In this document: positions 1 to 64,000 of the stretch, in pieces
Numbering within the stretch: the first letter of the stretch is position 1
Layout of the letters: every line of letters begins with the position of its first letter
Translations under genes and position numbers: made by a program
Notes under the pieces: generated by a model
What the model was told of the DNA's origin: nothing
Seen by the model: only the letters and a program-made list of their open reading frames with translations
Database searches by the model: none
Virus record (IMG/VR): IMGVR_UViG_3300003890_000025
Location: 1-64,000 of that record
Reading direction: 5' to 3' (one strand)
Length of the DNA: 64,000 nt
Source: a virus

Positions 1-624
1 TTAGATCCAGAAGCACTTATATTAAGAAAAGACTCCATATCTCGTAGAGAACGAGAGGTATTAAACTTTATACAAATTAAGAAAATTACTAAAGGAGAAA
101 CTACCATATCTCAAGACATGGTATATGACCTTTATTGTCAATGGACTAGTAAACCATTGACTTTACGTAAATTTACAACAGAGTTTAAAAAGTATTTTAA
201 GGCGAGACGTAGAAGTGGTTTTTTATTCTACAGATTAGAGCCCTGGCCATTTGGAGTAGATCAATCATTTTCTATATTTACTGATCCTTGGGCAGATAGA
301 AGAAGGACTATAAAACAAAGAGATAATCAATATATAGGAGTTTATTTTAGATCTGATAATAAAATAGTAGCTAGAATAAAAACTAAGTACGGGTATAAAA
401 TGTTAGGAGTATACCCTACTCTTAGATCAGCAGCACTAGCATACGATAACGCAGCAATACAAGAGTATGGCAGAGAGGCTATACTTAATTTTCCGAAGAG
501 ATTCGGATTGGAGAATTATTATGACAAGGAAGAAGATCAAGAATCCCAAACTACCATATCAAAAGGAGAAATATCCGGCTCTGAACTTCAAAAGACAGGT
601 AAAGAATCGACAGGAGTATCTTGA
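1..624 (+). CDS. C-terminal part of a phage protein fused to an AP2 DNA-binding domain (5' truncated)
   Basis: The frame is open from the first base, so the N-terminus lies outside the window. The first 85 residues visible, with a basic patch KYFKARRR, resemble the C-terminal tail of D5-like phage primase/helicases; this is only a resemblance. Residues about 110-165 form an AP2/ERF-type fold: YIGVYF, VARI, LGVYPT, AALAYDNAA and AILNFP match the family in order. AP2 domains bind DNA and in phages often accompany homing endonucleases. The last third overlaps the next gene out of frame by about 100 bases, so the true C-terminal tail after LNFP is of doubtful function. Confidence 0.7.
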   Translation, partial: LDPEALILRKDSISRREREVLNFIQIKKITKGETTISQDMVYDLYCQWTSKPLTLRKFTTEFKKYFKARRRSGFLFYRLEPWPFGVDQSFSIFTDPWADRRRTIKQRDNQYIGVYFRSDNKIVARIKTKYGYKMLGVYPTLRSAALAYDNAAIQEYGREAILNFPKRFGLENYYDKEEDQESQTTISKGEISGSELQKTGKESTGVS

Positions 625-952
625 TATAGACTATTTGGATAAGTTAGGTCCTAAAGAAAAAGAGTTCTTAAATAGTTTTTTATCAGAAACTGTTATAACT
701 AACTTTGAGCATAAAGGTAAGAAGCTTTATAAATCCAAGAAAAAGAAGAGAGAAATGTACTCAGAAAATAATGCTAGAAATAGGTGTATGCTGTCTAAGG
801 CTAAAGCTACTGGACTATTATTAAAAACTACGGACGCTTCTGCTTTAGCCGCAGCTATAGATGAACAGGTAAATACCTCTATTAACCATACAGAAGAAGC
901 TATGATTGATATCCTAGATTACGTTCGTAATAACGATGATTTAGAGGATTAG
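521..952 (+). CDS. Conserved phage protein of unknown function
   Basis: 143 residues, very basic at the N-terminus (MTRKKIKNPKLPYQKEKY) and acidic at the C-terminus. The ATG at 521 is preferred because GGAGA lies 7-9 bases upstream; an upstream in-frame ATG at 467 has no ribosome site and lies deeper inside the preceding gene. The DYLDKLGPKEKEFLN segment is a pattern I associate with small conserved phage proteins encoded near structural genes, but I cannot assign a function. Its stop codon overlaps the stop of the converging leftward gene by four bases, so the two operons meet with no spacer and no hairpin terminator. Confidence 0.7.
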   Translation: MTRKKIKNPKLPYQKEKYPALNFKRQVKNRQEYLDIDYLDKLGPKEKEFLNSFLSETVITNFEHKGKKLYKSKKKKREMYSENNARNRCMLSKAKATGLLLKTTDASALAAAIDEQVNTSINHTEEAMIDILDYVRNNDDLED

Positions 953-1260
953 TTCAAAGCTTGTATTATCTTTATAGCCGTTAGTACAAAAGCAGCTATG
1001 CCACCTAAACTTATAGCTATTTTTAATATAATATTAACGAATAATACATGTCTTTCTAAAGGAGTAATTCTTTCTAAAATAGATAGTGTTATTTTTTCTA
1101 ATTCTAATCTAAAGTATTCCTGTCTTTTTTCTAATAATATACTACGTTTGTGATGAAGGTCTAATATCAGATTATTCTTTTCCATATTCTTGTCTAAGGA
1201 ATGAATAGCCGTTACTAGCTCATCTATTTTTTTAGATAATTCTATATAATCTTCTGACAT
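949..1260 (-). CDS. Small C-terminally anchored membrane protein, last gene of the late block
   Basis: 103 residues. The first 70 are charged and helical (coiled-coil-like, many E/K/L heptads); residues about 72-100 form one hydrophobic segment, so it is a tail-anchored membrane protein. It is the last gene of the leftward structural block and converges with the rightward gene ending at 952. Size and topology would fit a lysis accessory or an ejection-associated membrane protein, but nothing in the sequence decides between these. Confidence 0.6.
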   Translation of the reverse strand: MSEDYIELSKKIDELVTAIHSLDKNMEKNNLILDLHHKRSILLEKRQEYFRLELEKITLSILERITPLERHVLFVNIILKIAISLGGIAAFVLTAIKIIQALN

Positions 1261-1263
1261 GTA

Positions 1264-3681
1264 TTATTCCTCAGACACTTCATTCCCCAAATCTCCAGAT
1301 AACTCATCAATAGTATCTTGTGCTTGTTTACGTAAAATTGGGTCTTGAGTTATTAGGAATAAGGCAGCGTTTCGTCCTATTCTGTCTTTACCTAAAGATT
1401 GCGTTAATAAATTACTTAGACCCTTTCTACCTTTAGCCAGAGCAAAATTAGCCATATCTTCAATTACTACTGGGTCAGCTACGCCTATTTTTCCTATTAC
1501 TTGAGCCGTATTCTTAACTACGTCTTTTGATTGCTCTGCTAAAGACTTAACAAACTTACCTGCTAATCCACCTGACTGAATAGCTGCTCTTTTAATGAGA
1601 GAAGGAGTTACACCGTACCTAGATAGAGCCACATCTTCAGTAGCTTGTCCTGTTAGTTCTGCGGCCTCAGCCGCCTCTCTAATTTTTGGTAAAAGTTTTC
1701 TAGTTTTTTCTGGACTAGCCCTAGACATTGCTCCTAATAATTCCGGAAATTTTCTACGAGTAGGGTCAACAATTCTAGCCTCAGCTGATATTATTCCTTC
1801 TTCTATTTCAGGAAATCTCCTAGCTCCCATTCCTGGTCCTGGAGCTGGAGTAGCACTTTCTAAATATTTACTAATTAACTTTTTAGTTTCTGCTAAATCC
1901 TTAGACCCAGATATTACTTCTTCTTGTAAGGACTTGGCAGCCGTCGGGTCTATATCAGATAATGTTTTAAATAAGCTATCTAGCTCAGCTTTTTCAGCTA
2001 CAGACAATTGACCAGACGATTTTTCTAGCTGTCTTAATAGTTTAGAAGTAGGCTCTAATCCTCTTCTACCTTCTTCCAAAGCCAATCCCTCTGCTTCTAT
2101 AGCCTTAGAATACTTATCCTTAGCCTGTTTAAATAATTTAAGCTCTTCACTACCTTCTGGTAATTGTTCTTCTATTCTATCTACTATTTGCCTATAGGCT
2201 TTTCTAGTTATACCAGTTAGTTCTTTTTCTGGTTGTGTTCTACCGTATGCCTCTCTAGCTAGGTACCTTTTTGCTTCTATGGCCTCTTCTGGAGATATAG
2301 CCTCCTTAATAGTAGGAGTAAATTTTATTTGTCCTTTTTCTGTAATCTCTCTACCTAACTCTAATCCTTCGTCAGAGTATTTACGAACTATATCAACTCC
2401 TGCTGGCTTTTTTTCTCCTACACGTAATAATCGTTCTAGCTCTTCTTTAGTACCCTCTTTTCTACCTATTTTTACTTTAAATCCAGCTGGTAGTAATTCT
2501 GTAGCTTCTTCCCCAGAGTCTGCTAATCTTTTAAGTTTTTCAGTAGTAGCTATGTTAATAGGCTTTTGTGCTGGAATTTCTTTAAGTTTTGTTAGTTCCT
2601 CTATAATATCCTCAGCCTTACGCTTAGCGTCACCGCCAAACCTAGCTTTTTTAATTTGATCTATTGTATCATCTATAATATCTTTAACTACTATAGGATT
2701 ACCTTCATTAACTAGTTTTTCTACAGTAGACCCTATCTGCTGCCCGTACTTACTTTTAGTAGATTTAATAAGATCTGTTATATCTTCTCCTACCTTTAGG
2801 ACTCTCTCTTGTTGCTGAGGTAGTAGTTTTTTAGATAAACCTTCTTCTAATAAGTCAGCTATTTCCTTTTCTGTTGATTTAATTTGAGATAAAGTTTCTG
2901 TTAAGTCTTCTACTCCAGGTATTAATCCAGTTTTACGTGCTCTTTTAAAAGCTTTAGTAGGTAGTTCTCCGATTACTGGTATTTTAGTTGCTAATGGTAA
3001 AGCATGGGCTAAGGTAGTTAGACCACCTCCAACTAAAGCACCCATTTCGGCTCCACTCTCTGCACCCTCTAACTTATCTCCTTCAGCCATACCAGCCCCA
3101 GCTACTCCTCCTATTAAGGCTGATTCAGACGTAGCAGCGCCTATTCTAGCTAATTTACCAGCGCCAGGGGCTACTCTAGATAATATAGAAGTAATAGGAG
3201 ATACAGCTACTCTACCAGGACCTGTTAATAATGGCGCAACAGTACCTATTCCAGTTCCTACTCCGTATGCAAGAGGGTGTTCTTCTTGTGCTCTGGCATA
3301 CGCCTCACGGACTTCTTGTAGTGCCTGTTCATAGGGAACTCCACCCTCAACTAAAGCCGCTATTTCATCAGCAAATCCTAAAGTAGAAGCCTGTAGGGCT
3401 CCTCTACTTACAGCCTCTAATGATCCAGAAATTTGTTTTGACATCTCTTTCCCTGGGTCAAATGTCGGTCGAAGATCTAATTCTATATCTCTTTTGATTG
3501 GTACAGTTCCAACTCCTTGTACCTCTATTGGTTCAGAGGGTAGTTCGGTTAAATTCTCTGGTACAAATTCAAGATCAGAATCTGCTTCTACTTTAGAAGG
3601 TAATTGGCCGCCTTCTATACTTAGATCTCCTTTTATAGGAGTAAAGCCTAGATCTTCTATTTGATTATCTAGTTTTGACAT
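1264..3681 (-). CDS. Large internal virion (DNA ejection) protein
   Basis: 805 residues, rich in A, E, K and L. Residues about 90-150 contain the run SRGALQASTLGFADEI followed by EQALQEVREAYARAQEEHP and AYGVGTGIGT, a signature common to internal virion or ejection proteins of podoviruses. Residues 150-230 are glycine/alanine-rich and weakly hydrophobic, as in membrane-penetrating ejection proteins; the remainder is long alpha-helix. It ends the run of four large helical virion proteins behind the nozzle gene, the usual place for proteins injected with the genome. No lysozyme or protease motif is visible. Exact role (cap, channel or inner core) is inferred only. Confidence 0.65.
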   Translation of the reverse strand: MSKLDNQIEDLGFTPIKGDLSIEGGQLPSKVEADSDLEFVPENLTELPSEPIEVQGVGTVPIKRDIELDLRPTFDPGKEMSKQISGSLEAVSRGALQASTLGFADEIAALVEGGVPYEQALQEVREAYARAQEEHPLAYGVGTGIGTVAPLLTGPGRVAVSPITSILSRVAPGAGKLARIGAATSESALIGGVAGAGMAEGDKLEGAESGAEMGALVGGGLTTLAHALPLATKIPVIGELPTKAFKRARKTGLIPGVEDLTETLSQIKSTEKEIADLLEEGLSKKLLPQQQERVLKVGEDITDLIKSTKSKYGQQIGSTVEKLVNEGNPIVVKDIIDDTIDQIKKARFGGDAKRKAEDIIEELTKLKEIPAQKPINIATTEKLKRLADSGEEATELLPAGFKVKIGRKEGTKEELERLLRVGEKKPAGVDIVRKYSDEGLELGREITEKGQIKFTPTIKEAISPEEAIEAKRYLAREAYGRTQPEKELTGITRKAYRQIVDRIEEQLPEGSEELKLFKQAKDKYSKAIEAEGLALEEGRRGLEPTSKLLRQLEKSSGQLSVAEKAELDSLFKTLSDIDPTAAKSLQEEVISGSKDLAETKKLISKYLESATPAPGPGMGARRFPEIEEGIISAEARIVDPTRRKFPELLGAMSRASPEKTRKLLPKIREAAEAAELTGQATEDVALSRYGVTPSLIKRAAIQSGGLAGKFVKSLAEQSKDVVKNTAQVIGKIGVADPVVIEDMANFALAKGRKGLSNLLTQSLGKDRIGRNAALFLITQDPILRKQAQDTIDELSGDLGNEVSEE

Positions 3682-3682
3682 A

Positions 3683-5215
3683 TTATCTTACTAATTTATA
3701 TCCTTTTTCTAAAGCTTTTTCCAAATTGGCTTTAGGTATAGTGCCTCTTACTCCATCCTTCTCAACTAATACTCTATCTTCTTTAGCTAAAGTAGACGCT
3801 GTTTTATCTTTTATTTTATTACTAGTAGGTAATACTTTACCTAAAATAAATTGTTTAATAGCTGTTTCATTAGCTTGTGGTAGTTTTTGTCTTAGTGGTG
3901 CATAATACCTTTCTTCTATAGTCCTACGCTTATCTGCTATATTCTTATTAGCTACTTTAATAATTTTTGAGAAATTATCTCGTATGGTATCTGTCATACC
4001 GCCTTTAACTTTTGCGTGGGCATACTGAGCAATAGCAGATACAATCTTATCTGTACCACCGAACGCAGCTACGTCTTTATCAGTCATAACACCTTTTTCT
4101 TGACCTACGGTTCTAGCTAATTGTCTCTTAATAGACCCGACTGTACCGTCTATGTTTTCCTTTACAAACCTATCTAATCCCTTAATAGTCGATTCAAAAT
4201 CAATTATATCTTGAGATTCTTTTCTATATTCCTTACTAAGCTCATCTACAGACTTTCTTTGTTCTTTATTAAGATTTTCCCAAGTCATATTAGGTTGTTC
4301 TGGTTCTACTGGTTTATCAGTCATCTTCTTAGGAGACCCTACTGTTTCTGTAGTATCTCCTGTTCTCCTATTCTTTAAGTAAGTCTCTCCAGTTAAAGGG
4401 TCTCTAACTTGGAATAAATCTTTAGCGGCTTTAATTCCAGTGTCTATATATCTTCCCTTAGAAGGATCAAATACTGATAAATTACCATTCTCTAAAATCT
4501 TTCCTTGTTGGAACTTTTGAAGCGTCATTGCCACTATTGACTTAAGCATAGGTAGAACTTTTTCTAAGGACTTAGCTGTAGCTGTTTTTGGTATATCTAA
4601 ACCTAATTTAGAAGCAGTGTCTCTATATACTTGAGATACTACAGAGTCTTTATCCATCATGGCAGACTCGTCTTCTAATAGACCAGTTAAACCTATTTGT
4701 TCTTTAGTAGTATGTATCTCTGCTTCTTTAGCCTTACGTACTTTCTCAATATCTTCTACAGGAGCCATTGCCCTTTTTCGTAATTTATCGAAAACTCCTG
4801 AGCTAGATTTTGGTATAACCGTATCTCCAGCCATCCCTGCTATGCCAGATCCAACGTTTATCAATCCTTCCATCATATTATAACGATCTTCTTTTTCTCT
4901 AGCTTCTTTTAAGGCTTGTAGCATGTCTTCACTAGACAATCCTTTACCGTAGGCCTCAGAAAAATCTCTTAGTATTGGTATTCTACTAGGTTCTGAGGAT
5001 ATTACTGGAATTTTTTGTTCTAATGAATCTGATATTATTTCTTTTTCTTTAATCTTATCTAAATCGCTTTCAACTTTATTTTTTATATTATTAGGATCAT
5101 CTAAAGTCATTTCTTTTGGGGTAGGACTAGAAATAGTAGGGTTAGTATTAGCTGCTATAAATCGTGATAATGCATCAACTAACTCTTTATCTTTATTTTT
5201 ACTTATATTCGACAT
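3683..5215 (-). CDS. Internal virion protein candidate
   Basis: 510 residues, charged, with a predicted coiled-coil middle (EQRKSVDELSKEYRKESQD) and a compact C-terminus DGVRGTIPKANLEKALEKGY, a motif seen at the ends of several podovirus virion proteins. A short Gly/Met patch around residues 115-135 is the only hydrophobic part. It lies two bases from the next ejection-protein gene and eleven from the previous one, so these genes are surely co-transcribed. Assignment rests on position and composition; no catalytic motif is seen. Confidence 0.55.
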   Translation of the reverse strand: MSNISKNKDKELVDALSRFIAANTNPTISSPTPKEMTLDDPNNIKNKVESDLDKIKEKEIISDSLEQKIPVISSEPSRIPILRDFSEAYGKGLSSEDMLQALKEAREKEDRYNMMEGLINVGSGIAGMAGDTVIPKSSSGVFDKLRKRAMAPVEDIEKVRKAKEAEIHTTKEQIGLTGLLEDESAMMDKDSVVSQVYRDTASKLGLDIPKTATAKSLEKVLPMLKSIVAMTLQKFQQGKILENGNLSVFDPSKGRYIDTGIKAAKDLFQVRDPLTGETYLKNRRTGDTTETVGSPKKMTDKPVEPEQPNMTWENLNKEQRKSVDELSKEYRKESQDIIDFESTIKGLDRFVKENIDGTVGSIKRQLARTVGQEKGVMTDKDVAAFGGTDKIVSAIAQYAHAKVKGGMTDTIRDNFSKIIKVANKNIADKRRTIEERYYAPLRQKLPQANETAIKQFILGKVLPTSNKIKDKTASTLAKEDRVLVEKDGVRGTIPKANLEKALEKGYKLVR

Positions 5216-5225
5216 CTTAGTCCTC

Positions 5226-6293
5226 TTAAACTATATACTTTATGCCTTTTATTTCTGGTATAGCTCCTTCGACACCTTGATCCTTTTTAAATAGTTTCTT
5301 TATACCTTCTATTGCTGGTATAGCTCCTTCGGCTATAGTACGTATATTCTCTCCATATCGGCGTTGAGCAGCACTAGCAGCGTCAGCCCTACCTAATTTA
5401 GCACCTGGTATAGCCTCTCTTTTCATATTAGTTTCCGTAGTATAATCTATTAAGTCCTGTCTGTCTAACATCTTTTGTAAGTTTCTAGCTTCTGCTTGCT
5501 TCTCAGCTAAATCTCTTTTATACTGTAGATTTTTTAACTGGGCTAGGTTCTTAGAAAATATATTTCTTTGTTGTACACCTTGTTGAGATTCTATATTAAA
5601 TCTCCTTATAGCATCTAAGGCTCTTGCAGCTTCGGCCTTGCGTCCATGTTCTTTTTCCTCCATACCACCAGCTAACTGACCTGACGATAAAGCAGCATCT
5701 AAAGCTCTTCTATGTATTTGAGCAGCTAAGTTAGAACCTTCAGCAGCAGCTTGTTCTGCAGCAGCTTGTTCAGCTTGTAATTCTGCTGATAACTGAGCCC
5801 CAGAACCTAACATACCACGCTCTGCTGCTCTTGACAATACAGCCTCCCTACGTCCCTTAGCCTCAGTAGCAGCTCTGCGTTGTATTTCCCTTTGTACAGC
5901 TAAATCCTCTGGGGTAAGACCTTCTATTGAGGCTCTTTCTAATCTAGACAAAGCCTCTAATTGAGCTTGTCTTAATCTAGGATCAGTTGATATTTTAGCT
6001 AGCTCTGTCTGCTCTTGTAGCTCTAAAGCTTGTTCCAGTTCTGGAGTATACGCACCTATTTCTTTAATTATTTCTAATTGTATACGTCTTTCTTCTGGAG
6101 TTAAAACTTTTCTTTGTTCTATAGCCTGGACTAGTTCTTCCATGGCCTTTTCTTGACCAGACTTTCTACGAAATCCAAACAACGCTCCAAGGCCAGCACC
6201 TATAGCAGTCCCTAGTCCTGGAAGTATAGCTGAGCCTATAGCGGCCCCGCTAGATGCTCCACTTAAGCCTGAACCCCATTCATATTTTGCCAT
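5226..6293 (-). CDS. Glycine-zipper internal virion protein
   Basis: 355 residues. Residues 8-42 are a glycine-zipper segment (SGASSGAAIGSAILPGLGTA and GLGALFG) that could insert into membrane; the rest is alanine- and glutamine-rich helix with long coiled-coil potential. This architecture matches small ejection proteins such as the gp14 class in podoviruses, by analogy. The start has GGAG seven to eleven bases upstream. The C-terminus contains an internal duplication, EGAIPAIEGIKK and EGAIPEIKGIKY, separated by about ten residues and also visible at DNA level. Confidence 0.6.
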   Translation of the reverse strand: MAKYEWGSGLSGASSGAAIGSAILPGLGTAIGAGLGALFGFRRKSGQEKAMEELVQAIEQRKVLTPEERRIQLEIIKEIGAYTPELEQALELQEQTELAKISTDPRLRQAQLEALSRLERASIEGLTPEDLAVQREIQRRAATEAKGRREAVLSRAAERGMLGSGAQLSAELQAEQAAAEQAAAEGSNLAAQIHRRALDAALSSGQLAGGMEEKEHGRKAEAARALDAIRRFNIESQQGVQQRNIFSKNLAQLKNLQYKRDLAEKQAEARNLQKMLDRQDLIDYTTETNMKREAIPGAKLGRADAASAAQRRYGENIRTIAEGAIPAIEGIKKLFKKDQGVEGAIPEIKGIKYIV

Positions 6294-6295
6294 TT

Positions 6296-7867
6296 TTATT
6301 TTGCTCCATACCTAGCTCTAACTTGAGATAGAGCTGTCTTTTTACGATCCGAGAATTCCTTAAATCCTTTTTCCATATCTGCTATTTTTTGATTAAGATG
6401 CTCAAGTTGTCCTACTCGCATATGGTCTTTCATTGAGCCATCAACTTTGCTATATTCTCTAGTAATTAAATCTCTTAAACGACCTCGTTCCCTTTCATCT
6501 TTAGTTTTTACTAATTTATCTCTATATTCCTTAATTTTATCATAATCTGGCATTTGTTCTTTAAGTATCTTAGCTTGTTTTCTGTATTTCTCTAATTCAG
6601 CCGATCGTGCCTGTTCCTCTGGACTATATTCTTCTACCACTCTCCTCATGTCTGATTCATATCGACCTCTATAGTCCTTCAATGCAGCAGTTGCTCCTTC
6701 GTCGAATCCACCACCCTTAACTCCTCCTTCAATAGGCTGAATTGTATCAGCTTTACCTAGTAATTTATTTAATTGATTAAATAAAGCAGCTTTTTTAGGA
6801 TCAAAAGCACCTAGTTCAGCTGTACCCGTTTTAAAACCCAATCCTAATCTATCTAATTCTTGCAGCGCTTTGCTAAAATCAAGTGTCCTAGGATCTCTGA
6901 AAGCTAAATTCTTATTGTCATCTAAAGCAATCATTCTAGGAGCAGCCATACCTCCAACAGGAGTTAATCCTAATGCTTGTAATGCTTCATTACTCAATAA
7001 TCCTCTTATTGTATCTATATCTTCAGAAGAACCTGTTCCACTTAAGACTCTTTTATATGCCTCTTCTTTAGCTTTTTCTTTATCTAAGAAGTCTTTTTGA
7101 GCCTTCTCTAATGTACTCTTAGCAATACCTACTTGTTCTTCGCCGGTCTTAAAAGCTTGTTCTCTGATACCCTTAGCCACGTCTGACTGTATTTGAGCTT
7201 CTATAGCAGCTCCCAAGCCTGCTTCCTGAGCCTCTCTTCCTACAGCCCTAGCCCTAGCTCTAACGTCGGCTAATTGCTTACCTCCAGTACCTAATAATAA
7301 TGAGTCCAAAGCAGCTTGTCCTGCGGTATAAGTAGGCCTACCGAATAGCTGCCTTAATAATTGTTCTCTACCTCCAGCAGTTTGACTCATGCCAGCTAAT
7401 CCACTTACTGCTTGAGATTGAGCTGCTAATTCTTGCTCTCCAGCTAACTGGCTAGGACCTCTATATTCAGTTTCTAGTCCACTTCTAACACTACTAATTA
7501 TATCCTCATCAGCCTTATCTGCTAAGTTTTGTAGAGCTTGTCTATTGGCTTCCATAGCTTGAGTAGCTGCTCCTACTTGTTGTCTAAAACCTGCTTTAGC
7601 TCCTTCTAATTTCTGTTGAGTTTCCTCTACTTGTGATCCTACTTGACCTGCTACTTTACCAGCTACGTTCTGTGCTCTATTAGCAGCCATATATTGTTGT
7701 ATATTAGTAAATCTACCAGATCTGGACTGAGTTCTTTGTGACGGACTAACTCCGCCTCCAATTAAACCAGGAGAAGGAGCAGAAGCTGGAATAGGTTGTT
7801 GTTGTCCAACTGCTTGATTTTTATTAGCTTCTCCCTCATCTTTATCGCGGTTTAAAAAAATTGACAT
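6296..7867 (-). CDS. Alanine/glutamine-rich internal virion protein
   Basis: 523 residues with a disordered, proline- and glutamine-rich N-terminus (about 1-55) followed by extended amphipathic helices to residue 300, then a mixed region and a basic helical C-terminus (REYSKVDG... RARYGAK). No transmembrane segment or enzyme motif is visible. It is the first of the four consecutive large helical proteins transcribed after the nozzle and a small tail protein, a syntenic position typical of podovirus inner-core or ejection proteins. Function is inferred from place and composition only. Confidence 0.55.
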   Translation of the reverse strand: MSIFLNRDKDEGEANKNQAVGQQQPIPASAPSPGLIGGGVSPSQRTQSRSGRFTNIQQYMAANRAQNVAGKVAGQVGSQVEETQQKLEGAKAGFRQQVGAATQAMEANRQALQNLADKADEDIISSVRSGLETEYRGPSQLAGEQELAAQSQAVSGLAGMSQTAGGREQLLRQLFGRPTYTAGQAALDSLLLGTGGKQLADVRARARAVGREAQEAGLGAAIEAQIQSDVAKGIREQAFKTGEEQVGIAKSTLEKAQKDFLDKEKAKEEAYKRVLSGTGSSEDIDTIRGLLSNEALQALGLTPVGGMAAPRMIALDDNKNLAFRDPRTLDFSKALQELDRLGLGFKTGTAELGAFDPKKAALFNQLNKLLGKADTIQPIEGGVKGGGFDEGATAALKDYRGRYESDMRRVVEEYSPEEQARSAELEKYRKQAKILKEQMPDYDKIKEYRDKLVKTKDERERGRLRDLITREYSKVDGSMKDHMRVGQLEHLNQKIADMEKGFKEFSDRKKTALSQVRARYGAK

Positions 7868-7898
7868 GTCCTATACACCTCTATATAAAGTTGTTTAT

Positions 7899-8300
7899 CT
7901 AACTAAAGCAATATAAAGTTAATAAATAACGCTTTCCATTAGTTAATCCAGTTATATTGGTTATACGTACTTGTGATCCTGAGTTCTCAAAAGTTAAAAA
8001 AGGAGCACCAGATAAAACAGTATTATCTGTCTGATTATCTACATTTATACATATAATACCCCTACAAGGTCCATTTAATGTACTTTTAAATGATATGGGG
8101 TCAGATACTGTTGGTAATGATGAAACTTCTATAGTAATCTCTTGAGCAGCCATATTATCCCTAATTGTTAGGTTATTAGATAAAGCCAGGCCTACTGACT
8201 CCATAAATTGATTAAGGGGATATAATAACTTATCCATCAACCCTTGATATTCTCTAGGAAAATCTTCCCGTATAATACGTTTTATGGCTGCTATTTTCAT
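7899..8300 (-). CDS. Small tail-associated protein next to the nozzle gene
   Basis: 133 residues. The N-terminal helix IIREDFPREYQGLMDKLLYP and PLNQFMESVGLALSNNLTIRDN are followed by a beta-rich half. This pattern occurs in small podovirus proteins encoded beside the nozzle gene, whose job is not established to my knowledge. Its ATG overlaps the stop of the nozzle gene in a TAATG arrangement, so translation is probably coupled. It may be a tail plug or accessory protein; that is inference. Confidence 0.6.
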   Translation of the reverse strand: MKIAAIKRIIREDFPREYQGLMDKLLYPLNQFMESVGLALSNNLTIRDNMAAQEITIEVSSLPTVSDPISFKSTLNGPCRGIICINVDNQTDNTVLSGAPFLTFENSGSQVRITNITGLTNGKRYLLTLYCFS

Positions 8301-11300
8301 TATCTATTAATCCTATGGGATAAAGACTCTAATATTAAACTTAAAGCCTCTAGTTTCCAGTTTTCTCTAGCTACTTTATGTCTAAACTCACAATTTAATA
8401 AGCTGCACCGTTGTTTACCAGTAGGTATGTAGGTTCTTATGCCTCTCTGTGTTTGTTCTCCGCCCCAAGGTAAACTACCCCAAGGAAAAGAACCCCATAA
8501 ACCTAAACCAGGGCCAATTAAAGGTATCTCTTCTACTCCTGGCTGTAAATCTGAACTAAATGCTAATTTAGGAGTGGTAATCCTAGAGTCATTAAACCTA
8601 AGTATAGCTTCCCTAAAATGCTTTAATACTCCAGGACTACCTGCTGTCTCTGGTAGCCATTTTACTTGAATATCTATAGCTTTATATAACTTAATACTAC
8701 CTAACTCAAAATCATATATAGTCTCCACTGTCACTTCAGAAGCTAATAAATTTATAGCTGTTATTTTAGCTTCTACTGTAATAGTATAACTACCGTAATT
8801 ATTAGTATGTGTCTGATTCTGGACTAGTACGTCTCCTATACTAGCATTTGATATTGAATTTAACCTTACTGTCTTTTCTGAGGATAAGTATTGAATAACA
8901 GTTAAGTCGAATTCTCTGTCAGAGAAATCTGAACGCTTAAAGTCTTTACGCTCTATTTCAATATTATTAATATCTGCGGCTCCTAAATATAGCCTATCAT
9001 TACCTGTAGATACCACTCCAGCAGTTTTTGATATATTCCAATTAGTCCAACTGTTAGTTGTGGTATTATAACAATAAGCCTTTGGAGCCGATATATCATT
9101 TGGACTTTCTGGTAACCATAATAAATATTTTCTATCAGTGTCATAAAACACAGCAAAAGAAGTACTTTGAATATTGGGAAACTTAGTTATATTTAATATA
9201 TCGTCCTTTAATGGTTCTGATATAACACTTACTCCAGTATCTGATATAGTAGTCACTCCTTGATTGGTAAAACAAAATACTTGATTATTACCTACTACAG
9301 CCGTATCTGGAGCAACAATAGCTGTTGAATTATCAAAAGGTACGAGAGATAATGATTGAGGCGATTCTCCTGATATCCTAAACACTCCATCTGTCTTTAA
9401 TACAAATAAACTATCTCTAAGAGGTACTATTCTTTGTATCTCTTTCTCTCCGCTCCCTACATTAAAAAAGTTAATTTCTGGTACTGCTTCATGTAAGCCT
9501 AGTTTTGAGTAATAAACTCTATTTTTAACTGATTCATTATCTGACGTTTCTACTTCAGATTCCTTTTTCCAAGCTCCTTCAGTACCAGCTACTGTGACGC
9601 TAACTGGTACTGTAAAAGTGTTAGTACCAGTTACTGTTACTACTCTAGTACCATCTATTGTAGGAGTACTATTAGATCCTACTATAAATATCTTATCTCC
9701 AGTAACTAGTCCATGTGGATTAGTAGTTGTAACAGTAGTAGTTCCGCTTACGGATATGCTAGTTATTGGATTATTTTGTGGAGCTATATTAGGGTTAAAA
9801 TTAGTAGACCCCACTGTAAAGTCATTACACAGCACCTTAAAGGCTGGGTCATTAAGATCCCTAGACTCTAACACTATTTTACCAGGAGCATCTGTCGTCC
9901 CAGATATATATCTAGCATAAATATTAGTATTGTTAGCGTGTCTATTTATAACTCTAACCATGCTCCTAGCTGTATCATCTACGTTTTGTGATGGTAATCC
10001 TGTAGTAAATACTTGTATTTGTGCTAGAGATATATTCTCAGTACTAGAGAATGTGTAAGTAATATTACCTATTCTAATCTTCTTACCCGTTAAGTTATCA
10101 ATACCTACGATAGTTAAAAATAACCTTTGAACGGTTTTGGTATTAGCATAAAAAGCCATATTCTTAAATACAGCTATATCCTTTGCAAAAGGTGGAGGGT
10201 CGTTAGACTGAGCTATACCCTCCTGTCTTGGACTAGTATATAAGTCTTCTCCTTTAAAAGAATCAGGAGTACTATCTACTACTGTTATAAGCCCTGCCTT
10301 AAGTTCAGCAGTCGTAGGGTTCTTCTCAATAACTAGTTTCATATCATCACCAGGATCTACGTCAACATTGACTGATGCATTAGTTCTATATACTTGATAA
10401 AAATAGTTAGTAGTAATGCCTTGAGGTACGGTAAACGTTAATTCTACGTCTTTACCCTTTTCAGATTCTTCAAAATCCCCTGCTGTTAATGCAGATGCTG
10501 ATATCTTACCAACAGGCTCACTTATTAAGGTACTTATAATATCATCAAAAAAGTTCTGTTGATTTAAATAATCGCTAGGATTATTATTAATTGGATTAGG
10601 ATACTTTCTAGCTAAACCACTAGTCCAAGTACCAGTAGATCCAGCACTAGTAACTGCTACTGGTATTGTAAACGTATCTACTCCAGTCCTAGTTACTACA
10701 TATTCGCCATTAATACTAGGAGTACTGTTGGATCCAGTTATAACCACTATATCTCCAGTTGTAAGGCTATGACCTACGGAAGTTATAACCGTAGGACTTG
10801 CAACTGTATTATTGGTTATATTACCACTACGACCGTATCTAGCTGAACCTTCACTTACCCAAGACCCCGCAGTACCCGCGGTCGTAACTGCTACTGGTAC
10901 GCTAAAAGTATTCGCAGTTAGTCTGGTTATTACGTGCTTACCATTTATAGGAGGAGTACTATTAGATCCAGTTATACGTATAGTGTCACCTGTAGTTAAT
11001 CCGTGACCAGTAGACGTTACTACAGTAGGATTAGCAGCAGTATTAGCTGTTATAGTGCCACTGCCTCCGTTAGCAGTAAAAGTGTAATCTAAGTCTAACT
11101 CTATCTTGGAAGCTATTTCTTTTAGTTTAGAATTAATCTGTAATGCTGTAGCTGATAGAGGTAGTGCTGATATACTAGATACATAGTTAGTATCACTTAG
11201 ATCGTCTGTTGAGTCTGCTCCTGCTGCAGTATCTAGTTTAGATCTTAGACTATTAATTTGAGGTATTAAAAGTTCTTGAATTGATAGTGATATAACAGCC

Positions 11301-12100
11301 CTTTGACTAGGGGAGCCTTTGATTATATTTTTATTAGCATCAGTGTATCCCCACAATACCCTATAAGCTACTTGACTATTTTGAGGCATCATAGGAGCAG
11401 TCTGAGATACTGGCACTGTTTCTAAATCTAAATCCAATGCCTTTATACCGCCAGCAGGCACCACAAAGCCATCGACTGAATCTAGTTTTTTAACGCCTTT
11501 TGATCCAGTAAAATAAAAATTACTATTAAATGACTCTAAACCTCTTATTTTATTATTAGCATCTATTTGATTAACATGAATAGTTGAACATTCTAAAACT
11601 GCATCTCCTGTATCTGGAGTTATAGGAGTACCTGTCACAGTATATGTAAAGGTGTTAATACCAGTAACTACTACTTGGAAAGCTCCGTTGTATTCACTAC
11701 CGTTAGCTCCTGATATAATTACTATATCACCACTAACTAGTCCGTGAGGTCTTTGTGAGGTAAAAGTAGCGGTGCTACCAGATCTAGTTAAGCTAGAAGC
11801 GTATATCCATTTCTGCTCTTTATATTGTATAAAGTTACCTGGATTAGAATTATTATCTCTTTGTAAAACGTCGCTATAATGAACTAATATAGTGTCTCTA
11901 TAAACCATTAATTGTTTAGTTCTATCAGAAGAGGTTCCTAAATCGTCTCCGTATACTTTAAAACCTCTTCGAGAAGATATTACATCGTTACTATCTATTA
12001 CTATATTTTTAGCAATAGACATAGAGCCTGCTGGAGCAGAAGCCAGAGAGTTTACACTAGTATAAAGCCCTGCGGCTTTTAGAAATATAGTTTCAGCCAC
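8300..12100 (-). CDS. Tail nozzle protein with four FCCH-like repeat domains
   Basis: 1266 residues, long for the family. The N-terminus (AGLYTSVNSLASAPAGSMSI, then VIDSNDVISSRRGFKV) is the hallmark of podovirus nozzle or tail tubular B-like proteins, which form the distal DNA exit. Four repeats of about 60 residues, each with HGL.TGD...I.GSNSTP.(I/Y)(N/D)G..VVT....NTFTV, lie at roughly 11610-11790, 10850-11050, 10615-10810 and 9565-9780; they resemble the beta-barrel FCCH-like domains annotated in other phage tail proteins. The C-terminal part (LFVLKTDGVFRISG, KYLLWLP) is beta-propeller-like, as in known nozzles. It follows the adaptor gene by twelve bases. Confidence 0.85.
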   Translation of the reverse strand: MAETIFLKAAGLYTSVNSLASAPAGSMSIAKNIVIDSNDVISSRRGFKVYGDDLGTSSDRTKQLMVYRDTILVHYSDVLQRDNNSNPGNFIQYKEQKWIYASSLTRSGSTATFTSQRPHGLVSGDIVIISGANGSEYNGAFQVVVTGINTFTYTVTGTPITPDTGDAVLECSTIHVNQIDANNKIRGLESFNSNFYFTGSKGVKKLDSVDGFVVPAGGIKALDLDLETVPVSQTAPMMPQNSQVAYRVLWGYTDANKNIIKGSPSQRAVISLSIQELLIPQINSLRSKLDTAAGADSTDDLSDTNYVSSISALPLSATALQINSKLKEIASKIELDLDYTFTANGGSGTITANTAANPTVVTSTGHGLTTGDTIRITGSNSTPPINGKHVITRLTANTFSVPVAVTTAGTAGSWVSEGSARYGRSGNITNNTVASPTVITSVGHSLTTGDIVVITGSNSTPSINGEYVVTRTGVDTFTIPVAVTSAGSTGTWTSGLARKYPNPINNNPSDYLNQQNFFDDIISTLISEPVGKISASALTAGDFEESEKGKDVELTFTVPQGITTNYFYQVYRTNASVNVDVDPGDDMKLVIEKNPTTAELKAGLITVVDSTPDSFKGEDLYTSPRQEGIAQSNDPPPFAKDIAVFKNMAFYANTKTVQRLFLTIVGIDNLTGKKIRIGNITYTFSSTENISLAQIQVFTTGLPSQNVDDTARSMVRVINRHANNTNIYARYISGTTDAPGKIVLESRDLNDPAFKVLCNDFTVGSTNFNPNIAPQNNPITSISVSGTTTVTTTNPHGLVTGDKIFIVGSNSTPTIDGTRVVTVTGTNTFTVPVSVTVAGTEGAWKKESEVETSDNESVKNRVYYSKLGLHEAVPEINFFNVGSGEKEIQRIVPLRDSLFVLKTDGVFRISGESPQSLSLVPFDNSTAIVAPDTAVVGNNQVFCFTNQGVTTISDTGVSVISEPLKDDILNITKFPNIQSTSFAVFYDTDRKYLLWLPESPNDISAPKAYCYNTTTNSWTNWNISKTAGVVSTGNDRLYLGAADINNIEIERKDFKRSDFSDREFDLTVIQYLSSEKTVRLNSISNASIGDVLVQNQTHTNNYGSYTITVEAKITAINLLASEVTVETIYDFELGSIKLYKAIDIQVKWLPETAGSPGVLKHFREAILRFNDSRITTPKLAFSSDLQPGVEEIPLIGPGLGLWGSFPWGSLPWGGEQTQRGIRTYIPTGKQRCSLLNCEFRHKVARENWKLEALSLILESLSHRINR

Positions 12101-12112
12101 TTAGACTCCTTA

Positions 12113-13045
12113 TTATCTGTACCAGCGCCTCCTTAAGAAGCTGTTAACGTTTACTACTTTTCTGGACGGGGATTCTACTCTACTATCTATAACAGTTAAT
12201 AAATTCCTTTCCATTTCATTCAATTTAGCTGTAGCATTAGCTAATCCTTGAGTATCTCCTAAAGCTTCTAAGACTCTAGTGGCTACAGCTTGAGCTAACA
12301 TAACGTGTAAATCAGATGGTATTTGTGGTATAACTGTCTCTCCAGAAGTACATACATAATCTCCTGGTACTAAATCACTAGGTAGTTCAGAAGCAGCCAC
12401 AGTTATAGTATTTGAGGTTACACTTTGAACAGTTATATCGAAGTTATAAGTCTTATGATTAGGATTGGCTTGGATTAAATCTACTTGTGATCCAGCGGTA
12501 ATATTCGATGGTACTGTACCATTAATCGTTATTACTCCAGTAGTAAAGTTTATAGATTGTATTTTAGCGCCCCTATTCAATTTAACTAACTTATTAGGTC
12601 TAAAGTAGTACCTAACTTCTAAGCTAGATGAGGTATCTAATGTAGTTCCAGTAGGGAACATAATATCGCCATTTTGTATATAAAAACCTGGGTAATTTGA
12701 AGATAAATTTGTCTTACTGCTATCTGACAAATGATCCATCTGTATTTGGGCTAGAGGAGATAAGTTATCACCAGATTTTAAATACAATTGTCTAACTTTA
12801 GATCCTATAGCTCTATAAGGTATAGGATAATTTAGTTTATTAGCTTGTAATGGTATTTCTTCTGTTACTACGTAAAACTCTTCTTTAACAGACAAAATAG
12901 CTGGTACTATTTTTAGAGATATCTCTTCATCAGCAAACATTAAAAGATCTTCATCTAAAAAGGTCTGCTGAGAAACGGGTATAGAAGCTCGTTTCTTAAT
13001 ACTAGCTAATAGTTCTGTACTATCGTAGTAGCCTTTATTCGCCAC
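12113..13045 (-). CDS. Head-tail adaptor (connector) protein
   Basis: 310 residues. The N-terminus (DSTELLASIKKRASIPVSQ, then FLDEDLLMFADEEI) is typical of podovirus head-to-tail adaptors that bind below the portal. A beta-rich insertion (about residues 165-235) separates the helical start from a C-terminal helix HVMLAQAVATRVLEALGD and a basic end FLRRRWYR. It is transcribed immediately before the nozzle gene, the expected order. Confidence in the family is good; the partner contacts are inferred from the family. Confidence 0.75.
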   Translation of the reverse strand: MANKGYYDSTELLASIKKRASIPVSQQTFLDEDLLMFADEEISLKIVPAILSVKEEFYVVTEEIPLQANKLNYPIPYRAIGSKVRQLYLKSGDNLSPLAQIQMDHLSDSSKTNLSSNYPGFYIQNGDIMFPTGTTLDTSSSLEVRYYFRPNKLVKLNRGAKIQSINFTTGVITINGTVPSNITAGSQVDLIQANPNHKTYNFDITVQSVTSNTITVAASELPSDLVPGDYVCTSGETVIPQIPSDLHVMLAQAVATRVLEALGDTQGLANATAKLNEMERNLLTVIDSRVESPSRKVVNVNSFLRRRWYR

Positions 13046-13076
13046 GTTACCTCCAATTAACTAAGAGAGGCTTACG

Positions 13077-13457
13077 TTAGTACCTATTCTTCTTAGCTTC
13101 TAATTTCTTTTTTAGCTCAGCTATTTTAGCTTCTATCTCTTCAGGAGACTCATCATCTTCTTCAGCCTCATTTTTATTTAATTTATCTTCACTATCTAAT
13201 TCTTTATTATATAACTCTTCATCTAAGCACTCTTCTTCACTGTATTCCTTTTTCATAGCTGGCATAGAATCTAAAATCTCTTCGGCCTTATCGAGACCCT
13301 TTTTAAGCCCTTCTTTATCTTTAGCAGCCACTACTATTTTTTGCATTTTTTGTGGCTCGTCTGACCGTTCTGATTCTTGTTGAATCATGTCCATAGCCAG
13401 AGACTTTAAGGCTTCCAAAACGTCTAATTTAGCCTTTTTTGCTGGTTTCATATCCAT
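13077..13457 (-). CDS. Acidic coiled-coil protein of unknown function
   Basis: 126 residues. The N-terminal 60 are helical and mixed-charge; residues 70-105 are strongly acidic (EYSEEECLDEELYNKELDSE and EAEEDDESPEEIE), ending in a lysine-rich helix. No fold is recognised. It sits between a small membrane protein and the adaptor, in the same operon. It could be a minor scaffold-like or head accessory protein. Confidence 0.55.
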   Translation of the reverse strand: MDMKPAKKAKLDVLEALKSLAMDMIQQESERSDEPQKMQKIVVAAKDKEGLKKGLDKAEEILDSMPAMKKEYSEEECLDEELYNKELDSEDKLNKNEAEEDDESPEEIEAKIAELKKKLEAKKNRY

Positions 13458-13487
13458 ATATTATTATCTCCTCGTAATTAGTTGTTT

Positions 13488-13859
13488 TTATTTAACCGCC
13501 ATTAATACCAATATGGCGATAGTTTCTAATGCTATTAAAACCTTAATGTATACAGGTATATAAGACTCCCTAACAATTTTTACTATATCTGCTCCTTCTT
13601 TATATACCACTTTTTCTACTTCTACAGGTATTTCTTTTATAACTTCCACAGGTACCTCTTTAATAACTTCTACAGGGATTTCCTTAATAACCTCTTTTAT
13701 AACCTCTATAGGACGATCTACGTAAACTAGTTTCTCAACCTCTTTTATAACCTCTACAGGTACCTCTTTAATGACCTCTCTGACCTCTATATTGCCCTCA
13801 GGTTTAGCGTTTAGGTCTTCTGGGGACTTAGGTACTATATGAAATGTTAATCGTGCCAT
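13488..13859 (-). CDS. Tail-anchored protein with EVIKEVPVEV repeats
   Basis: 123 residues. Residues about 25-85 are built from an imperfect heptad-like repeat, EVIKEVPVEVIKE, present about five times, which should give an extended alternating beta or polyproline-like rod. Residues 103-122 are hydrophobic, giving a C-terminal membrane anchor with the repeat outside or in the periplasm. It is adjacent to the putative holin. A spanning or lysis-linked role is possible but not shown. Confidence 0.55.
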   Translation of the reverse strand: MARLTFHIVPKSPEDLNAKPEGNIEVREVIKEVPVEVIKEVEKLVYVDRPIEVIKEVIKEIPVEVIKEVPVEVIKEIPVEVEKVVYKEGADIVKIVRESYIPVYIKVLIALETIAILVLMAVK

Positions 13860-13886
13860 AAAGCCTTTATATCCTTCTATAACGTA

Positions 13887-14144
13887 TTACTTACTATTTA
13901 TGTCCTTTCTAGGACTAATCTTTCTACCAAAATATAAGCAAGCGGTACTATAAAATAACTCCATAATAATGCTAGGGGCTTCAATCTTCTTAGCTAGTAT
14001 TAAAGCCCAGGCTGCTAACGCTAATACAAAACTAACTATCATTAAAGTTAAACTAACCGAGGGTTCTTTAGTTTTAGGATCTACTACCCAAGGTAAATTT
14101 AATAACCTAACTTTATTATAAAACTCAGATACCTTATCTATCAT
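13887..14144 (-). CDS. Putative holin (two-TM protein)
   Basis: 85 residues with two hydrophobic helices: about 29-50 (VSLTLMIVSFVLALAAWALI) and 58-74 (IIMELFYSTACLYFGRKI), a short polar N-terminus and a charged tail. Size and topology match class II holins, and the pattern ELFYSTACLYFGRK is one I associate with phage holin-like proteins. It is encoded in the late block, though not beside the M15 endolysin. A second holin-like candidate lies at 35296-35547, so which one sets lysis timing is open. Confidence 0.55.
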   Translation of the reverse strand: MIDKVSEFYNKVRLLNLPWVVDPKTKEPSVSLTLMIVSFVLALAAWALILAKKIEAPSIIMELFYSTACLYFGRKISPRKDINSK

Positions 14145-14146
14145 AT

Positions 14147-16648
14147 TTATACTCCAGTTACCTGAGCCCTAAACTTTATAGTACTACTAACGTGGCCTGA
14201 TAAGTTACTACTGGTATATTGTATTTGACCAGCAGTAGTTATACTAAACGTAATACCACTAGAATCTCCTCCGCCAGTTACTATTATAATCCAATCAGAG
14301 TCTCTTTGAATACCTAATATATTAAATACTTCATATAGATTAGTAGAAGCTATCCTAGTTACGCTTACTAAGGCCTTAAAAGACCTAACACTACTAGCAA
14401 AACTAAACCCAGTCACATCGGCTGGAGATGTTTGGTTATTAGCTGCTGAAAAGCTAGTTTCAGCTATATCACCACTACTAGGAGCCACTACATTACTTAT
14501 ATTTATATTACCTGAAGTATGTACTACTGATATACCACTAGACCCAGTAACTGTCACATTACTAAGATTACCTGATCCATCGTTACGTTGTAGAGTATTG
14601 GCAGCTCCTTGGGTACTAGGTAATGTTAAGGTATAGTCAGTAGTAGTTGCAGCGGCTCTTAATGAAGCCTTACCAGAAGTAGAGCCGTGTAAATTAAATA
14701 ATCTATCCTGTGAAATAGAAGCTACAGTAACTAGAGTATTTAGACTAGAGCCAGGAGAACCTGCAGGAGCTACTCTTAGATTTATAGCTCCCCCTGTTCC
14801 AGAACCTGTACCTCTGCCTCCTGCTAGGTCTAAATTAGCTCCATTTACATCTGGTCCGAATCCTCCAGTAGAGTTTATTTGAACTGCGACAGGACTTGGG
14901 TCTGCCACCCCAGTTCCAAAATAAGCGTTATATATAGGAGCGTCTTGAGATCCTAGTATTAATTGATTATTAGCGGTAGCAGTAGCGCCTCTTCCTATTA
15001 CTATAACTTTATCAAAGTTACCACTATTTGCTCCTCTGCCTATAAGTACAGATTCACTAGTTGTTGTAGTAGAACCAGTACCTGCTGTGGAGCCTATAAT
15101 TACGTTACTATGACCAGTATTTATAGTTAACCCTGCTTGTAAGCCTATAATAGTGTTATGACCTGCTGTTAAATCTGTACCTGCGTCTTTACCTATTAAA
15201 GTGTTACCATTTGCAGTGGTGGCTGATTTACCTGCTCTATAACCTATTATAGTATTATTAACTCCGGAACTAATTAATTCTCCTGCTTCATGGCCTATTA
15301 CTATATTAGAGTTAGATACGTTGGTAGTATTGTTTGTATTTCCTAAAAATATACCATTACCTATGTTACTTAGCATAGGCGAGCCATCGAAGAAAATAGA
15401 ACCGCTAAGGTATAAGTCCTTCCACTGTTTAGGAGTACCTCCAGCTATACCTAAATCTATTGAGTTATCAGTACCTGGTAATAAACTAGTGTTTATAGCT
15501 ACACTGGCTAAATTTGATAAAGCTAAGTTAGCTTTACCGTTTAATTGTGTTTGAATAGCACTAGTTACACCGCTTAAATGACCTAATTCAGTACTAGTTA
15601 CTGAACTAGGTTCTATTACTCCACTAGTACTAGATTGTAAGGCTCTAGAGGCTGTTAAAGCCGCTAGTTTAGCTACTGCTATAGCTGCTCCAGTAGATAC
15701 GTCAGCGTCTACTATAAGAGAACTAGATAGGTTACCAGATCCATTATTATGTATAACTCCTGGTACAGTAAATACTGATATTGTAGGGGCTACATTAAAG
15801 GTTTTAGCTCCACCTATAGTTTGAGCGCCTGAGGTTAATACCCCAGGATTAGAACCGTCTGCTGGCTGTAGAGTTAATACTTGAGTGCTTAAACTAGCTC
15901 CGCTAGAATTCGGAGAAGAGCCTACTGCAGCTAGGGTTAAAGGGTCATGAGATGATTGATCTAGTGTTATACCACTAGCACCTGGTACTATAGTAGCCTC
16001 TCCTGCTGTATTAGGTGCTTTTAGCTTCCACGAGTTTCTATCACTTGATACTTTAACGTGTCCTGTAGGAGTAGAAGCCTCTTCAACCTCAATACCAGAA
16101 CCAGCACCACTACCTGCTCCTCCACCATCATTTAAAGTTATTAATGAATCAGTTACGTTTAAATTAGTTACGTTCTGATTATTAACACTACCTATTATAT
16201 TTACTGTAGCTGTTGGGTGACCTATATTAATAATAGCAGCATTATTAACCCCTAGAGATAAAGTAGCAGATGGACTTACGTCTATACCACCTTCTGCTAA
16301 TATTTCACCCTGAGCTGTTATGTTCTCTACCTCTAAAGTATTAGTAGTATCATTAAAGGCTAAGTTTAATACATCCTCAGTTAAGTTACCATTAGAATCA
16401 GCAAAAGGTATAGCTTTATGTGTTAGTCCTACTAATCTACCAGCTAATACCCAATTAGTATTAGTGCCACTGTCTTGTTTTATATAAATCTTACCAGTAG
16501 TAGTGCTAATGTAAACGTCACCCTTATCTCCAGCTACGCTGGTTACGCTAGGGTCTAAATTGCCAGCCTGTATAGAAGCACTTTCTAAAAGCTTTAATTT
16601 AGCTTTTAGTGACTTTACTATCGCACCCTGAAAAATAACTGCTGGCAT
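14147..16648 (-). CDS. Tail fibre with YadA-like head repeats
   Basis: 833 residues, rich in N, T, S and G. Residues about 160-220 contain NVTDSLITLNDGGGAGSGA and GHVKVSSDRNSWKL, a domain common to phage fibres. Residues about 440-570 hold repeats of the type NTIIGYRAGKSATTANGNTL and NVIIGSTAGTGS, resembling the collagen-adhesin-like heads of trimeric autotransporters, so a trimer is likely. The C-terminus (FSITTAGQIQYTSSNLSGH, IKFRAQVTG) is a beta domain shared with the 480-bp gene at 21436. It directly follows one of the three small virion paralogs. Confidence 0.75.
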   Translation of the reverse strand: MPAVIFQGAIVKSLKAKLKLLESASIQAGNLDPSVTSVAGDKGDVYISTTTGKIYIKQDSGTNTNWVLAGRLVGLTHKAIPFADSNGNLTEDVLNLAFNDTTNTLEVENITAQGEILAEGGIDVSPSATLSLGVNNAAIINIGHPTATVNIIGSVNNQNVTNLNVTDSLITLNDGGGAGSGAGSGIEVEEASTPTGHVKVSSDRNSWKLKAPNTAGEATIVPGASGITLDQSSHDPLTLAAVGSSPNSSGASLSTQVLTLQPADGSNPGVLTSGAQTIGGAKTFNVAPTISVFTVPGVIHNNGSGNLSSSLIVDADVSTGAAIAVAKLAALTASRALQSSTSGVIEPSSVTSTELGHLSGVTSAIQTQLNGKANLALSNLASVAINTSLLPGTDNSIDLGIAGGTPKQWKDLYLSGSIFFDGSPMLSNIGNGIFLGNTNNTTNVSNSNIVIGHEAGELISSGVNNTIIGYRAGKSATTANGNTLIGKDAGTDLTAGHNTIIGLQAGLTINTGHSNVIIGSTAGTGSTTTTSESVLIGRGANSGNFDKVIVIGRGATATANNQLILGSQDAPIYNAYFGTGVADPSPVAVQINSTGGFGPDVNGANLDLAGGRGTGSGTGGAINLRVAPAGSPGSSLNTLVTVASISQDRLFNLHGSTSGKASLRAAATTTDYTLTLPSTQGAANTLQRNDGSGNLSNVTVTGSSGISVVHTSGNINISNVVAPSSGDIAETSFSAANNQTSPADVTGFSFASSVRSFKALVSVTRIASTNLYEVFNILGIQRDSDWIIIVTGGGDSSGITFSITTAGQIQYTSSNLSGHVSSTIKFRAQVTGV

Positions 16649-16660
16649 CTAATACTCCTA

Positions 16661-17074
16661 TTAGCCTAAGAAGTTTAGTACTAAGCTACCTGAGGTAGGC
16701 ACTACGTTTTCCATATTTCTAACACTTATTCTAGTACCTTGTGGTATATTAACTTCTATAATTTGATCACTACCAGGACCTATAATAAACTTTAATACCT
16801 CTAATGCTGGAGGACCTTCATATACTCCTATAAAATACCCAGTAGTATCTAAGCACTGTATCTTACGTACTTGTTCTGCTAAACTAGCTACTACTTGTAG
16901 AGGTGAAGATGAGCTAGCTGGTACTAAAGTGCCATCTAGTACAGGAGTGTCCATAAGATCTACAGTGTCTAAGGCTGCTCCTGCACCTGCTACTACGTTT
17001 ACTTTTAGAGAATCACTAATTCCGTCATAAACTGTTTTAATGACCTGTTGATGGTCTAAGTCTGTCCAGCTCAT
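16661..17074 (-). CDS. Small virion protein, paralog 3 of a three-member family
   Basis: 137 residues. The start MSWTDLDHQQVIKTVYDGIS matches the starts of the genes at 27771 and 31001 (MSTNLD..QV...YDE..NR.R.D). The C-terminal part is beta-rich (GTRISVRNMENVVPTSGSL). Each copy stands just upstream, in transcription order, of a long fibre gene or fibre module, suggesting a fibre-attachment or baseplate-hub role. The family is widespread in podoviruses in my memory, but its function is not established. Confidence 0.6.
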   Translation of the reverse strand: MSWTDLDHQQVIKTVYDGISDSLKVNVVAGAGAALDTVDLMDTPVLDGTLVPASSSSPLQVVASLAEQVRKIQCLDTTGYFIGVYEGPPALEVLKFIIGPGSDQIIEVNIPQGTRISVRNMENVVPTSGSLVLNFLG

Positions 17075-17083
17075 TTATACTCC

Positions 17084-17266
17084 TTACTTATTTATAAGTA
17101 ATTTTTTAAGTTTTTTAAATCTATCTTTTTTAGATGGAATGTCATACCCCTCGTCCCTAGCTTCTGATAAAGCTATAGCTATTTTCTGGACATGACTTCT
17201 ATTCTCACCTTTCATTTTTCTCATCTTTTTCTCTATAAACTCTCTAGCTTCTTTACTATATTTCAT
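17084..17266 (-). CDS. Small basic DUF6496-like protein
   Basis: 60 residues, very lysine/arginine-rich. The segment SHVQKIAIALSEARDEGYDI matches the SHxQAIAIALSEAR core of the small DUF6496-like proteins found in phages and bacteria, of unknown function. It lies between a fibre-module gene and a larger unknown gene, with short spacing on both sides, in the late operon. Confidence 0.6.
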   Translation of the reverse strand: MKYSKEAREFIEKKMRKMKGENRSHVQKIAIALSEARDEGYDIPSKKDRFKKLKKLLINK

Positions 17267-17287
17267 TATACAAACTACCTATAAACC

Positions 17288-18025
17288 TTAATAACAAAAA
17301 GGCTCTTTACTGTACGCAGCCATATTTATATACGGATTATTCGGGTGTTGAAAATAATCCATTATCATCTCTTTTATCTTCCTACCGGCCATTTGCTTCT
17401 TAAGAAATCTTTTACCAGCCCATAGGACTAATCTACGTTTCCACCCTTTTAAATTCTTGCTTTGTTTTAAAGCATATATCTGAGACCAAGTCATAAAATG
17501 CCAACCATTCACTAGTAAAGACGCTGTGTAGTAAAGGGTAGTAAACCATCCTACTTGTCCAGCAGCTACTTGCATTAAAAATACTGTTGAAGGCTGTTGT
17601 AATGGCTCAAAGTCTCGTTTCTTCCAAAACCTAATTATTGACTCTATAAAACTAGAGTCAGGATTATGGTCATCAAATATATAACATTTCCGTTTCCCGT
17701 ATTCTAACCACTCTCTAGGTAAATCTTCTATTCCCAGTAAAATATAACCAACTGCAGTACCATTATGATTATCGTGGCTATTAATTAAATGAGAATTTGG
17801 GTACCTCTCTTGTAGGCCTCTGCGTAAAGTAACAGCCTCTACTGCCAGCCTAAAGTGTTCTTTATCTTTATCTAATTCCACTAAACCTGCGGAGTATTTT
17901 AAGGCATAAAAAAAGCTTAAAAATAATAAGGCATTATCATTATTCTCATTAGGAGATAAACAAGCCCCTCCCCAAGGCATGAGGTAATTATTCTCAAAAT
18001 CTTTTAAAGCCTCTAATGCAGTCAT
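17288..18025 (-). CDS. Unknown protein, possibly all-alpha
   Basis: 245 residues, rich in W, Y and H. The middle LINSHDNHNGTAVGYILLGI and the tail with many aromatic residues recall uncharacterised phage proteins with an SHDN motif; some toroidal glycoside-active enzymes have similar layouts, but I cannot support an enzyme call. It lies between the fibre chaperone gene and a small basic protein. A virion depolymerase or fibre accessory is conceivable from context only. Confidence 0.5.
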   Translation of the reverse strand: MTALEALKDFENNYLMPWGGACLSPNENNDNALLFLSFFYALKYSAGLVELDKDKEHFRLAVEAVTLRRGLQERYPNSHLINSHDNHNGTAVGYILLGIEDLPREWLEYGKRKCYIFDDHNPDSSFIESIIRFWKKRDFEPLQQPSTVFLMQVAAGQVGWFTTLYYTASLLVNGWHFMTWSQIYALKQSKNLKGWKRRLVLWAGKRFLKKQMAGRKIKEMIMDYFQHPNNPYINMAAYSKEPFCY

Positions 18026-18029
18026 CTAA

Positions 18030-18497
18030 TTAAGGCTCCTCTGGCCATACAACTTCACTTATATCATTTATATTTTGAAACTGTGCAGGTAAATCTCGTA
18101 ACGCCTGCCTATAAACAACATAAGCCTGTTTTTGCTCTTGAGAGAGTGGTGAGTCTGGTAACTGTGTCCAGTCGCATTTAGCCAAAAGATCATTTCTCTT
18201 TTCTCGTAATTGCCCCATCACCAATTGATTGCCAAGGTCTTCAATTTCTATAGTGTATTGAGCGCGCAGCCTCACCCTAGGCGGCTCTATTTGCTCGTCA
18301 CCATTCATCACTGCGGGAATTTCTTCTAATACATCTTCTGGGGTATACGGCTCAGAACCCACCACAACTATACGCTCTGGTAAGCCCCACCAATTGTTTG
18401 ACGTGCCTTGCATAATCCATTGACCCGCAACTTCTTCGTTTGTAAAAGTACCACCAGATTCAGCTCCGTTTGTTCTATATATTATTACTCTTTTCAT
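18030..18497 (-). CDS. Tail fibre assembly chaperone
   Basis: 155 residues. The C-terminal half (QLREKRNDLLAKCDWTQLPD, PLSQEQKQAYVVYRQALRDL, then EVVWPEEP) is the classic phage tail-fibre assembly chaperone signature. It begins one base from the stop of the 969-residue fibre gene, whose C-terminal domains it should help to fold. Base use is GC-richer and codon choice differs from the neighbouring late genes, matching the distal half of that fibre, so chaperone and fibre tip were probably acquired together. Confidence 0.85.
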   Translation of the reverse strand: MKRVIIYRTNGAESGGTFTNEEVAGQWIMQGTSNNWWGLPERIVVVGSEPYTPEDVLEEIPAVMNGDEQIEPPRVRLRAQYTIEIEDLGNQLVMGQLREKRNDLLAKCDWTQLPDSPLSQEQKQAYVVYRQALRDLPAQFQNINDISEVVWPEEP

Positions 18498-18498
18498 A

Positions 18499-21408
18499 TT
18501 AATTTACCTTCATAATAGAAACATAATTTGAGGCCTCAAGAGGTTCCATATTTTTAGAAGCCCCACTGGCCTGGTATCCTAAAACGCTAATTACATCACC
18601 AACATTTGCATAAAGACCGGAACTTACAAGCACCCCAATAGTTTCTTGCCCCGCAGCAGTTGTGGCGCACGCCCTAACCCCCCTAGCAAACTCGATTCCA
18701 TTTACATATATTACTGGAAACACAGAATAAGCAGTTGAAAATCCAACACCAACGGTTAATAAAGCTTCTACGCGATAATATCCAGAAACAGGAACAATAT
18801 ATCTCCACGTATTCGTATATATAGCCTGATTTCCACCTCCAGCCCCAACTACAGCATTATGTGTGTCATATTGTTTAGTTGGAAAATCTAAAAATCTACC
18901 GGAGGCGTTAGGCAAACTATTTCCTGCCGCCGAAGTATACCTAGCCGCCACCAACTCCCCGCCCATTAACGTCTGAGGGGATTGGATTTTGTGAATAACA
19001 ATTTGATAATCAGACGAGCTGCCAGACCCAAACGTCCACGTTCCAACAGACGCAGAGACGGCATCAATATAATCACCTGCATTTAAATAAATTTCACTGT
19101 CAACTGAAACTACCACGTTTGACGTCGCCGCCGAAACTGGATACGTTCCTGTAGAAAACACAGTTCCATTTTTTCGCAAGCGAATAATTAAAGTACCACT
19201 ACCAGAGCTTGAAGCTGGATAGCGAGCTGAAATTTTATAATAACCAGATTCGCGAGCCGTGTATTTCCAGGAGGCTCCAGTCGTAACGGCAGCAACAGTA
19301 TCATAATCACTTAAATTAAAATCAAGAACCGTGTCGCCAGATGGAACACTACCGCTTCCTGATGTTTTATAATACCTAGCCGCAATCACCCGCCCACCAA
19401 AATCACTGCTTATTACTGAGTTAGATGACCAACCTTGGATGGGGACAGCAAACTCGGCTTTAACAAACAAATTGGTATCGGCAAAGTTTATGCCAGACCC
19501 ACTATTCCACACAGTTCCTGGAGTTTCCATCATTAGTTTTACAGTAGTAGAGCTTACGGGTGCAATCACAACAACAACTTCGTCAGAAAGTAAGTCACCA
19601 ATAAAACCAGTACCTAGCTGTGATCCGAAAAAATCTGTGGTTCCGCCCAATTGCACTTTATCCGTGTTGATTGTATATCCAGATGGCAAATTTATTAAAT
19701 AACTTCCACTTCCAGCAGTGCCTGCCGTAGTATGTCTATAATTAACTCGAAAATAAGCATACTCACCTACTTTTCTAACAGAAATTGTATCTACAGACGT
19801 TGTACCCTTAGTTGGATTGGTGCCTGTTCCTGTAAAGGTAATTGTTCCTAAAAATTTTTCATCCTCAACAACACTTCCCCTTGCAATCTCTCTTGGCCCC
19901 ACTATTACGTTGTCATAATTAATTGTCCAGCTTGTCGTTGTGTTTGTGGCCACATGGAATATTAGTCGGTACGAAGACGAGTTGGAATTAGATTGAAACT
20001 CTCCAATATACGTTCCAAAATCAGACGCCATCAAGTCTCTTTGCGATAGCTCAATTACTGAAGCATTGGTTACATCGTAAACATAAACCCTGACAAATCC
20101 ATCTTGATAATTTGTGCTTGTCTTATAATCAAACGATACCCTTATCACCTTAGCTCTATCGGCTAAGTCAATAGTGAAATCTGTACTAACACCCTCTCCT
20201 CGTAAGTTACTAGTTCCTTTTGAAAATAAAAAGTCAGCAGTTTTACGAAGCGGAGTAGTTGTGTTACGAGTTAATGTAATGGCCGCAGTTCCGCCTGTTC
20301 CGTCTACAGGTACCTCGCTTGCAGCATCTTTATAAGTATTCCAACCAGTTAAATTGCTGTCAGCGTCGGGATTGCTAATATAATTAATACCACCACTACC
20401 AGCCCCCACTTTACTTTCAGAGCCGTCATCATTTAACTGATAAAGGAATCCGTCTGATTTAAAATATATTCGACCAAACCCAGAAGAAGGAGTCGTAGGA
20501 GTAGATATTTCAGCTAAAGTAACAGCATCAGAAAAGGTTTTATTAGACATGGACTGAGTAGCTGAGCTAGTTATAACTTGAGACTCACTACCATTAGGAC
20601 CTAATTTAAACCTACTAGCTAGAGCAGAGTCATATAATACTCTAGCTAGAGTAGATCCTCCAGTACCTTCTACTGATAACCCAGCGTCTGCTGCAGTAGC
20701 ATTTGTACCACCTTTATTTAAGGTTATATTATTATCTTCTACATCTAGCGTAGCTACGTTTAAAGTAGTAGTATCTCCTTGGACTGTTAAATTACCAGGT
20801 ATTACTACAGTAGAGTTAGAAGCTCCTAAAGTTATATTATTAGCTCCTACAGTAGCTCCTATAGATAAACTACCAGCTGCTGGTACGTCTATACCACCAC
20901 TAGAACCAGTAGGTACTACTATCCTAGCGTCTGACACTACTAAACCAGTACCATTGGGGTCTAAATTTATATTACCGTTAGTATTAGTACTAGCTATAGT
21001 ATTACCGTCTAATTCTAAGTTATCTACTTGTAATAAAGTCTTATTGGTTATATTTTGAGCTGTATCAGTACCTACTATAGTAGTATTAGCATTAGGTACT
21101 GTTAAAGTCCTAGTAGTACCAGTACTTATTGCAGATGCTTCAAATCTTAATTGTTTAGTATTATCAGAATTATCTTGTATCGTAAAATTATTATCTAATA
21201 CGGTTATAGTATTAGTATTATCAAGAGACTTATTAGATACTGCTTGGGCTTTAGCTACCTGTAATACTATATCAGTTACAGCTGAGTTTCTTATATTTAA
21301 TACATCGGCTGTACTATTATAGGCTAATTCCCCTTGGTTAGTTAAGGTAGGACTAGCTTCTGGTAGTATTACCGCTGATTTTTTTATTATAAATGGTTTT
21401 ATAGTCAC
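18499..21408 (-). CDS. Long tail fibre with C1q-like tip domains (mosaic gene)
   Basis: 969 residues. The N-terminal third (to about residue 310) has phage-fibre motifs: GELAYNSTADVLNIRN, TVQGDTTTLNVATLDVEDNN, SLARVLYD-like VLYDSALASRFKLGPNG. From about residue 330 there is a carbohydrate-binding-like beta sandwich (NPDADSNLTGWNTYKDA), then beta domains and, at about 680-800 and 830-960, two C1q/TNF-like jelly rolls (GYYKISARYPAS, GYYRVEALLTVG). The DNA changes composition near 20500: the tip-coding part is richer in GC and CC/CG codons. A fibre chaperone follows directly. This is the likely host-range determinant. Confidence 0.8.
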   Translation of the reverse strand: MTIKPFIIKKSAVILPEASPTLTNQGELAYNSTADVLNIRNSAVTDIVLQVAKAQAVSNKSLDNTNTITVLDNNFTIQDNSDNTKQLRFEASAISTGTTRTLTVPNANTTIVGTDTAQNITNKTLLQVDNLELDGNTIASTNTNGNINLDPNGTGLVVSDARIVVPTGSSGGIDVPAAGSLSIGATVGANNITLGASNSTVVIPGNLTVQGDTTTLNVATLDVEDNNITLNKGGTNATAADAGLSVEGTGGSTLARVLYDSALASRFKLGPNGSESQVITSSATQSMSNKTFSDAVTLAEISTPTTPSSGFGRIYFKSDGFLYQLNDDGSESKVGAGSGGINYISNPDADSNLTGWNTYKDAASEVPVDGTGGTAAITLTRNTTTPLRKTADFLFSKGTSNLRGEGVSTDFTIDLADRAKVIRVSFDYKTSTNYQDGFVRVYVYDVTNASVIELSQRDLMASDFGTYIGEFQSNSNSSSYRLIFHVATNTTTSWTINYDNVIVGPREIARGSVVEDEKFLGTITFTGTGTNPTKGTTSVDTISVRKVGEYAYFRVNYRHTTAGTAGSGSYLINLPSGYTINTDKVQLGGTTDFFGSQLGTGFIGDLLSDEVVVVIAPVSSTTVKLMMETPGTVWNSGSGINFADTNLFVKAEFAVPIQGWSSNSVISSDFGGRVIAARYYKTSGSGSVPSGDTVLDFNLSDYDTVAAVTTGASWKYTARESGYYKISARYPASSSGSGTLIIRLRKNGTVFSTGTYPVSAATSNVVVSVDSEIYLNAGDYIDAVSASVGTWTFGSGSSSDYQIVIHKIQSPQTLMGGELVAARYTSAAGNSLPNASGRFLDFPTKQYDTHNAVVGAGGGNQAIYTNTWRYIVPVSGYYRVEALLTVGVGFSTAYSVFPVIYVNGIEFARGVRACATTAAGQETIGVLVSSGLYANVGDVISVLGYQASGASKNMEPLEASNYVSIMKVN

Positions 21409-21435
21409 TTTATATCTCCTTCATTGTCCAGAGAG

Positions 21436-21915
21436 TTATGTTTTTTGTAAAACCCTAGCTCTATACTTTATACGACCTACGTGAGTAGCTGCTAAAGGTG
21501 TGGCCGTATACCTCACCTGACCTCCAGCAGTAATGGAAAAGTTTACCTGAGCCTCTCCTATTGAGTTACCTATTTGAGTAATAGTCCACGAATTAGCTAT
21601 ATCTCTATATAGTAAATATAAATGTCCAGCCTCTGCGACCTCTGAAGCACCAGAGTTATAAGACCTATAAACGTAATACTCTACTACCGCAGACCTAATA
21701 TTAGCCGTACTAAAAGCTAATCCATCTACATCGTGAGTTAATCCGTCATTATTAACTATTACTAAAGTATTAGGACCTATATCACCGTCTACTATTAACT
21801 CATTTAATTCATTAGTAACTGCTACTGCCCAGTCTGTTGCATCAGTGGCCCAAAGCTCGTCTGTTTGTACGGGGTAGTTATAAGTAACCCCAGCTATAGT
21901 CAATGCTACAGTCAT
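21436..21915 (-). CDS. Small fibre-type protein sharing the C-terminal domain of another fibre
   Basis: 159 residues from the ATG at 21915, chosen because GGGAG stands about seven bases upstream; an in-frame TTG at 21939 lies before that site. The N-terminus (TVALTIAGVTYNYP) is beta-rich. The C-terminus FSITAGGQVRYTATPL... GRIKYRARV parallels FSITTAGQIQYTSSNL... IKFRAQV at the end of the 833-residue fibre, so the two share a tip or trimerisation domain. It is encoded between a lysis gene pair and the long fibre. Confidence 0.6.
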   Translation of the reverse strand: MTVALTIAGVTYNYPVQTDELWATDATDWAVAVTNELNELIVDGDIGPNTLVIVNNDGLTHDVDGLAFSTANIRSAVVEYYVYRSYNSGASEVAEAGHLYLLYRDIANSWTITQIGNSIGEAQVNFSITAGGQVRYTATPLAATHVGRIKYRARVLQKT

Positions 21916-21982
21916 CAAAAATCTCCCATAAAGGGTCAAAACGAGGGATTCATTACCCTCTATTAAGAGTTGTTATCAATTA

Positions 21983-22123
21983 TTAATCCCATTCCTGCTC
22001 TTTTATAAGCTTTATATAATCTTTCATAGAGTAAATGTTCCCAAGCATAATAACACACCAATTACCATTAAACATTATAGCATAACCTATAGGATATAGG
22101 CCAATACCATCAGTATATTCCAT
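21983..22123 (-). CDS. Small protein translationally coupled to the endolysin
   Basis: 46 residues: MEYTDGIGLYPIGYAIMFNG followed by a hydrophobic stretch and a charged tail ending KLIKEQEWD. Its ATG overlaps the endolysin stop (TAATG), the same junction used at 8300 and 31001. It is too small for a domain call. Its aromatic, weakly hydrophobic middle and position suggest a lysis accessory, but that is inference. Confidence 0.5.
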   Translation of the reverse strand: MEYTDGIGLYPIGYAIMFNGNWCVIMLGNIYSMKDYIKLIKEQEWD

Positions 22124-22506
22124 TAAGGCATGAACCAACGTTTACCTGATTTTGGTGGTATAGCTTGAAAATGAACCCAAGTCTCAGTAGCCTTAAAATC
22201 TTCCATCCACAAACCTATTTCTTCTAAAAGCTTCTCATTAGCTAAGCACCACTTCTGTAGCTCTTTTTTAGGGTCTGATATATCTGCAGCTAATCCCAAT
22301 AAATGATTAGACTTTATCGCATTAGATCTGCCAGAAGCTATTAATTTCTGTTGATCTTCATTAGACCTTAATCCAGAAGTTATTATCATAGGCTTACCCC
22401 AAGCCTTTCTAACCTTATTTAGCTTATCTAATAGAATCTTTAGGTTTTTTTCTTGTTCTATAGTTAATTTATAACCTTTTGGATTTAGTTCTTTTATCAC
22501 TATCAT
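22123..22506 (-). CDS. Endolysin, M15-family peptidase
   Basis: 127 residues. It has the zinc-peptidase core of the M15 (D-Ala-D-Ala carboxypeptidase or L-Ala-D-Glu endopeptidase) family: TSGLRSNEDQQKLIASGRSN, then SNHLLGLAADI with ligands H68 and D75, and ETWVHFQ with the third ligand H112. Length is usual for a single-domain phage endolysin. No signal peptide, so it would need a holin. It follows the major capsid gene across a strong terminator, so its expression depends on read-through or its own promoter. Confidence 0.85.
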   Translation of the reverse strand: MIVIKELNPKGYKLTIEQEKNLKILLDKLNKVRKAWGKPMIITSGLRSNEDQQKLIASGRSNAIKSNHLLGLAADISDPKKELQKWCLANEKLLEEIGLWMEDFKATETWVHFQAIPPKSGKRWFMP

Positions 22507-22526
22507 ACTAATATTTGTTTTATAAT

Positions 22527-22557
22527 AAAAACCCCCGCTACTTTTCAGTAGCGAGGG
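22527..22557 (-). terminator. Intrinsic terminator behind the major capsid gene
   Basis: Read leftward, CCCTCGCTACT, loop GAAA and AGTAGCGGGGG form an 11-bp stem with one T-G wobble, followed by five T. It lies 35 bases after the capsid stop and 21 bases before the endolysin start. This is the clearest terminator in the window and would set capsid mRNA above downstream genes. Confidence 0.85.
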
Positions 22558-22591
22558 TTAGGTTGATTACTAATATATAGTTAACTAGTTA

Positions 22592-23845
22592 TTATGAGTT
22601 AACGATATTATAGATAAGAACAAGCTTAGAAGGAGCGTTTGTAAACAATGCTTGGTCTGTGTAAAGACGTAGCTCAAATCCAGCATTGCTTTCAAGCTCT
22701 CTAAAGAACCTGTCATTACCTTCTCCACCAGGAAGATTAAAGGTAAGATCTGTTGATCCTACTCTTGAAAGTTCCTTTGGAGGAATGATAAAGGCATGGC
22801 TTTCTTTAACCATGTTGCAAGGACGAATCTCAACTACTCCGTTCTGTGAATAGAACTTAATAGCTTGAGCACCGTTTTTAGCTTCAGCTAATTGATAAGA
22901 GCTGTCATACATGCGTAGAGCAGCTTGATCAGTCATGAGTTTAGACCATGCTCTTGGGTTAACAAGACACATTACGTCTTCGTCAAGACCTCTTTCAACA
23001 GCCCTAGCAATAGCAGCCTGAATCTTTCCAAAGCTAAGATCGGATCCGCCTGCATCATAGAGATTACCTTTCCACAAGCTATAAGCAGTAACAGAGATAC
23101 CGAAAAGGTTACCAGAAGCTTGAGAAATAATCTGATGTAGACCAGGATGTTCATTGTATGAAGAAGCACCTGTCCTAGCACCTTTGAAGTGAACTTCGTC
23201 TGTAGCGACCAATCCAGTAATAGCTGGAGAGATTGTAAGAGTTCTGGTTTCCATGTTCACGAATGTGATCTTAGAAGAACCTCTGAGAGTACCGCCGCTA
23301 TCGAATACTTCAATAGAAGCGTTTTCTGCTCCAGCCCAAATTCCAGGAGCCCAGTTCGCAGCAGAAACTACAATACTGGTGGTTGTAGAACCAGCAGCAG
23401 CTACAGCAAGGGGTTTCTGACCATAAAAGTGAATGATCTCAAGACGTTTTGCAAGAGACCTCATCATGTTAGCTACAACGTGCTTAACCGTACGGTCAAA
23501 AGCAGCTCCTGAGCTAGCAGCTCTTGAGGCTACTGCGTAGCTGATTTGTGAACGTAAAAGATATTCATAACCTTGAATGGTTGCATCTTTTACTTGTGAT
23601 GGTTGGCTATCTTCTAAAGCAAAAGCTGATCCATCAGAACCACCGTAGCTTATTCCCTGCTCTTGAGAAAGAACTACTGGGGCGTGAAAGAGATTACCTA
23701 AAAGCTTATCTTGACCGATAAAGTCAATCTCTTTCATCAAAATTACATTATCTGGAACTAAATCTTTGACAGCGTCACTATACTTTTCTTTAAAAAAGCC
23801 ATTTAGACTTCCTGCGACGCCACCACTGTGTGCATTAACTGGCAT
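22592..23845 (-). CDS. Major capsid protein
   Basis: 417 residues, with an HK97-fold style layout related to the N4/P22-type capsid group: N-terminal MPVNAHSGGVAGSLNGFFKE, a long helix FDRTVKHVVANMMRSLAKRL, a P-domain-like stretch, and C-terminal FELRLYTDQALFTNAPSKLV. The ribosome site is a perfect AGGAGGT seven bases from ATG. Codon use is visibly more biased to C-ending codons than its neighbours, as expected for the most abundant protein. The scaffold gene lies upstream and a strong terminator downstream. Confidence 0.85.
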   Translation of the reverse strand: MPVNAHSGGVAGSLNGFFKEKYSDAVKDLVPDNVILMKEIDFIGQDKLLGNLFHAPVVLSQEQGISYGGSDGSAFALEDSQPSQVKDATIQGYEYLLRSQISYAVASRAASSGAAFDRTVKHVVANMMRSLAKRLEIIHFYGQKPLAVAAAGSTTTSIVVSAANWAPGIWAGAENASIEVFDSGGTLRGSSKITFVNMETRTLTISPAITGLVATDEVHFKGARTGASSYNEHPGLHQIISQASGNLFGISVTAYSLWKGNLYDAGGSDLSFGKIQAAIARAVERGLDEDVMCLVNPRAWSKLMTDQAALRMYDSSYQLAEAKNGAQAIKFYSQNGVVEIRPCNMVKESHAFIIPPKELSRVGSTDLTFNLPGGEGNDRFFRELESNAGFELRLYTDQALFTNAPSKLVLIYNIVNS

Positions 23846-24011
23846 ATTTTATTACCTCCTAAAGTAATATTTAATTGTTATTTTTATTAAAACAGTATAC
23901 CGAAGATTCTATTATTTTACATTTGGTATCCAGAGTTCCTGATTTTGGAGTATCTGGAGCCATTTAGTAAACTCAAAAACCTCAAGTTTACAGCTTTCTA
24001 TAAATTATTTG
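23846..24011 (-). promoter_or_regulatory. Capsid leader region with possible promoter
   Basis: 166 bases between scaffold and capsid genes without a gene. Reading leftward there is a 7-bp inverted repeat GTAAACT/AGTTTAC at about 23972-23996, then a -10-like TATACT at 23894-23899 with only a weak -35, then the AGGAGGT ribosome site. A dedicated capsid promoter or processing site is plausible, but the -35 is poor. Confidence 0.3.
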
Positions 24012-25001
24012 TTAGGACTTTCGTAACCAATCCTTAATACTCATCTTTTCCTTACCATTCTGTTTCTGTTTATCTACAGAAGATGAGGACTGTACTGGTA
24101 GGGATGGCTTAGACGTTTCGCTTTTAATTTTAGCTACTTGTCTCTTTCTAACCCTCTTTAAATTCTCTTGTCCTATTAGATTTTCTAATATATCCTCTGG
24201 ACTCACGCTTAATAGGTTTTGAATGTCTTTATGCATCTCTTTCTTAACTATGTTCATAGCTTGTTTAGGAGTAATATCCTTATCAGACTTGGCAAAAGAC
24301 AGCATAACATCAGTAAACCTTTTAAGAACGTATGGAGATCTCGGTAGTCCAGTAACCTCGAAAGCCTCTTGAATCTCTTCTTCTAGCTTCATTTCTTGCT
24401 CTTGAACTAGTCTTTCATACTCAGCCCTATCTCTCTCCTCCTTTTCTCTTCTACGCTCCTCCCTTTCCCTTTCTAGCTCTCTCTGAAGTCTTTCTTTTTC
24501 TCTTACTTCTGGAGATTTTTGCTCTTCTTCTAATTCCCTAGATAATATCTTTTTAGCAAACTCTACCACCGCTTTCTCGCTACCTAAAATGTCAGGATCT
24601 GCTAATACTCTCTCTGGATCTGTTCTAAGTAATTCAATAAGTTGAAAAGCTTCTTGTTTAATTCTAGCAGCTTCAGCCATTCTTTTTTGACCAGCTTTAC
24701 CTAATTGAGCGTACTTTATCATCTCTTCTTGAGATAATTCTAGCTCTTCTCCGTCTACTTTAATCTTATAGTAACCTGGATTTTCTGTTGAGGCTTTAGC
24801 TTGAACTGACTTAGCAGCCTTATCGGCCTTAGCTATTTGATTAGGGTCTGATGAAACCTCTTTTGACTCATCTATAGAAGTATCTTCAGACTCAACATTA
24901 CTGTCTGTACTTTCTGACAATTCTTGACTTGATTCTATATTAGCTGATTCTACAATGTTTTCAGCAGCTTCTGGAGCTGATGCTCCTATATTCTCTGACA
25001 T
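24012..25001 (-). CDS. Capsid scaffolding protein
   Basis: 329 residues, acidic and disordered at the N-terminus, with GYYKIKVDGEELELSQEEMI (about 76-95), a central highly charged coiled coil (LQRELEREREERRREKEERD) and a basic helical C-terminus ending SIKDWLRKS. This is the usual layout of podovirus scaffolds, whose C-terminal basic end binds capsid. The gene is transcribed just before the major capsid gene. The start has AAAGGAGATAA upstream. Confidence 0.8.
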   Translation of the reverse strand: MSENIGASAPEAAENIVESANIESSQELSESTDSNVESEDTSIDESKEVSSDPNQIAKADKAAKSVQAKASTENPGYYKIKVDGEELELSQEEMIKYAQLGKAGQKRMAEAARIKQEAFQLIELLRTDPERVLADPDILGSEKAVVEFAKKILSRELEEEQKSPEVREKERLQRELEREREERRREKEERDRAEYERLVQEQEMKLEEEIQEAFEVTGLPRSPYVLKRFTDVMLSFAKSDKDITPKQAMNIVKKEMHKDIQNLLSVSPEDILENLIGQENLKRVRKRQVAKIKSETSKPSLPVQSSSSVDKQKQNGKEKMSIKDWLRKS

Positions 25002-25090
25002 AAATTATCTCCTTTGTACCATCTTATTTAGGTAGGTACTTAGTTAACCGCCACTTAATTGTGGTGGGTCTATAACTAGTTGTTTTTTTA

Positions 25091-27328
25091 TTACTTAGTT
25101 AGTAGTATTTTTATAAAAGTTAAAATCTTAAATACTAGCTTTCCAAACGATCCTGAGGTCTGATGGGACGCTACAGGCTCGTCCCATACTGCTCCAGCTA
25201 TCTGAGCCGCTGTAGGAAAGTCTAGTGTACCAGTTACGGAGTCATTAGCGTCGTACTCCACTCCTAGTAATACGTCACTAGGATCTGGCAGCCTTACAGT
25301 GCCAGTTAAATAGTCGTTACTATCAAAGTCTATCCCAAGCCTAACATCATCTACACTAGGAACTCTTAAATTACCTGTTTTATTTGGAACAGCAGAATCG
25401 AATTGATAAGAAATCCCTAGTCTAACATTGTCCTCTCCTGGATCAGTAAAGTTAGTACTAGAGGTGGTAGTAAACGTACCTTCTGAGACAGCCTCTAATA
25501 AGTCAGATATAGGACTATACGCGTAGCACTTAAAGTAGTAGGTAGTGCTGGGTTTTAGGTTTGATAAGGTAACAGAATGTCCATAATGCTTCCAAGCGTA
25601 TTGTATTCCATTAAAAGTGTCTTTTATTTCTGTCCAAATAAGTCCCCAATCCTTCTTGTCTGGTAATGTAGACTGATGATCGTATACTCCACTAACTGTC
25701 CCGAACCGTATAAATGGTAAGGCTTTTATACGAAGCTGTTTTTTAACTGTATCCGATTGAGCGGCTGTATGGGTATAGACGAGATTTGTTTCTAAGGTTA
25801 AACTTGATCCCCCAATAAATGCTACTCGTGCTTCTTCAAACCTTGCTGTACCAAAACCAATTTCAATGATCTCCCCCACTTCAAAACCATTTGTGTCTGC
25901 TACATCTAAAATTGAAGTGCCAGCCCCAGAATCGGCATTAACAGTTGTAGAACCATGACCGACTACAGCCCCATTTTTACAATCAAATGTTATAGTGGCG
26001 GATGATGAGGTAATGGTTCCAATAACAACATTGTCTATCTCAAGTGGTCGGTTCCTCACGTTTTTAGGGTTTGTTCTTGCGCTTGTAAGATTACGATATT
26101 GAGGCGGTGTCGCCGTTGAGGTGGTGTTTGCTGTAGTATCAACATTTGATGGAGTGGCGTTGTTAGTTCCAGAAATATAATCATTGTCACTTTTTGCCGA
26201 AGAAAAAGTAGTTGCTGATTCATAATCAATAGCTCGAAACGCAGTATACATTTTGGGCACAAAATCATTAAATCTAGTTTCTATTGTAGAAGTTCCAGTT
26301 CCAGACGGACCATAGGCAAAGCGTCCCATTGTTATAATATTTCTACTTGCAATAAATGAACCAGAAGAACCAGAGGCCGTTGCTGGACCTAAAACAATAC
26401 TATCACCACCAACGGTAGAAATATAACAATCTTGAATTCTTCTAGTAAAACCAGACGCTAAATTTATTTGCATATTTGACGTGCCGTTAAAAACACAATC
26501 TCTAACAATTATGTTAGAGTTTGTACCGAAAGTCACGCCACCATTTAACGTATCCTCAGACCAAATTTTTTCGGCAGTTGCAATAAAAGTTGATGTATTT
26601 CCACTTAATGTTACACGAGACCCGCGTGACGCTGTAAAAAGCAAATTTGAATAAGTGGCATTTTTATCAAGAGTAAGCCCCAAATTATAATAACAGCTCG
26701 TAGAAGTAAAATTAGCCCAAATATATCTGATATTCGATCCGTCAGACTGCGGCGATCCCGATCTGGTTAATATACCGTTGACCGAGTGGCTAATTTTCCA
26801 AAATTGTATGTTAATGTTATTTGAGTTTGCAGCGGCGCTTAGGTCTATATACGACCAAGCCCCATAGGTTCCCTGCGTTGACGGGTTATTAAAAGTAAAT
26901 TCTATCATAGTATTAATTGTCTTTATTCCGCGAACTACGGAGGTTGCTGTACTAGCTAGATTTATTACGTATAGTCCGTCTACGTAGAAAGTTCCGTTAT
27001 CTTCGTACTCAGATATTATATTAGTACCTAGAGTAGTATTTGCTACAAAGTGATCTCCATCTTTAAATAAGAGTACAATTTCATAAGTATCTCCAGCAAT
27101 AATAGAGTTTGGAAATGCATAGGATACTGTGATCTGTGTAGACGTATTACTTGAAATTACTCTTTCGAGTCCAGCATTAGATCCAGTTAACATTCTTAGA
27201 GTAAAATTAGATAAATTATTACCTACAGTAGGCCAAGAAGCTCCTGTATTAGTTAGGGTAGTAGTAGATCCTGCGGTAGCAGTTGTACCAGGAGTGGTTA
27301 TACTATAGGTTCCTGACCAGTTAGCAAT
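25091..27328 (-). CDS. Tail spike/fibre with beta-helix-like centre, apparent ATT start
   Basis: 745 residues if it starts at the ATT at 27328; the first in-frame ATG at 27193 would discard a clearly coding stretch that begins ANWSGTYSITTPGTTATA. AGGAGGG stands eight bases before that ATT, and a stop codon closes the frame shortly upstream. The centre (VRGIKTINTMIEF... DCVFNGTSNMQIN) reads like a right-handed beta-helix. The C-terminal repeats DVRLGIDFDSNDYLTGTV and DVLLGVEYDANDSVTGTL, then AVWDEPVASH, are common in phage structural proteins. Bases about 25760-26920 differ in codon use from the ends, suggesting exchange. Confidence 0.65.
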   Translation of the reverse strand: MANWSGTYSITTPGTTATAGSTTTLTNTGASWPTVGNNLSNFTLRMLTGSNAGLERVISSNTSTQITVSYAFPNSIIAGDTYEIVLLFKDGDHFVANTTLGTNIISEYEDNGTFYVDGLYVINLASTATSVVRGIKTINTMIEFTFNNPSTQGTYGAWSYIDLSAAANSNNINIQFWKISHSVNGILTRSGSPQSDGSNIRYIWANFTSTSCYYNLGLTLDKNATYSNLLFTASRGSRVTLSGNTSTFIATAEKIWSEDTLNGGVTFGTNSNIIVRDCVFNGTSNMQINLASGFTRRIQDCYISTVGGDSIVLGPATASGSSGSFIASRNIITMGRFAYGPSGTGTSTIETRFNDFVPKMYTAFRAIDYESATTFSSAKSDNDYISGTNNATPSNVDTTANTTSTATPPQYRNLTSARTNPKNVRNRPLEIDNVVIGTITSSSATITFDCKNGAVVGHGSTTVNADSGAGTSILDVADTNGFEVGEIIEIGFGTARFEEARVAFIGGSSLTLETNLVYTHTAAQSDTVKKQLRIKALPFIRFGTVSGVYDHQSTLPDKKDWGLIWTEIKDTFNGIQYAWKHYGHSVTLSNLKPSTTYYFKCYAYSPISDLLEAVSEGTFTTTSSTNFTDPGEDNVRLGISYQFDSAVPNKTGNLRVPSVDDVRLGIDFDSNDYLTGTVRLPDPSDVLLGVEYDANDSVTGTLDFPTAAQIAGAVWDEPVASHQTSGSFGKLVFKILTFIKILLTK

Positions 27329-27507
27329 ATAGCTACCCTCCTTTCCTCTAACCTAATTCTTATTTTATTAAAGAACATCTCACGCTCTGCCTGAGACATT
27401 TTCTCCGTAAGTAGATTAAAATCACACATAAAGTCGGAATCCTTCCCCTCACCTCGAAGGATTCTTTGATATATGGCTTCTTCTAGAACTATTGGCTTAA
27501 GAAACAT
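27298..27507 (-). CDS. Small fibre-module protein, unknown
   Basis: 69 residues, charged and helical (MSQAEREMFFNKIRIRLEER), no recognised domain. It overlaps the previous gene by eleven bases and the start of the spike gene by about 31 bases, and carries that spike's ribosome site within its own coding sequence. The overlap favours translational coupling of the three small genes to the spike. Confidence 0.55.
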   Translation of the reverse strand: MFLKPIVLEEAIYQRILRGEGKDSDFMCDFNLLTEKMSQAEREMFFNKIRIRLEERRVAILLTGQEPIV

Positions 27508-27778
27508 AACGATCCAGATTTATTTTCAATTGGTATATCTGTTGTTGGCTTACTTCGTCGAAATATGGATCAAGGTTTTCCTCATCAATCCACTGATCTA
27601 ATATTTGCTGTAATTCCTCTTTTGTCTTTTCTATTACGTTTTCATCATCAATAGACTCATATGCAATAATCGCTGTCTGACTTCCGTCTGATTTAGCTTT
27701 TACGTGAGTAAATAGACTAGATTTCACTGCTGCTGGCTCGTTTTTATTTATATTATTTACTAAATAAAATTTAACCAT
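27497..27778 (-). CDS. Small fibre-module protein, unknown
   Basis: 93 residues starting MVKFYLVNNINKNEPAAVKS, with an acidic helical C-terminal half (ELQQILDQWIDEENLDPYFD). Proteins with this start are common beside fibre genes in podoviruses. No enzymatic motif is seen. It overlaps the upstream gene by eight bases. Confidence 0.55.
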   Translation of the reverse strand: MVKFYLVNNINKNEPAAVKSSLFTHVKAKSDGSQTAIIAYESIDDENVIEKTKEELQQILDQWIDEENLDPYFDEVSQQQIYQLKINLDRYVS

Positions 27779-28301
27779 AAGTTAGACTAGTCCTATCGTC
27801 CCATATATTATCAAAATCGGAATCTCCATCAGCAAAAGTTATTGCTAGATTAGAAGACTCGTCTATCTTGCTAACTTGCCATACGGCTGCTGAAGTTAGG
27901 CTACCTGGTATAGCCTTTCCTATGTAAGTTACATTAGGAGTAGAGGTATCATCTAATTGTATAGCAAAAGCTTTATTTACCACGTTATCTGTATCAGCTT
28001 TTATAGTTTTAGAATCTATAGACGTTATGGTGGCCTCTGTCGCCGCTCCAGTAGGTAGACTTATGGTTCCAATTATATTATTAATATCCCAAGTACCAGA
28101 CTGTTTTACTGATATAGTTCCATCAGAGTTTATCTGTAAAAAATCTACTCCATCTCCTACCTTTATACTGTCATCACTGTGATCGAGGTCTACTGATATC
28201 TCAGCCGAATCTAAGCTGAGAGAGGCGTCCGTCCTAATCCTATTATTTACTTCATCGTAGGCTAATCTTAGTACTTGAAAGGCGTCTAGGTTTGTTGACA
28301 T
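27771..28301 (-). CDS. Small virion protein, paralog 2 of a three-member family
   Basis: 176 residues. The start MSTNLDAFQVLRLAYDEVNN is shared with the genes at 31001 and 16661. It continues with beta-rich segments (DDSIKVGDGVDFLQINSDGT) and ends with a short tail. It precedes two small genes and a spike gene in one overlapping set. A fibre-attachment role is inferred from the repeated context. Confidence 0.6.
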   Translation of the reverse strand: MSTNLDAFQVLRLAYDEVNNRIRTDASLSLDSAEISVDLDHSDDSIKVGDGVDFLQINSDGTISVKQSGTWDINNIIGTISLPTGAATEATITSIDSKTIKADTDNVVNKAFAIQLDDTSTPNVTYIGKAIPGSLTSAAVWQVSKIDESSNLAITFADGDSDFDNIWDDRTSLTYG

Positions 28302-28304
28302 TTT

Positions 28305-28451
28305 CTAACGTAAAAGCCAAATTAATAAGGCTATTAGTCCTCCGTTAATAAGTAAACTAAGTCGTAGTATTATATTATTTTTTTTGTAGTGCCTATACTT
28401 AGTGCTTCTCTGCATGCCTCTAGTAATGGGCGTAATTTTTATAGTTCCCAC
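28305..28451 (-). CDS. Small single-TM protein with GTG start
   Basis: 48 residues: a basic N-terminal half (RGMQRSTKYRHYKKNN) and one C-terminal transmembrane helix (about 27-47). The GTG at 28451 is preferred over an ATG twelve codons later because AGGGGAG lies seven bases before it, while the ATG has no spaced site. It fills the gap between a fibre and paralog 2 and ends four bases before paralog 2 starts. Confidence 0.5.
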   Translation of the reverse strand: MGTIKITPITRGMQRSTKYRHYKKNNIILRLSLLINGGLIALLIWLLR

Positions 28452-28475
28452 TAATATACTCCCCTATCACGCAGA

Positions 28476-31001
28476 TTATTGTGCTATATCTTCAATTATC
28501 GCGTGAGTACAAGTAATTGTATTATTAGCATTAGCCACACTCCATTGTGCGGTAATATCAAGAGTTTGTGCTGCTGTTGTGTCAAGGGTCTGGTTTGCCG
28601 TGTTAAATAACTCCATCTCAAATGGAGCCGAGAACGAACTCTGATGCATCTTAACTGCTCCGCTACATATAACCTTACCAGAAGATCCTGCCTCAAAAAC
28701 TTGTAATAGAAGCTCCATACTCCACATTCTATTAGTTAGTGCTGCCGTTTGAGTTATAGCTCCTGTAGAGGCTAGAACAGTAGAACCAGCTTTAAATTTG
28801 ATAGTAAGGTCTGGAGGTGCTGCATCAGTAGAGTAGAAACCACTCATTTTGACTCTGAGTATTCGACCTTTACTTAAAGAGTCTGCTGGGATTTGTGCTG
28901 CAGTGGTGTTGTTGTTTATATATCCAATACCAAAAGTGTAAGAGGAAGTACCGCTAGATGTTGCGTTCTGAGACATCGTGATTTGAGTAGCACTATCTAT
29001 TGACAATATGACAGTTCCAGATGGTATTCCTGTACCTGATATTGATCTTCCTTCTGACAGTAGGGCTGTGGACGATAACCCAGTTATGATTGGAGATCCG
29101 CTGGTTCGAGTACCTGAAATAGATAATTGACCAGGAAGTAATGAAGTCTCTGCGTTTGTATTACCAACAGCTCTGTAAGTAAACGAGCTAAGCATAGCAG
29201 AGCCCATTCTTTCTGTTAGTAGCTTAGTAGTAGTAGGAGCCATCTTACAGCCATTGACTAAGAAGTAATAATTACTCGTACTGTCAATTTTCATTCTTGA
29301 GTCTGCTGGGCCTTCAAATAAAGCACCAGACCCAGTAATCTCACAGTCGTAAATTCCGTCGTTCTCTCCGTTTTGGGTAGCGTTTTGCCACAACAATCCA
29401 TTAGAGATTAAAGAATCGCTGATATGCGACCACCTATTGATGGCGATAGCTCTTTCAAAACGACATCCTTTAGCATACACTAGTTCTACTGTATTAAATA
29501 TCGCAAAGCTTGATCTATCAAGAGCTTGTCCGCAAAGGCTTCTTATACGGGTATTGTATAATGACAGGTATAGATTCCCAGCACTAATACTGTCAGCCTC
29601 TATTCCTTTAGAACTAGCAGTAATAGCAACAGTTCCAGAAGCAGTCGCGTTTCTGGTCATAGTTATAGATGTTGCCGACACTATTGATCTAATATAAGTA
29701 TTAGAGGGTATTCCTGTCCCCGTAATATTTTGTCCTACAGACAGCCTGGCTGTTGATGTAAGTCCAGTTATAACGTTTGATCCGCTAGTAGTGGTTCCAT
29801 CCTGTCTACTTTTTCCGTTGTCATTACCCCAGACCATTACGTTACATATTGAGCTATGTGTCGAGGATGACCCGTTCGTGGCTCCGTTGTCTAAGTACTT
29901 TAAAGAGCCGCTTAACATTATATTACGGTATATATCATGAGTATCTTTGCCCACGATGCTTGAGTTGACAGATACGATATGAAACGCTGATCGTATACCA
30001 GCTATGTTAGGCATTACAGGAAGTTGTACTTCAAAATCATGGTAAGGGTCTATTCCTGCATTAGGTGCCCAACTTGATCCTCCTGGAAAAGTTCCTAAGG
30101 ACGCTGGGCCCATAAAAATTGTAGTAACGCCTTTACGGGTCAGATCACAATAGAACTTATCTGCTATTGTAGGGAACGTAAGTGTTACCGTACCAGATGC
30201 TGTAGCGGCTTGGCTTAATACTAAAGACGAGTTTGCACTAGAGTAGGTCACGCTAACGACAGTAGTACCGTCTGGAATACCTGTACCTTTAACTGCGGCC
30301 CCAACCATTCCAGTATAGACATAATTAAGTCCAGTAACTGAAGTAGATGTGTTAGTAGTAGTCCCTATTAACTGCATAGGGACTTCTACATTGAGCAGCT
30401 CGTTAGTTATAGATTGAGTTAAGCTCGCAGAAAGCGTGGCTCTCATCTTAGACGACACTACAGCTATAGCAGTAATAGTAGTTCCTTCAGGTATTCCTGC
30501 TCCAGATATCGAAGCCCCTACCGCGTTTTGTCCACTATATCCAAAATCTTCTACGTAATTATTCCCACTAGTACCAGTAGCCCTAACTTTAATTGCAGTA
30601 GATGCTGGAACGTATGTCTTACCAGGAGCCAAAACTACCCAGTTATTTGCGGCTTGTTCTGCTGTACCAGTGGCTCGTGGAATAGATGCGTAGGCGTCAT
30701 TAAGATCGTTGAACTGCTGAACTCCATAGGAAAATACGTCATTAGTAGGAAATACTGTGATTTTATCAGCCCTAAGAGATCTGATGGAATTACCAGCTAA
30801 TTTATTAAATGCTTGAATTACTGAGTCAGCGTCAGTAACTGTACCTGCTGACTGTGAGAATCCTTGTAGGATGGCATCCCTGACTCTAGCTTCAGTTAAA
30901 TATAAATTACTAGAACCTTCCACTATGTCATCAGTACTTTGGATATCATCAGCATAATCCAAATTACCTACTACTTGATTAAATGTAAACTTCTTAGCCA
31001 T
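28476..31001 (-). CDS. Tail fibre/spike with repeated GTGIP modules
   Basis: 841 residues from the ATG at 31001, which overlaps the upstream stop as TAATG and has GGAG nine bases before; an in-frame TTG fifteen bases earlier lies ahead of that site. A short attachment-like N-terminus (TEARVRDAILQGFSQSAG) leads to a long beta-structured body. A module of the type GTGIPSGT.I.SI.SAT.ITM..NATASGT occurs four times, near 30400-30520, 30190-30310, 29620-29750 and 28950-29065. The centre (HDIYRNIMLSGSLKYLDNG, CNVMVWGNDNG) looks like a beta-helix. Function as receptor-binding spike is inferred. Confidence 0.7.
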   Translation of the reverse strand: MAKKFTFNQVVGNLDYADDIQSTDDIVEGSSNLYLTEARVRDAILQGFSQSAGTVTDADSVIQAFNKLAGNSIRSLRADKITVFPTNDVFSYGVQQFNDLNDAYASIPRATGTAEQAANNWVVLAPGKTYVPASTAIKVRATGTSGNNYVEDFGYSGQNAVGASISGAGIPEGTTITAIAVVSSKMRATLSASLTQSITNELLNVEVPMQLIGTTTNTSTSVTGLNYVYTGMVGAAVKGTGIPDGTTVVSVTYSSANSSLVLSQAATASGTVTLTFPTIADKFYCDLTRKGVTTIFMGPASLGTFPGGSSWAPNAGIDPYHDFEVQLPVMPNIAGIRSAFHIVSVNSSIVGKDTHDIYRNIMLSGSLKYLDNGATNGSSSTHSSICNVMVWGNDNGKSRQDGTTTSGSNVITGLTSTARLSVGQNITGTGIPSNTYIRSIVSATSITMTRNATASGTVAITASSKGIEADSISAGNLYLSLYNTRIRSLCGQALDRSSFAIFNTVELVYAKGCRFERAIAINRWSHISDSLISNGLLWQNATQNGENDGIYDCEITGSGALFEGPADSRMKIDSTSNYYFLVNGCKMAPTTTKLLTERMGSAMLSSFTYRAVGNTNAETSLLPGQLSISGTRTSGSPIITGLSSTALLSEGRSISGTGIPSGTVILSIDSATQITMSQNATSSGTSSYTFGIGYINNNTTAAQIPADSLSKGRILRVKMSGFYSTDAAPPDLTIKFKAGSTVLASTGAITQTAALTNRMWSMELLLQVFEAGSSGKVICSGAVKMHQSSFSAPFEMELFNTANQTLDTTAAQTLDITAQWSVANANNTITCTHAIIEDIAQ

Positions 31002-31393
31002 TAGACTACACTCCAAGTAATACTATCTAATCTATATTTACCGCTAACTAAAGTATAAGAGAATTGCTGTACTACCGTAGATGTGGTTATGGAGGCACTA
31101 GTAAATTCAATCTTGTCTACTCTCTCATCTGCCGTACCAAAGTCTAACCAAGTAAAGGATTGTATTAGGTCGTGAGCAGCTAGTACCTGCTGCCTAAGGT
31201 TATTGACAAATACTCTTTGAGTACCAGTAGTTGTGCCGTCCTCAGATCCTACAGTAAATATGTTATCTGGAGCTGCTATTTCTACTTCGGCAGATCCAGC
31301 AGATACTGTCAACTCCGTATCTACTCTGAGGCGGTTCTCTATTTCGTCGTATACGTTCTTTATTACCTGTTGATAGTCTAAATTAGTACTCAT
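31001..31393 (-). CDS. Small virion protein, paralog 1 of a three-member family
   Basis: 130 residues, starting MSTNLDYQQVIKNVYDEIEN, closely matching paralogs at 27771 and 16661 in the first 25 residues. The C-terminal half is beta-rich (YTLVSGKYRLDSITWSVV). It is translationally coupled (TAATG) to the following spike gene and lies directly after the portal gene. Confidence 0.6.
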   Translation of the reverse strand: MSTNLDYQQVIKNVYDEIENRLRVDTELTVSAGSAEVEIAAPDNIFTVGSEDGTTTGTQRVFVNNLRQQVLAAHDLIQSFTWLDFGTADERVDKIEFTSASITTSTVVQQFSYTLVSGKYRLDSITWSVV

Positions 31394-31404
31394 TTCGTCT
31401 CACC

Positions 31405-33447
31405 TTATCCTATATTTTTATTTAAACCCTCTTCAGCCGTTACTGGTAGGTCTTGAAAAGGTTCTGGGGGGGATGGCATACGTGGGGAAGCTATATTCTG
31501 CGCAGCCTCAGTTCCTACTGGTACTTGGTCCATCAGTTCTGGTGGGATAGTCTCATCTTCTTGTATATTAGCGCCCTCAGGACCTATGGGCTGCTCTGCT
31601 GGATTAGGCGGTAACGGTTGCTGATTAGTTAAGGCTAGCTCTCCAGGATCAGTGACCCTTAATAAATTGACATGTTCTCTAATATGATCTAATACTATTT
31701 GCACTAAATTAGGATCAGCCCTTAAGTCTGGATCATTTAATAGAGCCTTATGTTCCATAACATGTAACTGATGTTTGTCTAAAGATAAAGCTGGTACTGT
31801 TTCGCCAGACATCATTTTCTCATTTTCTTTTCTAATTAATAATAACTCGGACTGCTGACCTTCTACAAGAGTTTCTAATTTACCTGTATTTAAAACAGTA
31901 AAATACTCTTCCACGTTATTAATAAGCCCCATTTGTATAAGTTGATTAGCTATTTCTAATCTACCAGCCGTGGTCCTAGATAAAGGGTTCGCAACTTCTA
32001 CTGCTACTCGATTAATAGATGCTAAATCATCCCCACTAAACTCTTCTAAATTAGCTTTCTGTGACTTACCTACTATAGCAGCTACTCTAGGTACTTTAGC
32101 GAATAATTGTAATAATCTAATAGTACCAGTTCCTACATTTTCTACTAATCTAATATAGGATTGTTGTAGTCCGTTAGCAAACTGTATAGCCTGCGCTTGT
32201 ACCATAGCCAAAGATGAGGCCGATCTTAAACTAGCTTCTGGCTGACCTCTAGTAACACTATTGATACCAGAAATTGTCTCCATCGCCTGTTCTAATCTAT
32301 CTATCATATTAAATATCTCGGCAGGAGTCTGTACTAAATTTAATGGCTCTGGCTTTGCTCCAGCTTGATTGTACTCTATTATGTTTAAGCCACCAGATAA
32401 ACTAGCTAAATTTATATCTGAACCCTTTGGTATTAGTATATTCTGCACCCCGAAAGCATTTTGATTAGTAAGAATTACACTATATAATGAGTTTAAAGAC
32501 TCTTGTAATGGCATTAACTCGAACATTATGGTAGAACCAAAAGGAGTGCCTAAAATGTCTGATGCTGCTATTCTATAAAGAGGTATTTCTGGGTAAGGTA
32601 GAGGACCATCATATAAAATAGCTTCTGGACTAACGAATACACAATATCTACCATCTGGTAAGGAGTCTGATTTTTTATGATAAAACTCCCAAACTTCAAT
32701 GTCATCCGTTTCAAACTCTTTTAAAGATGACACTTTAAATTTAATTAAATCTGATTTAGTAGGTGCTTCTAAAATTTTATCACTTATTTCTGGGTACTTA
32801 GCGGCTAGATCAAATCTATTTTTGTAGCTTCTACACATAATCCAATTATGTTGAGAGCTATCTTCTTTAGAACTATCCCTAATAACATCTAATGGAGATA
32901 AGTTTGTATATTTTATATCCCCTTCGTATATAGGTATCTGAGTTCCTGTCTCTTCATTTATCTCATAATCATAAATCTCACCGCTAGTAGAATCCCACTC
33001 CATTTTTATATAACCCTCAGTTAGTACCACAGCGTAGGTTACAGCTCTTTTTAGATGATCTTCTAAATTCTTCTCTTTTAAATAATACTCTAACAAGCCA
33101 TTAGCTAAATATGTTTGAGTTAGTGATTTATAGTCAGTGTTTACAGACCTAGCCTGAAAAGACGGCCTACTAGCCATTATCATATTTATTATATGATCTG
33201 CTATGTTGCGATAATGATTAACAGGCAGTTGTACCAACTCTCCCTGCTCTCCTGTGTAAGTTACTGAGTGACTTTCATCATCTTTAAAGAAATAACCATG
33301 ATAATATTGCCAAGATTTATAGATTTTATCTAAATATTGACTACTTATAGCCGATTTTTTAATAGCATCAGCCTTGTCTAGTAATTTCCTTGCTAAGGTA
33401 TTAGAGTCTTCAGTAGCAAAGTATTTGGTTTTATTATTATTACTCAT
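31405..33447 (-). CDS. Portal protein
   Basis: 680 residues, P22-like size. The N-terminal part (SWQYYHGYFFKDDES, RNIADHIINMIMASRPSF) is typical of the portal clip/wing, followed by SPLDVIRDSSKEDSSQHNWI and the stem-to-crown helix region (DRLEQAMETISGINSVTRGQ, SLAMVQAQAIQFANGLQQS). The C-terminal 60 residues are proline-rich and disordered. It is transcribed directly after TerL, the canonical order, and would form the dodecameric DNA gate of the procapsid. Confidence 0.85.
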   Translation of the reverse strand: MSNNNKTKYFATEDSNTLARKLLDKADAIKKSAISSQYLDKIYKSWQYYHGYFFKDDESHSVTYTGEQGELVQLPVNHYRNIADHIINMIMASRPSFQARSVNTDYKSLTQTYLANGLLEYYLKEKNLEDHLKRAVTYAVVLTEGYIKMEWDSTSGEIYDYEINEETGTQIPIYEGDIKYTNLSPLDVIRDSSKEDSSQHNWIMCRSYKNRFDLAAKYPEISDKILEAPTKSDLIKFKVSSLKEFETDDIEVWEFYHKKSDSLPDGRYCVFVSPEAILYDGPLPYPEIPLYRIAASDILGTPFGSTIMFELMPLQESLNSLYSVILTNQNAFGVQNILIPKGSDINLASLSGGLNIIEYNQAGAKPEPLNLVQTPAEIFNMIDRLEQAMETISGINSVTRGQPEASLRSASSLAMVQAQAIQFANGLQQSYIRLVENVGTGTIRLLQLFAKVPRVAAIVGKSQKANLEEFSGDDLASINRVAVEVANPLSRTTAGRLEIANQLIQMGLINNVEEYFTVLNTGKLETLVEGQQSELLLIRKENEKMMSGETVPALSLDKHQLHVMEHKALLNDPDLRADPNLVQIVLDHIREHVNLLRVTDPGELALTNQQPLPPNPAEQPIGPEGANIQEDETIPPELMDQVPVGTEAAQNIASPRMPSPPEPFQDLPVTAEEGLNKNIG

Positions 33448-33466
33448 ACCTACTTCTATTTGTTTA

Positions 33467-34933
33467 TTACTTATTATTCTTTATAAATAAGCTCTTTATT
33501 GCATCAGCCGTTGAATTTATAACATCGGCACCCTTGTATAAAACAGACCCTGGTATTCTTCCCCAATCGTGTGGATAAGGATTTCTATGATACTGTATGT
33601 TTCTAATTAAATATACTAAACAATCTACTAAATCAAAGTGAGACCCCCTCTCTGTTCTTTCAAAAGTTTTTCTATTTTTAGTCCAAGTAGCCGTATGTAG
33701 CTGATATATAAGCTCTTTACATCTAGGATTAATTATTAATTGCTCAGAGTGTACTTTTAATCTTAACTCATTTATAGCAGTTGCTTTTTCGTCTTTCTTA
33801 GTAGGTATAAATAAAACTCCATGTAACCTATTTAAATCATTAAGAGTAATTAAATCATCATCTGATATTCTAATATAAACAGGCTGAACCTCTAGTGTTT
33901 TTGGATTCACCCACAATTGACTCTCTTTATCTTTTATTTTATTAGCTAATATCTCAGTTGTCATTTCAGTACCATTCAATAATAACTCATCCTCAACTAC
34001 TACTTTATTATTTTTAAAATCGTAGTAAGCGAATAACACACCAGTTTTATCTACAAACCCAAGATCCATTGACGTATAAGCGTCGTAACGCGGAGGTCGA
34101 GGCCACTCTTTAACAATTACAGACTCTTTTTCTTGTGTAAATTCTGGTACAACTGCCCTCTCTTGATTTACAATAAATTTACACATAAACTCACGCTGCC
34201 AAGTATCTGATAACTCTCCTCCAACCTCAGCCTTTAATTCTTCTACGGCCTCTAGTGTTAACCTATTACACATTGGAGGAGGATCGTTTTTTATACTATT
34301 TAAAACGTCGTATATATTCTTAAATAAGTATGAATTATTAGACTTAGCCTCAGCTACTAGGGTAGTATAATAATGCTCTGGTTCAACTGGAGGGGTAGAT
34401 GATATTATTATCTTACCACGAGTAGTTAATGTTTGTGGTAATAGTATATTTTTAATAAGATTTTCTAAATCATCCATAAAACCAGCCTCATCTACTATAC
34501 ATAAATGACTGGTTTGTCCCCTAAGTCTTTCTGCATTACCTTCATCAGTTCCTTCTATTTGAATAGACGATCCATTCTTAAAGGTATAAGATCTATCATG
34601 CCTAATATAACTAGGCCTTAAGTCTGAAGGACAGTCCTTTAATATATCAAACATGGTAGGTATTATAAACCTCTGCGCCATGAACGCTGTAGGACAGGCG
34701 TATCTTACTATAGTACCTGGATCTGATAAGGCTGCTTCTATAGCTATTATTAATAAAGAATATGATTTACCCATTCTTCTTGGGGCAGTTATAACTAGTT
34801 TACGTTGTTTTGATTTCTTATATAGATTATATACGTCTTTTTGAGCAGAGTCTAATTTCCAATGTAATACTCCTCGTCTCCAGAGCTTTTCTATTGCTAA
34901 ATCTTTAGTAGTAACTGCTGTTTTCTTTGTCAT
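33467..34933 (-). CDS. terL: Terminase large subunit
   Basis: 488 residues. The ATPase half shows Walker A APRRMGKS (50-57), Walker B LCIVDEAG (144-151) and coupling motif SSTPP (178-182). The nuclease half begins with the RNase H-like acidic motif SMDLGFVDKTG (D290), followed by a second acidic site near DDDLI, and ends with FDLVDCLVYL. It packages DNA into procapsids through the portal encoded next. Length and motif order are normal. Confidence 0.9.
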   Translation of the reverse strand: MTKKTAVTTKDLAIEKLWRRGVLHWKLDSAQKDVYNLYKKSKQRKLVITAPRRMGKSYSLLIIAIEAALSDPGTIVRYACPTAFMAQRFIIPTMFDILKDCPSDLRPSYIRHDRSYTFKNGSSIQIEGTDEGNAERLRGQTSHLCIVDEAGFMDDLENLIKNILLPQTLTTRGKIIISSTPPVEPEHYYTTLVAEAKSNNSYLFKNIYDVLNSIKNDPPPMCNRLTLEAVEELKAEVGGELSDTWQREFMCKFIVNQERAVVPEFTQEKESVIVKEWPRPPRYDAYTSMDLGFVDKTGVLFAYYDFKNNKVVVEDELLLNGTEMTTEILANKIKDKESQLWVNPKTLEVQPVYIRISDDDLITLNDLNRLHGVLFIPTKKDEKATAINELRLKVHSEQLIINPRCKELIYQLHTATWTKNRKTFERTERGSHFDLVDCLVYLIRNIQYHRNPYPHDWGRIPGSVLYKGADVINSTADAIKSLFIKNNK

Positions 34934-34941
34934 AATAACAG

Positions 34942-35250
34942 CTAATTATTACCTTCATCTTCATCTACTACGTTTATTAGGTTATTAGTATCTACAGTCT
35001 GAGCTATTTTTAATAAATCTTCTGTTTCTATAGATTCTTCTTCTTTAGAAACTACTGTAGCCGATATAGTAGTAGGGTCTCCTTTAGCTAACATTAGATT
35101 TTTTGTTAGTATATCGTATATTCTTACTTCCTCGAAAGTTAAAGTACGCTCTCTAGCAGCTTGTTTAAGTCTTTCTAGTTGCAACTCTGCTATTTCTTGA
35201 GAAGTACTAACTACCTGTACTATCGAGTCTATTTTTTTCTTTCTTGGCAT
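34942..35250 (-). CDS. Terminase small subunit candidate
   Basis: 102 residues: a basic start MPRKKKIDSIVQVVS, a central helical part (QLERLKQAARERTLTFEEVR) and an acidic tail. It ends nine bases before the TerL start, where the small terminase is expected, and its size and helical core are compatible. There is no clear HTH signature, so the call rests mainly on synteny. Confidence 0.55.
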   Translation of the reverse strand: MPRKKKIDSIVQVVSTSQEIAELQLERLKQAARERTLTFEEVRIYDILTKNLMLAKGDPTTISATVVSKEEESIETEDLLKIAQTVDTNNLINVVDEDEGNN

Positions 35251-35295
35251 AAAAAAGTAGACCCTCCCTGGTCAAACAAGCTCTTCCTAAGAATA

Positions 35296-35547
35296 TTATT
35301 TTCTATATAGGCTCATAGTAGCTAACTTAGCTTCCATATTAGATATTCTAGTTTCGAGCTCTTCGGAAATACTCTTAGCTTTCCTGTGGTTTAAAAACTT
35401 TAATAGACCTTCTAGTACTATTATGGAGATACAGAGTAAAACTCCTCCAATAGGAAAATCTCCTCTAATAATAAAACTAGATACCATTGATACAAATGAA
35501 ATTAGAAACCAAGGCAATAAACCTAATTTATTAAACAAGTTATGCAT
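35296..35547 (-). CDS. Two-TM protein, holin-like
   Basis: 83 residues with two transmembrane helices (about 9-26 and 32-49), separated by IIRGDFPIGG, and a cytoplasmic coiled-coil tail (AKSISEELETRISNMEAKLA). The topology suits a holin or a membrane adaptor. It overlaps the upstream gene by eight bases and lies upstream of the terminase genes rather than by the endolysin. Confidence 0.5.
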   Translation of the reverse strand: MHNLFNKLGLLPWFLISFVSMVSSFIIRGDFPIGGVLLCISIIVLEGLLKFLNHRKAKSISEELETRISNMEAKLATMSLYRK

Positions 35548-35893
35548 TTACTTGACCTGATCCTTCTAAGTCTTTTTGTTCTTGTGCTTTAGCTTCTTCT
35601 TGCTTTTTGATTTCTTCATAAGCAGCTCTAGCAGCTTTAACCCACTCATGATTCTCATATTGAGATAGTAATTGCTTGTAGGTGGCTGTTAAAAATTCTA
35701 CTAGTTGTACAACTACTTTGGCGTGAGTCCCAGAAAAATTACCACTAATAACAGTACTTCTATAAGCAGTAAAATCTCCTAAAGCTTTTTCTAATTCTTT
35801 TACATCTTCTGGTCTTTGATTAAAATCAAACTTATTATATGATGAATTATCTTGGCTGTTATTGTTATTTAAATCTTGTGAGTTATCTGACAT
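35540..35893 (-). CDS. Unknown late-block protein
   Basis: 117 residues. The first 20 are asparagine/serine-rich and disordered. The middle STVISGNFSGTHAKVVVQLV and FLTATYKQLLSQYENHEWVK is a compact helical domain pattern I have seen in hypothetical phage proteins near terminases. The C-terminus is charged helix (EEIKKQEEAKAQEQKD). Function unknown. Confidence 0.5.
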   Translation of the reverse strand: MSDNSQDLNNNNSQDNSSYNKFDFNQRPEDVKELEKALGDFTAYRSTVISGNFSGTHAKVVVQLVEFLTATYKQLLSQYENHEWVKAARAAYEEIKKQEEAKAQEQKDLEGSGQVNA

Positions 35894-36066
35894 ATTAAAT
35901 CTCCTTTTATACTGCCCTAAAAGGGTAAGTTATTGGTGAATCGTCCTATTTAAGGGTAGATTCTATTTATAGAGTTATTAACTGTCTTACAGCATTTTTT
36001 TCTAATATTTTCCCAAACATGGGATTATCTGCGTTAGTCATCAACTCTAACTATATTTGTTTACCT
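35894..36066 (-). other. Intergenic region in the late block
   Basis: 173 bases with no firm gene. It contains CCCTAAAAGGG near 35924, a short symmetrical element close to the ribosome site of the next gene, and a 24-codon frame (ATG at 36041, product starting MTNADNPMFGKILEKNAVRQ) with a poor ribosome site. No terminator is visible, so late transcription should pass through. Confidence 0.35.
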
Positions 36067-36231
36067 CTATTCCTGATTATTACTCTCTAAGAATAATATA
36101 ACCTTTTTAGAGATATCCAACTCTTCTTTTAATGCTCTAATTTTATCTTGAGCATCCCTTAAATCAGTCATTAGAGACTTCACCCTTTCCTCTAAGACTT
36201 TAATCCTATCTAAATATTCTGATTCAATCAT
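36067..36231 (-). CDS. Small coiled-coil protein
   Basis: 54 residues, all helix with heptad leucines (MIESEYLDRIKVLEERVKSL, DAQDKIRALKEELD). The ATG follows the preceding stop with no gap (TAA ATG), so it is probably translated by re-initiation. It could be an oligomerisation partner for one of the neighbouring small proteins; no fold is recognised. Confidence 0.55.
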   Translation of the reverse strand: MIESEYLDRIKVLEERVKSLMTDLRDAQDKIRALKEELDISKKVILFLESNNQE

Positions 36232-36600
36232 TTACGCCTCTGGTATATCCTCATCTTTATTAAGTAAAGATTTAACCTCCTCTGAAAAAGTTTTGAAAAA
36301 CTCTTCTTCTTTTTCAGATATATTCTCAGTTTTTTCGGTATTATATTCATCGTCTTTGTTAAGAGAGGTTAAGAATTTATCCAACTCTGCTATAACTAAA
36401 TCCTTAGTTTTTTTATTTTTAGATTTATATGCTACAAATAACATTCCCTCTAATCCCTGAATAAGATATGTCCACTGTATTAGTAATAATTTTTTACTAG
36501 TCTCTGATTTCAAGTCTCTAATAGAGTTACATAAATCTTTTACAACTTCAACTATACTTCGTACTTGATCTACTGAAAGAGCTTTAATTTCTTGTTTCAT
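36232..36600 (-). CDS. Unknown helical protein
   Basis: 122 residues, helical, with an acidic C-terminal third (EKTENISEKEEEFFKTFSEE). No recognised domain. It lies one base after the membrane-anchored protease gene in the same operon and directly before the coiled-coil peptide. Confidence 0.5.
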   Translation of the reverse strand: MKQEIKALSVDQVRSIVEVVKDLCNSIRDLKSETSKKLLLIQWTYLIQGLEGMLFVAYKSKNKKTKDLVIAELDKFLTSLNKDDEYNTEKTENISEKEEEFFKTFSEEVKSLLNKDEDIPEA

Positions 36601-36601
36601 A

Positions 36602-37354
36602 TTAATATATCCTCAAAAATTCTTTAATATCTTCTAGTGGAACCATATAACCATTTCTCATATCATTTGATGCAAACATAATACCCACTAAATTACCCCA
36701 GAAATTTACAGTAGCACTACCTGAATTCCCTGGGTATATTAATACATCTGTTTCATTAGCTTTTAATTTTCTAACACATAAATCAATATCAAAAAATTTA
36801 TATATAATTCCACTTCTATTAGAACACATCTCTTCAGTCAGTCCTATACCAACTAGTAAATTTACTTCTGTTTTTTCTAAAAAAGTACCTAAAGACTCTC
36901 TTAAAGGCCTAAGTCTAGGATGACCTATAACTCGAATTTTATCACCAATGTTTAAAGAACTAGCTACAGATATACCTTTTTTACCAGCCAGTGGCTCAAT
37001 TATACATAAATCATGATTTTTATAAATCTCTATAACTTTTCTTTTTATAACTCTATTAGAGTTAGGTACTGTTACTAGCACCTCTCTTTCACTAGAACTT
37101 AAAGCAGCCTGACATACATGAGCATTTGTAACTATATAAGAATTGCCACTATTAGCTTTAACATGAAATCCAGTTCCACCTGCTTGTTCTATTTCTGAAT
37201 GTAATACCTTTACAGTCACTAAACCAATTTTATTAAATAAATATTTGCCATGCCAAGTAGACGCATTTAATGCTATAAATACTATGACAGCTAATAAACT
37301 AGCTAAGCCTAGTATTTTTTTACTTTTTTTAAAAATAGTTTTAATATATCTCAT
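36602..37354 (-). CDS. Membrane-anchored trypsin-like serine protease
   Basis: 250 residues. A signal-anchor helix spans about 14-32 behind a basic start. The chymotrypsin fold has the full triad: H79 in IVTNAHVC, D115 in KNHDLCIIE and S211 in PGNSGSATV, with the HtrA-like G(N/D)SGG variant GNSGS. No PDZ domain follows, so it is a short single-domain enzyme, likely periplasmic. It is the first gene of the leftward late block. Roles such as processing virion or envelope proteins are inference. Confidence 0.8.
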   Translation of the reverse strand: MRYIKTIFKKSKKILGLASLLAVIVFIALNASTWHGKYLFNKIGLVTVKVLHSEIEQAGGTGFHVKANSGNSYIVTNAHVCQAALSSSEREVLVTVPNSNRVIKRKVIEIYKNHDLCIIEPLAGKKGISVASSLNIGDKIRVIGHPRLRPLRESLGTFLEKTEVNLLVGIGLTEEMCSNRSGIIYKFFDIDLCVRKLKANETDVLIYPGNSGSATVNFWGNLVGIMFASNDMRNGYMVPLEDIKEFLRIY

Positions 37355-37393
37355 TTATTACCTTCCTATGTTATTGGTTTTAGTCATATATTT

Positions 37394-37423
37394 ATATTAC
37401 TACGTTAATATAATACTTGTCAA
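37394..37423 (-). promoter_or_regulatory. Leftward late-block promoter
   Basis: Read leftward: -35 TTGACA (37423-37418), 18-base spacer, -10 TAATAT (37399-37394), then AGGAAGG and the protease ATG at 37354. The -35 is a perfect consensus; the -10 matches four of six. It would drive the head of the 36-kb structural block. Confidence 0.5.
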
Positions 37424-37446
37424 TAGGTTTATTAACGTGCTATAAT
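37417..37446 (+). promoter_or_regulatory. Rightward extended -10 promoter
   Basis: TTGTCA (37417-37422), 18-base spacer, TGC plus TATAAT (37441-37446). The start site should fall at about 37453, which is the A of the ATG of the next gene. Its -35 lies on the same heptamer TTGTCAA as the -35 of the opposite promoter. Confidence 0.7.
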
Positions 37447-37452
37447 AAAAAT

Positions 37453-37602
37453 ATGATCAGATTACTAGTACCATACTTATTCCTAACACTAGGGTGGGCT
37501 AGTTATTTTAACTCAAAATCTAAATTAGATTATATAGTTACAATGATTATATTTATAATCGCATTTATACTATTTCTAATCGTATTGTTTAGGAGAAAAT
37601 AA
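37453..37602 (+). CDS. Small two-TM protein, probably leaderless mRNA
   Basis: 49 residues with two hydrophobic helices (about 3-17 and 25-46) and a basic end FRRK. The ATG at 37453 is chosen because the strong promoter ends at 37446, leaving no room for the upstream TTG that lies inside the promoter. Its stop overlaps the next ATG (TAATG). Small hydrophobic early proteins like this often act on the host membrane, but no function can be assigned. Confidence 0.6.
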   Translation: MIRLLVPYLFLTLGWASYFNSKSKLDYIVTMIIFIIAFILFLIVLFRRK

Positions 37603-37856
37603 TGAAAAAAAGATATAAAAACAGAAAAAGAATAGAAAAAATGGCAGATAGGCTAGAAATGGCTGATATAACCAATAATGTATTAGTCCCAAACCCCATA
37701 ACTGGAGAAAAGGTTTATAAACTAGTCAATAATAGACGTAGACTAGTAAAAGGTATTCTAGCCTTACCTTTAGAAGAACAAGAGCGTAGACTAAATGAAA
37801 TGGAGCTAAGACTTAATAACTTGGAGAATAATAAAAATGATCCTAACAGCATCTGA
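37602..37856 (+). CDS. Basic helical protein of unknown function
   Basis: 84 residues, highly charged: KKRYKNRKRIEKMADRLEMA at the start and LEEQERRLNEMELRLNNLEN near the end. GGAGAAAATA precedes the ATG. It overlaps the dCTP deaminase gene by 20 bases, so the two are co-translated. No family recognised. Confidence 0.55.
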   Translation: MKKRYKNRKRIEKMADRLEMADITNNVLVPNPITGEKVYKLVNNRRRLVKGILALPLEEQERRLNEMELRLNNLENNKNDPNSI

Positions 37857-38373
37857 AATACTAAAGCGTCTTGATAAGGATATAATTATAACTCCGTTTA
37901 ACGTAAAACACTTAGCAGTAAATTCAGTAGACCTAACCTTAGATAAGACTTTAAAGGTCTATACAACGCCTGTATTAGACTTTAAGAAGGCTAATACTAC
38001 CATGGATATGGTTATACCAGAAGACGGTCTAGTTTTACAACCTGGTAGGGTTTATTTAGGTCAGACCGTTGAATATACAGAAACCAATAATCTAGTACCT
38101 GTGCTATATGGTAAATCTAGTACGGGTAGGCTAGGTTTATTCGTTCACGTAACAGCGGGTTTTGGTGATATAGGCTATAAAGGTACTTGGACTCTGGAAT
38201 TAGTAGCTACACAGCCAGTTAAAGTATACCCTAATATGAAAGTATGTCAAATTATCTACCACACTATTGAAGGTTCATCACTTAAGAAATATAAAGGTAA
38301 ATATCAAGGAGCTAGAGAAGTTATAGCTAGTAAGTCATTTGAAGATTTTAATTCTGATACTGATAAAAAGTGA
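37837..38373 (+). CDS. dcd: dCTP deaminase
   Basis: 178 residues, the usual size. It has the trimeric dUTPase-like fold motifs: SVDLTLDKTL, GKSSTGRLGLFVHVTAG (with the conserved Ser and Arg), and GYKGTWTLELV carrying the catalytic Glu. It converts dCTP to dUTP (or to dUMP if bifunctional) and feeds dTTP synthesis, which suits an AT-rich phage. No thymidylate synthase is in the window. Confidence 0.85.
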   Translation: MILTASEILKRLDKDIIITPFNVKHLAVNSVDLTLDKTLKVYTTPVLDFKKANTTMDMVIPEDGLVLQPGRVYLGQTVEYTETNNLVPVLYGKSSTGRLGLFVHVTAGFGDIGYKGTWTLELVATQPVKVYPNMKVCQIIYHTIEGSSLKKYKGKYQGAREVIASKSFEDFNSDTDKK

Positions 38374-38412
38374 ATAAGTAAAAAGGTATATAATTTATAT
38401 ATTACTATTACT

Positions 38413-39372
38413 CTACTCTGGGAGAGTACCTTCTCCTTTGAGTCTACCCTTGAGTCTTTCTAATAGTAAACGTCTCCTATTTCTAGCAGATTCTTCTTCC
38501 ATCTCTTTAATAGTTTTAGCTATATTTTCTTGTTCTCTCCTAAACTTATCACCTACTATAAATCCTTCATCACCGTGTTCTCTTAGGATCCTATTAGCCT
38601 CTTCTAGGTTACCTTCTTTTAGACTATCCTTATACCTCTGCAATAAGTCTTTTCTAGCCTCTTTAGCGTCTAGTATATCCACTGCCCTAGCTGCTTCTGG
38701 TTCTTTTACAGCTAATTCCATAGCCTTATGTCTAAGTCCAGTATCATCGCTAGTCATTAACCTATTTATCTCATTATCCTCTAGCTCATTTAATAAATCG
38801 TCAGTCCTACGATCCCTTAGTCTAGCACTAGCTAATCTTCTCCTAAACTCTTCAGGACTCTTAGAAGCTAGTCTTATAGTCTCTTCTTCAGCTAGCGGTA
38901 ATTCTCCACCTAACCAATCGTATTCAGGCAAATCAGACTCTGCCTTGCTAAGTTTAGTAGTCTTAGGTTTACTAGTAGATACTTCTTTAGCTAAGTCTCT
39001 CTCTACTTCTGATTTTAAAGCCTTTAACTCTCTGCCAGCGTATTTTGGTGCTATAGCTCCCTGTTCTGCTACTTCACCGAAACCACCTTTAGGTAAAGGT
39101 CTAGCTCTCCTCATAGACCTTAAAACTTCTGCTAGCTTACCACCCTTTTCTAATATTTTACTAGTTATAACTGGAGCAGCTCCTAAACTAGCTCCACCTA
39201 CTAATAAGCCACTTAAGTCATCAGGAGATGCGCCTATTACCTCACCTTCTTTATAAGGACTATAGCTTAGTAAGTTTACTAAGCCTTTTAGTATACCTGC
39301 TTCACTAGGTTCTATAGCTTGTTCTTTAGCTAGACGTTTATGTAATTCTTGTATACTTTCTTTGCGTGACAT
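38413..39372 (-). CDS. Highly charged helical protein, unknown
   Basis: 319 residues, very rich in E, R, K and L, with one glycine/alanine-rich weakly hydrophobic patch (LLVGGASLGAAPVI, about 55-68). Composition recalls the internal virion proteins of the late block, and it ends a leftward mini-operon starting at 39811. It could be an additional virion protein separated from the main block, or a DNA-associated protein. No motif decides. Confidence 0.45.
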   Translation of the reverse strand: MSRKESIQELHKRLAKEQAIEPSEAGILKGLVNLLSYSPYKEGEVIGASPDDLSGLLVGGASLGAAPVITSKILEKGGKLAEVLRSMRRARPLPKGGFGEVAEQGAIAPKYAGRELKALKSEVERDLAKEVSTSKPKTTKLSKAESDLPEYDWLGGELPLAEEETIRLASKSPEEFRRRLASARLRDRRTDDLLNELEDNEINRLMTSDDTGLRHKAMELAVKEPEAARAVDILDAKEARKDLLQRYKDSLKEGNLEEANRILREHGDEGFIVGDKFRREQENIAKTIKEMEEESARNRRRLLLERLKGRLKGEGTLPE

Positions 39373-39375
39373 TTA

Positions 39376-39576
39376 TTAGTTCTTCTTGAAGAAGTCTCTT
39401 AGCTTTTTAAAAGCTGGTTCATTAAAAGGCTTAGACATTTCTTCTAGTGTCTGTCTACCTCTACCCCAACCAGCTTTAGCTAACTTTTCTCTATATTCTC
39501 TCTTACGTCTTTCTTTTTCTTCTTCGTCCAACTCTAAGTCTTTATCTTCTAAGTCTTTGTAATCACCTCTTGGCAT
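39376..39576 (-). CDS. Small charged protein
   Basis: 66 residues, MPRGDYKDLEDKDLELDEEE, then arginine-rich helix and AGWGRGRQTLEEM. The ATG at 39576 is chosen for its AGAGGGTTAATAAT leader; an upstream in-frame ATG lies inside the AP2 gene. Nearly the same leader precedes the AP2 gene. Unknown function. Confidence 0.5.
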   Translation of the reverse strand: MPRGDYKDLEDKDLELDEEEKERRKREYREKLAKAGWGRGRQTLEEMSKPFNEPAFKKLRDFFKKN

Positions 39577-39580
39577 ATTA

Positions 39581-39811
39581 TTAACCCTCTGTGTTAACGG
39601 ACAGCCCGTTAGAGGCTGTCCGATCTTCACTATATTTACCTTGTTTTATATCTTCTAAAGCTTTAAGGTAAGTTTCATTAGCTTCTTCTTCAGTTCTATG
39701 GTAACCGAAATGTTTAGGCTTACCATTAACTTTAATAACTACTTTCCATTTCTTAATTCTACGAGTTTTATCGTACGATACGCCTTTGTATTTAGATGAT
39801 TTAGGTAACAT
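39581..39811 (-). CDS. Stand-alone AP2 DNA-binding protein
   Basis: 76 residues, essentially one AP2/ERF domain: SSKYKGVSYDKTRRIKKWKV, GKPKHFGYHRTEEEANETYL. The conserved KGV.(Y/W) start, W before the second strand and the helix EEAN..Y..A are present. Likely a sequence-specific DNA-binding protein, perhaps a relic of a homing endonuclease or a regulator of this mini-operon. It is the first protein gene downstream of the structured RNA region. Confidence 0.7.
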   Translation of the reverse strand: MLPKSSKYKGVSYDKTRRIKKWKVVIKVNGKPKHFGYHRTEEEANETYLKALEDIKQGKYSEDRTASNGLSVNTEG

Positions 39812-39824
39812 TATTAACCCTCTA

Positions 39825-39849
39825 TTGAGTATTTGTTTAACGTACTCAA
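39825..39849. repeat. Inverted repeat in the AP2 leader
   Basis: TTGAGTA (39825-39831) and TACTCAA (39843-39849), perfect 7-bp arms with an 11-base loop, starting 14 bases upstream of the AP2 ATG. It could be an operator for the AP2 protein or a leader hairpin. Confidence 0.5.
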
Positions 39850-40316
39850 CCCAAACTAAGGAAGTCTATATAGGCTCATTCTATATAGTGTTGATACTGA
39901 CTATGTGGTAAATTTTGGGTAGGCTTCGCCTATATAGACCTATTATGTTTATAATAGAAAGGCCTTGTTAGGTTGACCGCCTAGTAACATTCTGCACCGT
40001 ACTCGGTTACCCCCTGACACTGACGCTAGTGGGTTAGGCTATGTCAGTAGAGAGGTGCTTTCGGGGCTAGGCTGTTACTGCCCATAGAAAGCCTCTTTCT
40101 CGCAGAGCTGTATGTTGTCTTTAGCTGGGTTATAAGGGTCTTAGCCTCTTTAGTCCAGCTCCATTTCAGCTTATTAAGCATCCCTGTAGACCTCACTCCG
40201 CTTGTCTCAGACTATACCCCCAGAGTCATACCTTATTTCAGGTGTTCCACTACCATAATTAGTAGTGTTCTGGGTTAAGACACGTTTTGTACTCTATACG
40301 TCACCGTATAGGTCGC
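39850..40316 (-). ncRNA. Candidate large structured noncoding RNA
   Basis: About 470 bases without a convincing gene and GC-richer than its surroundings. Read leftward from the promoter at 40323-40328, hairpins follow in close order: CTATACG-GUGA-CGTATAG (a GNRA loop, near 40293-40310); an outer CCCAGA/TCTGGG stem enclosing CACTAC/GTAGTG and ACCT/AGGT hairpins (about 40220-40273); AGAAAG-AGG-CTTTCT (about 40086-40100); CAGTA/TACTG; ACCG-AGTA-CGGT; CTATTAT-AAAC-ATAATAG; TAGGC-GAA-GCCTA. Loops favour the leftward strand. Size and ornate folding recall phage large RNAs such as GOLLD or ROOL, but I cannot match it to either. It may also serve as a long leader for the AP2 operon. Confidence 0.5.
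39864..39939. repeat. Perfect 12-bp inverted repeat
   Basis: GTCTATATAGGC (39864-39875) and GCCTATATAGAC (39928-39939) enclose about 52 bases that contain a further CTATATAG. The arms could close the 3' end of the leftward RNA or be protein sites. Confidence 0.6.
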
Positions 40317-40321
40317 ATATT

Positions 40322-40356
40322 TATTATAGCATATTAAATCCAAATATGCTATAATT
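40322..40356. promoter_or_regulatory. Back-to-back -10 elements in a perfect inverted repeat
   Basis: TTATAGCATATT and AATATGCTATAA form 12-bp arms around a short loop. Each arm contains an extended -10, TGCTATAAT: rightward at 40350-40355 (gene at 40365) and leftward at 40323-40328 (structured RNA). No good -35 is seen for either, so they depend on the TGN extension or an activator. The symmetry itself could be an operator. Confidence 0.55.
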
Positions 40357-40364
40357 ATTTTATT

Positions 40365-40643
40365 ATGTCTAAAGGTATGAAAACATTATTCTTTTTAAAC
40401 ATTTTCTATGAATTTATAAATAAATATGATTCTAAATTACCTTTATACGCCACTTATACAGAACTTGAATGTTTAAGTAATTCAGAAGAACTTAAGTGGG
40501 ATAACGGTAAGCCTGCAATAAAATTTCTAAGTAAATATAAACCAATTGATCGTAGAGCAGTTATAATAGCAGGACACTATTTCAAAAGTAATGAAAAATT
40601 ACAAACAATTAAAAACAGACTAGCAAGAAAGTCAATTATATGA
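40365..40643 (+). CDS. Unknown protein
   Basis: 92 residues, basic, with LFFLNIFYEFINKYDSKLPL at the start and RRAVIIAGHYFKSNEKLQTI later. No recognised fold. The ATG is only ten bases beyond the rightward -10 box, so the message has almost no leader. It overlaps the exonuclease gene by four bases. Confidence 0.5.
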   Translation: MSKGMKTLFFLNIFYEFINKYDSKLPLYATYTELECLSNSEELKWDNGKPAIKFLSKYKPIDRRAVIIAGHYFKSNEKLQTIKNRLARKSII

Positions 40644-41212
40644 AACTCATAGCTATAGACCTAGAGCTTAATAACCCTAAAACTAATCAATCTATAATCC
40701 AAATAGGTGCAGTGGTAGGAGATTTAAATTTAAAAACTATTATTGAGGAATATAAAGCCAATATTCGACTACCTGAAGGTGAACTACTACAGGACTATAT
40801 TAGTAATTTAACTAATATCAAGCCCCAAGAAGTAGAAGGTAACGGATTAAGTCTAAAAGAGGCTGTAAAAGACCTCCATAACCTAGTCACTAAATACGAC
40901 TGTTTAAAATCGCCTATAACGTGGGGTGGAGGTGACTTGCCACTCTTACGTCAAAAGTACCTAGAATCTCTCAATGGTGAGCCTTTAAACACGTTTAATT
41001 GGCCTTTTGGTTGGAGGGAGCTGGACGTAAAAACAGTCTACCAGACTAGGTGTTTAGCTTTAGGCCTAAAACCACAGGGGTCTTTAGCTAAAAGTATGAC
41101 TAAACTAGGCCTGAGGTTTCAGGGGACTAAGCATAACGCATTAGATGACGCTAAGAATACTTTATTATTATATTATAAGTTATTGGAGGATTATAAAATT
41201 AGATTATGTTAA
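40640..41212 (+). CDS. DEDD-family 3'-5' exonuclease
   Basis: 190 residues. Exo I IAIDLEL (D7, E9), Exo II-like WGGGDLPLL (D99) and Exo III HNALDDAKNT (H165, D169/D170) give the DEDDh set of DnaQ/RNase T-like exonucleases. Likely a stand-alone proofreading or RNA/DNA trimming enzyme; the family A polymerase at the right edge is leftward and distant. The gene overlaps both neighbours by a few bases. Confidence 0.8.
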   Translation: MKLIAIDLELNNPKTNQSIIQIGAVVGDLNLKTIIEEYKANIRLPEGELLQDYISNLTNIKPQEVEGNGLSLKEAVKDLHNLVTKYDCLKSPITWGGGDLPLLRQKYLESLNGEPLNTFNWPFGWRELDVKTVYQTRCLALGLKPQGSLAKSMTKLGLRFQGTKHNALDDAKNTLLLYYKLLEDYKIRLC

Positions 41213-41607
41213 ACTTTAAAATTCAATCTTTTATAAATATAGTTTTAATTTTTATTCTTATTAATCTTAATCAACACTGTAATAACACTGATAAAACACC
41301 GATAAAGCCACCAACGACAGAACCCAGTCCTACTCCAGAGCCTAAGCCTGAAGAAAATTTAGTAGCTAAAGGTAAAGCTATTTACCGTAGAAACTGTATT
41401 AGTTGTCATAATATTAACCCTAAGTTAGTTGGTTCTGTAGGGCCTGATTTATACGGGTCTAGCTTAGATTTATTAAGGTCTAAAGTTATATATGGAACTT
41501 ACCCAAAAGGCTATAAACCTAAACGTAATACTAAAATAATGCCTAAGTTCCCTAGTCTTGAACCTAATATAGAGGCTATAAAAGAGTTTCTAAATTCTGA
41601 TTTATAG
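41206..41607 (+). CDS. Monohaem class I cytochrome c, probable lipoprotein
   Basis: 133 residues. A hydrophobic signal (about 9-22) ends at C25, a possible though non-canonical lipobox; a proline/threonine-rich linker (31-50) follows. The domain has the haem site CISCH (C64, C67, H68), GPDLYGSS, and a candidate axial Met in KIMPKFPSLEP (M112), then a C-terminal helix: the full class I layout in about 80 residues. The protein should carry covalent haem on the periplasmic side, made by the host maturation system. Its gene overlaps the exonuclease by seven bases, so it is a genuine part of the phage operon. Confidence 0.85.
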   Translation: MLNFKIQSFINIVLIFILINLNQHCNNTDKTPIKPPTTEPSPTPEPKPEENLVAKGKAIYRRNCISCHNINPKLVGSVGPDLYGSSLDLLRSKVIYGTYPKGYKPKRNTKIMPKFPSLEPNIEAIKEFLNSDL

Positions 41608-41639
41608 AAACAAATATTTTTTAGAGGTATAAAAATAAT

Positions 41640-42167
41640 ATGGCAGGCGAATTAGCAAAACTATTAAAAAATTTAATTAAAGTCGATGAGCAGGGTAGGT
41701 TAATGCATGATGCTAGAAAAGATTTACCTGAAGGTATCCCTGCTGATAAGCTGAGGCATATTTTACCTAGAGGAGTAGATTCTGGTGGTGCAGTAAATGA
41801 GTCTGAGAAGACTATGGCTCCTTTAGTAGAGTCCAATAAAATCGATGAAGAGTCTGTTCTTAGAGATATGAAAGAAAGAGGTGTTATATCAGAACAAGAC
41901 TTTGAAAGAATTAAATCTGCTTTAGGTAAAGATAATCAAGAGCTAGAAGCTATTAAATCAAAACCTACAGAAAATGTAGAATTAGCTCAAGAATCAGCTT
42001 TAACTGAAGAAGAAAACTTAGACGCTAGAGATAGTATTATAAATAACTTACGTAATATAGAGATAGATGATGAGTTATTAGAAGAAGACCCAGTAGCTAA
42101 AAGAAGGAGGCTATTGCGAGATAGGTTACTCAATAATACCTTTAAACCACCTATAGGTGAAGAGTAA
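41640..42167 (+). CDS. Acidic helical protein, unknown
   Basis: 175 residues, mostly acidic helix with LVESNKIDEESVLRDMKERG and a basic patch KRRRLLRDRLLNNTF at the C-terminus. The composition resembles small scaffold or internal virion proteins. AGAGGTATAAAAATA precedes the ATG. It converges with a leftward small membrane protein whose end it overlaps by 42 bases. Confidence 0.5.
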   Translation: MAGELAKLLKNLIKVDEQGRLMHDARKDLPEGIPADKLRHILPRGVDSGGAVNESEKTMAPLVESNKIDEESVLRDMKERGVISEQDFERIKSALGKDNQELEAIKSKPTENVELAQESALTEEENLDARDSIINNLRNIEIDDELLEEDPVAKRRRLLRDRLLNNTFKPPIGEE

Positions 42168-42269
42168 TGAGTCTTTTACTAATTCAATTATATAATATAA
42201 ACTAAAGACTATAGTAGTTAAGGTTAATATAATCAATAATAACGCTAATAAAGGCGCTCTAATCATCAT
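42126..42269 (-). CDS. Small membrane protein
   Basis: 47 residues from the ATG at 42269, which lies inside the stop region of the AAA+ gene (ATGATGATTAG). One long or two short hydrophobic helices (PLLALLLIILTLTTIVFSLY, then FTYRWFKGI). The coupling to the AAA+ gene supports it as real; its 3' end overlaps the converging gene. Confidence 0.45.
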   Translation of the reverse strand: MMIRAPLLALLLIILTLTTIVFSLYYIIELVKDSLLFTYRWFKGIIE

Positions 42270-43158
42270 TAGTACTATCAAATGTTGAGTAATAGTCTTC
42301 ATTTTCTTCTTCATCTTCCTTTGTATAATTTTTTAATCTTTCTATAGCTTCTTCTAACACTAAATCAAAACATTTAACACTTATAATTAAATCCTTTATT
42401 TTATCTATAGTAAAATTATGTGTCTTAGTTACCCATTTGCTTAACTCTGTTTCGCTAATATCAGGCATTTTATGCTTTAAATAAGCTTCTCTAGCTTTTT
42501 CTGTTAAAGGACCTATTTCTATAACAGTAGCGAACCTACTAGGTCTACTAACTAAATTCTTAGGTATACGGTCTATATAGTTAGTAGTAGCTATATATAC
42601 TACGTTATCTAGTTGTAATTCACCGTCTAATAGAGCTAAAAACCTACTATTATTAACGTAATAATGGAAATCCTCCCAAATAACTACTATAGTTAGACTA
42701 GGTTGAACTATTCTGAGTTTAGTTATTAAGTTATAAAAATTATCAGGGTCAGGACTTAAAATACAAATACCTCCATTGTCAATAACAGTATTAGCTACTT
42801 TTAGTAGACATGAAGTCTTACCAGACCCCGCTGGGCCGTACATTAATATACCCCTTTTATATAGCATGCCGTATTGTTTATACTTTTCTTTTGTTTCAGG
42901 TCTAAAAAATTTATTTATCTCATTTATAACTTTATGAGATTGTGAATCAGGTAAGTCTAATAATTCTTCAGTCTGTATAGTTTTAGGACCCAAATGTAAC
43001 CCTATATGAGGTTTCTCCAATACCTCGTATACCCCTGGAGGTATTACCTCAGTAAATAAAGGCTTATTAGTAGGTGTTATATTACCACTAGGACTAATTG
43101 AAAACTCTGTATAAGTCTCTTTAATTAGTTTTACTTTATTTTTATTAAAAATACTCAT
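42259..43158 (-). CDS. AAA+ ATPase
   Basis: 299 residues. Walker A GPAGSGKT (108-115), Walker B-like IVVIWEDF (157-164, with E-D instead of D-E), sensor 1 ATTN (190-193) and a sensor/arginine-finger stretch SRPSRF (204-209), followed by the small helical lid. The N-terminal 90 residues are an unrecognised beta-rich domain. This is a remodelling ATPase of the CbbX/ATAD/BCS1-like single-ring type; the substrate is unknown. It belongs to a leftward three-gene set starting at 43490. Confidence 0.8.
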   Translation of the reverse strand: MSIFNKNKVKLIKETYTEFSISPSGNITPTNKPLFTEVIPPGVYEVLEKPHIGLHLGPKTIQTEELLDLPDSQSHKVINEINKFFRPETKEKYKQYGMLYKRGILMYGPAGSGKTSCLLKVANTVIDNGGICILSPDPDNFYNLITKLRIVQPSLTIVVIWEDFHYYVNNSRFLALLDGELQLDNVVYIATTNYIDRIPKNLVSRPSRFATVIEIGPLTEKAREAYLKHKMPDISETELSKWVTKTHNFTIDKIKDLIISVKCFDLVLEEAIERLKNYTKEDEEENEDYYSTFDSTNDD

Positions 43159-43211
43159 AGACTATATAATACCCCTATAATAGGAATTATAACTCTTTTA
43201 GTTTATCTAGT

Positions 43212-43490
43212 CTACTGTATTTTAATATATTTAGGACACCACTCACTGTGGTAGTTACTCCGTATACTAGCAGCACCACATTCACATTTTACTTCACCCT
43301 TATTAAAATATAAACTGTAATTAGCTTTAAGGTCACTAAAACTAACTAATTTAGTACTTTTAAAGTAAGTCCTATTACCAGTTATAGTAACGTAATCAGT
43401 AGAGTAGTCTATTTTATCAACTACCCAAGCATCACCTACTGAGTCATATATAATACTACCTACTCTAATTTCATAAAGGTTAATTGCCAT
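43212..43490 (-). CDS. Small protein with possible zinc knuckle
   Basis: 92 residues. The N-terminal half is beta-rich (LYEIRVGSIIYDSVGDAWVV, DYVTITGNRTYF); the C-terminus has KCECGAASIRSNYHSEWCPKY, with C-x-C and a later H...C that could bind zinc. Unknown function. First gene of the leftward set that leaves the putative origin region. Confidence 0.55.
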   Translation of the reverse strand: MAINLYEIRVGSIIYDSVGDAWVVDKIDYSTDYVTITGNRTYFKSTKLVSFSDLKANYSLYFNKGEVKCECGAASIRSNYHSEWCPKYIKIQ

Positions 43491-43530
43491 TACGTAAATA
43501 TTTGTTTTACGTTTACTAGCACTTTAAACC

Positions 43531-43860
43531 TAGTTACTCAATTATAAACTAACCTACTCTACTTACTTATATAACTTACAAAATAACCTAATCCATAACT
43601 AGTTATTTATTAGCTAGTACTAAGTCTATTAGTTACTCAATATAATTTAAAACCTTACCACCTAGTACTAGTCTTAGACCTAATACTAAACTTAGCTTTA
43701 AACGCTTTTAAAAGCTCTATAAGCTTTTTAAATAGGTGTACGTGTAGGGTAGTAGCCTAACACTAGTCTAAACTCTTATAAAGGCTTTAAAACAGTTATA
43801 GCTAGTATAGTCTATTTATAGTTACTCGTTGGTTAGGTTAGCTGCTGGGAGGTTACTCGG
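43531..43860. repeat. Dispersed TAGTTACTC repeats
   Basis: TAGTTACTCAAT occurs at 43531 and 43630, TAGTTACTCG at 43819 and GGTTACTCGG at 43851, all in the same orientation within the gene-free region. They may be protein-binding boxes for initiation or regulation; spacing is irregular. Confidence 0.45.
43704..43732. terminator. Hairpin with T-tracts on both sides, possible bidirectional terminator
   Basis: AAAAGCT-CTATA-AGCTTTT (43710-43728), a perfect 7-bp stem, follows a palindrome GCTTTTAAAAGC and is bordered by T runs on either strand. Weak AT-rich stem; could instead be an origin-associated structure. Confidence 0.3.
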
Positions 43861-44140
43861 GTGGAGGAGGGGAGAGTGAGTGTGTGGGAAGCCCCCGACC
43901 GAGCCCCCTCGACGTCCCCTGGGGGGAGGGGGGTTGCAATAATCATGCCAAAATGTTAGGCATGACTTTTGCTACTGCAATAATCGTGCCAGTTAATTGG
44001 CATAGTTCTTGCTATAGCAATTATAATGCCTAAGAATAGCTGTTGGTCCATTGGCCCATTTCTTGCTAATGACCCATATATATATTTATATAAGTTTAAA
44101 TTATTAATTTATTTATAAAGTGTTTAAACTTTAGACAGAG
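43840..44140. other. Putative replication origin: GC island, about 40-bp tandem repeats, AT-rich tract
   Basis: 43840-43935 is strongly G/C-rich with runs of G (GGGTGGAGGAGGGGAG) and a very stable hairpin made from CCCCCT (43904-43909) and AGGGGG (43927-43932). Three tandem units begin at 43936, 43977 and 44017, each starting GCAAT and holding TGCC...GGCAT and TTGCTA; period 40-41. An AT-only stretch (about 44075-44120) follows. The region lies between divergent gene sets and contains no gene. These are the usual parts of an iteron origin with an unwinding element. Confidence 0.5.
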
Positions 44141-44308
44141 TGTCTAAAAGTTAATAGCTTAATAATAATCCATAGTTAGCTTAAACTGTCTAAAAGTTAG
44201 TCTAGTTTTTAAAATAGCTAGGTCTGTTTTATCAAGGACTTAGCTAGTGGCACAGGCTATGCATTAGTTAAAGTGTAGACTGAACGGTTACTAAAGAGAG
44301 GTGTTAAT

Positions 44309-44530
44309 ATGCTTTCTATGTTTATTGAAGAATATCAAGACCTATCGACAGGGGATTGGTATAGAGCTTACGTAGACGTATGGTCTAATAGACTAGGCTA
44401 TAAAGAGCTAGACGTTAGTAGCGTGGAGAAGTATATACACGGTATGTGGGTTAGGGTGTTAGAAGTACCTGACCACGTTAAAGACGGGCTCTTAGAGACT
44501 GCCGTATTTAAATATGAAAATAGAGTTTAG
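44309..44530 (+). CDS. Unknown early protein
   Basis: 73 residues, aromatic-rich (DWYRAYVDVWSNRLGYKELD, YIHGMWVRVLEVPD). AGAGGTG lies seven bases before ATG. It is the first gene right of the origin candidate. No recognised family; small acidic-neutral early proteins often target host functions, which is only inference here. Confidence 0.55.
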   Translation: MLSMFIEEYQDLSTGDWYRAYVDVWSNRLGYKELDVSSVEKYIHGMWVRVLEVPDHVKDGLLETAVFKYENRV

Positions 44531-44573
44531 TCATTAAAGGTTTTATTTTGGTCATTTAAAAGGAGGTATATAT

Positions 44574-44705
44574 ATGGATAGAGTTTTAAACGTAATCTTA
44601 ATAATAGCAGCCACTGTGGCTATATATAGCACTGTAATGGCTTTTAAAGAGTTTGACCCTCATCAAGTAGCACTAGATTTATTAAGTATACGAGAGGGGA
44701 GGTAA
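44574..44705 (+). CDS. Single-TM peptide
   Basis: 43 residues: one N-terminal transmembrane helix (VLNVILIIAATVAIYSTVM) and a polar tail FKEFDPHQ.... A perfect AGGAGGT stands eight bases before ATG. Its last codons carry the GGGGAGGT ribosome site of the next gene. Function unknown. Confidence 0.55.
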   Translation: MDRVLNVILIIAATVAIYSTVMAFKEFDPHQVALDLLSIREGR

Positions 44706-44712
44706 TATATAT

Positions 44713-44916
44713 ATGAATAAATTAGAGGATATTAGTTCTAGGTCTACTAAAGAACTAAGTTTAATAGTGTTTAATACGGAAGAGCTGTATAAAAATAGGT
44801 TTAACTTGCCCGTTCTGTTTAAACTACTAGACAGTAGGTATATATATACCACTAGTCAATTAAGTATACTACTAAAAGACTTGTATATAGATTTCTTTGA
44901 AATAGACCCTAAGTAG
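44713..44916 (+). CDS. Unknown small protein
   Basis: 67 residues, leucine- and serine-rich, helical (KELSLIVFNTEELYKNRFNL). GGGGAGGT upstream. No family recognised. It follows the membrane peptide by seven bases in the same transcript. Confidence 0.5.
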   Translation: MNKLEDISSRSTKELSLIVFNTEELYKNRFNLPVLFKLLDSRYIYTTSQLSILLKDLYIDFFEIDPK

Positions 44917-45010
44917 AGTAACTCCTAAAAAAGGGGTATAATGAGCTAAAAAGAGCTAAAAATAGGAGAATACTATATAGCTCTCTAACATGTATAGAAA
45001 GGGGTGTTTT

Positions 45011-45100
45011 ATGAGACTGGCTTTGATAGTGGCGGCTTGGTGGTGGATGCCTTGGTTTCTAGCCCTCCCCATCACCTTCTTCCTACTTTCCGAAGAATGA
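45011..45100 (+). CDS. 29-residue hydrophobic peptide
   Basis: MRLALIVAAWWWMPWFLALP followed by ITFFLLSEE: almost wholly hydrophobic with three tandem Trp. AAAGGGGTG lies five bases before ATG. The codons (CTG, GCC, CTC, ACC, TTC) are unlike the surrounding AT-rich genes, suggesting recent arrival or strong selection on the peptide. Could be a lysis or toxin-like membrane peptide; inference only. Confidence 0.5.
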   Translation: MRLALIVAAWWWMPWFLALPITFFLLSEE

Positions 45101-45155
45101 TCAATTATATTAAATACTTAACACTAAGTAAGACTTTTTACAGCACCTTAACTTA

Positions 45156-45185
45156 GTGACATAACACTAAAGCGGTACGTATAAT
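45156..45185 (+). promoter_or_regulatory. Rightward promoter candidate
   Basis: GTGACA (45156-45161, five of six), 18-base spacer, TATAAT (45180-45185). The -35 overlaps the right arm of the CACTAAGT/ACTTAGTG inverted repeat, so a repressor could occlude it. Confidence 0.5.
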
Positions 45186-45309
45186 AAATTACACTATAAT
45201 GTACCATATATGTTAATATATATTAACCTATATTACTATATATATTAATAATATATTTATATTATAAAGACTTATAGACTTATTATAATAAATTTAATAT
45301 AAATATGTA

Positions 45310-45338
45310 TTGACTATACTTAAATATATAGGTATAAT
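45310..45338 (+). promoter_or_regulatory. Strong rightward promoter
   Basis: TTGACT (45310-45315), exactly 17 bases, TATAAT (45333-45338). It lies 44 bases before the ATG at 45383, which has its own AAAGGAG site, so this transcript has a normal leader. Likely drives the amidoligase gene set. Confidence 0.7.
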
Positions 45339-45382
45339 CAATTTTTAAATGTAGTCGCTTTTTAAGAAAGGAGCTTAAGAAA

Positions 45383-45724
45383 ATGTTAACCTACTCTAAA
45401 TGTAAGGATTTATTAGGCGTTAAAGATAAAATAAAATTAGAACGTAATACTTACCTCATTAAAAACTTAGAAGGAAATACTATAGTTTTTAAAGTGAAGT
45501 TTTATAGTACAAATATTTTAACCATTTATGATAACGGTTTTTTTAAATATAACACAAACAGGTGGTTTACTGTTTCGACTAAGGCCAGATTGAATAGGTA
45601 CGGTCCGGTTAAGGTTTACCAAAAAAATAAAATATGGTACATAAACGGAATACCGTTTAAAGATAATTTGATATATGATTCTATAAATAATAATTTAGAA
45701 TTAACTAACTATAAGGGAGTTTAA
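45383..45724 (+). CDS. Conserved phage protein of unknown function
   Basis: 113 residues, beta-rich. NTYLIKN, FYSTNILTIYDNGFFKYNTN and RWFTVSTKARLNRYGPV match a widespread small phage protein whose members carry a gGWRT.TTK.RIN core; here it is NRWFTVSTKARLN. Function not known to me. First gene behind the strong promoter. Confidence 0.65.
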   Translation: MLTYSKCKDLLGVKDKIKLERNTYLIKNLEGNTIVFKVKFYSTNILTIYDNGFFKYNTNRWFTVSTKARLNRYGPVKVYQKNKIWYINGIPFKDNLIYDSINNNLELTNYKGV

Positions 45725-45727
45725 ATT

Positions 45728-45880
45728 ATGAGAATTTTTCATATATTTTCAAAAACAAGGCATAGACATTTGAGGGTTTACTTAGGTGAAATCCGAGCAG
45801 ATACTCTATTTGAAGCAATGAAAAAAGCTCAATTAGTATTTCAAAAGTCTATACACGACCTAGATTTAATAGAGCTTTAA
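45728..45880 (+). CDS. Small basic protein
   Basis: 50 residues: MRIFHIFSKTRHRHLRVYLG then a helical DTLFEAMKKAQLVFQKS. It begins three bases after the preceding stop; GGGAG lies about nine bases upstream. Unknown. Confidence 0.5.
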   Translation: MRIFHIFSKTRHRHLRVYLGEIRADTLFEAMKKAQLVFQKSIHDLDLIEL

Positions 45881-45885
45881 TAATT

Positions 45886-45969
45886 ATGGAACTTTTAGAA
45901 AAATTATTATTAATAGGGTTTAATATAATATTAATATTAGGAGGGATTTTATGTCGGATTGGTCAATGA
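45886..45969 (+). CDS. 27-residue hydrophobic peptide
   Basis: MELLEKLLLIGFNIILILGG then ILCRIGQ: one transmembrane helix. It overlaps the next small gene and contains that gene's GGAGGG ribosome site. A leader-peptide role for coupling is as likely as an independent function. Confidence 0.35.
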   Translation: MELLEKLLLIGFNIILILGGILCRIGQ

Positions 45970-46070
45970 GGTTACTTTTAAATAAAATAGACTTAGATAA
46001 TACTATAGCTATAATTATACCTAACTTTTGTTGTGTTTTTATAAACAAAAACAGTAACTTAGAAGTATAG
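45951..46070 (+). CDS. 39-residue protein
   Basis: MSDWSMRLLLNKIDLDNTIA then IIIPNFCCVFINKN...; GGAGGG lies five bases before ATG. A hydrophobic middle with paired Cys suggests membrane association. Ends nine bases before the amidoligase gene. Unknown function. Confidence 0.4.
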   Translation: MSDWSMRLLLNKIDLDNTIAIIIPNFCCVFINKNSNLEV

Positions 46071-46079
46071 AGGTGTTTT

Positions 46080-47372
46080 ATGAATAATAATAATAATAAT
46101 GATTTAGATAGAATAGTGGTTGGTGATCGAGTATATTTAGAAAACAAAATCGGTCTAGAAGAACGACTCATAGAACATTTAACGCGAAGTGATTATTTAA
46201 TTGTAACTGATATCAGAAATAACCTTTGCGATATAGTTACCCCGAACGGGACAAAAATAAACATTTTATTTTTACACAGATTTAAAAAAATACCTTCACT
46301 TAAAATTAATGAAGATACAAAAATTGTGTTAGAAAACAATAGGTTAAAATTAATTACTAATAAAGAACACCTTTCAAGAAAAATTAACAAAAAACAGCAA
46401 CTATTAATTAATGATTCGTTAAAGTATGGAAATAATTATGCTTTATCATTTTTTGGTCATAAATTAATAAATCAAACATGGAAGATACTTATAGATAAAT
46501 ACAAAGATAAATCCGTTCTAAATAATATACCTCTAGCTACAGATGTAGAGGTACCTCCTATCTGCTACAGACCAACTAACGTCTTTTTATCTTTACAAAA
46601 GACGCTATACAATCCGCTCAGTGAAAAAAGACCGATTGGAAAGGATTTTGGACGTTACTTTGGAGTAGAAATCGAATGTTTCATACCTAATAAAAACTTC
46701 GACCAAATAGCTGAATTGTTAAGATCAAATAAAATAAAGAACGTCTCTCTTGCCAGAGATGGTTCTTTAAGCATTGACAAAGATTATTGGACTCCTGTCG
46801 AATTCAGAGTTTTAACAAAAATAAATGATTTTAATAATTTAGAAAAGTTATTGGATTTATTAAACTCTTGGGGTGCAGAGGTCAATAGTACTTGCGGGCT
46901 ACACGTGCACCTAGATATGAGGCACCTAAAAAGTAAAGTCTCGGTTAAGAAGAGAGCTGAAAAATTGTTAAAATTTTTACCAATGCTCAAGGCGATGGTA
47001 CCTAAAAGTCGTATTGAAAACGAATTCTGTAAACTTGATATAAGCAGTTTTGGAAATAGGTACGCAGCTATAAACCTGGAATCTTTTAAAAAACATAAAA
47101 CCATTGAAGTACGACTTCACAGTGGGACTATTGATAAAACCAAAATCATTAACTGGTGCAAGTTATTGTATATTATAATTAATTCAAAAATTGATAAATT
47201 TTATGATTTTGATTATAACATCACGAAAGCTTGTAAAATGTTAAAATTAAGTCAAGAATTGGAATTTTATGTTCGTTCTAGAATCCGAAAATTCAAGCCA
47301 ATTCTTTTAGAAGTAGACCAGTTAAAAAATCAACCAAATCAGCCAATAGTACAACCTCACAATTCATTATAA
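46080..47372 (+). CDS. Putative amidoligase
   Basis: 430 residues. The C-terminal 240 residues match the amidoligase family (COOH-NH2 ligases with a glutamine-synthetase-like fold): FGVEIEC (194-200), LARDGSLS (225-231), PVEFRVL (239-245), CGLHVHLDM (272-280), RYAAINLES (327-335) and TIEVRLHSGT (341-350), with the acidic and His residues expected for Mg-ATP binding. The first 170 residues are an unrecognised basic domain. Such enzymes form amide or isopeptide bonds using ATP; the partner class II amidotransferase follows at 47400. Substrate unknown; peptide or cell-wall modification is the usual prediction. Confidence 0.75.
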   Translation: MNNNNNNDLDRIVVGDRVYLENKIGLEERLIEHLTRSDYLIVTDIRNNLCDIVTPNGTKINILFLHRFKKIPSLKINEDTKIVLENNRLKLITNKEHLSRKINKKQQLLINDSLKYGNNYALSFFGHKLINQTWKILIDKYKDKSVLNNIPLATDVEVPPICYRPTNVFLSLQKTLYNPLSEKRPIGKDFGRYFGVEIECFIPNKNFDQIAELLRSNKIKNVSLARDGSLSIDKDYWTPVEFRVLTKINDFNNLEKLLDLLNSWGAEVNSTCGLHVHLDMRHLKSKVSVKKRAEKLLKFLPMLKAMVPKSRIENEFCKLDISSFGNRYAAINLESFKKHKTIEVRLHSGTIDKTKIINWCKLLYIIINSKIDKFYDFDYNITKACKMLKLSQELEFYVRSRIRKFKPILLEVDQLKNQPNQPIVQPHNSL

Positions 47373-47399
47373 GCCGTTAGAAAGAAAGGACATAAAAAC

Positions 47400-48305
47400 A
47401 TGTGTAAAATTTTTGCAATGTCAAATACTAGTAAGTTAACCAGAAAAAATTTCATAAATTTACTAAGAATAGTTCATCCAATTATAACACATTCTGAAGT
47501 AGATGGTTTTGGGTGGGCAGTTCTAGGTGAATCAGGTATTTACGGAGAAAAATATATCAATCCGACGGAATTTGACTTCAGAATTTTTAATAATGTTAAG
47601 GAAAATAAAATACTAAAAGAATTAATAAAAGAAGAGGCATCTTCATTTGGCCAGGCATCTAAACCGATAGGGCCGCTTTTAATCCACGGCAGAACTAGTA
47701 CAAATGACAAAACATTAACAAACACGCATCCATTTATTAAAAATAATTGGACATTGATTCACAATGGAGTAGTAGATAATCTTGGAGAAACGTATATTAT
47801 GGATTCTACTTGCGATTCGGAGCACCTTATACATTATCTTTCGTCAGGTGGAATAGAATCTATTGAAAAATACGTCAGTGGTTATTACGCCGTGGCAGCT
47901 ATTGACCCTAACGGAAACTTGCATGTATTTAAAGACGACATAGCATCACTCTATGTAGCTTATATAAAAACTATTGATAGCTTTATTTTCTCTACCACAA
48001 AGGACATGATTTCAATAACTTGTAAGAAAATGAAATGGGAATACACAGAAATAAATCCCATGAAAGGTAATTTTTATATGGTTATAAATAAAGAAAATGA
48101 ATTATTATATAGTAGGAAAATAAAACCTTTGAAAGTTTATTACGACTCTACTAGACAAAAAGCGTCAATAGCCTTTAAGGGCAGTGTAGACACAATACTA
48201 TCAGAGTCTATAAATGAAACTCATCACTTAAGTAGATTGTCTTTAAGAGATTTTGAAGACACAGCCTACTACACAACAGACAACTTTAATAAAAATAAAA
48301 CATAG
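47400..48305 (+). CDS. Class II glutamine amidotransferase
   Basis: 301 residues. The N-terminal nucleophile Cys follows Met directly (MCKIFAM), and HGRTST (96-101), THPF (109-112), HNGVVDN (121-127) and the DSEHL stretch (139-143) form the Ntn-hydrolase glutaminase site. After about residue 230 no synthetase domain follows; the tail is polar. It should hydrolyse glutamine to release ammonia for a partner enzyme, most likely the amidoligase encoded 27 bases upstream. AAAGGA precedes the ATG. Confidence 0.8.
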   Translation: MCKIFAMSNTSKLTRKNFINLLRIVHPIITHSEVDGFGWAVLGESGIYGEKYINPTEFDFRIFNNVKENKILKELIKEEASSFGQASKPIGPLLIHGRTSTNDKTLTNTHPFIKNNWTLIHNGVVDNLGETYIMDSTCDSEHLIHYLSSGGIESIEKYVSGYYAVAAIDPNGNLHVFKDDIASLYVAYIKTIDSFIFSTTKDMISITCKKMKWEYTEINPMKGNFYMVINKENELLYSRKIKPLKVYYDSTRQKASIAFKGSVDTILSESINETHHLSRLSLRDFEDTAYYTTDNFNKNKT

Positions 48306-48313
48306 GTTAAATT

Positions 48314-48529
48314 ATGTTCAAAAGAATTAAAACTAATATAGATAATAACTTATTAAAAACACTGGCTGCGAAGTTAAATAGGTGTTTAAATAATTTAAAT
48401 AAAAACCAAGTTGATCATAATAAAGATTTAATAGAAATAGCTGACTTAGTACAAAAAGTTATCTATGAATTTGAAAAAATAGAGAAGGAGTTAGACAATG
48501 TATATTATAAGCACAAAATCAAAGAATAA
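48314..48529 (+). CDS. Small coiled-coil protein
   Basis: 71 residues, helical with heptads (LLKTLAAKLNRCLNNLNKNQ, EIADLVQKVIYEFEKIEKEL). It overlaps the following gene by 32 bases. Possibly a structural partner for neighbouring small proteins; no family. Confidence 0.5.
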   Translation: MFKRIKTNIDNNLLKTLAAKLNRCLNNLNKNQVDHNKDLIEIADLVQKVIYEFEKIEKELDNVYYKHKIKE

Positions 48530-48689
48530 ACTACTAAAAGAATTCATATCATATTTTAATAGAAAATTCATGAGGGATTCAGAAGAAGAAGATAAGAATT
48601 GGGTAGAATATTATTATTTGACCAAACTTATTGAATATATAGAAACTTTAGAAGAAAATGGAGGTAAAACTAATGAAAATTTTAAGTAG
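48498..48689 (+). CDS. Small charged protein
   Basis: 63 residues (MYIISTKSKNKLLKEFISYF, then acidic EEEDKNWVEYYYLTKLIEYI). GGAG lies seven bases before ATG, inside the previous gene. Overlaps both neighbours, as usual for this operon. Unknown. Confidence 0.5.
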   Translation: MYIISTKSKNKLLKEFISYFNRKFMRDSEEEDKNWVEYYYLTKLIEYIETLEENGGKTNENFK

Positions 48690-48792
48690 ATTTGTAGCTT
48701 ATTTATATTTTATCATGGTTATAATCGTGATTATATTAAGCATGCCTGTAATACTATTTAAAAGTCATAACAAGAGAAAAGGTAAGGTATGA
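48673..48792 (+). CDS. 39-residue single-TM peptide
   Basis: MKILSRFVAYLYFIMVIIVI, then ILSMPVILF and a basic tail KSHNKRKGKV. One transmembrane helix, cytoplasmic basic end. GGAGG is about nine bases upstream, and the stop overlaps the next ATG (ATGA). Unknown function. Confidence 0.5.
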   Translation: MKILSRFVAYLYFIMVIIVIILSMPVILFKSHNKRKGKV

Positions 48793-49064
48793 CACAAAAA
48801 GAAATAAAGTCTTGTATAGTCGATGATAAATATCTTGTAAAAAAGATTAAAAATGGCTCTTATAGAGTATTTAATATCGACCGTGGGGATATAGTAGCTG
48901 ATTTCCCTGTCTTCCCTATACTAGACCCATCTTCTAAAATTGAAGTCATAGAATTTGAAGATTATGAAGAAGTCAATAAAATTAAGTGTTTGTGTGATAT
49001 TATCGTTTTACTAAACAATGGCTGTAAATGTGGAGCCATAGAAAAAGAAAGGACATTTAAATGA
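48789..49064 (+). CDS. Unknown protein with C-terminal Cys cluster
   Basis: 91 residues, beta-rich N-terminus (DDKYLVKKIKNGSYRVFNID) and a C-terminal CLCDIIVLLNNGCKCGA, four Cys that could bind a metal. The CKCGA end resembles CECGA in the leftward gene at 43212, hinting at a shared knuckle. Function unknown. Confidence 0.5.
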   Translation: MTQKEIKSCIVDDKYLVKKIKNGSYRVFNIDRGDIVADFPVFPILDPSSKIEVIEFEDYEEVNKIKCLCDIIVLLNNGCKCGAIEKERTFK

Positions 49065-49396
49065 ATTATAATTTTCCAAATAACATTGATTTAAAAAAGA
49101 AATTAGGTAAAATACAGCCTGAAGTATGGAATAAATACGTATTTAAATTTAAAGGAAATTTTCTTATACACGATGAGGTTATAACGGAGGACGCAGTTAT
49201 AGCAAAAACACAAGAAGCGGCTGAACGTATTTTATTTAAGAGCCACGTAAACCTAACTAAAAAGTGCTTCTATTTGGACAGAGTAGAAGAGATAACATTA
49301 TTCGAGACACATAAGAGTACTGTTACTCCTAAAGAAGATATACTACTACATAATTTAGAAGATCAGTACAGTTCTAATGATGATGAGAATTATTAG
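49061..49396 (+). CDS. Unknown protein
   Basis: 111 residues, mixed alpha/beta, with DEVITEDAVIAKTQEAAERI and an acidic end. AAAGGA before ATG; overlaps the preceding stop (ATGA). No recognised domain. Confidence 0.5.
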   Translation: MNYNFPNNIDLKKKLGKIQPEVWNKYVFKFKGNFLIHDEVITEDAVIAKTQEAAERILFKSHVNLTKKCFYLDRVEEITLFETHKSTVTPKEDILLHNLEDQYSSNDDENY

Positions 49397-49461
49397 TAAA
49401 GTATATAGTTATATTAGTTTTTTTACAATAGGCTATAGAATAATTGATAGGAGTTTTAGTT

Positions 49462-49683
49462 ATGTATAACAAAGGAATTCTACCAACACTTTCTGACAAC
49501 GAGCAAAGCCATTCTAACCGTTTTAGGGGGATGGGTTCACCAGATTCACTTAGAACATCAATTAACTCAAAGGAATCCGAATCAGTACCAATACTAAATA
49601 ATTCCTTTATAAAATCTGATTCTAAATCATCGTTTACCATTTATAAATATAGTTGTTTTGTGTATGGAAAGGAAAGGAGTTAA
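49462..49683 (+). CDS. Serine-rich small protein
   Basis: 73 residues, serine- and asparagine-rich, probably disordered (PTLSDNEQSHSNRFRG, SLRTSINSKESESV). The ATG at 49462 has GGAG about nine bases upstream; an earlier in-frame ATG lies before that site. Codons here are more mixed than in neighbours. Unknown. Confidence 0.45.
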   Translation: MYNKGILPTLSDNEQSHSNRFRGMGSPDSLRTSINSKESESVPILNNSFIKSDSKSSFTIYKYSCFVYGKERS

Positions 49684-49686
49684 GTT

Positions 49687-50190
49687 ATGACAAAATATAA
49701 TACCAGACACATTTCAAAAGTTTTAGTCACTATAATAGCAGTATTAATACATTTATTTTGGTACGTCAGTTTTAGTAAAGCAGCCAATGAAGTAAAACTA
49801 GATGAGTGTGCTCGTAAATTAGGCTTTAAACGCTCTATAAGCCTCTATAAGACGTTAATAGAGGTAGCTAATACCACTGACCTAGACCCTATTGATCTGT
49901 TAACTATAGCGATTTTAGAAAGTTCTATAAACCCTGAGGTCATAAGCTTTAACAAAAACCGTACCTATGACATAGGTTTACTAGGAGTCAATAGTAAATC
50001 TGCTGAACACTATTGCAAAGATTTAAATGTTTTCAATGAATACGACTCAATACTATGTGGAGCTAAAATATTGAAACGTAGACAAAAGACACAAGGTTTC
50101 ATGTGGCAAGGCTCTTACCACAGCTTTACTATGTCTAATAAAATAAATTATTATAATAAATTCATGAGGTTAAGAAATGCGTGTAGGTAA
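49687..50190 (+). CDS. Lytic transglycosylase-like protein with signal anchor
   Basis: 167 residues. A transmembrane or signal segment spans about 10-31. The domain shows the SLT (soluble lytic transglycosylase) pattern: LLTIAILESSINPEV with catalytic Glu E78, then a YDIGLLGVNS that stands for the usual GLMQI motif, and GAKILKRR. It would cleave peptidoglycan glycan strands in the periplasm. In an early-type operon it may aid DNA entry, egress or local wall remodelling rather than final lysis, which the M15 enzyme can serve. Confidence 0.75.
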   Translation: MTKYNTRHISKVLVTIIAVLIHLFWYVSFSKAANEVKLDECARKLGFKRSISLYKTLIEVANTTDLDPIDLLTIAILESSINPEVISFNKNRTYDIGLLGVNSKSAEHYCKDLNVFNEYDSILCGAKILKRRQKTQGFMWQGSYHSFTMSNKINYYNKFMRLRNACR

Positions 50191-50392
50191 ACTGAATGTA
50201 TCACTATCAAAATCTGGTAACAATGAGCCAGTAATACATTTAAAACTTAAAAACGAGGTTATAGATGGTATTACGCACAGATACTATACCATAACAGACG
50301 ACGGATTAGAATTAAGATTAAGACTGTCCACATTAAAGGGTATAGTAAAGTACGTTAAAGGTATCCTCACAAAGATGGGCAAGAACGAATGA
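50177..50392 (+). CDS. Unknown beta-rich small protein
   Basis: 71 residues (KLNVSLSKSGNNEPVIHLKL, HRYYTITDDGLELRLR). Overlaps the transglycosylase end by 14 bases. No recognised family. Confidence 0.5.
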   Translation: MRVGKLNVSLSKSGNNEPVIHLKLKNEVIDGITHRYYTITDDGLELRLRLSTLKGIVKYVKGILTKMGKNE

Positions 50393-50607
50393 AAGAGTTT
50401 CAGAATAGACAAATAGTCATCGTATTAGACGTACCTACAGGGAGCGGTAAGGTGGACATGTGGGCAGTCTATATAGGCCCTGCCTCAGGCACTAATAAAG
50501 GTAAGTTAAAAGTATGGTTATTAGGAGAAACAGAGTTCTACGCAGAACCCGATAAGGTACTAAGTAAAGAAGAACATAGGAAACTAGGAGGTAGGAGTGT
50601 TAAATAA
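50389..50607 (+). CDS. Unknown small protein
   Basis: 72 residues, beta-rich (RQIVIVLDVPTGSGKVDMWA, KVWLLGETEFYAEPDKV). The GSGK is too isolated to be a Walker A. ATG overlaps the previous stop (ATGA). Unknown. Confidence 0.5.
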   Translation: MKEFQNRQIVIVLDVPTGSGKVDMWAVYIGPASGTNKGKLKVWLLGETEFYAEPDKVLSKEEHRKLGGRSVK

Positions 50608-50674
50608 AATGTAAATACCTGTAAAAATTAAAATAACTAAACAGTAAGACGATACGATTGTAAAGGAGTTATAA

Positions 50675-51010
50675 GTGTGTTATAATAAAAACGTAGGTTT
50701 AATAGCCAAACTGTTAGCCTTAAAAACAGTGGCGCAGAACGAAACACTGCACGATGCGGCTAGGCTTAGTAAAAAGCGTAACGTGAAGGAGCCTCGTACC
50801 CCACCACGTAGGGATATGAACAGCCAATTAGACGCTCGTAAACATAGAGATGACGTTCTAGTCTGTGGTCGAATAGAGTTGCTTAGCTCCTTGCTTGGCT
50901 CAAAGCGCGTATTCGAATTTAAGGTAGGTCACTTGTTAGAATTAGTCTCGCTTAATAAGTCCAAGGTTCAATATGGTGCTAGTACGCGCCAAGGGTGGGG
51001 TGTATCATGA
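50675..51010 (+). CDS. Basic protein of unknown function, GTG start
   Basis: 111 residues, arginine/lysine-rich (AARLSKKRNVKEPRTPPRRD), helical C-terminal half. GTG at 50675 has AAAGGAG eight bases upstream. The base use is GC-richer than neighbours (GCG, CGT codons). Its stop overlaps the next ATG. Possibly nucleic-acid binding from charge alone. Confidence 0.5.
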   Translation: MCYNKNVGLIAKLLALKTVAQNETLHDAARLSKKRNVKEPRTPPRRDMNSQLDARKHRDDVLVCGRIELLSSLLGSKRVFEFKVGHLLELVSLNKSKVQYGASTRQGWGVS

Positions 51011-51438
51011 GTTTTGATAAATGTGGTAAATCAATGTATAGGGTTAAGCTACGATCTGGTGAAGTATATTTAGTCGGTAGAGTTAAGGGTAGTAAAACGG
51101 TTGATGTCAGGGGGTTAGATCACATGTATTATGACTGGGATCTATATGATATAAAGACAAGTTTAGGTATTGATGAGCATAGTGATTTTAAGAAACCTAA
51201 TCCACCTTTAGCTAACAGTAATAGTGAACTTAATAAAGAAGACAACATAGAGAATAGGTTAAGTGAGATAAAGTCAAGTATTGAGAGATTTGAGAGGTGG
51301 CAGAAAAACCCTGAACTAGATATAAGAAGTGAAAAAGAATTATCAAGTTTTAATGAAGATAAAACCTACATTGTACTTTTTATATTTTTTGTATTATTAT
51401 TTATTGCTTGGCTTAGTTTAGTCATGTTATACTTATAA
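51007..51438 (+). CDS. Protein with C-terminal membrane anchor
   Basis: 143 residues. N-terminal beta domain (SMYRVKLRSGEVYLVGRVKG), a polar linker, and a hydrophobic helix at the end (IVLFIFFVLLFIAWLSLVML). The ATG at 51007, overlapping the preceding stop as ATGA, is preferred to an in-frame ATG twelve bases earlier. Tail-anchored; unknown function. Confidence 0.5.
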   Translation: MSFDKCGKSMYRVKLRSGEVYLVGRVKGSKTVDVRGLDHMYYDWDLYDIKTSLGIDEHSDFKKPNPPLANSNSELNKEDNIENRLSEIKSSIERFERWQKNPELDIRSEKELSSFNEDKTYIVLFIFFVLLFIAWLSLVMLYL

Positions 51439-51449
51439 TAAGAGGAATT

Positions 51450-51650
51450 ATGAAACATAGGAAAGTAATAAAAAGGTATAGTGATAAGTGGTTAGACCAT
51501 AAGTCGTTTGTTGAAGAAGATGGTAAGTACGTATTACGTAGTGCTAGACAATTAATGACTAAGATCAGTAATGACAAAGAGAAAAATAATAAAACCTTAA
51601 CTATTGAAGAAAGGGAGAATTTAGAAAATGAAAACATCAGAAAAGATTGA
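51450..51650 (+). CDS. Small basic protein before the ERF gene
   Basis: 66 residues, highly charged (MKHRKVIKRYSDKWLDHKSF). AGAGGAAT before ATG. Overlaps the ERF recombinase gene by 23 bases. Unknown; context suggests a recombination or replication accessory. Confidence 0.5.
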   Translation: MKHRKVIKRYSDKWLDHKSFVEEDGKYVLRSARQLMTKISNDKEKNNKTLTIEERENLENENIRKD

Positions 51651-52227
51651 TATTTTACTTCCAGCTCTATTTAAAGCCAAAGGAGAATTAAGGGATTTGG
51701 TTAAGAGTTCTGATAATCCTTATTTCTCTAGTACCTATGCTGATCTAAACACTCATTTAGAAGGTACAGAACCTATTCTAAGGAATAATGGCTTTATAAT
51801 CCTACAACCAGTGGTTAGGGATGAAAGAGGCAGTTTTGTAGAGACTATACTTATGCACGCTAGTGGACAATATATATCCTCTCAAATGGATTTAGTATCC
51901 GCTAAAGGTAGCATGCAAGATTTAGGTAGTGCTGTTACATACGCTAGAAGGTATACTTTAGGCTCTATTCTAGCTCTAAGGGCAGTAGACGACGACGGTA
52001 ACGCAGCTACTGGACTAGACTTAAATAAAAAAGCAGTAAACAAAGATTTTAAAAAAGAAGTAAAAGAGACTAAGTCTAGTGAGCCCGTAAAAACACAAAC
52101 AGTTGTAACTAACGAAACAGCTACAAGCTCGACCAACACAATAAAAAGTAAACCGACTCCTTTTAGGAGACCTAACAGTAAGGCAGTACCTACTACTACT
52201 ACAAACGGTAGTGGGTGGGGATCTTAG
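51628..52227 (+). CDS. erf: ERF-family single-strand annealing recombinase
   Basis: 199 residues. The core (LLPALFKAKGELRDLVKSSD, PYFSSTYADLNTHLE, GSMQDLGSAVTYARRYTLGS, AVDDDGNAA) is the ERF family signature. A threonine/serine-rich disordered tail ends in a short aromatic stretch GSGWGS, as in SSB-interacting tails. It anneals complementary strands during phage recombination and concatemer formation. A RecB-like nuclease that could supply ends is encoded at 61316. Confidence 0.85.
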   Translation: MKTSEKIDILLPALFKAKGELRDLVKSSDNPYFSSTYADLNTHLEGTEPILRNNGFIILQPVVRDERGSFVETILMHASGQYISSQMDLVSAKGSMQDLGSAVTYARRYTLGSILALRAVDDDGNAATGLDLNKKAVNKDFKKEVKETKSSEPVKTQTVVTNETATSSTNTIKSKPTPFRRPNSKAVPTTTTNGSGWGS

Positions 52228-52279
52228 TATTATAAACATTTAATAAAACTATAATCTAAATAATAGGAAGGTATTACAT

Positions 52280-52522
52280 ATGGCATATAAAAAAATTGGA
52301 TCAGTATTAAAAGGTAAAGAAGGTGGTTCTTATATTAAGATTGATGAGGATGTTAATCTTAAGAAGGGTACATTTATAAATGTATCAGACCCTAGAACAA
52401 AACCTGATACTCTACTAGAACTAGGTAAAATTTCAGAAGAAGTCTATCATAAAATGAAAGAAAAGGCAGATAAAATTCCAGAGTTTGTTTTATTTGAACT
52501 TTCTATAAAATCTGACGAATAG
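52280..52522 (+). CDS. Conserved small phage protein
   Basis: 80 residues: YKKIGSVLKGKEGGSYIKID, DPRTKPDTLLELGKIS, KIPEFVLFEL. This pattern is common in small proteins encoded beside phage recombination genes; function unknown. GGAAGG precedes ATG. Follows the ERF gene by 52 bases. Confidence 0.6.
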   Translation: MAYKKIGSVLKGKEGGSYIKIDEDVNLKKGTFINVSDPRTKPDTLLELGKISEEVYHKMKEKADKIPEFVLFELSIKSDE

Positions 52523-52553
52523 TATTGTAAGGCATTAATTATATTTAATATAT

Positions 52554-53561
52554 ATGCTTATACAGTCTATTTTCCTAGACACTTTAACTAGAGAAAGTAA
52601 AGAAGGTTATTTAGATTTAAGGTTTGGTAATCCTGGGTTCTTATTTAAATTTTGGGATATTTACAACGAATCTGTTAACCTTGTATCTAAGGGTAGTAAT
52701 ATGTCATATTTACCTACTCATTTAGAAGCAGAGTTAGAATCTAAAATACTAGAATTGCATAAAAAAACAGGTAATCTACCCACCCATAAGCCGTATGTAG
52801 TATTTGGTAACGGAGCTACACAGCTTATTCATGCTATATTCCTAGTAATGAGAGAATTAGGTATAACTAGAGTTAACTTCGAGCCGCCATACTATCCAAG
52901 ATTTATGTCATTAGCGGAACTTAGTGATCTCAAATACTCTAAAACAGCAACAAAGAATACCTGTGAACTAATTACTAGTCCTAATAACCCTGATTGTCAT
53001 TTAAGCTTACCCAAAGAAAATAAGCCTGATCATCATGTTATATATGACCTAACTTATAATTGGCCACATTATACTGAAACAGTACATAACTATGATAACT
53101 ATATATCAATATACTCATTAGGTAAGTTATCAGGGCACGCTAGTACTAGGATAGGGTGGGCACTGGTACCAGACCCTAAAATAGCTAGTAGAATAGCTTA
53201 TTACGTTGAAATACTGACTAATGGTACTAGTGCAGATGCTATAAAACATGCTATTAGTATAATAGATCATATAAACATTCATCATTCAGAATTTTTCCAA
53301 TTAGGTAAGTCTGAGCTGAATAAAAGATGGATAATAATTAATCAATTACTTAGTAAAAACAATTCTATTAAAATAGAATCCAATTCTGGTATGTTTTTAT
53401 ATGGTAAGTATTTAAATAGTCGTGATTATTGGGATGATAATAAGATACAGGTAGTTAATGGTGACATGCTTGGAGTGTCAAAAGATTACTTTAGAGTAAA
53501 TATAGGTGGTACTATAGAACAGTTTAATGAATTTATAAAAAGAGTGAAAGGATCTTTTTAG
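52554..53561 (+). CDS. PLP-dependent fold type I enzyme, alliinase/aminotransferase-like
   Basis: 335 residues. Glycine/threonine phosphate loop FGNGATQ (84-90), ITSPNNPDC (140-148), cofactor Asp in HHVIYDLTYNW (D165), the Schiff-base lysine in YSLGKLSGHASTRIGWALV (K191) and a substrate Arg in the same stretch (R199). GHASTRIGWA is closest to the alliinase C-terminal/TAA1-like branch of aminotransferases. All key residues are present, so it should bind PLP and act on an amino acid. Length is slightly short for the family. The ATG has no good ribosome site, so its message may be short-leadered. Very unusual cargo for a phage. Confidence 0.8.
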   Translation: MLIQSIFLDTLTRESKEGYLDLRFGNPGFLFKFWDIYNESVNLVSKGSNMSYLPTHLEAELESKILELHKKTGNLPTHKPYVVFGNGATQLIHAIFLVMRELGITRVNFEPPYYPRFMSLAELSDLKYSKTATKNTCELITSPNNPDCHLSLPKENKPDHHVIYDLTYNWPHYTETVHNYDNYISIYSLGKLSGHASTRIGWALVPDPKIASRIAYYVEILTNGTSADAIKHAISIIDHINIHHSEFFQLGKSELNKRWIIINQLLSKNNSIKIESNSGMFLYGKYLNSRDYWDDNKIQVVNGDMLGVSKDYFRVNIGGTIEQFNEFIKRVKGSF

Positions 53562-53608
53562 TATTTACAACTATAATTCAATAAGGTAGTATATTATTAG
53601 TTTAGTGA

Positions 53609-53636
53609 TTTAAATTAATTATAAGTAAAATATAAT
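53609..53636 (+). promoter_or_regulatory. Promoter candidate for the GC-richer cassette
   Basis: TTTAAA (53609-53614), 16-base spacer, TATAAT (53631-53636), 39 bases before the ATG at 53675. The -35 matches four of six. Confidence 0.4.
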
Positions 53637-53674
53637 AGTTTTAGATAAATAAAAATAAAAGAAAGGAAATGAAT

Positions 53675-53989
53675 ATGGAAAAAACAAATAGTTTAATAGG
53701 AAAACCAGTAATAGTAAGAGCAAATGTGGCGGGGGTGCACGCAGGAATTTTAGATTCCCTAGATGGAACTGCTGCCACCTTAAAAAACGCATACCGTCTT
53801 TGGAGAGTATATACTCGCGACAAGTCTGGCTCTATTTCGGACGTAGCTGCTAACGGATTAAGGCCAGATGCACAACACTCTGTTGGTACCATGCTCGAAA
53901 CTGTAGTGATTGTTAATCCACCAGGATTAGAAATTGCACAAATGACACAAGATGCGTATGACGGTCTTAAGGATTGGGCTGGAAAATGA
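53675..53989 (+). CDS. DUF6948-like small protein
   Basis: 104 residues. LIGKPVIVRANVAGVHAGIL, AYRLWRVYTRDKSGSISDVA and HSVG...ETVVIVNPPGLEIAQM match the DUF6948 type protein found in many unrelated phages, often directly before a glycine-rich protein as here. Function unknown. The second of two in-frame ATGs is chosen because it is correctly spaced from AAAGGAA. Base composition is distinctly richer in GC than the genes on its left. Confidence 0.7.
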   Translation: MEKTNSLIGKPVIVRANVAGVHAGILDSLDGTAATLKNAYRLWRVYTRDKSGSISDVAANGLRPDAQHSVGTMLETVVIVNPPGLEIAQMTQDAYDGLKDWAGK

Positions 53990-54633
53990 CAATAATTGAC
54001 GGCTACGGCTCTGGCGATGGCTCTGGTTCTGGCTCTGGTTCTGGGTATGGTTATGGCTATGGCTCTGGCGATGGCGATGGCTCTGGTTCTGGCTCTGGTT
54101 CTGGCCACGGATCTGGCTATGGCGATGGCAATGGCAATGGCTTTGGCTATGGCTATGGATCTGGCGATGACTATGGCGATGGCTTCGGAAAAAAGAAAGA
54201 TTCGGTTGTAATCTATTTTAGGGACGGCTTAGAGTTAAAAATAGATGCCTTACCTCAAATATCAAAAACTAGAGACGGGCATATCGTAGAGCGATACACC
54301 ATTAACGGTATAGAGGGGTTTTTCGTAACAATTGCAGGAACACCATATTGCGCTCATGGCTCTACATTATCGCAAGCAATATCAGACGCTATCTGGAAAG
54401 ATGAGTCAAAAAGGCCGTCACTTGAATCGTTAAAACAAGAAATAATTTCATCTGGTAAAGATAGACTTATAACGCTAAAAGAGTTTCAATTATTAACTGG
54501 AGCGTGTACTGAAGGTTGTCGAATCGCCTTGAATAAAAAGGGTCTCAGTGGAAATCCGATGACAGCCAATGATATATATAAACACTTCCCCGAATGGGGG
54601 GAAAAACTTTTAAATATTCTTGGATGGAGATAA
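53986..54633 (+). CDS. Glycine-rich repeat protein with C-terminal domain
   Basis: 215 residues. Residues about 4-68 are a low-complexity GYGSGDGSGSGSGSG-type repeat of G, S, D and Y encoded by GGCTCTGGC/TATGGC/GATGGC units; the DNA repeats invite slippage and length variation. The remainder is a folded domain: IDGVEGFF-like INGIEGFFVTIAGTPYCAHG, AISDAIWKDESKR and a C-terminal helical part with C-rich GACTEGC. This pairing with a DUF6948-like gene is recurrent in phages; function unknown, possibly a surface or virion protein. ATG overlaps the preceding stop. Confidence 0.65.
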   Translation: MTIIDGYGSGDGSGSGSGSGYGYGYGSGDGDGSGSGSGSGHGSGYGDGNGNGFGYGYGSGDDYGDGFGKKKDSVVIYFRDGLELKIDALPQISKTRDGHIVERYTINGIEGFFVTIAGTPYCAHGSTLSQAISDAIWKDESKRPSLESLKQEIISSGKDRLITLKEFQLLTGACTEGCRIALNKKGLSGNPMTANDIYKHFPEWGEKLLNILGWR

Positions 54634-54638
54634 TAAAA

Positions 54639-54818
54639 ATGGCTTGTAATGAACACTCTTGCGATGACTGTGGTTTCCGTGATTGGGATAATTTGATCTG
54701 GAAAGAATGTCCACAATGTGGAAGTAAAAATGTCGGTAACTTTTTTGACGAAGATGGATGGTGGCACCCATACGACGACGATGATGATGACGACGATGGT
54801 TGGAGGCGTGTTTGTTGA
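54639..54818 (+). CDS. Small zinc-ribbon protein with poly-Asp tail
   Basis: 59 residues. CDDCGFRDWDNLIWKECPQCG gives two CxxC knuckles about 15 residues apart, typical of a zinc ribbon. The tail contains eight consecutive Asp before GWRRVC. The ATG at 54639 follows GGAGATAATAAAA. It is probably a metal-binding adaptor; no partner is known. Part of the GC-richer cassette. Confidence 0.6.
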   Translation: MACNEHSCDDCGFRDWDNLIWKECPQCGSKNVGNFFDEDGWWHPYDDDDDDDDGWRRVC

Positions 54819-54829
54819 TTAAGGAGAGG

Positions 54830-55558
54830 ATGAATGGCCTGGATTTATTTAGCGGAATCGGCGGACTTTCAATTGCCTTGTCTAAATGGGTTAAAACAGT
54901 TGCTTATTGTGAGCGAGACCGATATGCACAAGCGGTTCTTTTGTCCCGTATGCAAGACGGAGCACTTGATAGAGCGCCGATTTGGGATGACGTTCGAGCC
55001 TTGCGAGGCGAAACTTTGCCCACAATCGACATTATCTTCGGAGGGTTCCCATGCCAAGACATCAGCACTGCTGGTCGCGGAGCTGGCTTGGCAGGAGAGC
55101 AGAGCGGTCTTTTCTTTGAGCTGCTTCGTTTGGTCAAAGAGGTCAAGCCCAGTTTCGTCTTCTTGGAAAACGTCCCAGCCATTAGAACTAGAGGTCTTCT
55201 TACGATCGTCGATGAATTTACAAAAGTGGGGTATGACTGCCGGTGGACGTGTCTCACTGCCAAGAGCGTTGGAGCCCCCCACAGGAGAGAGAGGTGGTTC
55301 TTGTTGGCCTACTCCGTGTGCAAGGGATTGGAAGGATTCAGGGAGTTACGAGAAGTTATTGAAACGGAAGGAGAGGCACAGCGACTCACTACCGATGGCA
55401 GTAAGCAGAGCCGAAAAACGTGGTGGGAGAGTGAACCCAGTGTTTGTCGAGTGGTTAATGGGGTTCCTAACTGGGTGGACAGAATTAAATGCCTTGGTAA
55501 CGCAGTGGTACCACAGCAAGCAGAAGAAGCGTTTATAAAATTACTTAAATTACAATAA
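54830..55558 (+). CDS. dcm: DNA (cytosine-5) methyltransferase
   Basis: 242 residues, short for the family because the target-recognition part is brief. Motifs: I LDLFSGIGGLS (4-14), IV GGFPCQDIS with catalytic Cys (C75), VI FLENVPAI (111-118), VIII PHRRERWF (150-157) and X LGNAVVPQ (222-229). It methylates cytosine C5 in DNA using SAM, plausibly to block host restriction. The ATG at 54830 has AAGGAG upstream. No cognate endonuclease is visible. A second long frame overlaps almost its full length. Confidence 0.85.
   Translation: MNGLDLFSGIGGLSIALSKWVKTVAYCERDRYAQAVLLSRMQDGALDRAPIWDDVRALRGETLPTIDIIFGGFPCQDISTAGRGAGLAGEQSGLFFELLRLVKEVKPSFVFLENVPAIRTRGLLTIVDEFTKVGYDCRWTCLTAKSVGAPHRRERWFLLAYSVCKGLEGFRELREVIETEGEAQRLTTDGSKQSRKTWWESEPSVCRVVNGVPNWVDRIKCLGNAVVPQQAEEAFIKLLKLQ
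54834..55538 (+). CDS. Overlapping +1-frame ORF inside the methyltransferase gene
   Basis: 234 codons open in the +1 frame of the C5 methyltransferase, with its own ATG four bases after. The product has features that look protein-like: a SSSWKTSQPLELEVF stretch, KWGMTAGGRVSLPRALEPPT, SCWPTPCARDWKDSG and NPVFVEWLMGFLTGWTEL. I recall very similar SWRTSQ / WPTPTARD / NPxFVEWLMGFPxGWT proteins in many phages near or within C5 methyltransferase genes. Either this is a true overlapping gene or a conserved shadow of the methyltransferase frame. No separate ribosome site is needed if coupled. Confidence 0.4.
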   Translation: MAWIYLAESADFQLPCLNGLKQLLIVSETDMHKRFFCPVCKTEHLIERRFGMTFEPCEAKLCPQSTLSSEGSHAKTSALLVAELAWQESRAVFSLSCFVWSKRSSPVSSSWKTSQPLELEVFLRSSMNLQKWGMTAGGRVSLPRALEPPTGERGGSCWPTPCARDWKDSGSYEKLLKRKERHSDSLPMAVSRAEKRGGRVNPVFVEWLMGFLTGWTELNALVTQWYHSKQKKRL

Positions 55559-55637
55559 TTATATTTATATAAATAATTAGGCATGGTATTATATAAATAT
55601 AACCGTTCAACTACAGCTATAAAAGAAAGGCTTCTAA

Positions 55638-56957
55638 ATGTCTTATAAAAGTAAGAAGATTATATTAGCGTTTATATTTATTATTGTTCTAGTTCTTTCT
55701 GTAGTAGTAGGCAGCCTTCCAACTAATCAATATGTATCAATAGCTTTACCTATACTTTTAGCATATCTTACGGTTTTTGCTATAAGACGTATGTTTTTTA
55801 TGATTGAGGCTTATGTAAATAAGAAAAAAGATAATAACATAATACCAGTTAAAGAAAGACCTAAAGTAGAAATAATAGTCCCATGCTATAACGAATCTAA
55901 AGTTATCATATCTACCTTAGAAAATCTATCTAACCTAAATTATAATAACTATTCCATTACCGTTGTAGATGATGGTAGTTCAGATGATACAGTTAATGTA
56001 GTAATTAGATTCTTAGAGCATTACAACAAACAACATTCTAAGTTGCCTAATATAACATTATTGACCAAGGAAAATGGTGGTAAAGCATCAGCCCTTAATT
56101 ATGGTATCGAAAACTCTAATAGTGAGTATGTATTGTGTGTTGATGCTGATTCTTGTTTACATAAGAATAGTATACAAGAGGGTTTAAAATACTTCAAATA
56201 CTCTAAGGTAGGAGCAGTGGCTGGCTTTGTGACAGTAGCTAATCAGAATAACCTATTAACCAAGTTACAAGAATATGAATACTTAGTAGGTCTAAACCTA
56301 GTCCGTAGAGCTATGTCTAATTACGGTATAGTGTCAGTCATACCTGGCCCAGTAGGACTGTTTAGAAGAGAAGTATTAAACTCTGTAGGTGGATTTAGGG
56401 CAGATAAGAATCTAATGGCAGAAGACGCTGAGTTATCCGTTCGTATTGTTGCCGCTGGTTGGAAAATAGCCAGTAGTGAGGGTATGATTTCTTATACTGA
56501 AGCCCCGTCAGACCCTAAATCCTTGATTAGACAAAGGTATAGGTGGAATAGAGGTATGATACAATCTGTTAACCTAAACTTAACAGACTCTCTAAAGAGT
56601 AAGTACCTTAGGTCTAAAATATTAATGTTAAACTTAGTATTCGAGGTATATATTGTATTACTAGTCAATATAGCTATGGTTTTAATGTTTATTACTCATT
56701 TTATTTTTCACAAGAATATACAATTTATAGACCTTTGGGTATTAGGTATATTGACTTCTGAGGCAATTACTGCTATATTTGTCTCAGTACAGTATAAACA
56801 ACCTCTTAAATGGATATCCCTTGCAATGTTTAGCCAATTCATTTATAATGGTATTATGATGTTCTGGCGCATGTTTAGTACAGCTGATGAGATCAGAAGC
56901 ACTAATGTATCTTGGGATAAACTAGAAAGGAAGGGTATTGTTAGTGGAAAAATTTAG
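55638..56957 (+). CDS. Processive GT2 glycosyltransferase (poly-N-acetylglucosamine/hyaluronan synthase type)
   Basis: 439 residues. Two N-terminal transmembrane helices (about 8-27 and 32-56) precede a GT-A domain: VPCYNES (81-87), VVDDGSSDD (109-117), KENGGKASALN (144-154), VDADS (168-172), AEDAELS (261-267) and QRYRWNRG (299-306), the D,D,D,QxxRW set of processive synthases. Three or four C-terminal helices follow. The enzyme should polymerise a sugar (beta-linked) across the host inner membrane. The gene has its own AAAGG site and a complete length, so it is likely functional. Confidence 0.85.
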   Translation: MSYKSKKIILAFIFIIVLVLSVVVGSLPTNQYVSIALPILLAYLTVFAIRRMFFMIEAYVNKKKDNNIIPVKERPKVEIIVPCYNESKVIISTLENLSNLNYNNYSITVVDDGSSDDTVNVVIRFLEHYNKQHSKLPNITLLTKENGGKASALNYGIENSNSEYVLCVDADSCLHKNSIQEGLKYFKYSKVGAVAGFVTVANQNNLLTKLQEYEYLVGLNLVRRAMSNYGIVSVIPGPVGLFRREVLNSVGGFRADKNLMAEDAELSVRIVAAGWKIASSEGMISYTEAPSDPKSLIRQRYRWNRGMIQSVNLNLTDSLKSKYLRSKILMLNLVFEVYIVLLVNIAMVLMFITHFIFHKNIQFIDLWVLGILTSEAITAIFVSVQYKQPLKWISLAMFSQFIYNGIMMFWRMFSTADEIRSTNVSWDKLERKGIVSGKI

Positions 56958-57054
56958 TCAGGTCGTGTCGGTACTGTTTTTATTAACTATAGTGATTAAT
57001 TTTGGAGTAACAGTTGGTTTCTATATGATACATAAATCTAAGGGTAAAAAATGA
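56944..57054 (+). CDS. Single-TM peptide, GTG start
   Basis: 36 residues with one transmembrane helix (VLFLLTIVINFGVTVGFYMI) and a basic end KSKGKK. Overlaps the glycosyltransferase end by 14 bases and the next ATG (ATGA). GGAAGGG lies about eight bases before GTG. Possibly a small subunit or regulator of the synthase; inference from coupling. Confidence 0.45.
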   Translation: MEKFSQVVSVLFLLTIVINFGVTVGFYMIHKSKGKK

Positions 57055-57443
57055 ATAACTTTAATATTAAAAATATACTATTTAATACAGTTTTATGTAG
57101 TTTTAGTAGTAAAAACATAATACTTATACTAATAACCTTTTTATTCTGGACACATAAGTCTAACGCTACTGCTAATCTGTCCCTTAATTATAAATTAATA
57201 AATAGTAATCTAAATATACCCAATAGACCTGTATTAGGGCTTTATGTGTTTGAGCCTATTAAAGATAAGTTATACTATCAATCCTGGTCTGGATATAATT
57301 TTTATAATTGGGGTGGTAGTGATCATAGCGTAATGTATTCTATAAATAAAAGACTAAGACTTGGTACTGGCCCGTCCTATGAGTATAATAACTCTAATCA
57401 TAATATATCTTTAAAGGTATATGGTGAGTTCACTTTATGGTAA
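57051..57443 (+). CDS. Exported beta-rich protein
   Basis: 130 residues. A signal-like hydrophobic stretch (about 22-35) ends near SNATANLS. The mature part alternates polar and aromatic residues (YYQSWSGYNFYNWGGSD, RLRLGTGPSYEYNNS, NHNISLKVYGEFTLW) and ends in an aromatic residue, as outer-membrane beta proteins do, but at about 90 residues it is too short for a full barrel. Coupled to the glycosyltransferase set; a surface-modifying role is plausible. Confidence 0.5.
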   Translation: MNNFNIKNILFNTVLCSFSSKNIILILITFLFWTHKSNATANLSLNYKLINSNLNIPNRPVLGLYVFEPIKDKLYYQSWSGYNFYNWGGSDHSVMYSINKRLRLGTGPSYEYNNSNHNISLKVYGEFTLW

Positions 57444-57466
57444 ATATGAAACTGTAGTAGGTATGT

Positions 57467-57691
57467 ATGAAGTTGGAAGATATCAAAGAACAAGTTAAAG
57501 ACAATAGACAGGCTACGTTTGAATATTACTCTGATGGAGCTTTGTGGTATAAGTTAGAGAATGGGTTTGTATTCCCAGTACCTATATCTGATACTGGGAC
57601 TGGAATGTTTCTAAACAAAGACAAGGCTATATTATTTATGAGGTGGATTAGAAAGCATATACTAGCACTAGAGCATGGAAGAAAATCGTGA
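57467..57691 (+). CDS. Conserved phage protein of unknown function
   Basis: 74 residues. FEYYSDGALWYKLENGFVFP, VPISDTGTGMF and ILFMRWIRKHI match a small protein very common in phages (pattern YRDGELWY...GFxFPVP..D.G...F...KA..FMRWIRKH). Function unknown. Its stop overlaps the GTG of the sigma-like gene. Confidence 0.7.
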   Translation: MKLEDIKEQVKDNRQATFEYYSDGALWYKLENGFVFPVPISDTGTGMFLNKDKAILFMRWIRKHILALEHGRKS

Positions 57692-58164
57692 AATACCAAG
57701 ACTATAAAACTATAGCCCTGACAGTTATTAAAAGAAATGGGTTATATAACTTTACAGATACCGATATACATGATATGGCTACTTGTATGTGGGAATCCCA
57801 CGAAAGATACCTAGATAGTATTAATGGGCATGATAGAGAGCTTTCTGACGAAGAGTCTTTGAAACTAAAAAGAATTCTATATATAAGGGCTAAAGGTGCT
57901 GCTATTGATATACTTAGATTTAAAACCTTTAGAACTAAAAATAATAATTTAGGTATAAGGATAAACGATGAGATTTTAGGTAATGAGGAATATGTTAGCT
58001 ATAACCCAGCTAATATAATTCATAATTACATCGATCTGAAATATCATCCTAAATTCTATTTAGTCAATAAGTATATTCAAGGTAGAAATTACCGCGAGCT
58101 AGGCGAAGAATTAAATATTACAGAGTCTGGTATATCTAGGGCTTTCGATAGGATTAAAGTATGA
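57688..58164 (+). CDS. Sigma-70-like transcription factor candidate
   Basis: 158 residues, GTG start overlapping the preceding stop. YIRAKGAAIDILRFKTFR (66-83) resembles the region 2 helix of FliA/WhiG-type sigma factors (RIRGAIIDELR). The C-terminus GRNYRELGEELNITESGISR is an HTH like region 4. The segment between is short, so domains 2 and 4 are joined without region 3. It may redirect host RNA polymerase to phage promoters. A sigma-like DNA-binding protein of other function remains possible. Confidence 0.6.
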   Translation: MKYQDYKTIALTVIKRNGLYNFTDTDIHDMATCMWESHERYLDSINGHDRELSDEESLKLKRILYIRAKGAAIDILRFKTFRTKNNNLGIRINDEILGNEEYVSYNPANIIHNYIDLKYHPKFYLVNKYIQGRNYRELGEELNITESGISRAFDRIKV

Positions 58165-58266
58165 ACCATAAGATAGATACATAACCACTAGGAAGCCTAA
58201 TGAGTATCAACTATAACTATCATAGCGTTAGTTTATATTTTAATAAAGGAGCTTTAAAGTAAGCTT

Positions 58267-59841
58267 ATGTCATTAGTAACAATAAAGGAAGCATCAAAAT
58301 GGGCTTCGGCTTTTCTTAAAAGAGAGGTGTCTCCAGCAAATATTTCTTATCTTATTCAATATGGTAAGATTAAAAAACTTGGAGAAAATGGATCAACTCT
58401 TGTTGATTTGAATGATTTGAAAAAGTATTACGAATCATGGAAAGGTAAAAGAGAGATTGATTGGAAGCAGCAACTTGGTGATGATTTAAACTGGGCATTG
58501 TCTTTTGATAATCTTAGAGAAAAAGATACAACAAAGCATGTTCATCGATTACATCCATATAAAGGGAAATATATTCCACAGCTTGTTGAATATTTTATTG
58601 ATTCTCATACGGATGATTTTAAAAAAGAAGTTTATTTTAAAAATGGTGATATAGTTCTCGACCCCTTTCTTGGTTCTGGGACAACAATTATCCAATCATT
58701 GGAAATGGGTATTCATTCCGTTGGTATTGATGTGTCCGAATTTAATTGCATGATTGCAAGTTGTAAAGCAGCAAATTACGATCACGAATATTTACAGAAG
58801 GCGATAAAGAAAATGCTTTCGGCCATTGATACTTTTGAACATGATAATAAAATCCAGGAGTTTGAAATTGAATTGTCGGCAGAATTGGCAAAGTTTAATA
58901 ACAAGCATTTTCCTGGTTCAGATTTTAAATACAAAATAAACCAAGGAAATTTTGATGAAAAAAAGTTTTCATTAGAGAAAGAAAAAGAGTTTTTGCCTAC
59001 CTATCAAAAATTACTTAAAAAATATTCAATAAAATTGAAACAGGATAAAGCAGAGTCATTTTTGGATACTTGGTTTATGGATAATGTGAGAAAAGAAATT
59101 GATCATGTTTTCAATACCGTAAAACAAGAGAAAGACTTAAAAACAAAAAATATTCTGGCTTTAATTTTAAGTCGAACAATTAGATCATGCAGAGCTACAA
59201 CACATAGTGATCTTGCTACCCTAAAAGAACCACAACTAACTACGTATTATTGTTACAAACATAAAAAGATTTGCAAGCCGTTGTTTTCGATCAAAACAAT
59301 GCTTAATCGCTATGCCTGTGACACTGTTTCAAGAATAAAAGAATTTGAAAGATTGCGAAAACCAGTTCATTACTTAGTTATTGCTGGTGATTCAAGAACT
59401 GTGGATATTTTTGAAAAAGCTGAAAAACAGAATTCGGAATTTGCAAAGATTCTTAAAAAACAAAAAATCTCAGGTATATTTTGCTCACCTCCTTATGTTG
59501 GACAAATAGATTATCACGAGCAACACGCTTATGCTTACGATTTGCTCGGATTTAAACGAAAGGACGATCTCGAAATTGGTCCGCTTTTTAAAGGGCAAGG
59601 GCAGGAGGCTCGCAAAGCATATGTTCAGGGAATAGCTGATGTTCTAAATAATTGCAAGAAATATTTAAAGGAAAATTATGATATTTTCCTTGTTGCAAAC
59701 GATAAATATAATCTTTATCCAGAAATTGCTGAAAAATCTGGAATGAAGATCGTAAATCAATTTAAAAGACCTGTTTTAAATAGAACAGAACGGGATAGGA
59801 ATCCATATTCTGAAATAATTTTTCATTTTAAATCAAAATAA
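58267..59841 (+). CDS. DNA methyltransferase (N4/N6 type) with N-terminal HTH
   Basis: 524 residues. Residues 1-55 form an excisionase/MerR-like HTH (TIKEASKWASAFLKREVSPA). Motif I DPFLGSGTT (132-140) precedes motif IV SPPY (407-410), with a 260-residue helical insertion that includes possible metal ligands (H, C) and target recognition. This is an amino-methyltransferase acting on DNA adenine N6 or cytosine N4. Codon use (CTT, TTG, GAT, CAG) differs from neighbours and the ribosome site AAAGGAG is 15 bases from ATG, both suggesting insertion of a moron. Confidence 0.8.
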   Translation: MSLVTIKEASKWASAFLKREVSPANISYLIQYGKIKKLGENGSTLVDLNDLKKYYESWKGKREIDWKQQLGDDLNWALSFDNLREKDTTKHVHRLHPYKGKYIPQLVEYFIDSHTDDFKKEVYFKNGDIVLDPFLGSGTTIIQSLEMGIHSVGIDVSEFNCMIASCKAANYDHEYLQKAIKKMLSAIDTFEHDNKIQEFEIELSAELAKFNNKHFPGSDFKYKINQGNFDEKKFSLEKEKEFLPTYQKLLKKYSIKLKQDKAESFLDTWFMDNVRKEIDHVFNTVKQEKDLKTKNILALILSRTIRSCRATTHSDLATLKEPQLTTYYCYKHKKICKPLFSIKTMLNRYACDTVSRIKEFERLRKPVHYLVIAGDSRTVDIFEKAEKQNSEFAKILKKQKISGIFCSPPYVGQIDYHEQHAYAYDLLGFKRKDDLEIGPLFKGQGQEARKAYVQGIADVLNNCKKYLKENYDIFLVANDKYNLYPEIAEKSGMKIVNQFKRPVLNRTERDRNPYSEIIFHFKSK

Positions 59842-59845
59842 TTTT

Positions 59846-60049
59846 ATGGCACCATCAGAAGAACAAATTAAATCTACCAAAAATAAAGCTATATATGGTA
59901 AAATAGATAAAGTATTTGATATATTTTTTCTGTTTTTTATAATCTATATTTTGTATGGGTTATTTTTTAGGAAACCTGAAGATATTTTGAAAATACATAT
60001 AGAGCAAGAAAAGAAAAAAAGGAAGCTAATACATGATACACCTAAATAA
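59846..60049 (+). CDS. Small single-TM protein
   Basis: 67 residues with one transmembrane helix (IFFLFFIIYILYGLFF) and charged ends. Begins four bases after the methyltransferase stop with a weak ribosome site. Overlaps the next gene by 17 bases. Unknown. Confidence 0.5.
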   Translation: MAPSEEQIKSTKNKAIYGKIDKVFDIFFLFFIIYILYGLFFRKPEDILKIHIEQEKKKRKLIHDTPK

Positions 60050-60254
60050 CTATGCGTATACATTTAATGACGATATAGACACATTAGAACATAGAATAGA
60101 AAAAATAAATATAATAATTGATAGACTAAAGCATCAAATAGAAACATATAAAACTCAAATAGAGTATTTAGATCAAACTCTATTAGACGTAATCTTGATC
60201 AAGGATGAATTAGTTAGAAAGTTAAATAAAGTAAAAGAAGATAACCCATTATGA
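60033..60254 (+). CDS. Small coiled-coil protein
   Basis: 73 residues with continuous heptads (TLEHRIEKINIIIDRLKHQI, YKTQIEYLDQTLLDVILIKD). Sits between two small membrane proteins and overlaps both; the trio may form a membrane complex. Unknown function. Confidence 0.5.
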   Translation: MIHLNNYAYTFNDDIDTLEHRIEKINIIIDRLKHQIETYKTQIEYLDQTLLDVILIKDELVRKLNKVKEDNPL

Positions 60255-60502
60255 ATTTAATATTTCGTATATTATTTATATACTTACCTCTTAATATAAG
60301 TGTCTCTCTTTTTACAGTAGCTTATATAGGTAATAAACAATTAGATATTATATATTCATCTATAACTAGAGCTTATGAATTAGGTTGTTATTTAGGCGTA
60401 GCTCTATCAAATAATCACGATCTAAACTTATCACATCAATATAATATAAAATGCTATCTTTACACACAAGAATTCGATAAAATGATAAATTCAGAAAAAT
60501 AA
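60251..60502 (+). CDS. Small exported or membrane protein
   Basis: 83 residues. N-terminal hydrophobic segment (LIFRILFIYLPLNISVSLFT) and a polar remainder with three Cys-poor segments (LGCYLGVALSNNHDLN). ATG overlaps the preceding stop. Unknown. Confidence 0.5.
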   Translation: MNLIFRILFIYLPLNISVSLFTVAYIGNKQLDIIYSSITRAYELGCYLGVALSNNHDLNLSHQYNIKCYLYTQEFDKMINSEK

Positions 60503-60550
60503 TACTTTAAATAGCCACTTTCTTATGGTAATATAATTTTAGGAAGTCAA

Positions 60551-60775
60551 ATGAAGGCTTATAAAATTAAGGTTACAGTAGAAGAATTAATTGAGACCAG
60601 AAGATTGGTACACGAGAAGGCTTACAATATTATAAGCTTTGATAATGAAGAAGCGTCTGTATTAGCTATTAATGAATTCTTTGAAGATGAAGACTTTTGT
60701 TTAGTATGCCACGATCATATTATTGATATTAAAACTACTATTTTAAATATAACTAATATAAGCGGTGCTATATAA
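60551..60775 (+). CDS. Unknown small protein
   Basis: 74 residues, acidic, alpha/beta (YKIKVTVEELIETRRLVHEK, DDEDFCLVCHDH-like DEDFCLVCHDHIIDIK). A TATAAT at 60532-60537 precedes the ribosome site GGAAG, so it may have its own start. The CLVCH is not backed by a cytochrome fold or signal peptide and is read as chance. Confidence 0.5.
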   Translation: MKAYKIKVTVEELIETRRLVHEKAYNIISFDNEEASVLAINEFFEDEDFCLVCHDHIIDIKTTILNITNISGAI

Positions 60776-60780
60776 ATCCT

Positions 60781-61275
60781 ATGAGTAAAGTTTATACTAA
60801 AACTGGAGATGACGGTCAAAGTAGTATAAAAGGCTGTAGATTAAATAAAAAATCTCCTGTATTTGACGCTATTGGTGATATTGATGAATTAGCTGGATGG
60901 ATAGGGTTATTAAATACGGATAACTATTTAACAGACATACAAGAGGCTCTATTTGAAATAGGAGCCTTTTTAGCTGGTTACGGAGAATTCTCAAGGGACT
61001 CTAATCAGCTAGAATATCTAATAGATGAGGCTTATAATAAACTACCTACTTTGAGAGCATTTATAATACCCACTGGACAATTACAGTCACAGTGGTTTAT
61101 AGCTAGAGCTGTTTGCAGAAGAGCTGAACGTAGCGTAGAGGGACTAGAGTCTTGTAAGGGAGTAAAAGGTTATTCAAAAGTACTATCATATTTAAATAGG
61201 TTATCAGATCTACTTTTTATAAAAGGGTATGAGTCTAATCCAAACGCTAAGTTATGGATTTCTAATAAAGATTAA
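60781..61275 (+). CDS. PduO-type ATP:cob(I)alamin adenosyltransferase
   Basis: 164 residues. VYTKTGDDGQSSIKGCRLNK (4-23), GDIDELAGWIGLLN (32-45), IQEALFEIGAFL (53-64), FIIPTGQLQSQW (94-105) and ARAVCRRAERSVE (108-120) follow the PduO family in order, including the ATP-binding N-terminal loop and the RRAER helix. Cysteine/Phe details aside, it should make adenosylcobalamin. In phages such an enzyme would serve a B12-dependent ribonucleotide reductase, but none lies in this window. Confidence 0.85.
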   Translation: MSKVYTKTGDDGQSSIKGCRLNKKSPVFDAIGDIDELAGWIGLLNTDNYLTDIQEALFEIGAFLAGYGEFSRDSNQLEYLIDEAYNKLPTLRAFIIPTGQLQSQWFIARAVCRRAERSVEGLESCKGVKGYSKVLSYLNRLSDLLFIKGYESNPNAKLWISNKD

Positions 61276-61280
61276 AAAGG

Positions 61281-61309
61281 TTTACTTTAAATCCCCAAAA
61301 CGCTATAAT
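61281..61309 (+). promoter_or_regulatory. Rightward promoter giving a leaderless nuclease message
   Basis: TTTACT (61281-61286), 17-base spacer, TATAAT (61304-61309). The start site is expected at about 61316, the A of the nuclease ATG. No ribosome site exists between promoter and ATG. Confidence 0.6.
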
Positions 61310-61315
61310 TTATGT

Positions 61316-62455
61316 ATGACTAAATTACGTTTAAGCCATAGCTCAGTATCTTCTTACCAACTTTGTGGTAAAAAATACTATTACCATTATATTGAGAAAT
61401 GGAGAGATAAAGAGACTAGCGCAGCTTTATTGTTTGGTACTGCTTTAGATAAAACAATAGAATCAATACTAAAGGATATAAAACAAAAATCATACGACGA
61501 TACTTTACAGACATACTTCAATATCTTTACTAACCAATGGCGTAATGGTTATATTAATAAATCATATGAGTCTTTATGGGAGAATGAAAGGCTAGTATAC
61601 GCTGCTTCTGATTTTGATTCAGATCTTTTACAGTCCAAGGATCTATTATTTCTATTCAGTAGACTTGATTCAGAGTATAAAGAATTAGGAATTTATACTG
61701 ATCCTAATCAAGTTTTAGATATTTTCTATTCACTTAGAAAGAAGAAAGAAACTAGTGGTTGGGATAATATGACTATACCTGAGAAGAGGTTTTATAACCT
61801 AGTCAACTGGTCTTGTTTATATAAAAAAGGTTTATTAATGATTGAAGCCTTCCGTAGAGATATAAAACCAAAAATCAAAGAAGTAATTGACATTCAAAGG
61901 GAGATATCACTAGAAAACGAAGAAGGGGATTCGGTTATAGGATTTATAGATGCTATATTAAAATTAGACGATGATTCGATAGTCATTATTGATTTTAAGA
62001 CCTCTGCTAGAGATTATGCCTATGACTCGGTTATAAAAAGTCCTCAACTATCATTATATTTACACGCTGTGGAAAATGAATATAATACCAGAAAGGCTGG
62101 TTTTATAGTATTTAAAAAAGGTATAAATAAGCAAAGAAGTAAAATATGCTCTAAGTGTTCTTTTAACGGCACTGGAAGCAAGGCTAAGACTTGTACTAAT
62201 GAGATAGGCGGGAAAAGGTGCGGAGGTGAGTGGGATGAGAAAATAAATCCTATAGCAGAAACACAAGTTATAGTTAGCGATATACCTAAATATTTTGAAA
62301 ATATAGTTATAGAAAATTTTATGGAAGTAAATGCGGCAATAAAGGCAGAAGTCTTTCCAAGAAATTTCTCAGCCTGTGAAAGTCCATTTCCGTGTCCATA
62401 TATAAAACTATGTCATAAAGGTATAGTTGATGGTTTAGAAAAGGAGGAAAAATGA
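61316..62455 (+). CDS. RecB-like PD-(D/E)XK nuclease with Cys clusters
   Basis: 379 residues from the ATG at 61316. N-terminal SVSSYQLCGKKYYYHYIEKW, then VIGFIDAIL and IVIIDFKTS carry the catalytic D-D-x-K core, and SPQLSLYLHA is the QxxxY motif of RecB/Cas4-type nucleases. A Cys-rich insertion (CSKCSFNGTG... RCGGEW) is a zinc ribbon, and C...PFPCPYIKLCH near the end with the first Cys could hold an Fe-S cluster, as in AddB/Cas4. It likely resects DNA ends for the ERF recombinase. Confidence 0.8.
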   Translation: MTKLRLSHSSVSSYQLCGKKYYYHYIEKWRDKETSAALLFGTALDKTIESILKDIKQKSYDDTLQTYFNIFTNQWRNGYINKSYESLWENERLVYAASDFDSDLLQSKDLLFLFSRLDSEYKELGIYTDPNQVLDIFYSLRKKKETSGWDNMTIPEKRFYNLVNWSCLYKKGLLMIEAFRRDIKPKIKEVIDIQREISLENEEGDSVIGFIDAILKLDDDSIVIIDFKTSARDYAYDSVIKSPQLSLYLHAVENEYNTRKAGFIVFKKGINKQRSKICSKCSFNGTGSKAKTCTNEIGGKRCGGEWDEKINPIAETQVIVSDIPKYFENIVIENFMEVNAAIKAEVFPRNFSACESPFPCPYIKLCHKGIVDGLEKEEK

Positions 62456-62670
62456 AAGAAGTTAAAGAGGTAAAGGTAAACGAAACATTTAGTGGGTTGG
62501 GTATGAAGAAATTAGGGAAAGATGAATATATAGTATATAGAATTAATGTAGACTCAGAAGGAAGTGGTGACATAGAAGTTATCAAAAAACTAGACTCCAA
62601 AGCTGAGTGTATTGCTCTATATCAACTTGAAAATGTAAAATCTGTATTAGAGTTTAATGACTTAAAATAA
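62452..62670 (+). CDS. Unknown small protein
   Basis: 72 residues, alpha/beta (YIVYRINVDSEGSGDIEVIK, DSKAECIALYQLENVKS). GGAGG precedes ATG, which overlaps the nuclease stop. Probably a partner of the nuclease by coupling; no family recognised. Confidence 0.5.
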   Translation: MKEVKEVKVNETFSGLGMKKLGKDEYIVYRINVDSEGSGDIEVIKKLDSKAECIALYQLENVKSVLEFNDLK

Positions 62671-62673
62671 AAC

Positions 62674-63117
62674 ATGATTAGACACTTACTATTATACTTA
62701 ATAGTAATAGTTACTATATCATCATGTGCTTCTAGGTACTCTCATCTTAATGAGTTAAGAGGTTATTTTAATAGATTCGAGAAAGAAAGTCATGAGCACG
62801 GATGCTTTATAGATACTTCTAAAGTTATTTTAGCTTTTTATAAATTAAAACAGGGCACAGTAGCCTTTGTTTTGATGGTAAGTAAATACCCACTAATAAT
62901 CATAGTTGATCATGAATGGTGGTCTAATGCAAGCGAGTTTGATAGGTTTAATGTAGTGAGACACGAAGGAGGTCATGCTTTCCTATTGCTAGATCATGAT
63001 GACTCTAAACCTGATATTATGAATACATTTTTAATAGAAAAAGAATACTTCTATAGAGGTATTATAAAGGACTTTTATGATAAATGTCCGCCTTACCTTA
63101 AAAATAAACGAAAATAA
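62674..63117 (+). CDS. Lipoprotein with metzincin-like zinc site
   Basis: 147 residues. Signal peptide with lipobox ISSC (C18). The site VVRHEGGHAFLLLDHDD gives HExxH (H97, E98, H101), with D107 at the third-ligand position of the extended motif (as in snapalysin-type enzymes) or H108 one residue later, then a Met-turn-like DIMNTF (M116). This is a compact zinc metallopeptidase pattern in an envelope lipoprotein. Substrate unknown; superinfection control or surface-protein cleavage would fit. Gene converges on the polymerase with eight bases between. Confidence 0.7.
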   Translation: MIRHLLLYLIVIVTISSCASRYSHLNELRGYFNRFEKESHEHGCFIDTSKVILAFYKLKQGTVAFVLMVSKYPLIIIVDHEWWSNASEFDRFNVVRHEGGHAFLLLDHDDSKPDIMNTFLIEKEYFYRGIIKDFYDKCPPYLKNKRK

Positions 63118-63125
63118 TATAATAC

Positions 63126-64000
63126 CTATTTAGCGTCACTCCACCTATTAACTATAACTGGAATAGCTTTCATAGGTACACTAACCTCTTTAGTAACAGA
63201 GTTATTTTCCATACACTTCTGTAGTATTTTAGATACTTCTTCAGATTGCTCTGTTTTACATAAAACTGTTATTTGATCGTGTACTTGACAACATATATAA
63301 GCATCTAATCCTCTATTTTTAATTTCATTATAAAAGTCTATACATGCTTTATTCATTATCGAAGCAGCTAAGGACTGAATAGGGAAGTTATATCCATTTC
63401 TCTGTTCATTATTAATTATAGCTTTAGCTTCTTTAATTGAATGTATATTAAACTCAGCTTCTAATAACCTTAAACTCTTAATCAAATCTTTATGATTAAA
63501 TGGATTAAATCCTTTTTTATACAAGAAAGGTATTACTGCTGCTCTTCTTCTTCTGCCTAATAAATTATTAACAAATCCATATTTTTTTAATTGAAAGGTA
63601 CAGGAACTATGGTATTTTAATAGATTAGGATAAGCCTTAAAATACCTATTTTTTAGAATAACAGCCTCTTCTAAAGGTATTTTTAGTTCTTCTGATAGTT
63701 TATATTCTGTCATACCATAAGCTAACCCCAAAGCCCAAGTCTTTACTTTATCTCTAAGCTTAGGAGCAACTAGCTTTAAAAAATTAGGATCTTTTGGATT
63801 AGATGAATATTTATTATCTTTCATAACAGTTAGATAAACTTGTGAGTAAAAATCCAATCCTTCTGTATATACTTTTTTAATAGAGTCTTCAGAGCTAATG
63901 TGACTAAAACACTTTGGTTCTAGTGATTCTTGATCACTATCTATTAATACGTATCCCTCATCAGGTATAATACCTTTTTTAATACGATTATCTCTTGATG
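63126..64000 (-). CDS. polA: DNA polymerase, family A (C-terminal part; N-terminus beyond the window)
   Basis: At least 291 residues in frame to the right edge. Motif A YVLIDSDQESLEPK (just inside the edge), motif B RDKVKTWALGLAYGMTEYKL, and motif C YICCQVHDQITVL are those of Pol I-like polymerases. In motif C the usual HDE is HDQ; the essential Asp is kept. The gene is leftward and meets the rightward operon tail to tail. Whether it has its own exonuclease domain cannot be seen here. Confidence 0.9.
   Translation of the reverse strand, partial: SRDNRIKKGIIPDEGYVLIDSDQESLEPKCFSHISSEDSIKKVYTEGLDFYSQVYLTVMKDNKYSSNPKDPNFLKLVAPKLRDKVKTWALGLAYGMTEYKLSEELKIPLEEAVILKNRYFKAYPNLLKYHSSCTFQLKKYGFVNNLLGRRRRAAVIPFLYKKGFNPFNHKDLIKSLRLLEAEFNIHSIKEAKAIINNEQRNGYNFPIQSLAASIMNKACIDFYNEIKNRGLDAYICCQVHDQITVLCKTEQSEEVSKILQKCMENNSVTKEVSVPMKAIPVIVNRWSDAK

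Follow-up and report, generated by a model that had tools for sequence, protein, structure and literature searches.

A candidate structured RNA leader with a predicted end-to-end helix upstream of an AP2-like operon in a tailed-phage genome

A non-coding stretch between divergent genes of a tailed-phage genome can, when read leftward, join the two ends of a ~480-nt RNA through a 17-bp helix (P1). Our preferred but tentative reading takes the region for a structured 5' leader, specific to this lineage, of a small operon headed by an AP2-like gene. That the leftward strand gives rise to a structured RNA, whether as this leader or as a free-standing molecule, seems moderately probable. Leftward transcription would start at an extended -10 promoter within a palindrome (40323-40355), and the AP2-like operon (39811 down to 38413) would then have some 480 nt of folded RNA as its 5' leader. 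During synthesis the 5' part of the RNA would fold into a local three-way junction; once the last 20 nt emerged, the 3' end would invade this junction and pair to form P1, so that the two ends are joined a short distance before the ribosome-binding site. The element would probably govern when the AP2-like operon message appears, how stable it is or how abundant it becomes; alternatively, it would be cleaved from the message and persist as a stable RNA. The features are listed in Table 1.

Table 1. Features of the candidate RNA locus, and RNA-B and sigma-54 sites in related genomes
Feature	Location	Strand	Remark
Perfect palindrome (two 13-bp arms, 7-base centre)	40323-40355	both	putative function
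Candidate structured RNA, 5' end near 40316	39836-40316	-	~480 nt; putative transcript
7-bp hairpin with GUGA tetraloop	40294-40311	-	CTATACG-GTGA-CGTATAG
Three-way junction	40219-40274	-	closed by CCCAGA/UCUGGG; folding prediction
P1 (17-bp end-to-end helix), 5' arm	40269-40286	-	
P1 (17-bp end-to-end helix), 3' arm	39839-39855	-	
12-bp helix GTCTATATAGGC/GCCTATATAGAC	39864-39939	-	52 nt enclosed
GAGGG	39820-39824	-	Shine-Dalgarno-like, of AP2-like gene
Left flank, gene for 76-aa AP2-like protein	39581-39811	-	first gene of downstream operon
Right flank, gene for 92-aa orphan		rightward	
RNA-B	L046:4200-4560	-	G005
RNA-B	L049:16030-16390	+	G006
RNA-B	L020:4140-4480	-	
Sigma-54 cluster	G003 71141-71352		
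Sigma-54 cluster	G005 24514-24623		
Sigma-54 cluster	G006 15006-15060		
Sigma-54 single site	G001 7071		

The window analysed, 64,000 bases long, is part of a 79,148-base phage record that carries tailed-phage terminase, portal and major head genes. The candidate RNA occupies most of a 553-base gap (39812-40364) with divergent genes on both sides, and a search of the phage's own genome found the region in single copy. We judged the gap to be non-coding from open reading frame length and codon usage: its longest open stretch is 75 codons, a length reached in 73 of 500 shuffles, and none of the six frames scored as high in codon usage as the adjacent genes. The absence of a convincing gene noted in the first-pass annotation was thereby confirmed, and a coding or eroded-gene reading of the gap is disfavoured on the same grounds. 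Also as annotated, the gap is GC-richer than its AT-rich surroundings (GC 0.44; genome mean 0.34; 98th percentile of genome windows). The stretch singled out in that annotation is real and somewhat unusual.

Transcription of the region would begin at its right-hand edge. The palindrome there, presumed to be a divergent promoter or operator, carries the extended -10 motif TGCTATAAT on each strand, so that both flanking transcripts could start within it. The leftward copy (40331-40323) places +1 near 40316, in agreement with an earlier proposal that the RNA starts 7 bases past such a box. A sigma-54 promoter at the RNA start was considered and rejected, as the GG-to-GC spacing is 11 rather than 12.

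We compared the pairing potential of the leftward strand with that of shuffled sequences. The region contains five perfect Watson-Crick hairpins with 6 bp or more, against 1.07 in shuffles, and a single shuffle out of 200 reached five; the average for equal-length windows of the genome is 2.2, so the excess is moderate. The first-pass annotation had counted at least seven perfect or near-perfect hairpins. Our number is lower: five perfect ones when the minimum is 6 bp, six when it is 5 bp. Both individual elements that the annotation named were found, namely the hairpin with the GUGA tetraloop and the CCCAGA/TCTGGG pairing (40274-40269 with 40224-40219) that closes two further hairpins. P1, which the annotation did not list, argues for an RNA more strongly than any other single feature. 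By a single-bulge helix score, 2 of 400 shuffles matched this helix (17 bp, one bulge), as did 1 of 394 windows of the genome, in a test devised after the fold had been seen. The helix is confined to the leftward strand (score 33 versus 21). The duplex energy of the two RNA ends had been tried as a test but was unspecific, and the helix score was used in its place.

P1 and the three-way junction are predicted to compete for the same 5' strand. When growing prefixes of the RNA were folded, the junction had a probability of 0.87-0.98 at all lengths between 105 and 465 nt. At 483 nt the end helix is predicted, from this one sequence, to replace the junction completely, and in the full-length RNA the base pairs of P1 have probabilities of 0.67-1.0. 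The junction-to-helix switch is thus a product of folding prediction.

Folding of both strands against shuffled controls, a check proposed in the first-pass annotation, gave a mixed outcome. The z-scores lay below those of shuffles on the leftward strand (-3.5, -2.4 and -3.3 in three estimates) and also on the rightward strand (-2.4 to -2.95), and the two strands fold about equally well. They were not exceptional for this genome, as roughly 20 of 256 windows (about 8%) were equally extreme; folding energy alone therefore does not mark the region out. RNA-B, a covarying RNA of related phages described below, has an own-strand z of just -0.9 to -1.9, so that energy neither proves nor refutes a structured RNA here. 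The usual folding energy and the similar behaviour of the two strands would be expected if the gap were ordinary control DNA between divergent operons, made up of promoter, operator and regulator sites, some of them palindromic, with no functional fold. The divergent promoters within the palindrome fit this explanation, as do the lack of a same-place counterpart in relatives and the presence of further long gaps elsewhere in the genome. However, 480 bases would be a long stretch for control sites alone, and neither the GC island nor a strand-specific end helix that is rare in shuffles would be accounted for. We consider control DNA rather unlikely, though it is the alternative to be taken most seriously.

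The position of the fold relative to the downstream gene fits the leader reading. Between the RNA and the AP2-like gene, which lies 28 bases further on, a terminator scan detected no intrinsic terminator, and the Shine-Dalgarno sequence lies about 15 nt beyond P1. The leader reading thus draws on a non-coding, GC-rich divergent gap with a leftward extended -10 box upstream, on the rarity and strand-specificity of P1 together with the P1 and junction pairing probabilities and the hairpin excess, and on the lack of a recognised terminator before the gene with its Shine-Dalgarno sequence. The arrangement resembles that of structured or riboswitch-like 5' leaders of phages and bacteria, in which a promoter is followed by a long structured segment and then by a Shine-Dalgarno sequence and gene, and in which one strand takes part in two mutually exclusive pairings. 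It differs from them in matching no known leader family and in not being conserved with the gene behind it.

The lack of conservation was apparent in the two related genomes G001 and G003, whose terminases are 55-56% identical to that of this phage. Both retain the AP2-like gene (55-58% identity) and its neighbours, and the gap preceding it is 65 nt in G001 and virtually absent in G003. This weighs most heavily against the leader, since a leader essential to the gene should travel along with it; further points against are that no homolog was found, that the folding energy is inside the genome's range on both strands, and that the helix test postdates the fold. The AP2-like protein itself is small and consists of an AP2 domain alone, similar in kind to those of phage HNH endonucleases but lacking the nuclease part. 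Its gene (39581-39811) adjoins a dCTP deaminase-like gene, a pairing conserved in G001 and G003.

Beside its AP2-like gene, G001 lacks any equivalent of the segment running from 39812 to about 42200, which would fit a gap that is the remnant of an eroded gene or of an inserted mobile segment. Against such an origin, no frame is gene-like in codon usage, the open stretches are of chance length, and no relative turned up when viral and genome collections were scanned in translation; we regard it as very improbable.

Several other genes of the window were recorded. A cytochrome c domain protein (41206-41607; Pfam PF00034) has an N-terminal hydrophobic segment and a CxxCH motif, and a cobalamin adenosyltransferase (PF01923, E 1e-34) is encoded at 60781-61275. 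An amidoligase gene (PF12224) adjoins one for a class II glutamine amidotransferase (PF13522) at 46080-48305, and this pair is kept in G003. The open reading frame at 53974-54633 consists mostly of Gly-Ser/Asp/Tyr dipeptide-like repeats (GSGDGSGSGYGYG) and had no Pfam match.

GOLLD and ROOL RNAs are often found near phage tRNA islands, and group I and II introns have a conserved catalytic core and interrupt a gene. Rfam searches of the whole window at the gathering threshold gave no match to GOLLD, ROOL, OLE or HEARO; a search of 39400-40700 with E up to 10 returned nothing relevant, neither these classes nor a group I or II intron. ARAGORN found no tRNAs in the 64 kb. A group I/II intron was rejected on the empty Rfam result and the location between two intact divergent genes. 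The first-pass annotation recognised no known RNA class, which agrees with these searches, and it likened the region to GOLLD and ROOL, which they do not support: with no Rfam match, no tRNAs, a length near 480 nt and nothing terminator-like ahead of the next gene, membership in either class fails each test that could be made. A leftward structured RNA remains plausible, given the strand-specific end helix, the hairpin excess, the GC island and the 5' promoter; its placement in a giant-RNA class was not upheld.

ROOL (Rumen-Originating, Ornate, Large) RNAs are encoded by phages, are large and are structured around a multi-branched core; their function is not known (PMC12286853). GOLLD RNAs have a universally conserved 3' region, and many of them are longer than 800 nt (PMC12286853). 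The candidate would be like both in being a large structured phage RNA, and like ROOL in its multi-branched core. It differs from ROOL in having no Rfam match, nearby tRNA island, homologs or sign of a separate transcript end, and from GOLLD in its ~480-nt length and lack of a match. It could still be a free-standing, trans-acting non-coding RNA that is GOLLD/ROOL-like in function and of another class, with its 3' end made by processing or by a terminator that the scan would miss. A non-coding RNA of ~480 nt with an end-closing helix and several hairpins would suit this possibility, but there is no terminator-like 3' site, tRNA island or Rfam match, and the RNA was found in no other record; we judge it unlikely. 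More doubtful still is that the region represents a new, narrow-lineage class of large phage RNA, in which the 5' strand passes from the junction to the 17-bp end helix as transcription ends, so that the RNA would act as a "transcription complete" switch for the operon that follows, or be released from that operon.

Homologs were sought in several collections. A blastn search of phage and plasmid records found no relative of the region, and full records of the relatives identified through their terminases contained chance matches of 12-38 nt only; the best of these (G001 72219-72256, 82%) was discarded because it lies inside an open reading frame. The more distant relatives G005 and G006 had no match to the region. 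Translated spaced-seed scans of viral contigs and genome contigs gave no confirmed relative; one of the viral-contig scans counts only in part, as it rendered stop codons as Y or W. Two 16-mers were absent from viral contigs, where one 17-nt chance match fell inside a coding region. In 25 viral records plus 100 loci, a covariance model of the central domain recovered only the sequence itself, and the 92-aa neighbouring protein, an orphan, led to no relatives. These negatives hold for the collections searched at the sensitivity used; near relatives may lie outside them, and the absence of relatives is not proven.

The divergent gap at 43491-44308 (818 bases) holds an array (43880-44130) of six near-consensus sigma-54 (-24/-12) promoters, arranged as three back-to-back divergent pairs at 43935-44067. 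Arrays of this kind recur across the phage family, as clusters in G003, G005 and G006 and as a single site in G001 (Table 1). The motif TGGCA-Nx-TTGC occurs in this genome 4 times at x = 6, the correct sigma-54 spacer, and 0 times at other x from 3 to 10, and in G006 10 times at x = 6 versus at most once elsewhere. In G001, G003 and G005 the strict motif is too rare to be assessed on its own, and the evidence there is the clustering of looser matches. The back-to-back pair pattern matched at least 119 viral-contig stretches (L054-L172). Across 89 of these loci a spacing of x = 6 was seen 466 times, ~180 of which follow from the selection pattern itself, against 4-16 for each other spacing. Outside open reading frames of at least 60 aa lay 18 of 91 sites, a low intergenic share that we suspect reflects spurious short frames created by the arrays. 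No sigma-54 activator domain was recognisable in the five genomes, and host sigma-54 with a host activator would therefore be needed. The literature searched held no description of such arrays in phages, which is weak evidence of novelty. As a finding, the array appears stronger than the candidate RNA.

RNA-B is a conserved non-coding stretch of ~300 nt in G005, G006 and L020, 69-81% identical among them and located ~1 kb downstream of the sigma-54 array in those genomes. Across the three sequences, 11 of 67 predicted pairs have compensatory changes on both sides, a count reached in none of 500 shuffles and compared with 0-2 in slid controls. It has no Rfam match, and phage records gave no match above 35 nt. 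Covarying and unclassified, RNA-B also appears to be a stronger finding than the candidate RNA. The two belong to the same wider phage family and are alike in being multi-branched with a long-range closing helix; they differ in position, RNA-B not preceding the AP2-like gene, and share no sequence or model match (the RNA-B covariance model R2, with filters off, scored at best 7.3 bits against 39780-40420, where true members exceed 300 bits). This phage has an AT-rich non-coding gap at 44917-45382, ~0.85 kb downstream of its array and with an unusually low leftward fold z of -4.4. It lies roughly where RNA-B does in the relatives, but did not match the RNA-B model.

As it stands, the candidate is one sequence with no relatives, and the nearby sigma-54 array and RNA-B may matter more. 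The annotated phage records searched contained no close relative of its lineage; if real, it would give that lineage an unclassified structured RNA, with a concrete, testable two-state fold.

Follow-up and report, generated by a model that had tools for sequence, protein, structure and literature searches.

We analysed a 64,000-nucleotide stretch of viral DNA (the window; positions 1 to 64,000 of IMG/VR record IMGVR_UViG_3300003890_000025, which is 79,148 bases long) and found that the open reading frame (ORF) at 41206–41607 on its plus strand encodes, as judged by homology, a true monohaem cytochrome c of class I. We propose that this is a functional phage gene, a periplasmic cytochrome c of host origin acting as a respiratory auxiliary metabolic gene whose product would carry electrons and so sustain or redirect periplasmic electron flow, a reading that we regard as probable while leaving appreciable room for doubt. 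The parts of the proposal drawn from sequence are the cytochrome identity, the export signal, the recurrence in phages both related and unrelated, the host-phylum family with its membrane partner and the purifying selection on a second cytochrome type; that the phage cytochrome changes host metabolism during infection is what we infer from them. An auxiliary metabolic gene is a host-derived metabolic gene on a bona fide phage genome, and here the record carries terminase, portal and capsid (major head protein) genes, all on the minus strand, and the cytochrome has relatives in the presumed host phylum.

The ORF starts with ATG, stops at TAG and specifies 133 amino acids. In profile searches against curated Pfam gathering cut-offs (21.3 bits for Cytochrom_C, PF00034; 27 bits for Cytochrome_CBB3, PF13442), the protein scored 32.3 bits (E 2.6e-7) and 30.4 bits (E 5e-7), respectively, and NCBIfam profiles returned class I cytochrome matches as well, bearing out the class I monohaem cytochrome c proposed in an earlier note on this DNA. 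A CISCH haem c attachment motif (residues 64–68; 41395–41409, plus strand) lies near the N terminus of the domain, and Met112 (41539–41541), the predicted axial haem ligand, lies distally within TKIMP, behind a family signature, YPKGYKPKR (residues 99–107; 41500–41526). The CISCH motif and the downstream KIMP methionine had both been remarked on in that note, and the single C64-X-X-C67-H68 motif and distal M112 proved invariant across 36 sequences: C64, C67, H68, G79, P80, Y99, P100, K106, R107 and M112 showed no variation across all 32 cellular and all 4 viral homologues. The match exceeds chance, because relatives from viruses and bacteria, 44–57% identical, align over the entire domain and C64, C67, H68 and M112 do not vary. 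A covalently attached, His/Met-ligated haem is accordingly what the sequence predicts, and the YPKGYKPKR loop is likely, from its conservation, to be a partner-docking surface.

At the family level, the window protein shows the YPxGYxPKR motif and domain-wide homology characteristic of cytochromes c associated with short DUF989 proteins. Other identities were rejected: SoxX (TIGR04485), for which the score was 25.7 bits against an equivalog cut-off of 61; a cbb3-oxidase subunit, with a score far under the curated cut-off; the urate oxidase PuuD, as the 133-residue protein has a single cytochrome domain and no fused eight-transmembrane (8-TM) DUF989; and membership of the aa3-operon cytochrome c subfamily, as blastp at 1e-4 gave no match to the proteins of phages G007 and G354.

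Residues 1–25 (41206–41280) comprise a lysine followed by a hydrophobic stretch, a predicted export signal or membrane anchor that forms a helix over residues 3–25 in the model, in agreement with the earlier description of an exported protein. The possible lipid anchor suggested alongside it did not hold up: Cys25 aligns with a lipoprotein cysteine present in 26 of 32 cellular homologues, and a pattern scan for Ala, Gly or Ser before the cysteine found INLNQH-C, with His at −1. Lipid anchoring of the window copy is therefore doubtful, the usual lipobox being missing, and a relaxed lipobox is conceivable. A proline-rich linker (41281–41349), recognized from the sequence, joins the anchor to the haem domain; it had no structure in the model and is shorter in the homologues. 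In line with the class I layout read earlier, an AlphaFold2 model built from eight sequences (mean pLDDT 82.8; around 92–95 near CISCH) had helices at residues 48–63, 87–94 and 116–129, and its structural matches were mostly class I cytochrome domains (Z 6.0–7.8), including an actinobacterial bcc cytochrome subunit, cytochromes c6, SorU and the c domains of cd1 and haem–Cu nitrite reductases. We treat the fold as supportive and the sequence as decisive, because Foldseek returned nothing at E < 0.001 with this model and Z values of 6–8 do not by themselves prove a fold; the modelled class I helical fold is of moderate strength. At the level of the fold, the refutation by structure prediction foreseen in that note did not materialize.

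The cytochrome gene lies in a plus-strand run that starts with a 92-residue ORF without a Pfam match (40365–40643) and continues with an RNase_T-type 3′–5′ exonuclease (40640–41212; PF00929, 1.3e-11; phrog_192, 4.4e-14), whose stop the cytochrome ORF overlaps by 7 nt; both the phage exonuclease and the overlap were as previously described. On the 3′ side is a 175-residue ORF (41640–42167, plus strand) with a weak SHOCT-like match only. No chromosomal genes were seen around the cytochrome gene, and its third-position GC of 0.20 resembles that of the adjacent phage genes. Upstream of the run, about 550 bases (39812–40365) hold no convincing ORF and no Rfam match, and have a G+C content of 0.41, compared with 0.35 for the phage.

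Scans covering 2.9 million viral contigs recovered window-type cytochromes in G001 (50% identity), G353 (46%) and G352 (49%); further viral scans yielded no additional carriers. G001 and G353 belong to the lineage of the window phage (terminases 42–48% identical). G352 is a 119-kb phage with no related terminase and, from a reading of its ORFs, a tail-sheath-like protein, and its cytochrome points to an independent acquisition. The G001 copy clustered with Fibrobacterota sequences in a tree (support 95/86, on a long branch), and an AU test of a single viral origin for the four window-type copies gave p 0.28. The haem ligands and the putative docking loop were preserved in all four. Together with a second cytochrome type, five viral records besides the window encode a monohaem cytochrome c, giving six records and two unrelated phage types in all. 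One of the five has the same exonuclease–cytochrome order, which answers the objection of assembly chimerism that the earlier note had raised; with five more records encoding such a protein, chimerism or contamination is very unlikely. The rarity of this cargo, also asserted there, agrees with our finding no relative of either type among 50,697 deposited phage records. A matching cytochrome c was not found in lineage members G002, G003, G004, G005 and G008, nor was a replacement exported CXXCH protein in G002, G004 and G008; as several lineage members lack a matching gene, the cytochrome is accessory, recurrent cargo.

The second type occurs in G007 and G354, also relatives of the window phage, as class I cytochromes c of a different subfamily (L049:1462–1845, minus strand, in G007; L062:10001–10381, plus strand, in G354). 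The G007 gene lies 10 nt behind a homologue (33% identity) of the window exonuclease and that of G354 about 1.5 kb off, on the opposite side of neighbouring genes, so that strict exonuclease–cytochrome synteny, true for the window and G007, is broken in G354; the displaced copy marks the cytochrome as a movable accessory gene. The type shares 64% identity with the chromosomal cytochrome c encoded at the head of a complete aa3-oxidase operon in the Bacteriovoracales phylum, and the G007 copy is 60–64% identical to host oxidase-operon-type proteins. The operon order is cytochrome c, CtaA (PF02628, 1e-105), an SCO-like protein, a CoxB that bears a cytochrome domain of its own, CoxA, CoxC and CtaB, the genes other than CtaA being assigned from reading translations. 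By homology, this type was captured from a host separately from the window's type. One phage lineage has taken up electron carriers repeatedly, and another once. Purifying selection was measurable for the second type only: between the G007 and G354 genes, dN was 0.16, dS 1.35 (near saturation) and dN/dS 0.12 (Nei–Gojobori), with 57% of third and 91% of second positions identical, indicating that selection maintains this cytochrome while it is in phages.

Several lines of evidence bear on the host. The terminase (27%) and portal (29%) of the window phage had their best deposited-phage match in a phage of Silvanigrella aquatica, an Oligoflexia relative, and a 155-kb contig of G245, a genome of the Bacteriovoracales phylum, carries at about 28–51 kb a prophage in which the terminase, portal, capsid and tail genes are homologous, flanked on both sides by housekeeping-type genes. 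This prophage and the Silvanigrella phage as nearest isolate support a host range in the Bacteriovoracales phylum, and the window phage probably infects Bdellovibrio-group bacteria; no tRNAs or Rfam RNAs were found as host clues. Of 59 genomes of the phylum, 51 encode a cytochrome-assembly protein (PF01578), which means that the phage can rely on its host to attach the haem. As a separate observation, structural genes of the G245 prophage (G245:C4; L145, L146) contain in-frame TAG codons, seven of them in the portal gene, and its coding density rises from 0.72 to 0.94 with TAG translated as sense, which suggests stop-codon recoding.

Other features of the record were also recognized. An adenosylcobalamin-dependent ribonucleotide reductase (L003:4745–7549, minus strand; 68745–71552 of the record) contains an intein that carries a LAGLIDADG domain and has a shorter, 617-residue homologue in G353 (75% identical). 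A PduO-type cobalamin adenosyltransferase (60781–61275, plus strand; PF01923, 1e-34), also found in G353 (44%), could supply the cofactor of this phage class II ribonucleotide reductase. At 46080–48305 (plus strand), an Amidoligase_2 gene and, behind it, one for a class II glutamine amidotransferase form a pair kept in G004 (38%). A trypsin-like serine protease (PF13365; 36602–37354, minus strand), whose N terminus carries a membrane anchor, has homologues in G002 and G004. An ORF at 53974–54633 (plus strand) consists of low-complexity Gly-Ser-Asp-Tyr repeats. A 48-residue piece of the tail-fibre-like protein at 14147–16648 (minus strand) is 85% identical to one in G352, the unrelated cytochrome-bearing phage; exchange of receptor-binding modules, and a host range shared with G352, are possible.

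The nearest cellular relatives of the window protein came from Bacteriovoracales, Oligoflexia and Fibrobacteres genomes (44–53% identity). Its family was present in 72 of 339 sampled genomes of the Bacteriovoracales phylum, which we take to be Bdellovibrionota, and in all 30 of the 30 best loci the cytochrome gene lay directly behind, and on the same strand as, the gene for a short 4-TM Urate_ox_N (DUF989) membrane protein (Pfam-checked). These short DUF989 proteins carry two invariant His residues. The two-gene host module (L065–L094, for example L005:5322–6375), a short DUF989 membrane protein followed by a cytochrome c lipoprotein, appears to be unstudied. A full-length DUF989 fused to cytochrome c is the urate oxidase PuuD (Doniselli et al., PMC4562309), and the shorter 4-TM DUF989 proteins have been described as having no cytochrome and a wholly different gene context (PMC4562309); the cytochrome adjoining the short form looks like its separate partner. 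By homology, both phage types derive from bacteria of this phylum and are kin of cytochromes of membrane redox chains.

The strict adjacency of cytochrome and short DUF989 genes in 30 of 30 cellular loci, the retention of K106/R107 and YPxGY in every viral copy and the two invariant His residues of the host membrane protein, as possible in a haem-b redox protein, would all suit a dedicated partnership, in which the phage cytochrome boosts or diverts the one redox reaction of the host's short DUF989 protein rather than general respiration. We consider such a restricted role unlikely. The membrane partner is missing from the phages: no PF06181 Urate_ox_N (DUF989) gene was present in those searched, G000 and G001 included, and none adjoins the cytochrome copies of G352 and G353, so that transfer of the cytochrome together with a DUF989 partner was rejected. 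The genomes in which the DUF989-type cytochrome was found do not include G245, the prophage host, so that some hosts may lack the native partner, and relatives of the same lineage carry an oxidase-operon cytochrome, which points to a common, more general respiratory role. Because these sister phages use the oxidase-operon type, a general respiratory function is likelier than a special one with DUF989.

Under the respiratory reading that we favour, the phage cytochrome would be exported to the periplasm of the infected cell, and haem would be supplied and attached by the host's own maturation system. The conserved YPxGYxPKR face would dock on redox proteins of the host (terminal oxidases, the short DUF989 protein or both). 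With the added electron-carrying capacity, electrons would still arrive at the terminal oxidase or at the module of the short DUF989 protein, which would uphold respiration and the proton motive force while host protein synthesis is shut down. Manipulation of periplasmic electron transport, which the earlier note had put forward, is still something we infer, and is better grounded because both cytochrome types are tied to membrane redox operons. A broader claim, that phages of Bdellovibrio-type bacteria have repeatedly and independently captured the host's periplasmic cytochrome c (a DUF989 partner or an aa3 donor) as an interchangeable, portable electron shuttle, is one we hold tentatively, at a little under even chances; if it holds, respiratory electron flow, beyond the supply of precursors, would be a bottleneck under phage control.

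The viral copies have net charges of +5 to +11, compared with −3 to +6 for the cellular ones, which makes them more basic than most of the latter, and this extra charge could strengthen docking on acidic oxidase surfaces or serve in competition. Competition would be the core of an interference mechanism, in which an abundant, strongly basic phage cytochrome without its operon partner competes with the host cytochrome at the latter's partners and slows respiration, for example to block rival phages or set the timing of lysis. Such interference seems improbable to us, as the haem ligands are all intact, an inhibitor would have no need to stay competent for electron transfer, and the G007 copy still matches the host oxidase-operon type at 60–64% identity. 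Lower still do we rate protection, whereby the cytochrome would scavenge superoxide, peroxide or NO in the infected periplasm: superoxide oxidation is possible for class I cytochromes c and has been raised for the PuuD cytochrome domain (PMC4562309), but a second haem and a peroxidase feature are absent and the family context is one of electron-transfer operons. That the gene is a functionless passenger or artefact, brought in by transduction or chimeric assembly, would accord with a source known only as a metagenomic record and with the several relatives lacking the gene, but is barely credible given its occurrence in six records of two unrelated phage types, the exonuclease–cytochrome order common to the window and G007, the phage-like GC and lack of chromosomal neighbours, and the low dN/dS of the second type.

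If our respiratory reading is correct, it would show that phages of presumed heterotrophs, with at least two cytochrome types captured, are able to intervene in respiration at its periplasmic end. Whether respiration limits phage yield would become a testable question. The cytochrome would also offer an entry point for functional work on phages that infect the Bdellovibrio group, and would draw attention to the unstudied module of short DUF989 protein and cytochrome c lipoprotein.

The electron carriers so far known from phages (plastocyanin, ferredoxin) come mainly from those of photosynthetic organisms. Bdellovibrio-type bacteria are often predatory. Closest to the window protein are the short-DUF989 cytochrome lipoproteins of the Bacteriovoracales phylum and Fibrobacterota, which share YPxGYxPKR...M and a haem domain 44–57% identical; unlike these, the phage gene is a solitary one that follows an exonuclease gene and has no membrane partner, and its product lacks a canonical lipobox, has a longer Pro-rich linker and is more basic. 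The G007/G354 type has in common with the window's its phage lineage and class I monohaem architecture and, in G007, its position after the exonuclease gene. Like the cellular relatives of the window protein, PuuD couples cytochrome c to DUF989 (PMC4562309), but the phages searched have no DUF989 and the cellular relatives use the short form, which that study separated from puuD. The other phage c-type cytochrome for which we found a description is SoxD, whose gene is carried by phages of sulfur oxidizers and whose cytochrome motifs are missing in some copies (PMC8190135), but SoxD is a subunit of an enzyme, sulfane dehydrogenase. In function, the closest parallel is the plastocyanin (petE) of cyanophages, also a small electron carrier on a phage genome, for which a role as electron donor of cytochrome c oxidase in infected cells has been proposed (PMC10452541); that is a copper protein of photosynthetic hosts, whereas ours is a haem protein of presumed heterotrophic, partly predatory ones, and by this analogy the window cytochrome would best be explained as its haem counterpart. 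In the open-access papers searched, we found no phage described as carrying a stand-alone respiratory cytochrome c, an absence that is not proof; set beside the auxiliary electron carriers already known from phages, such a cytochrome would be a new variant among them.
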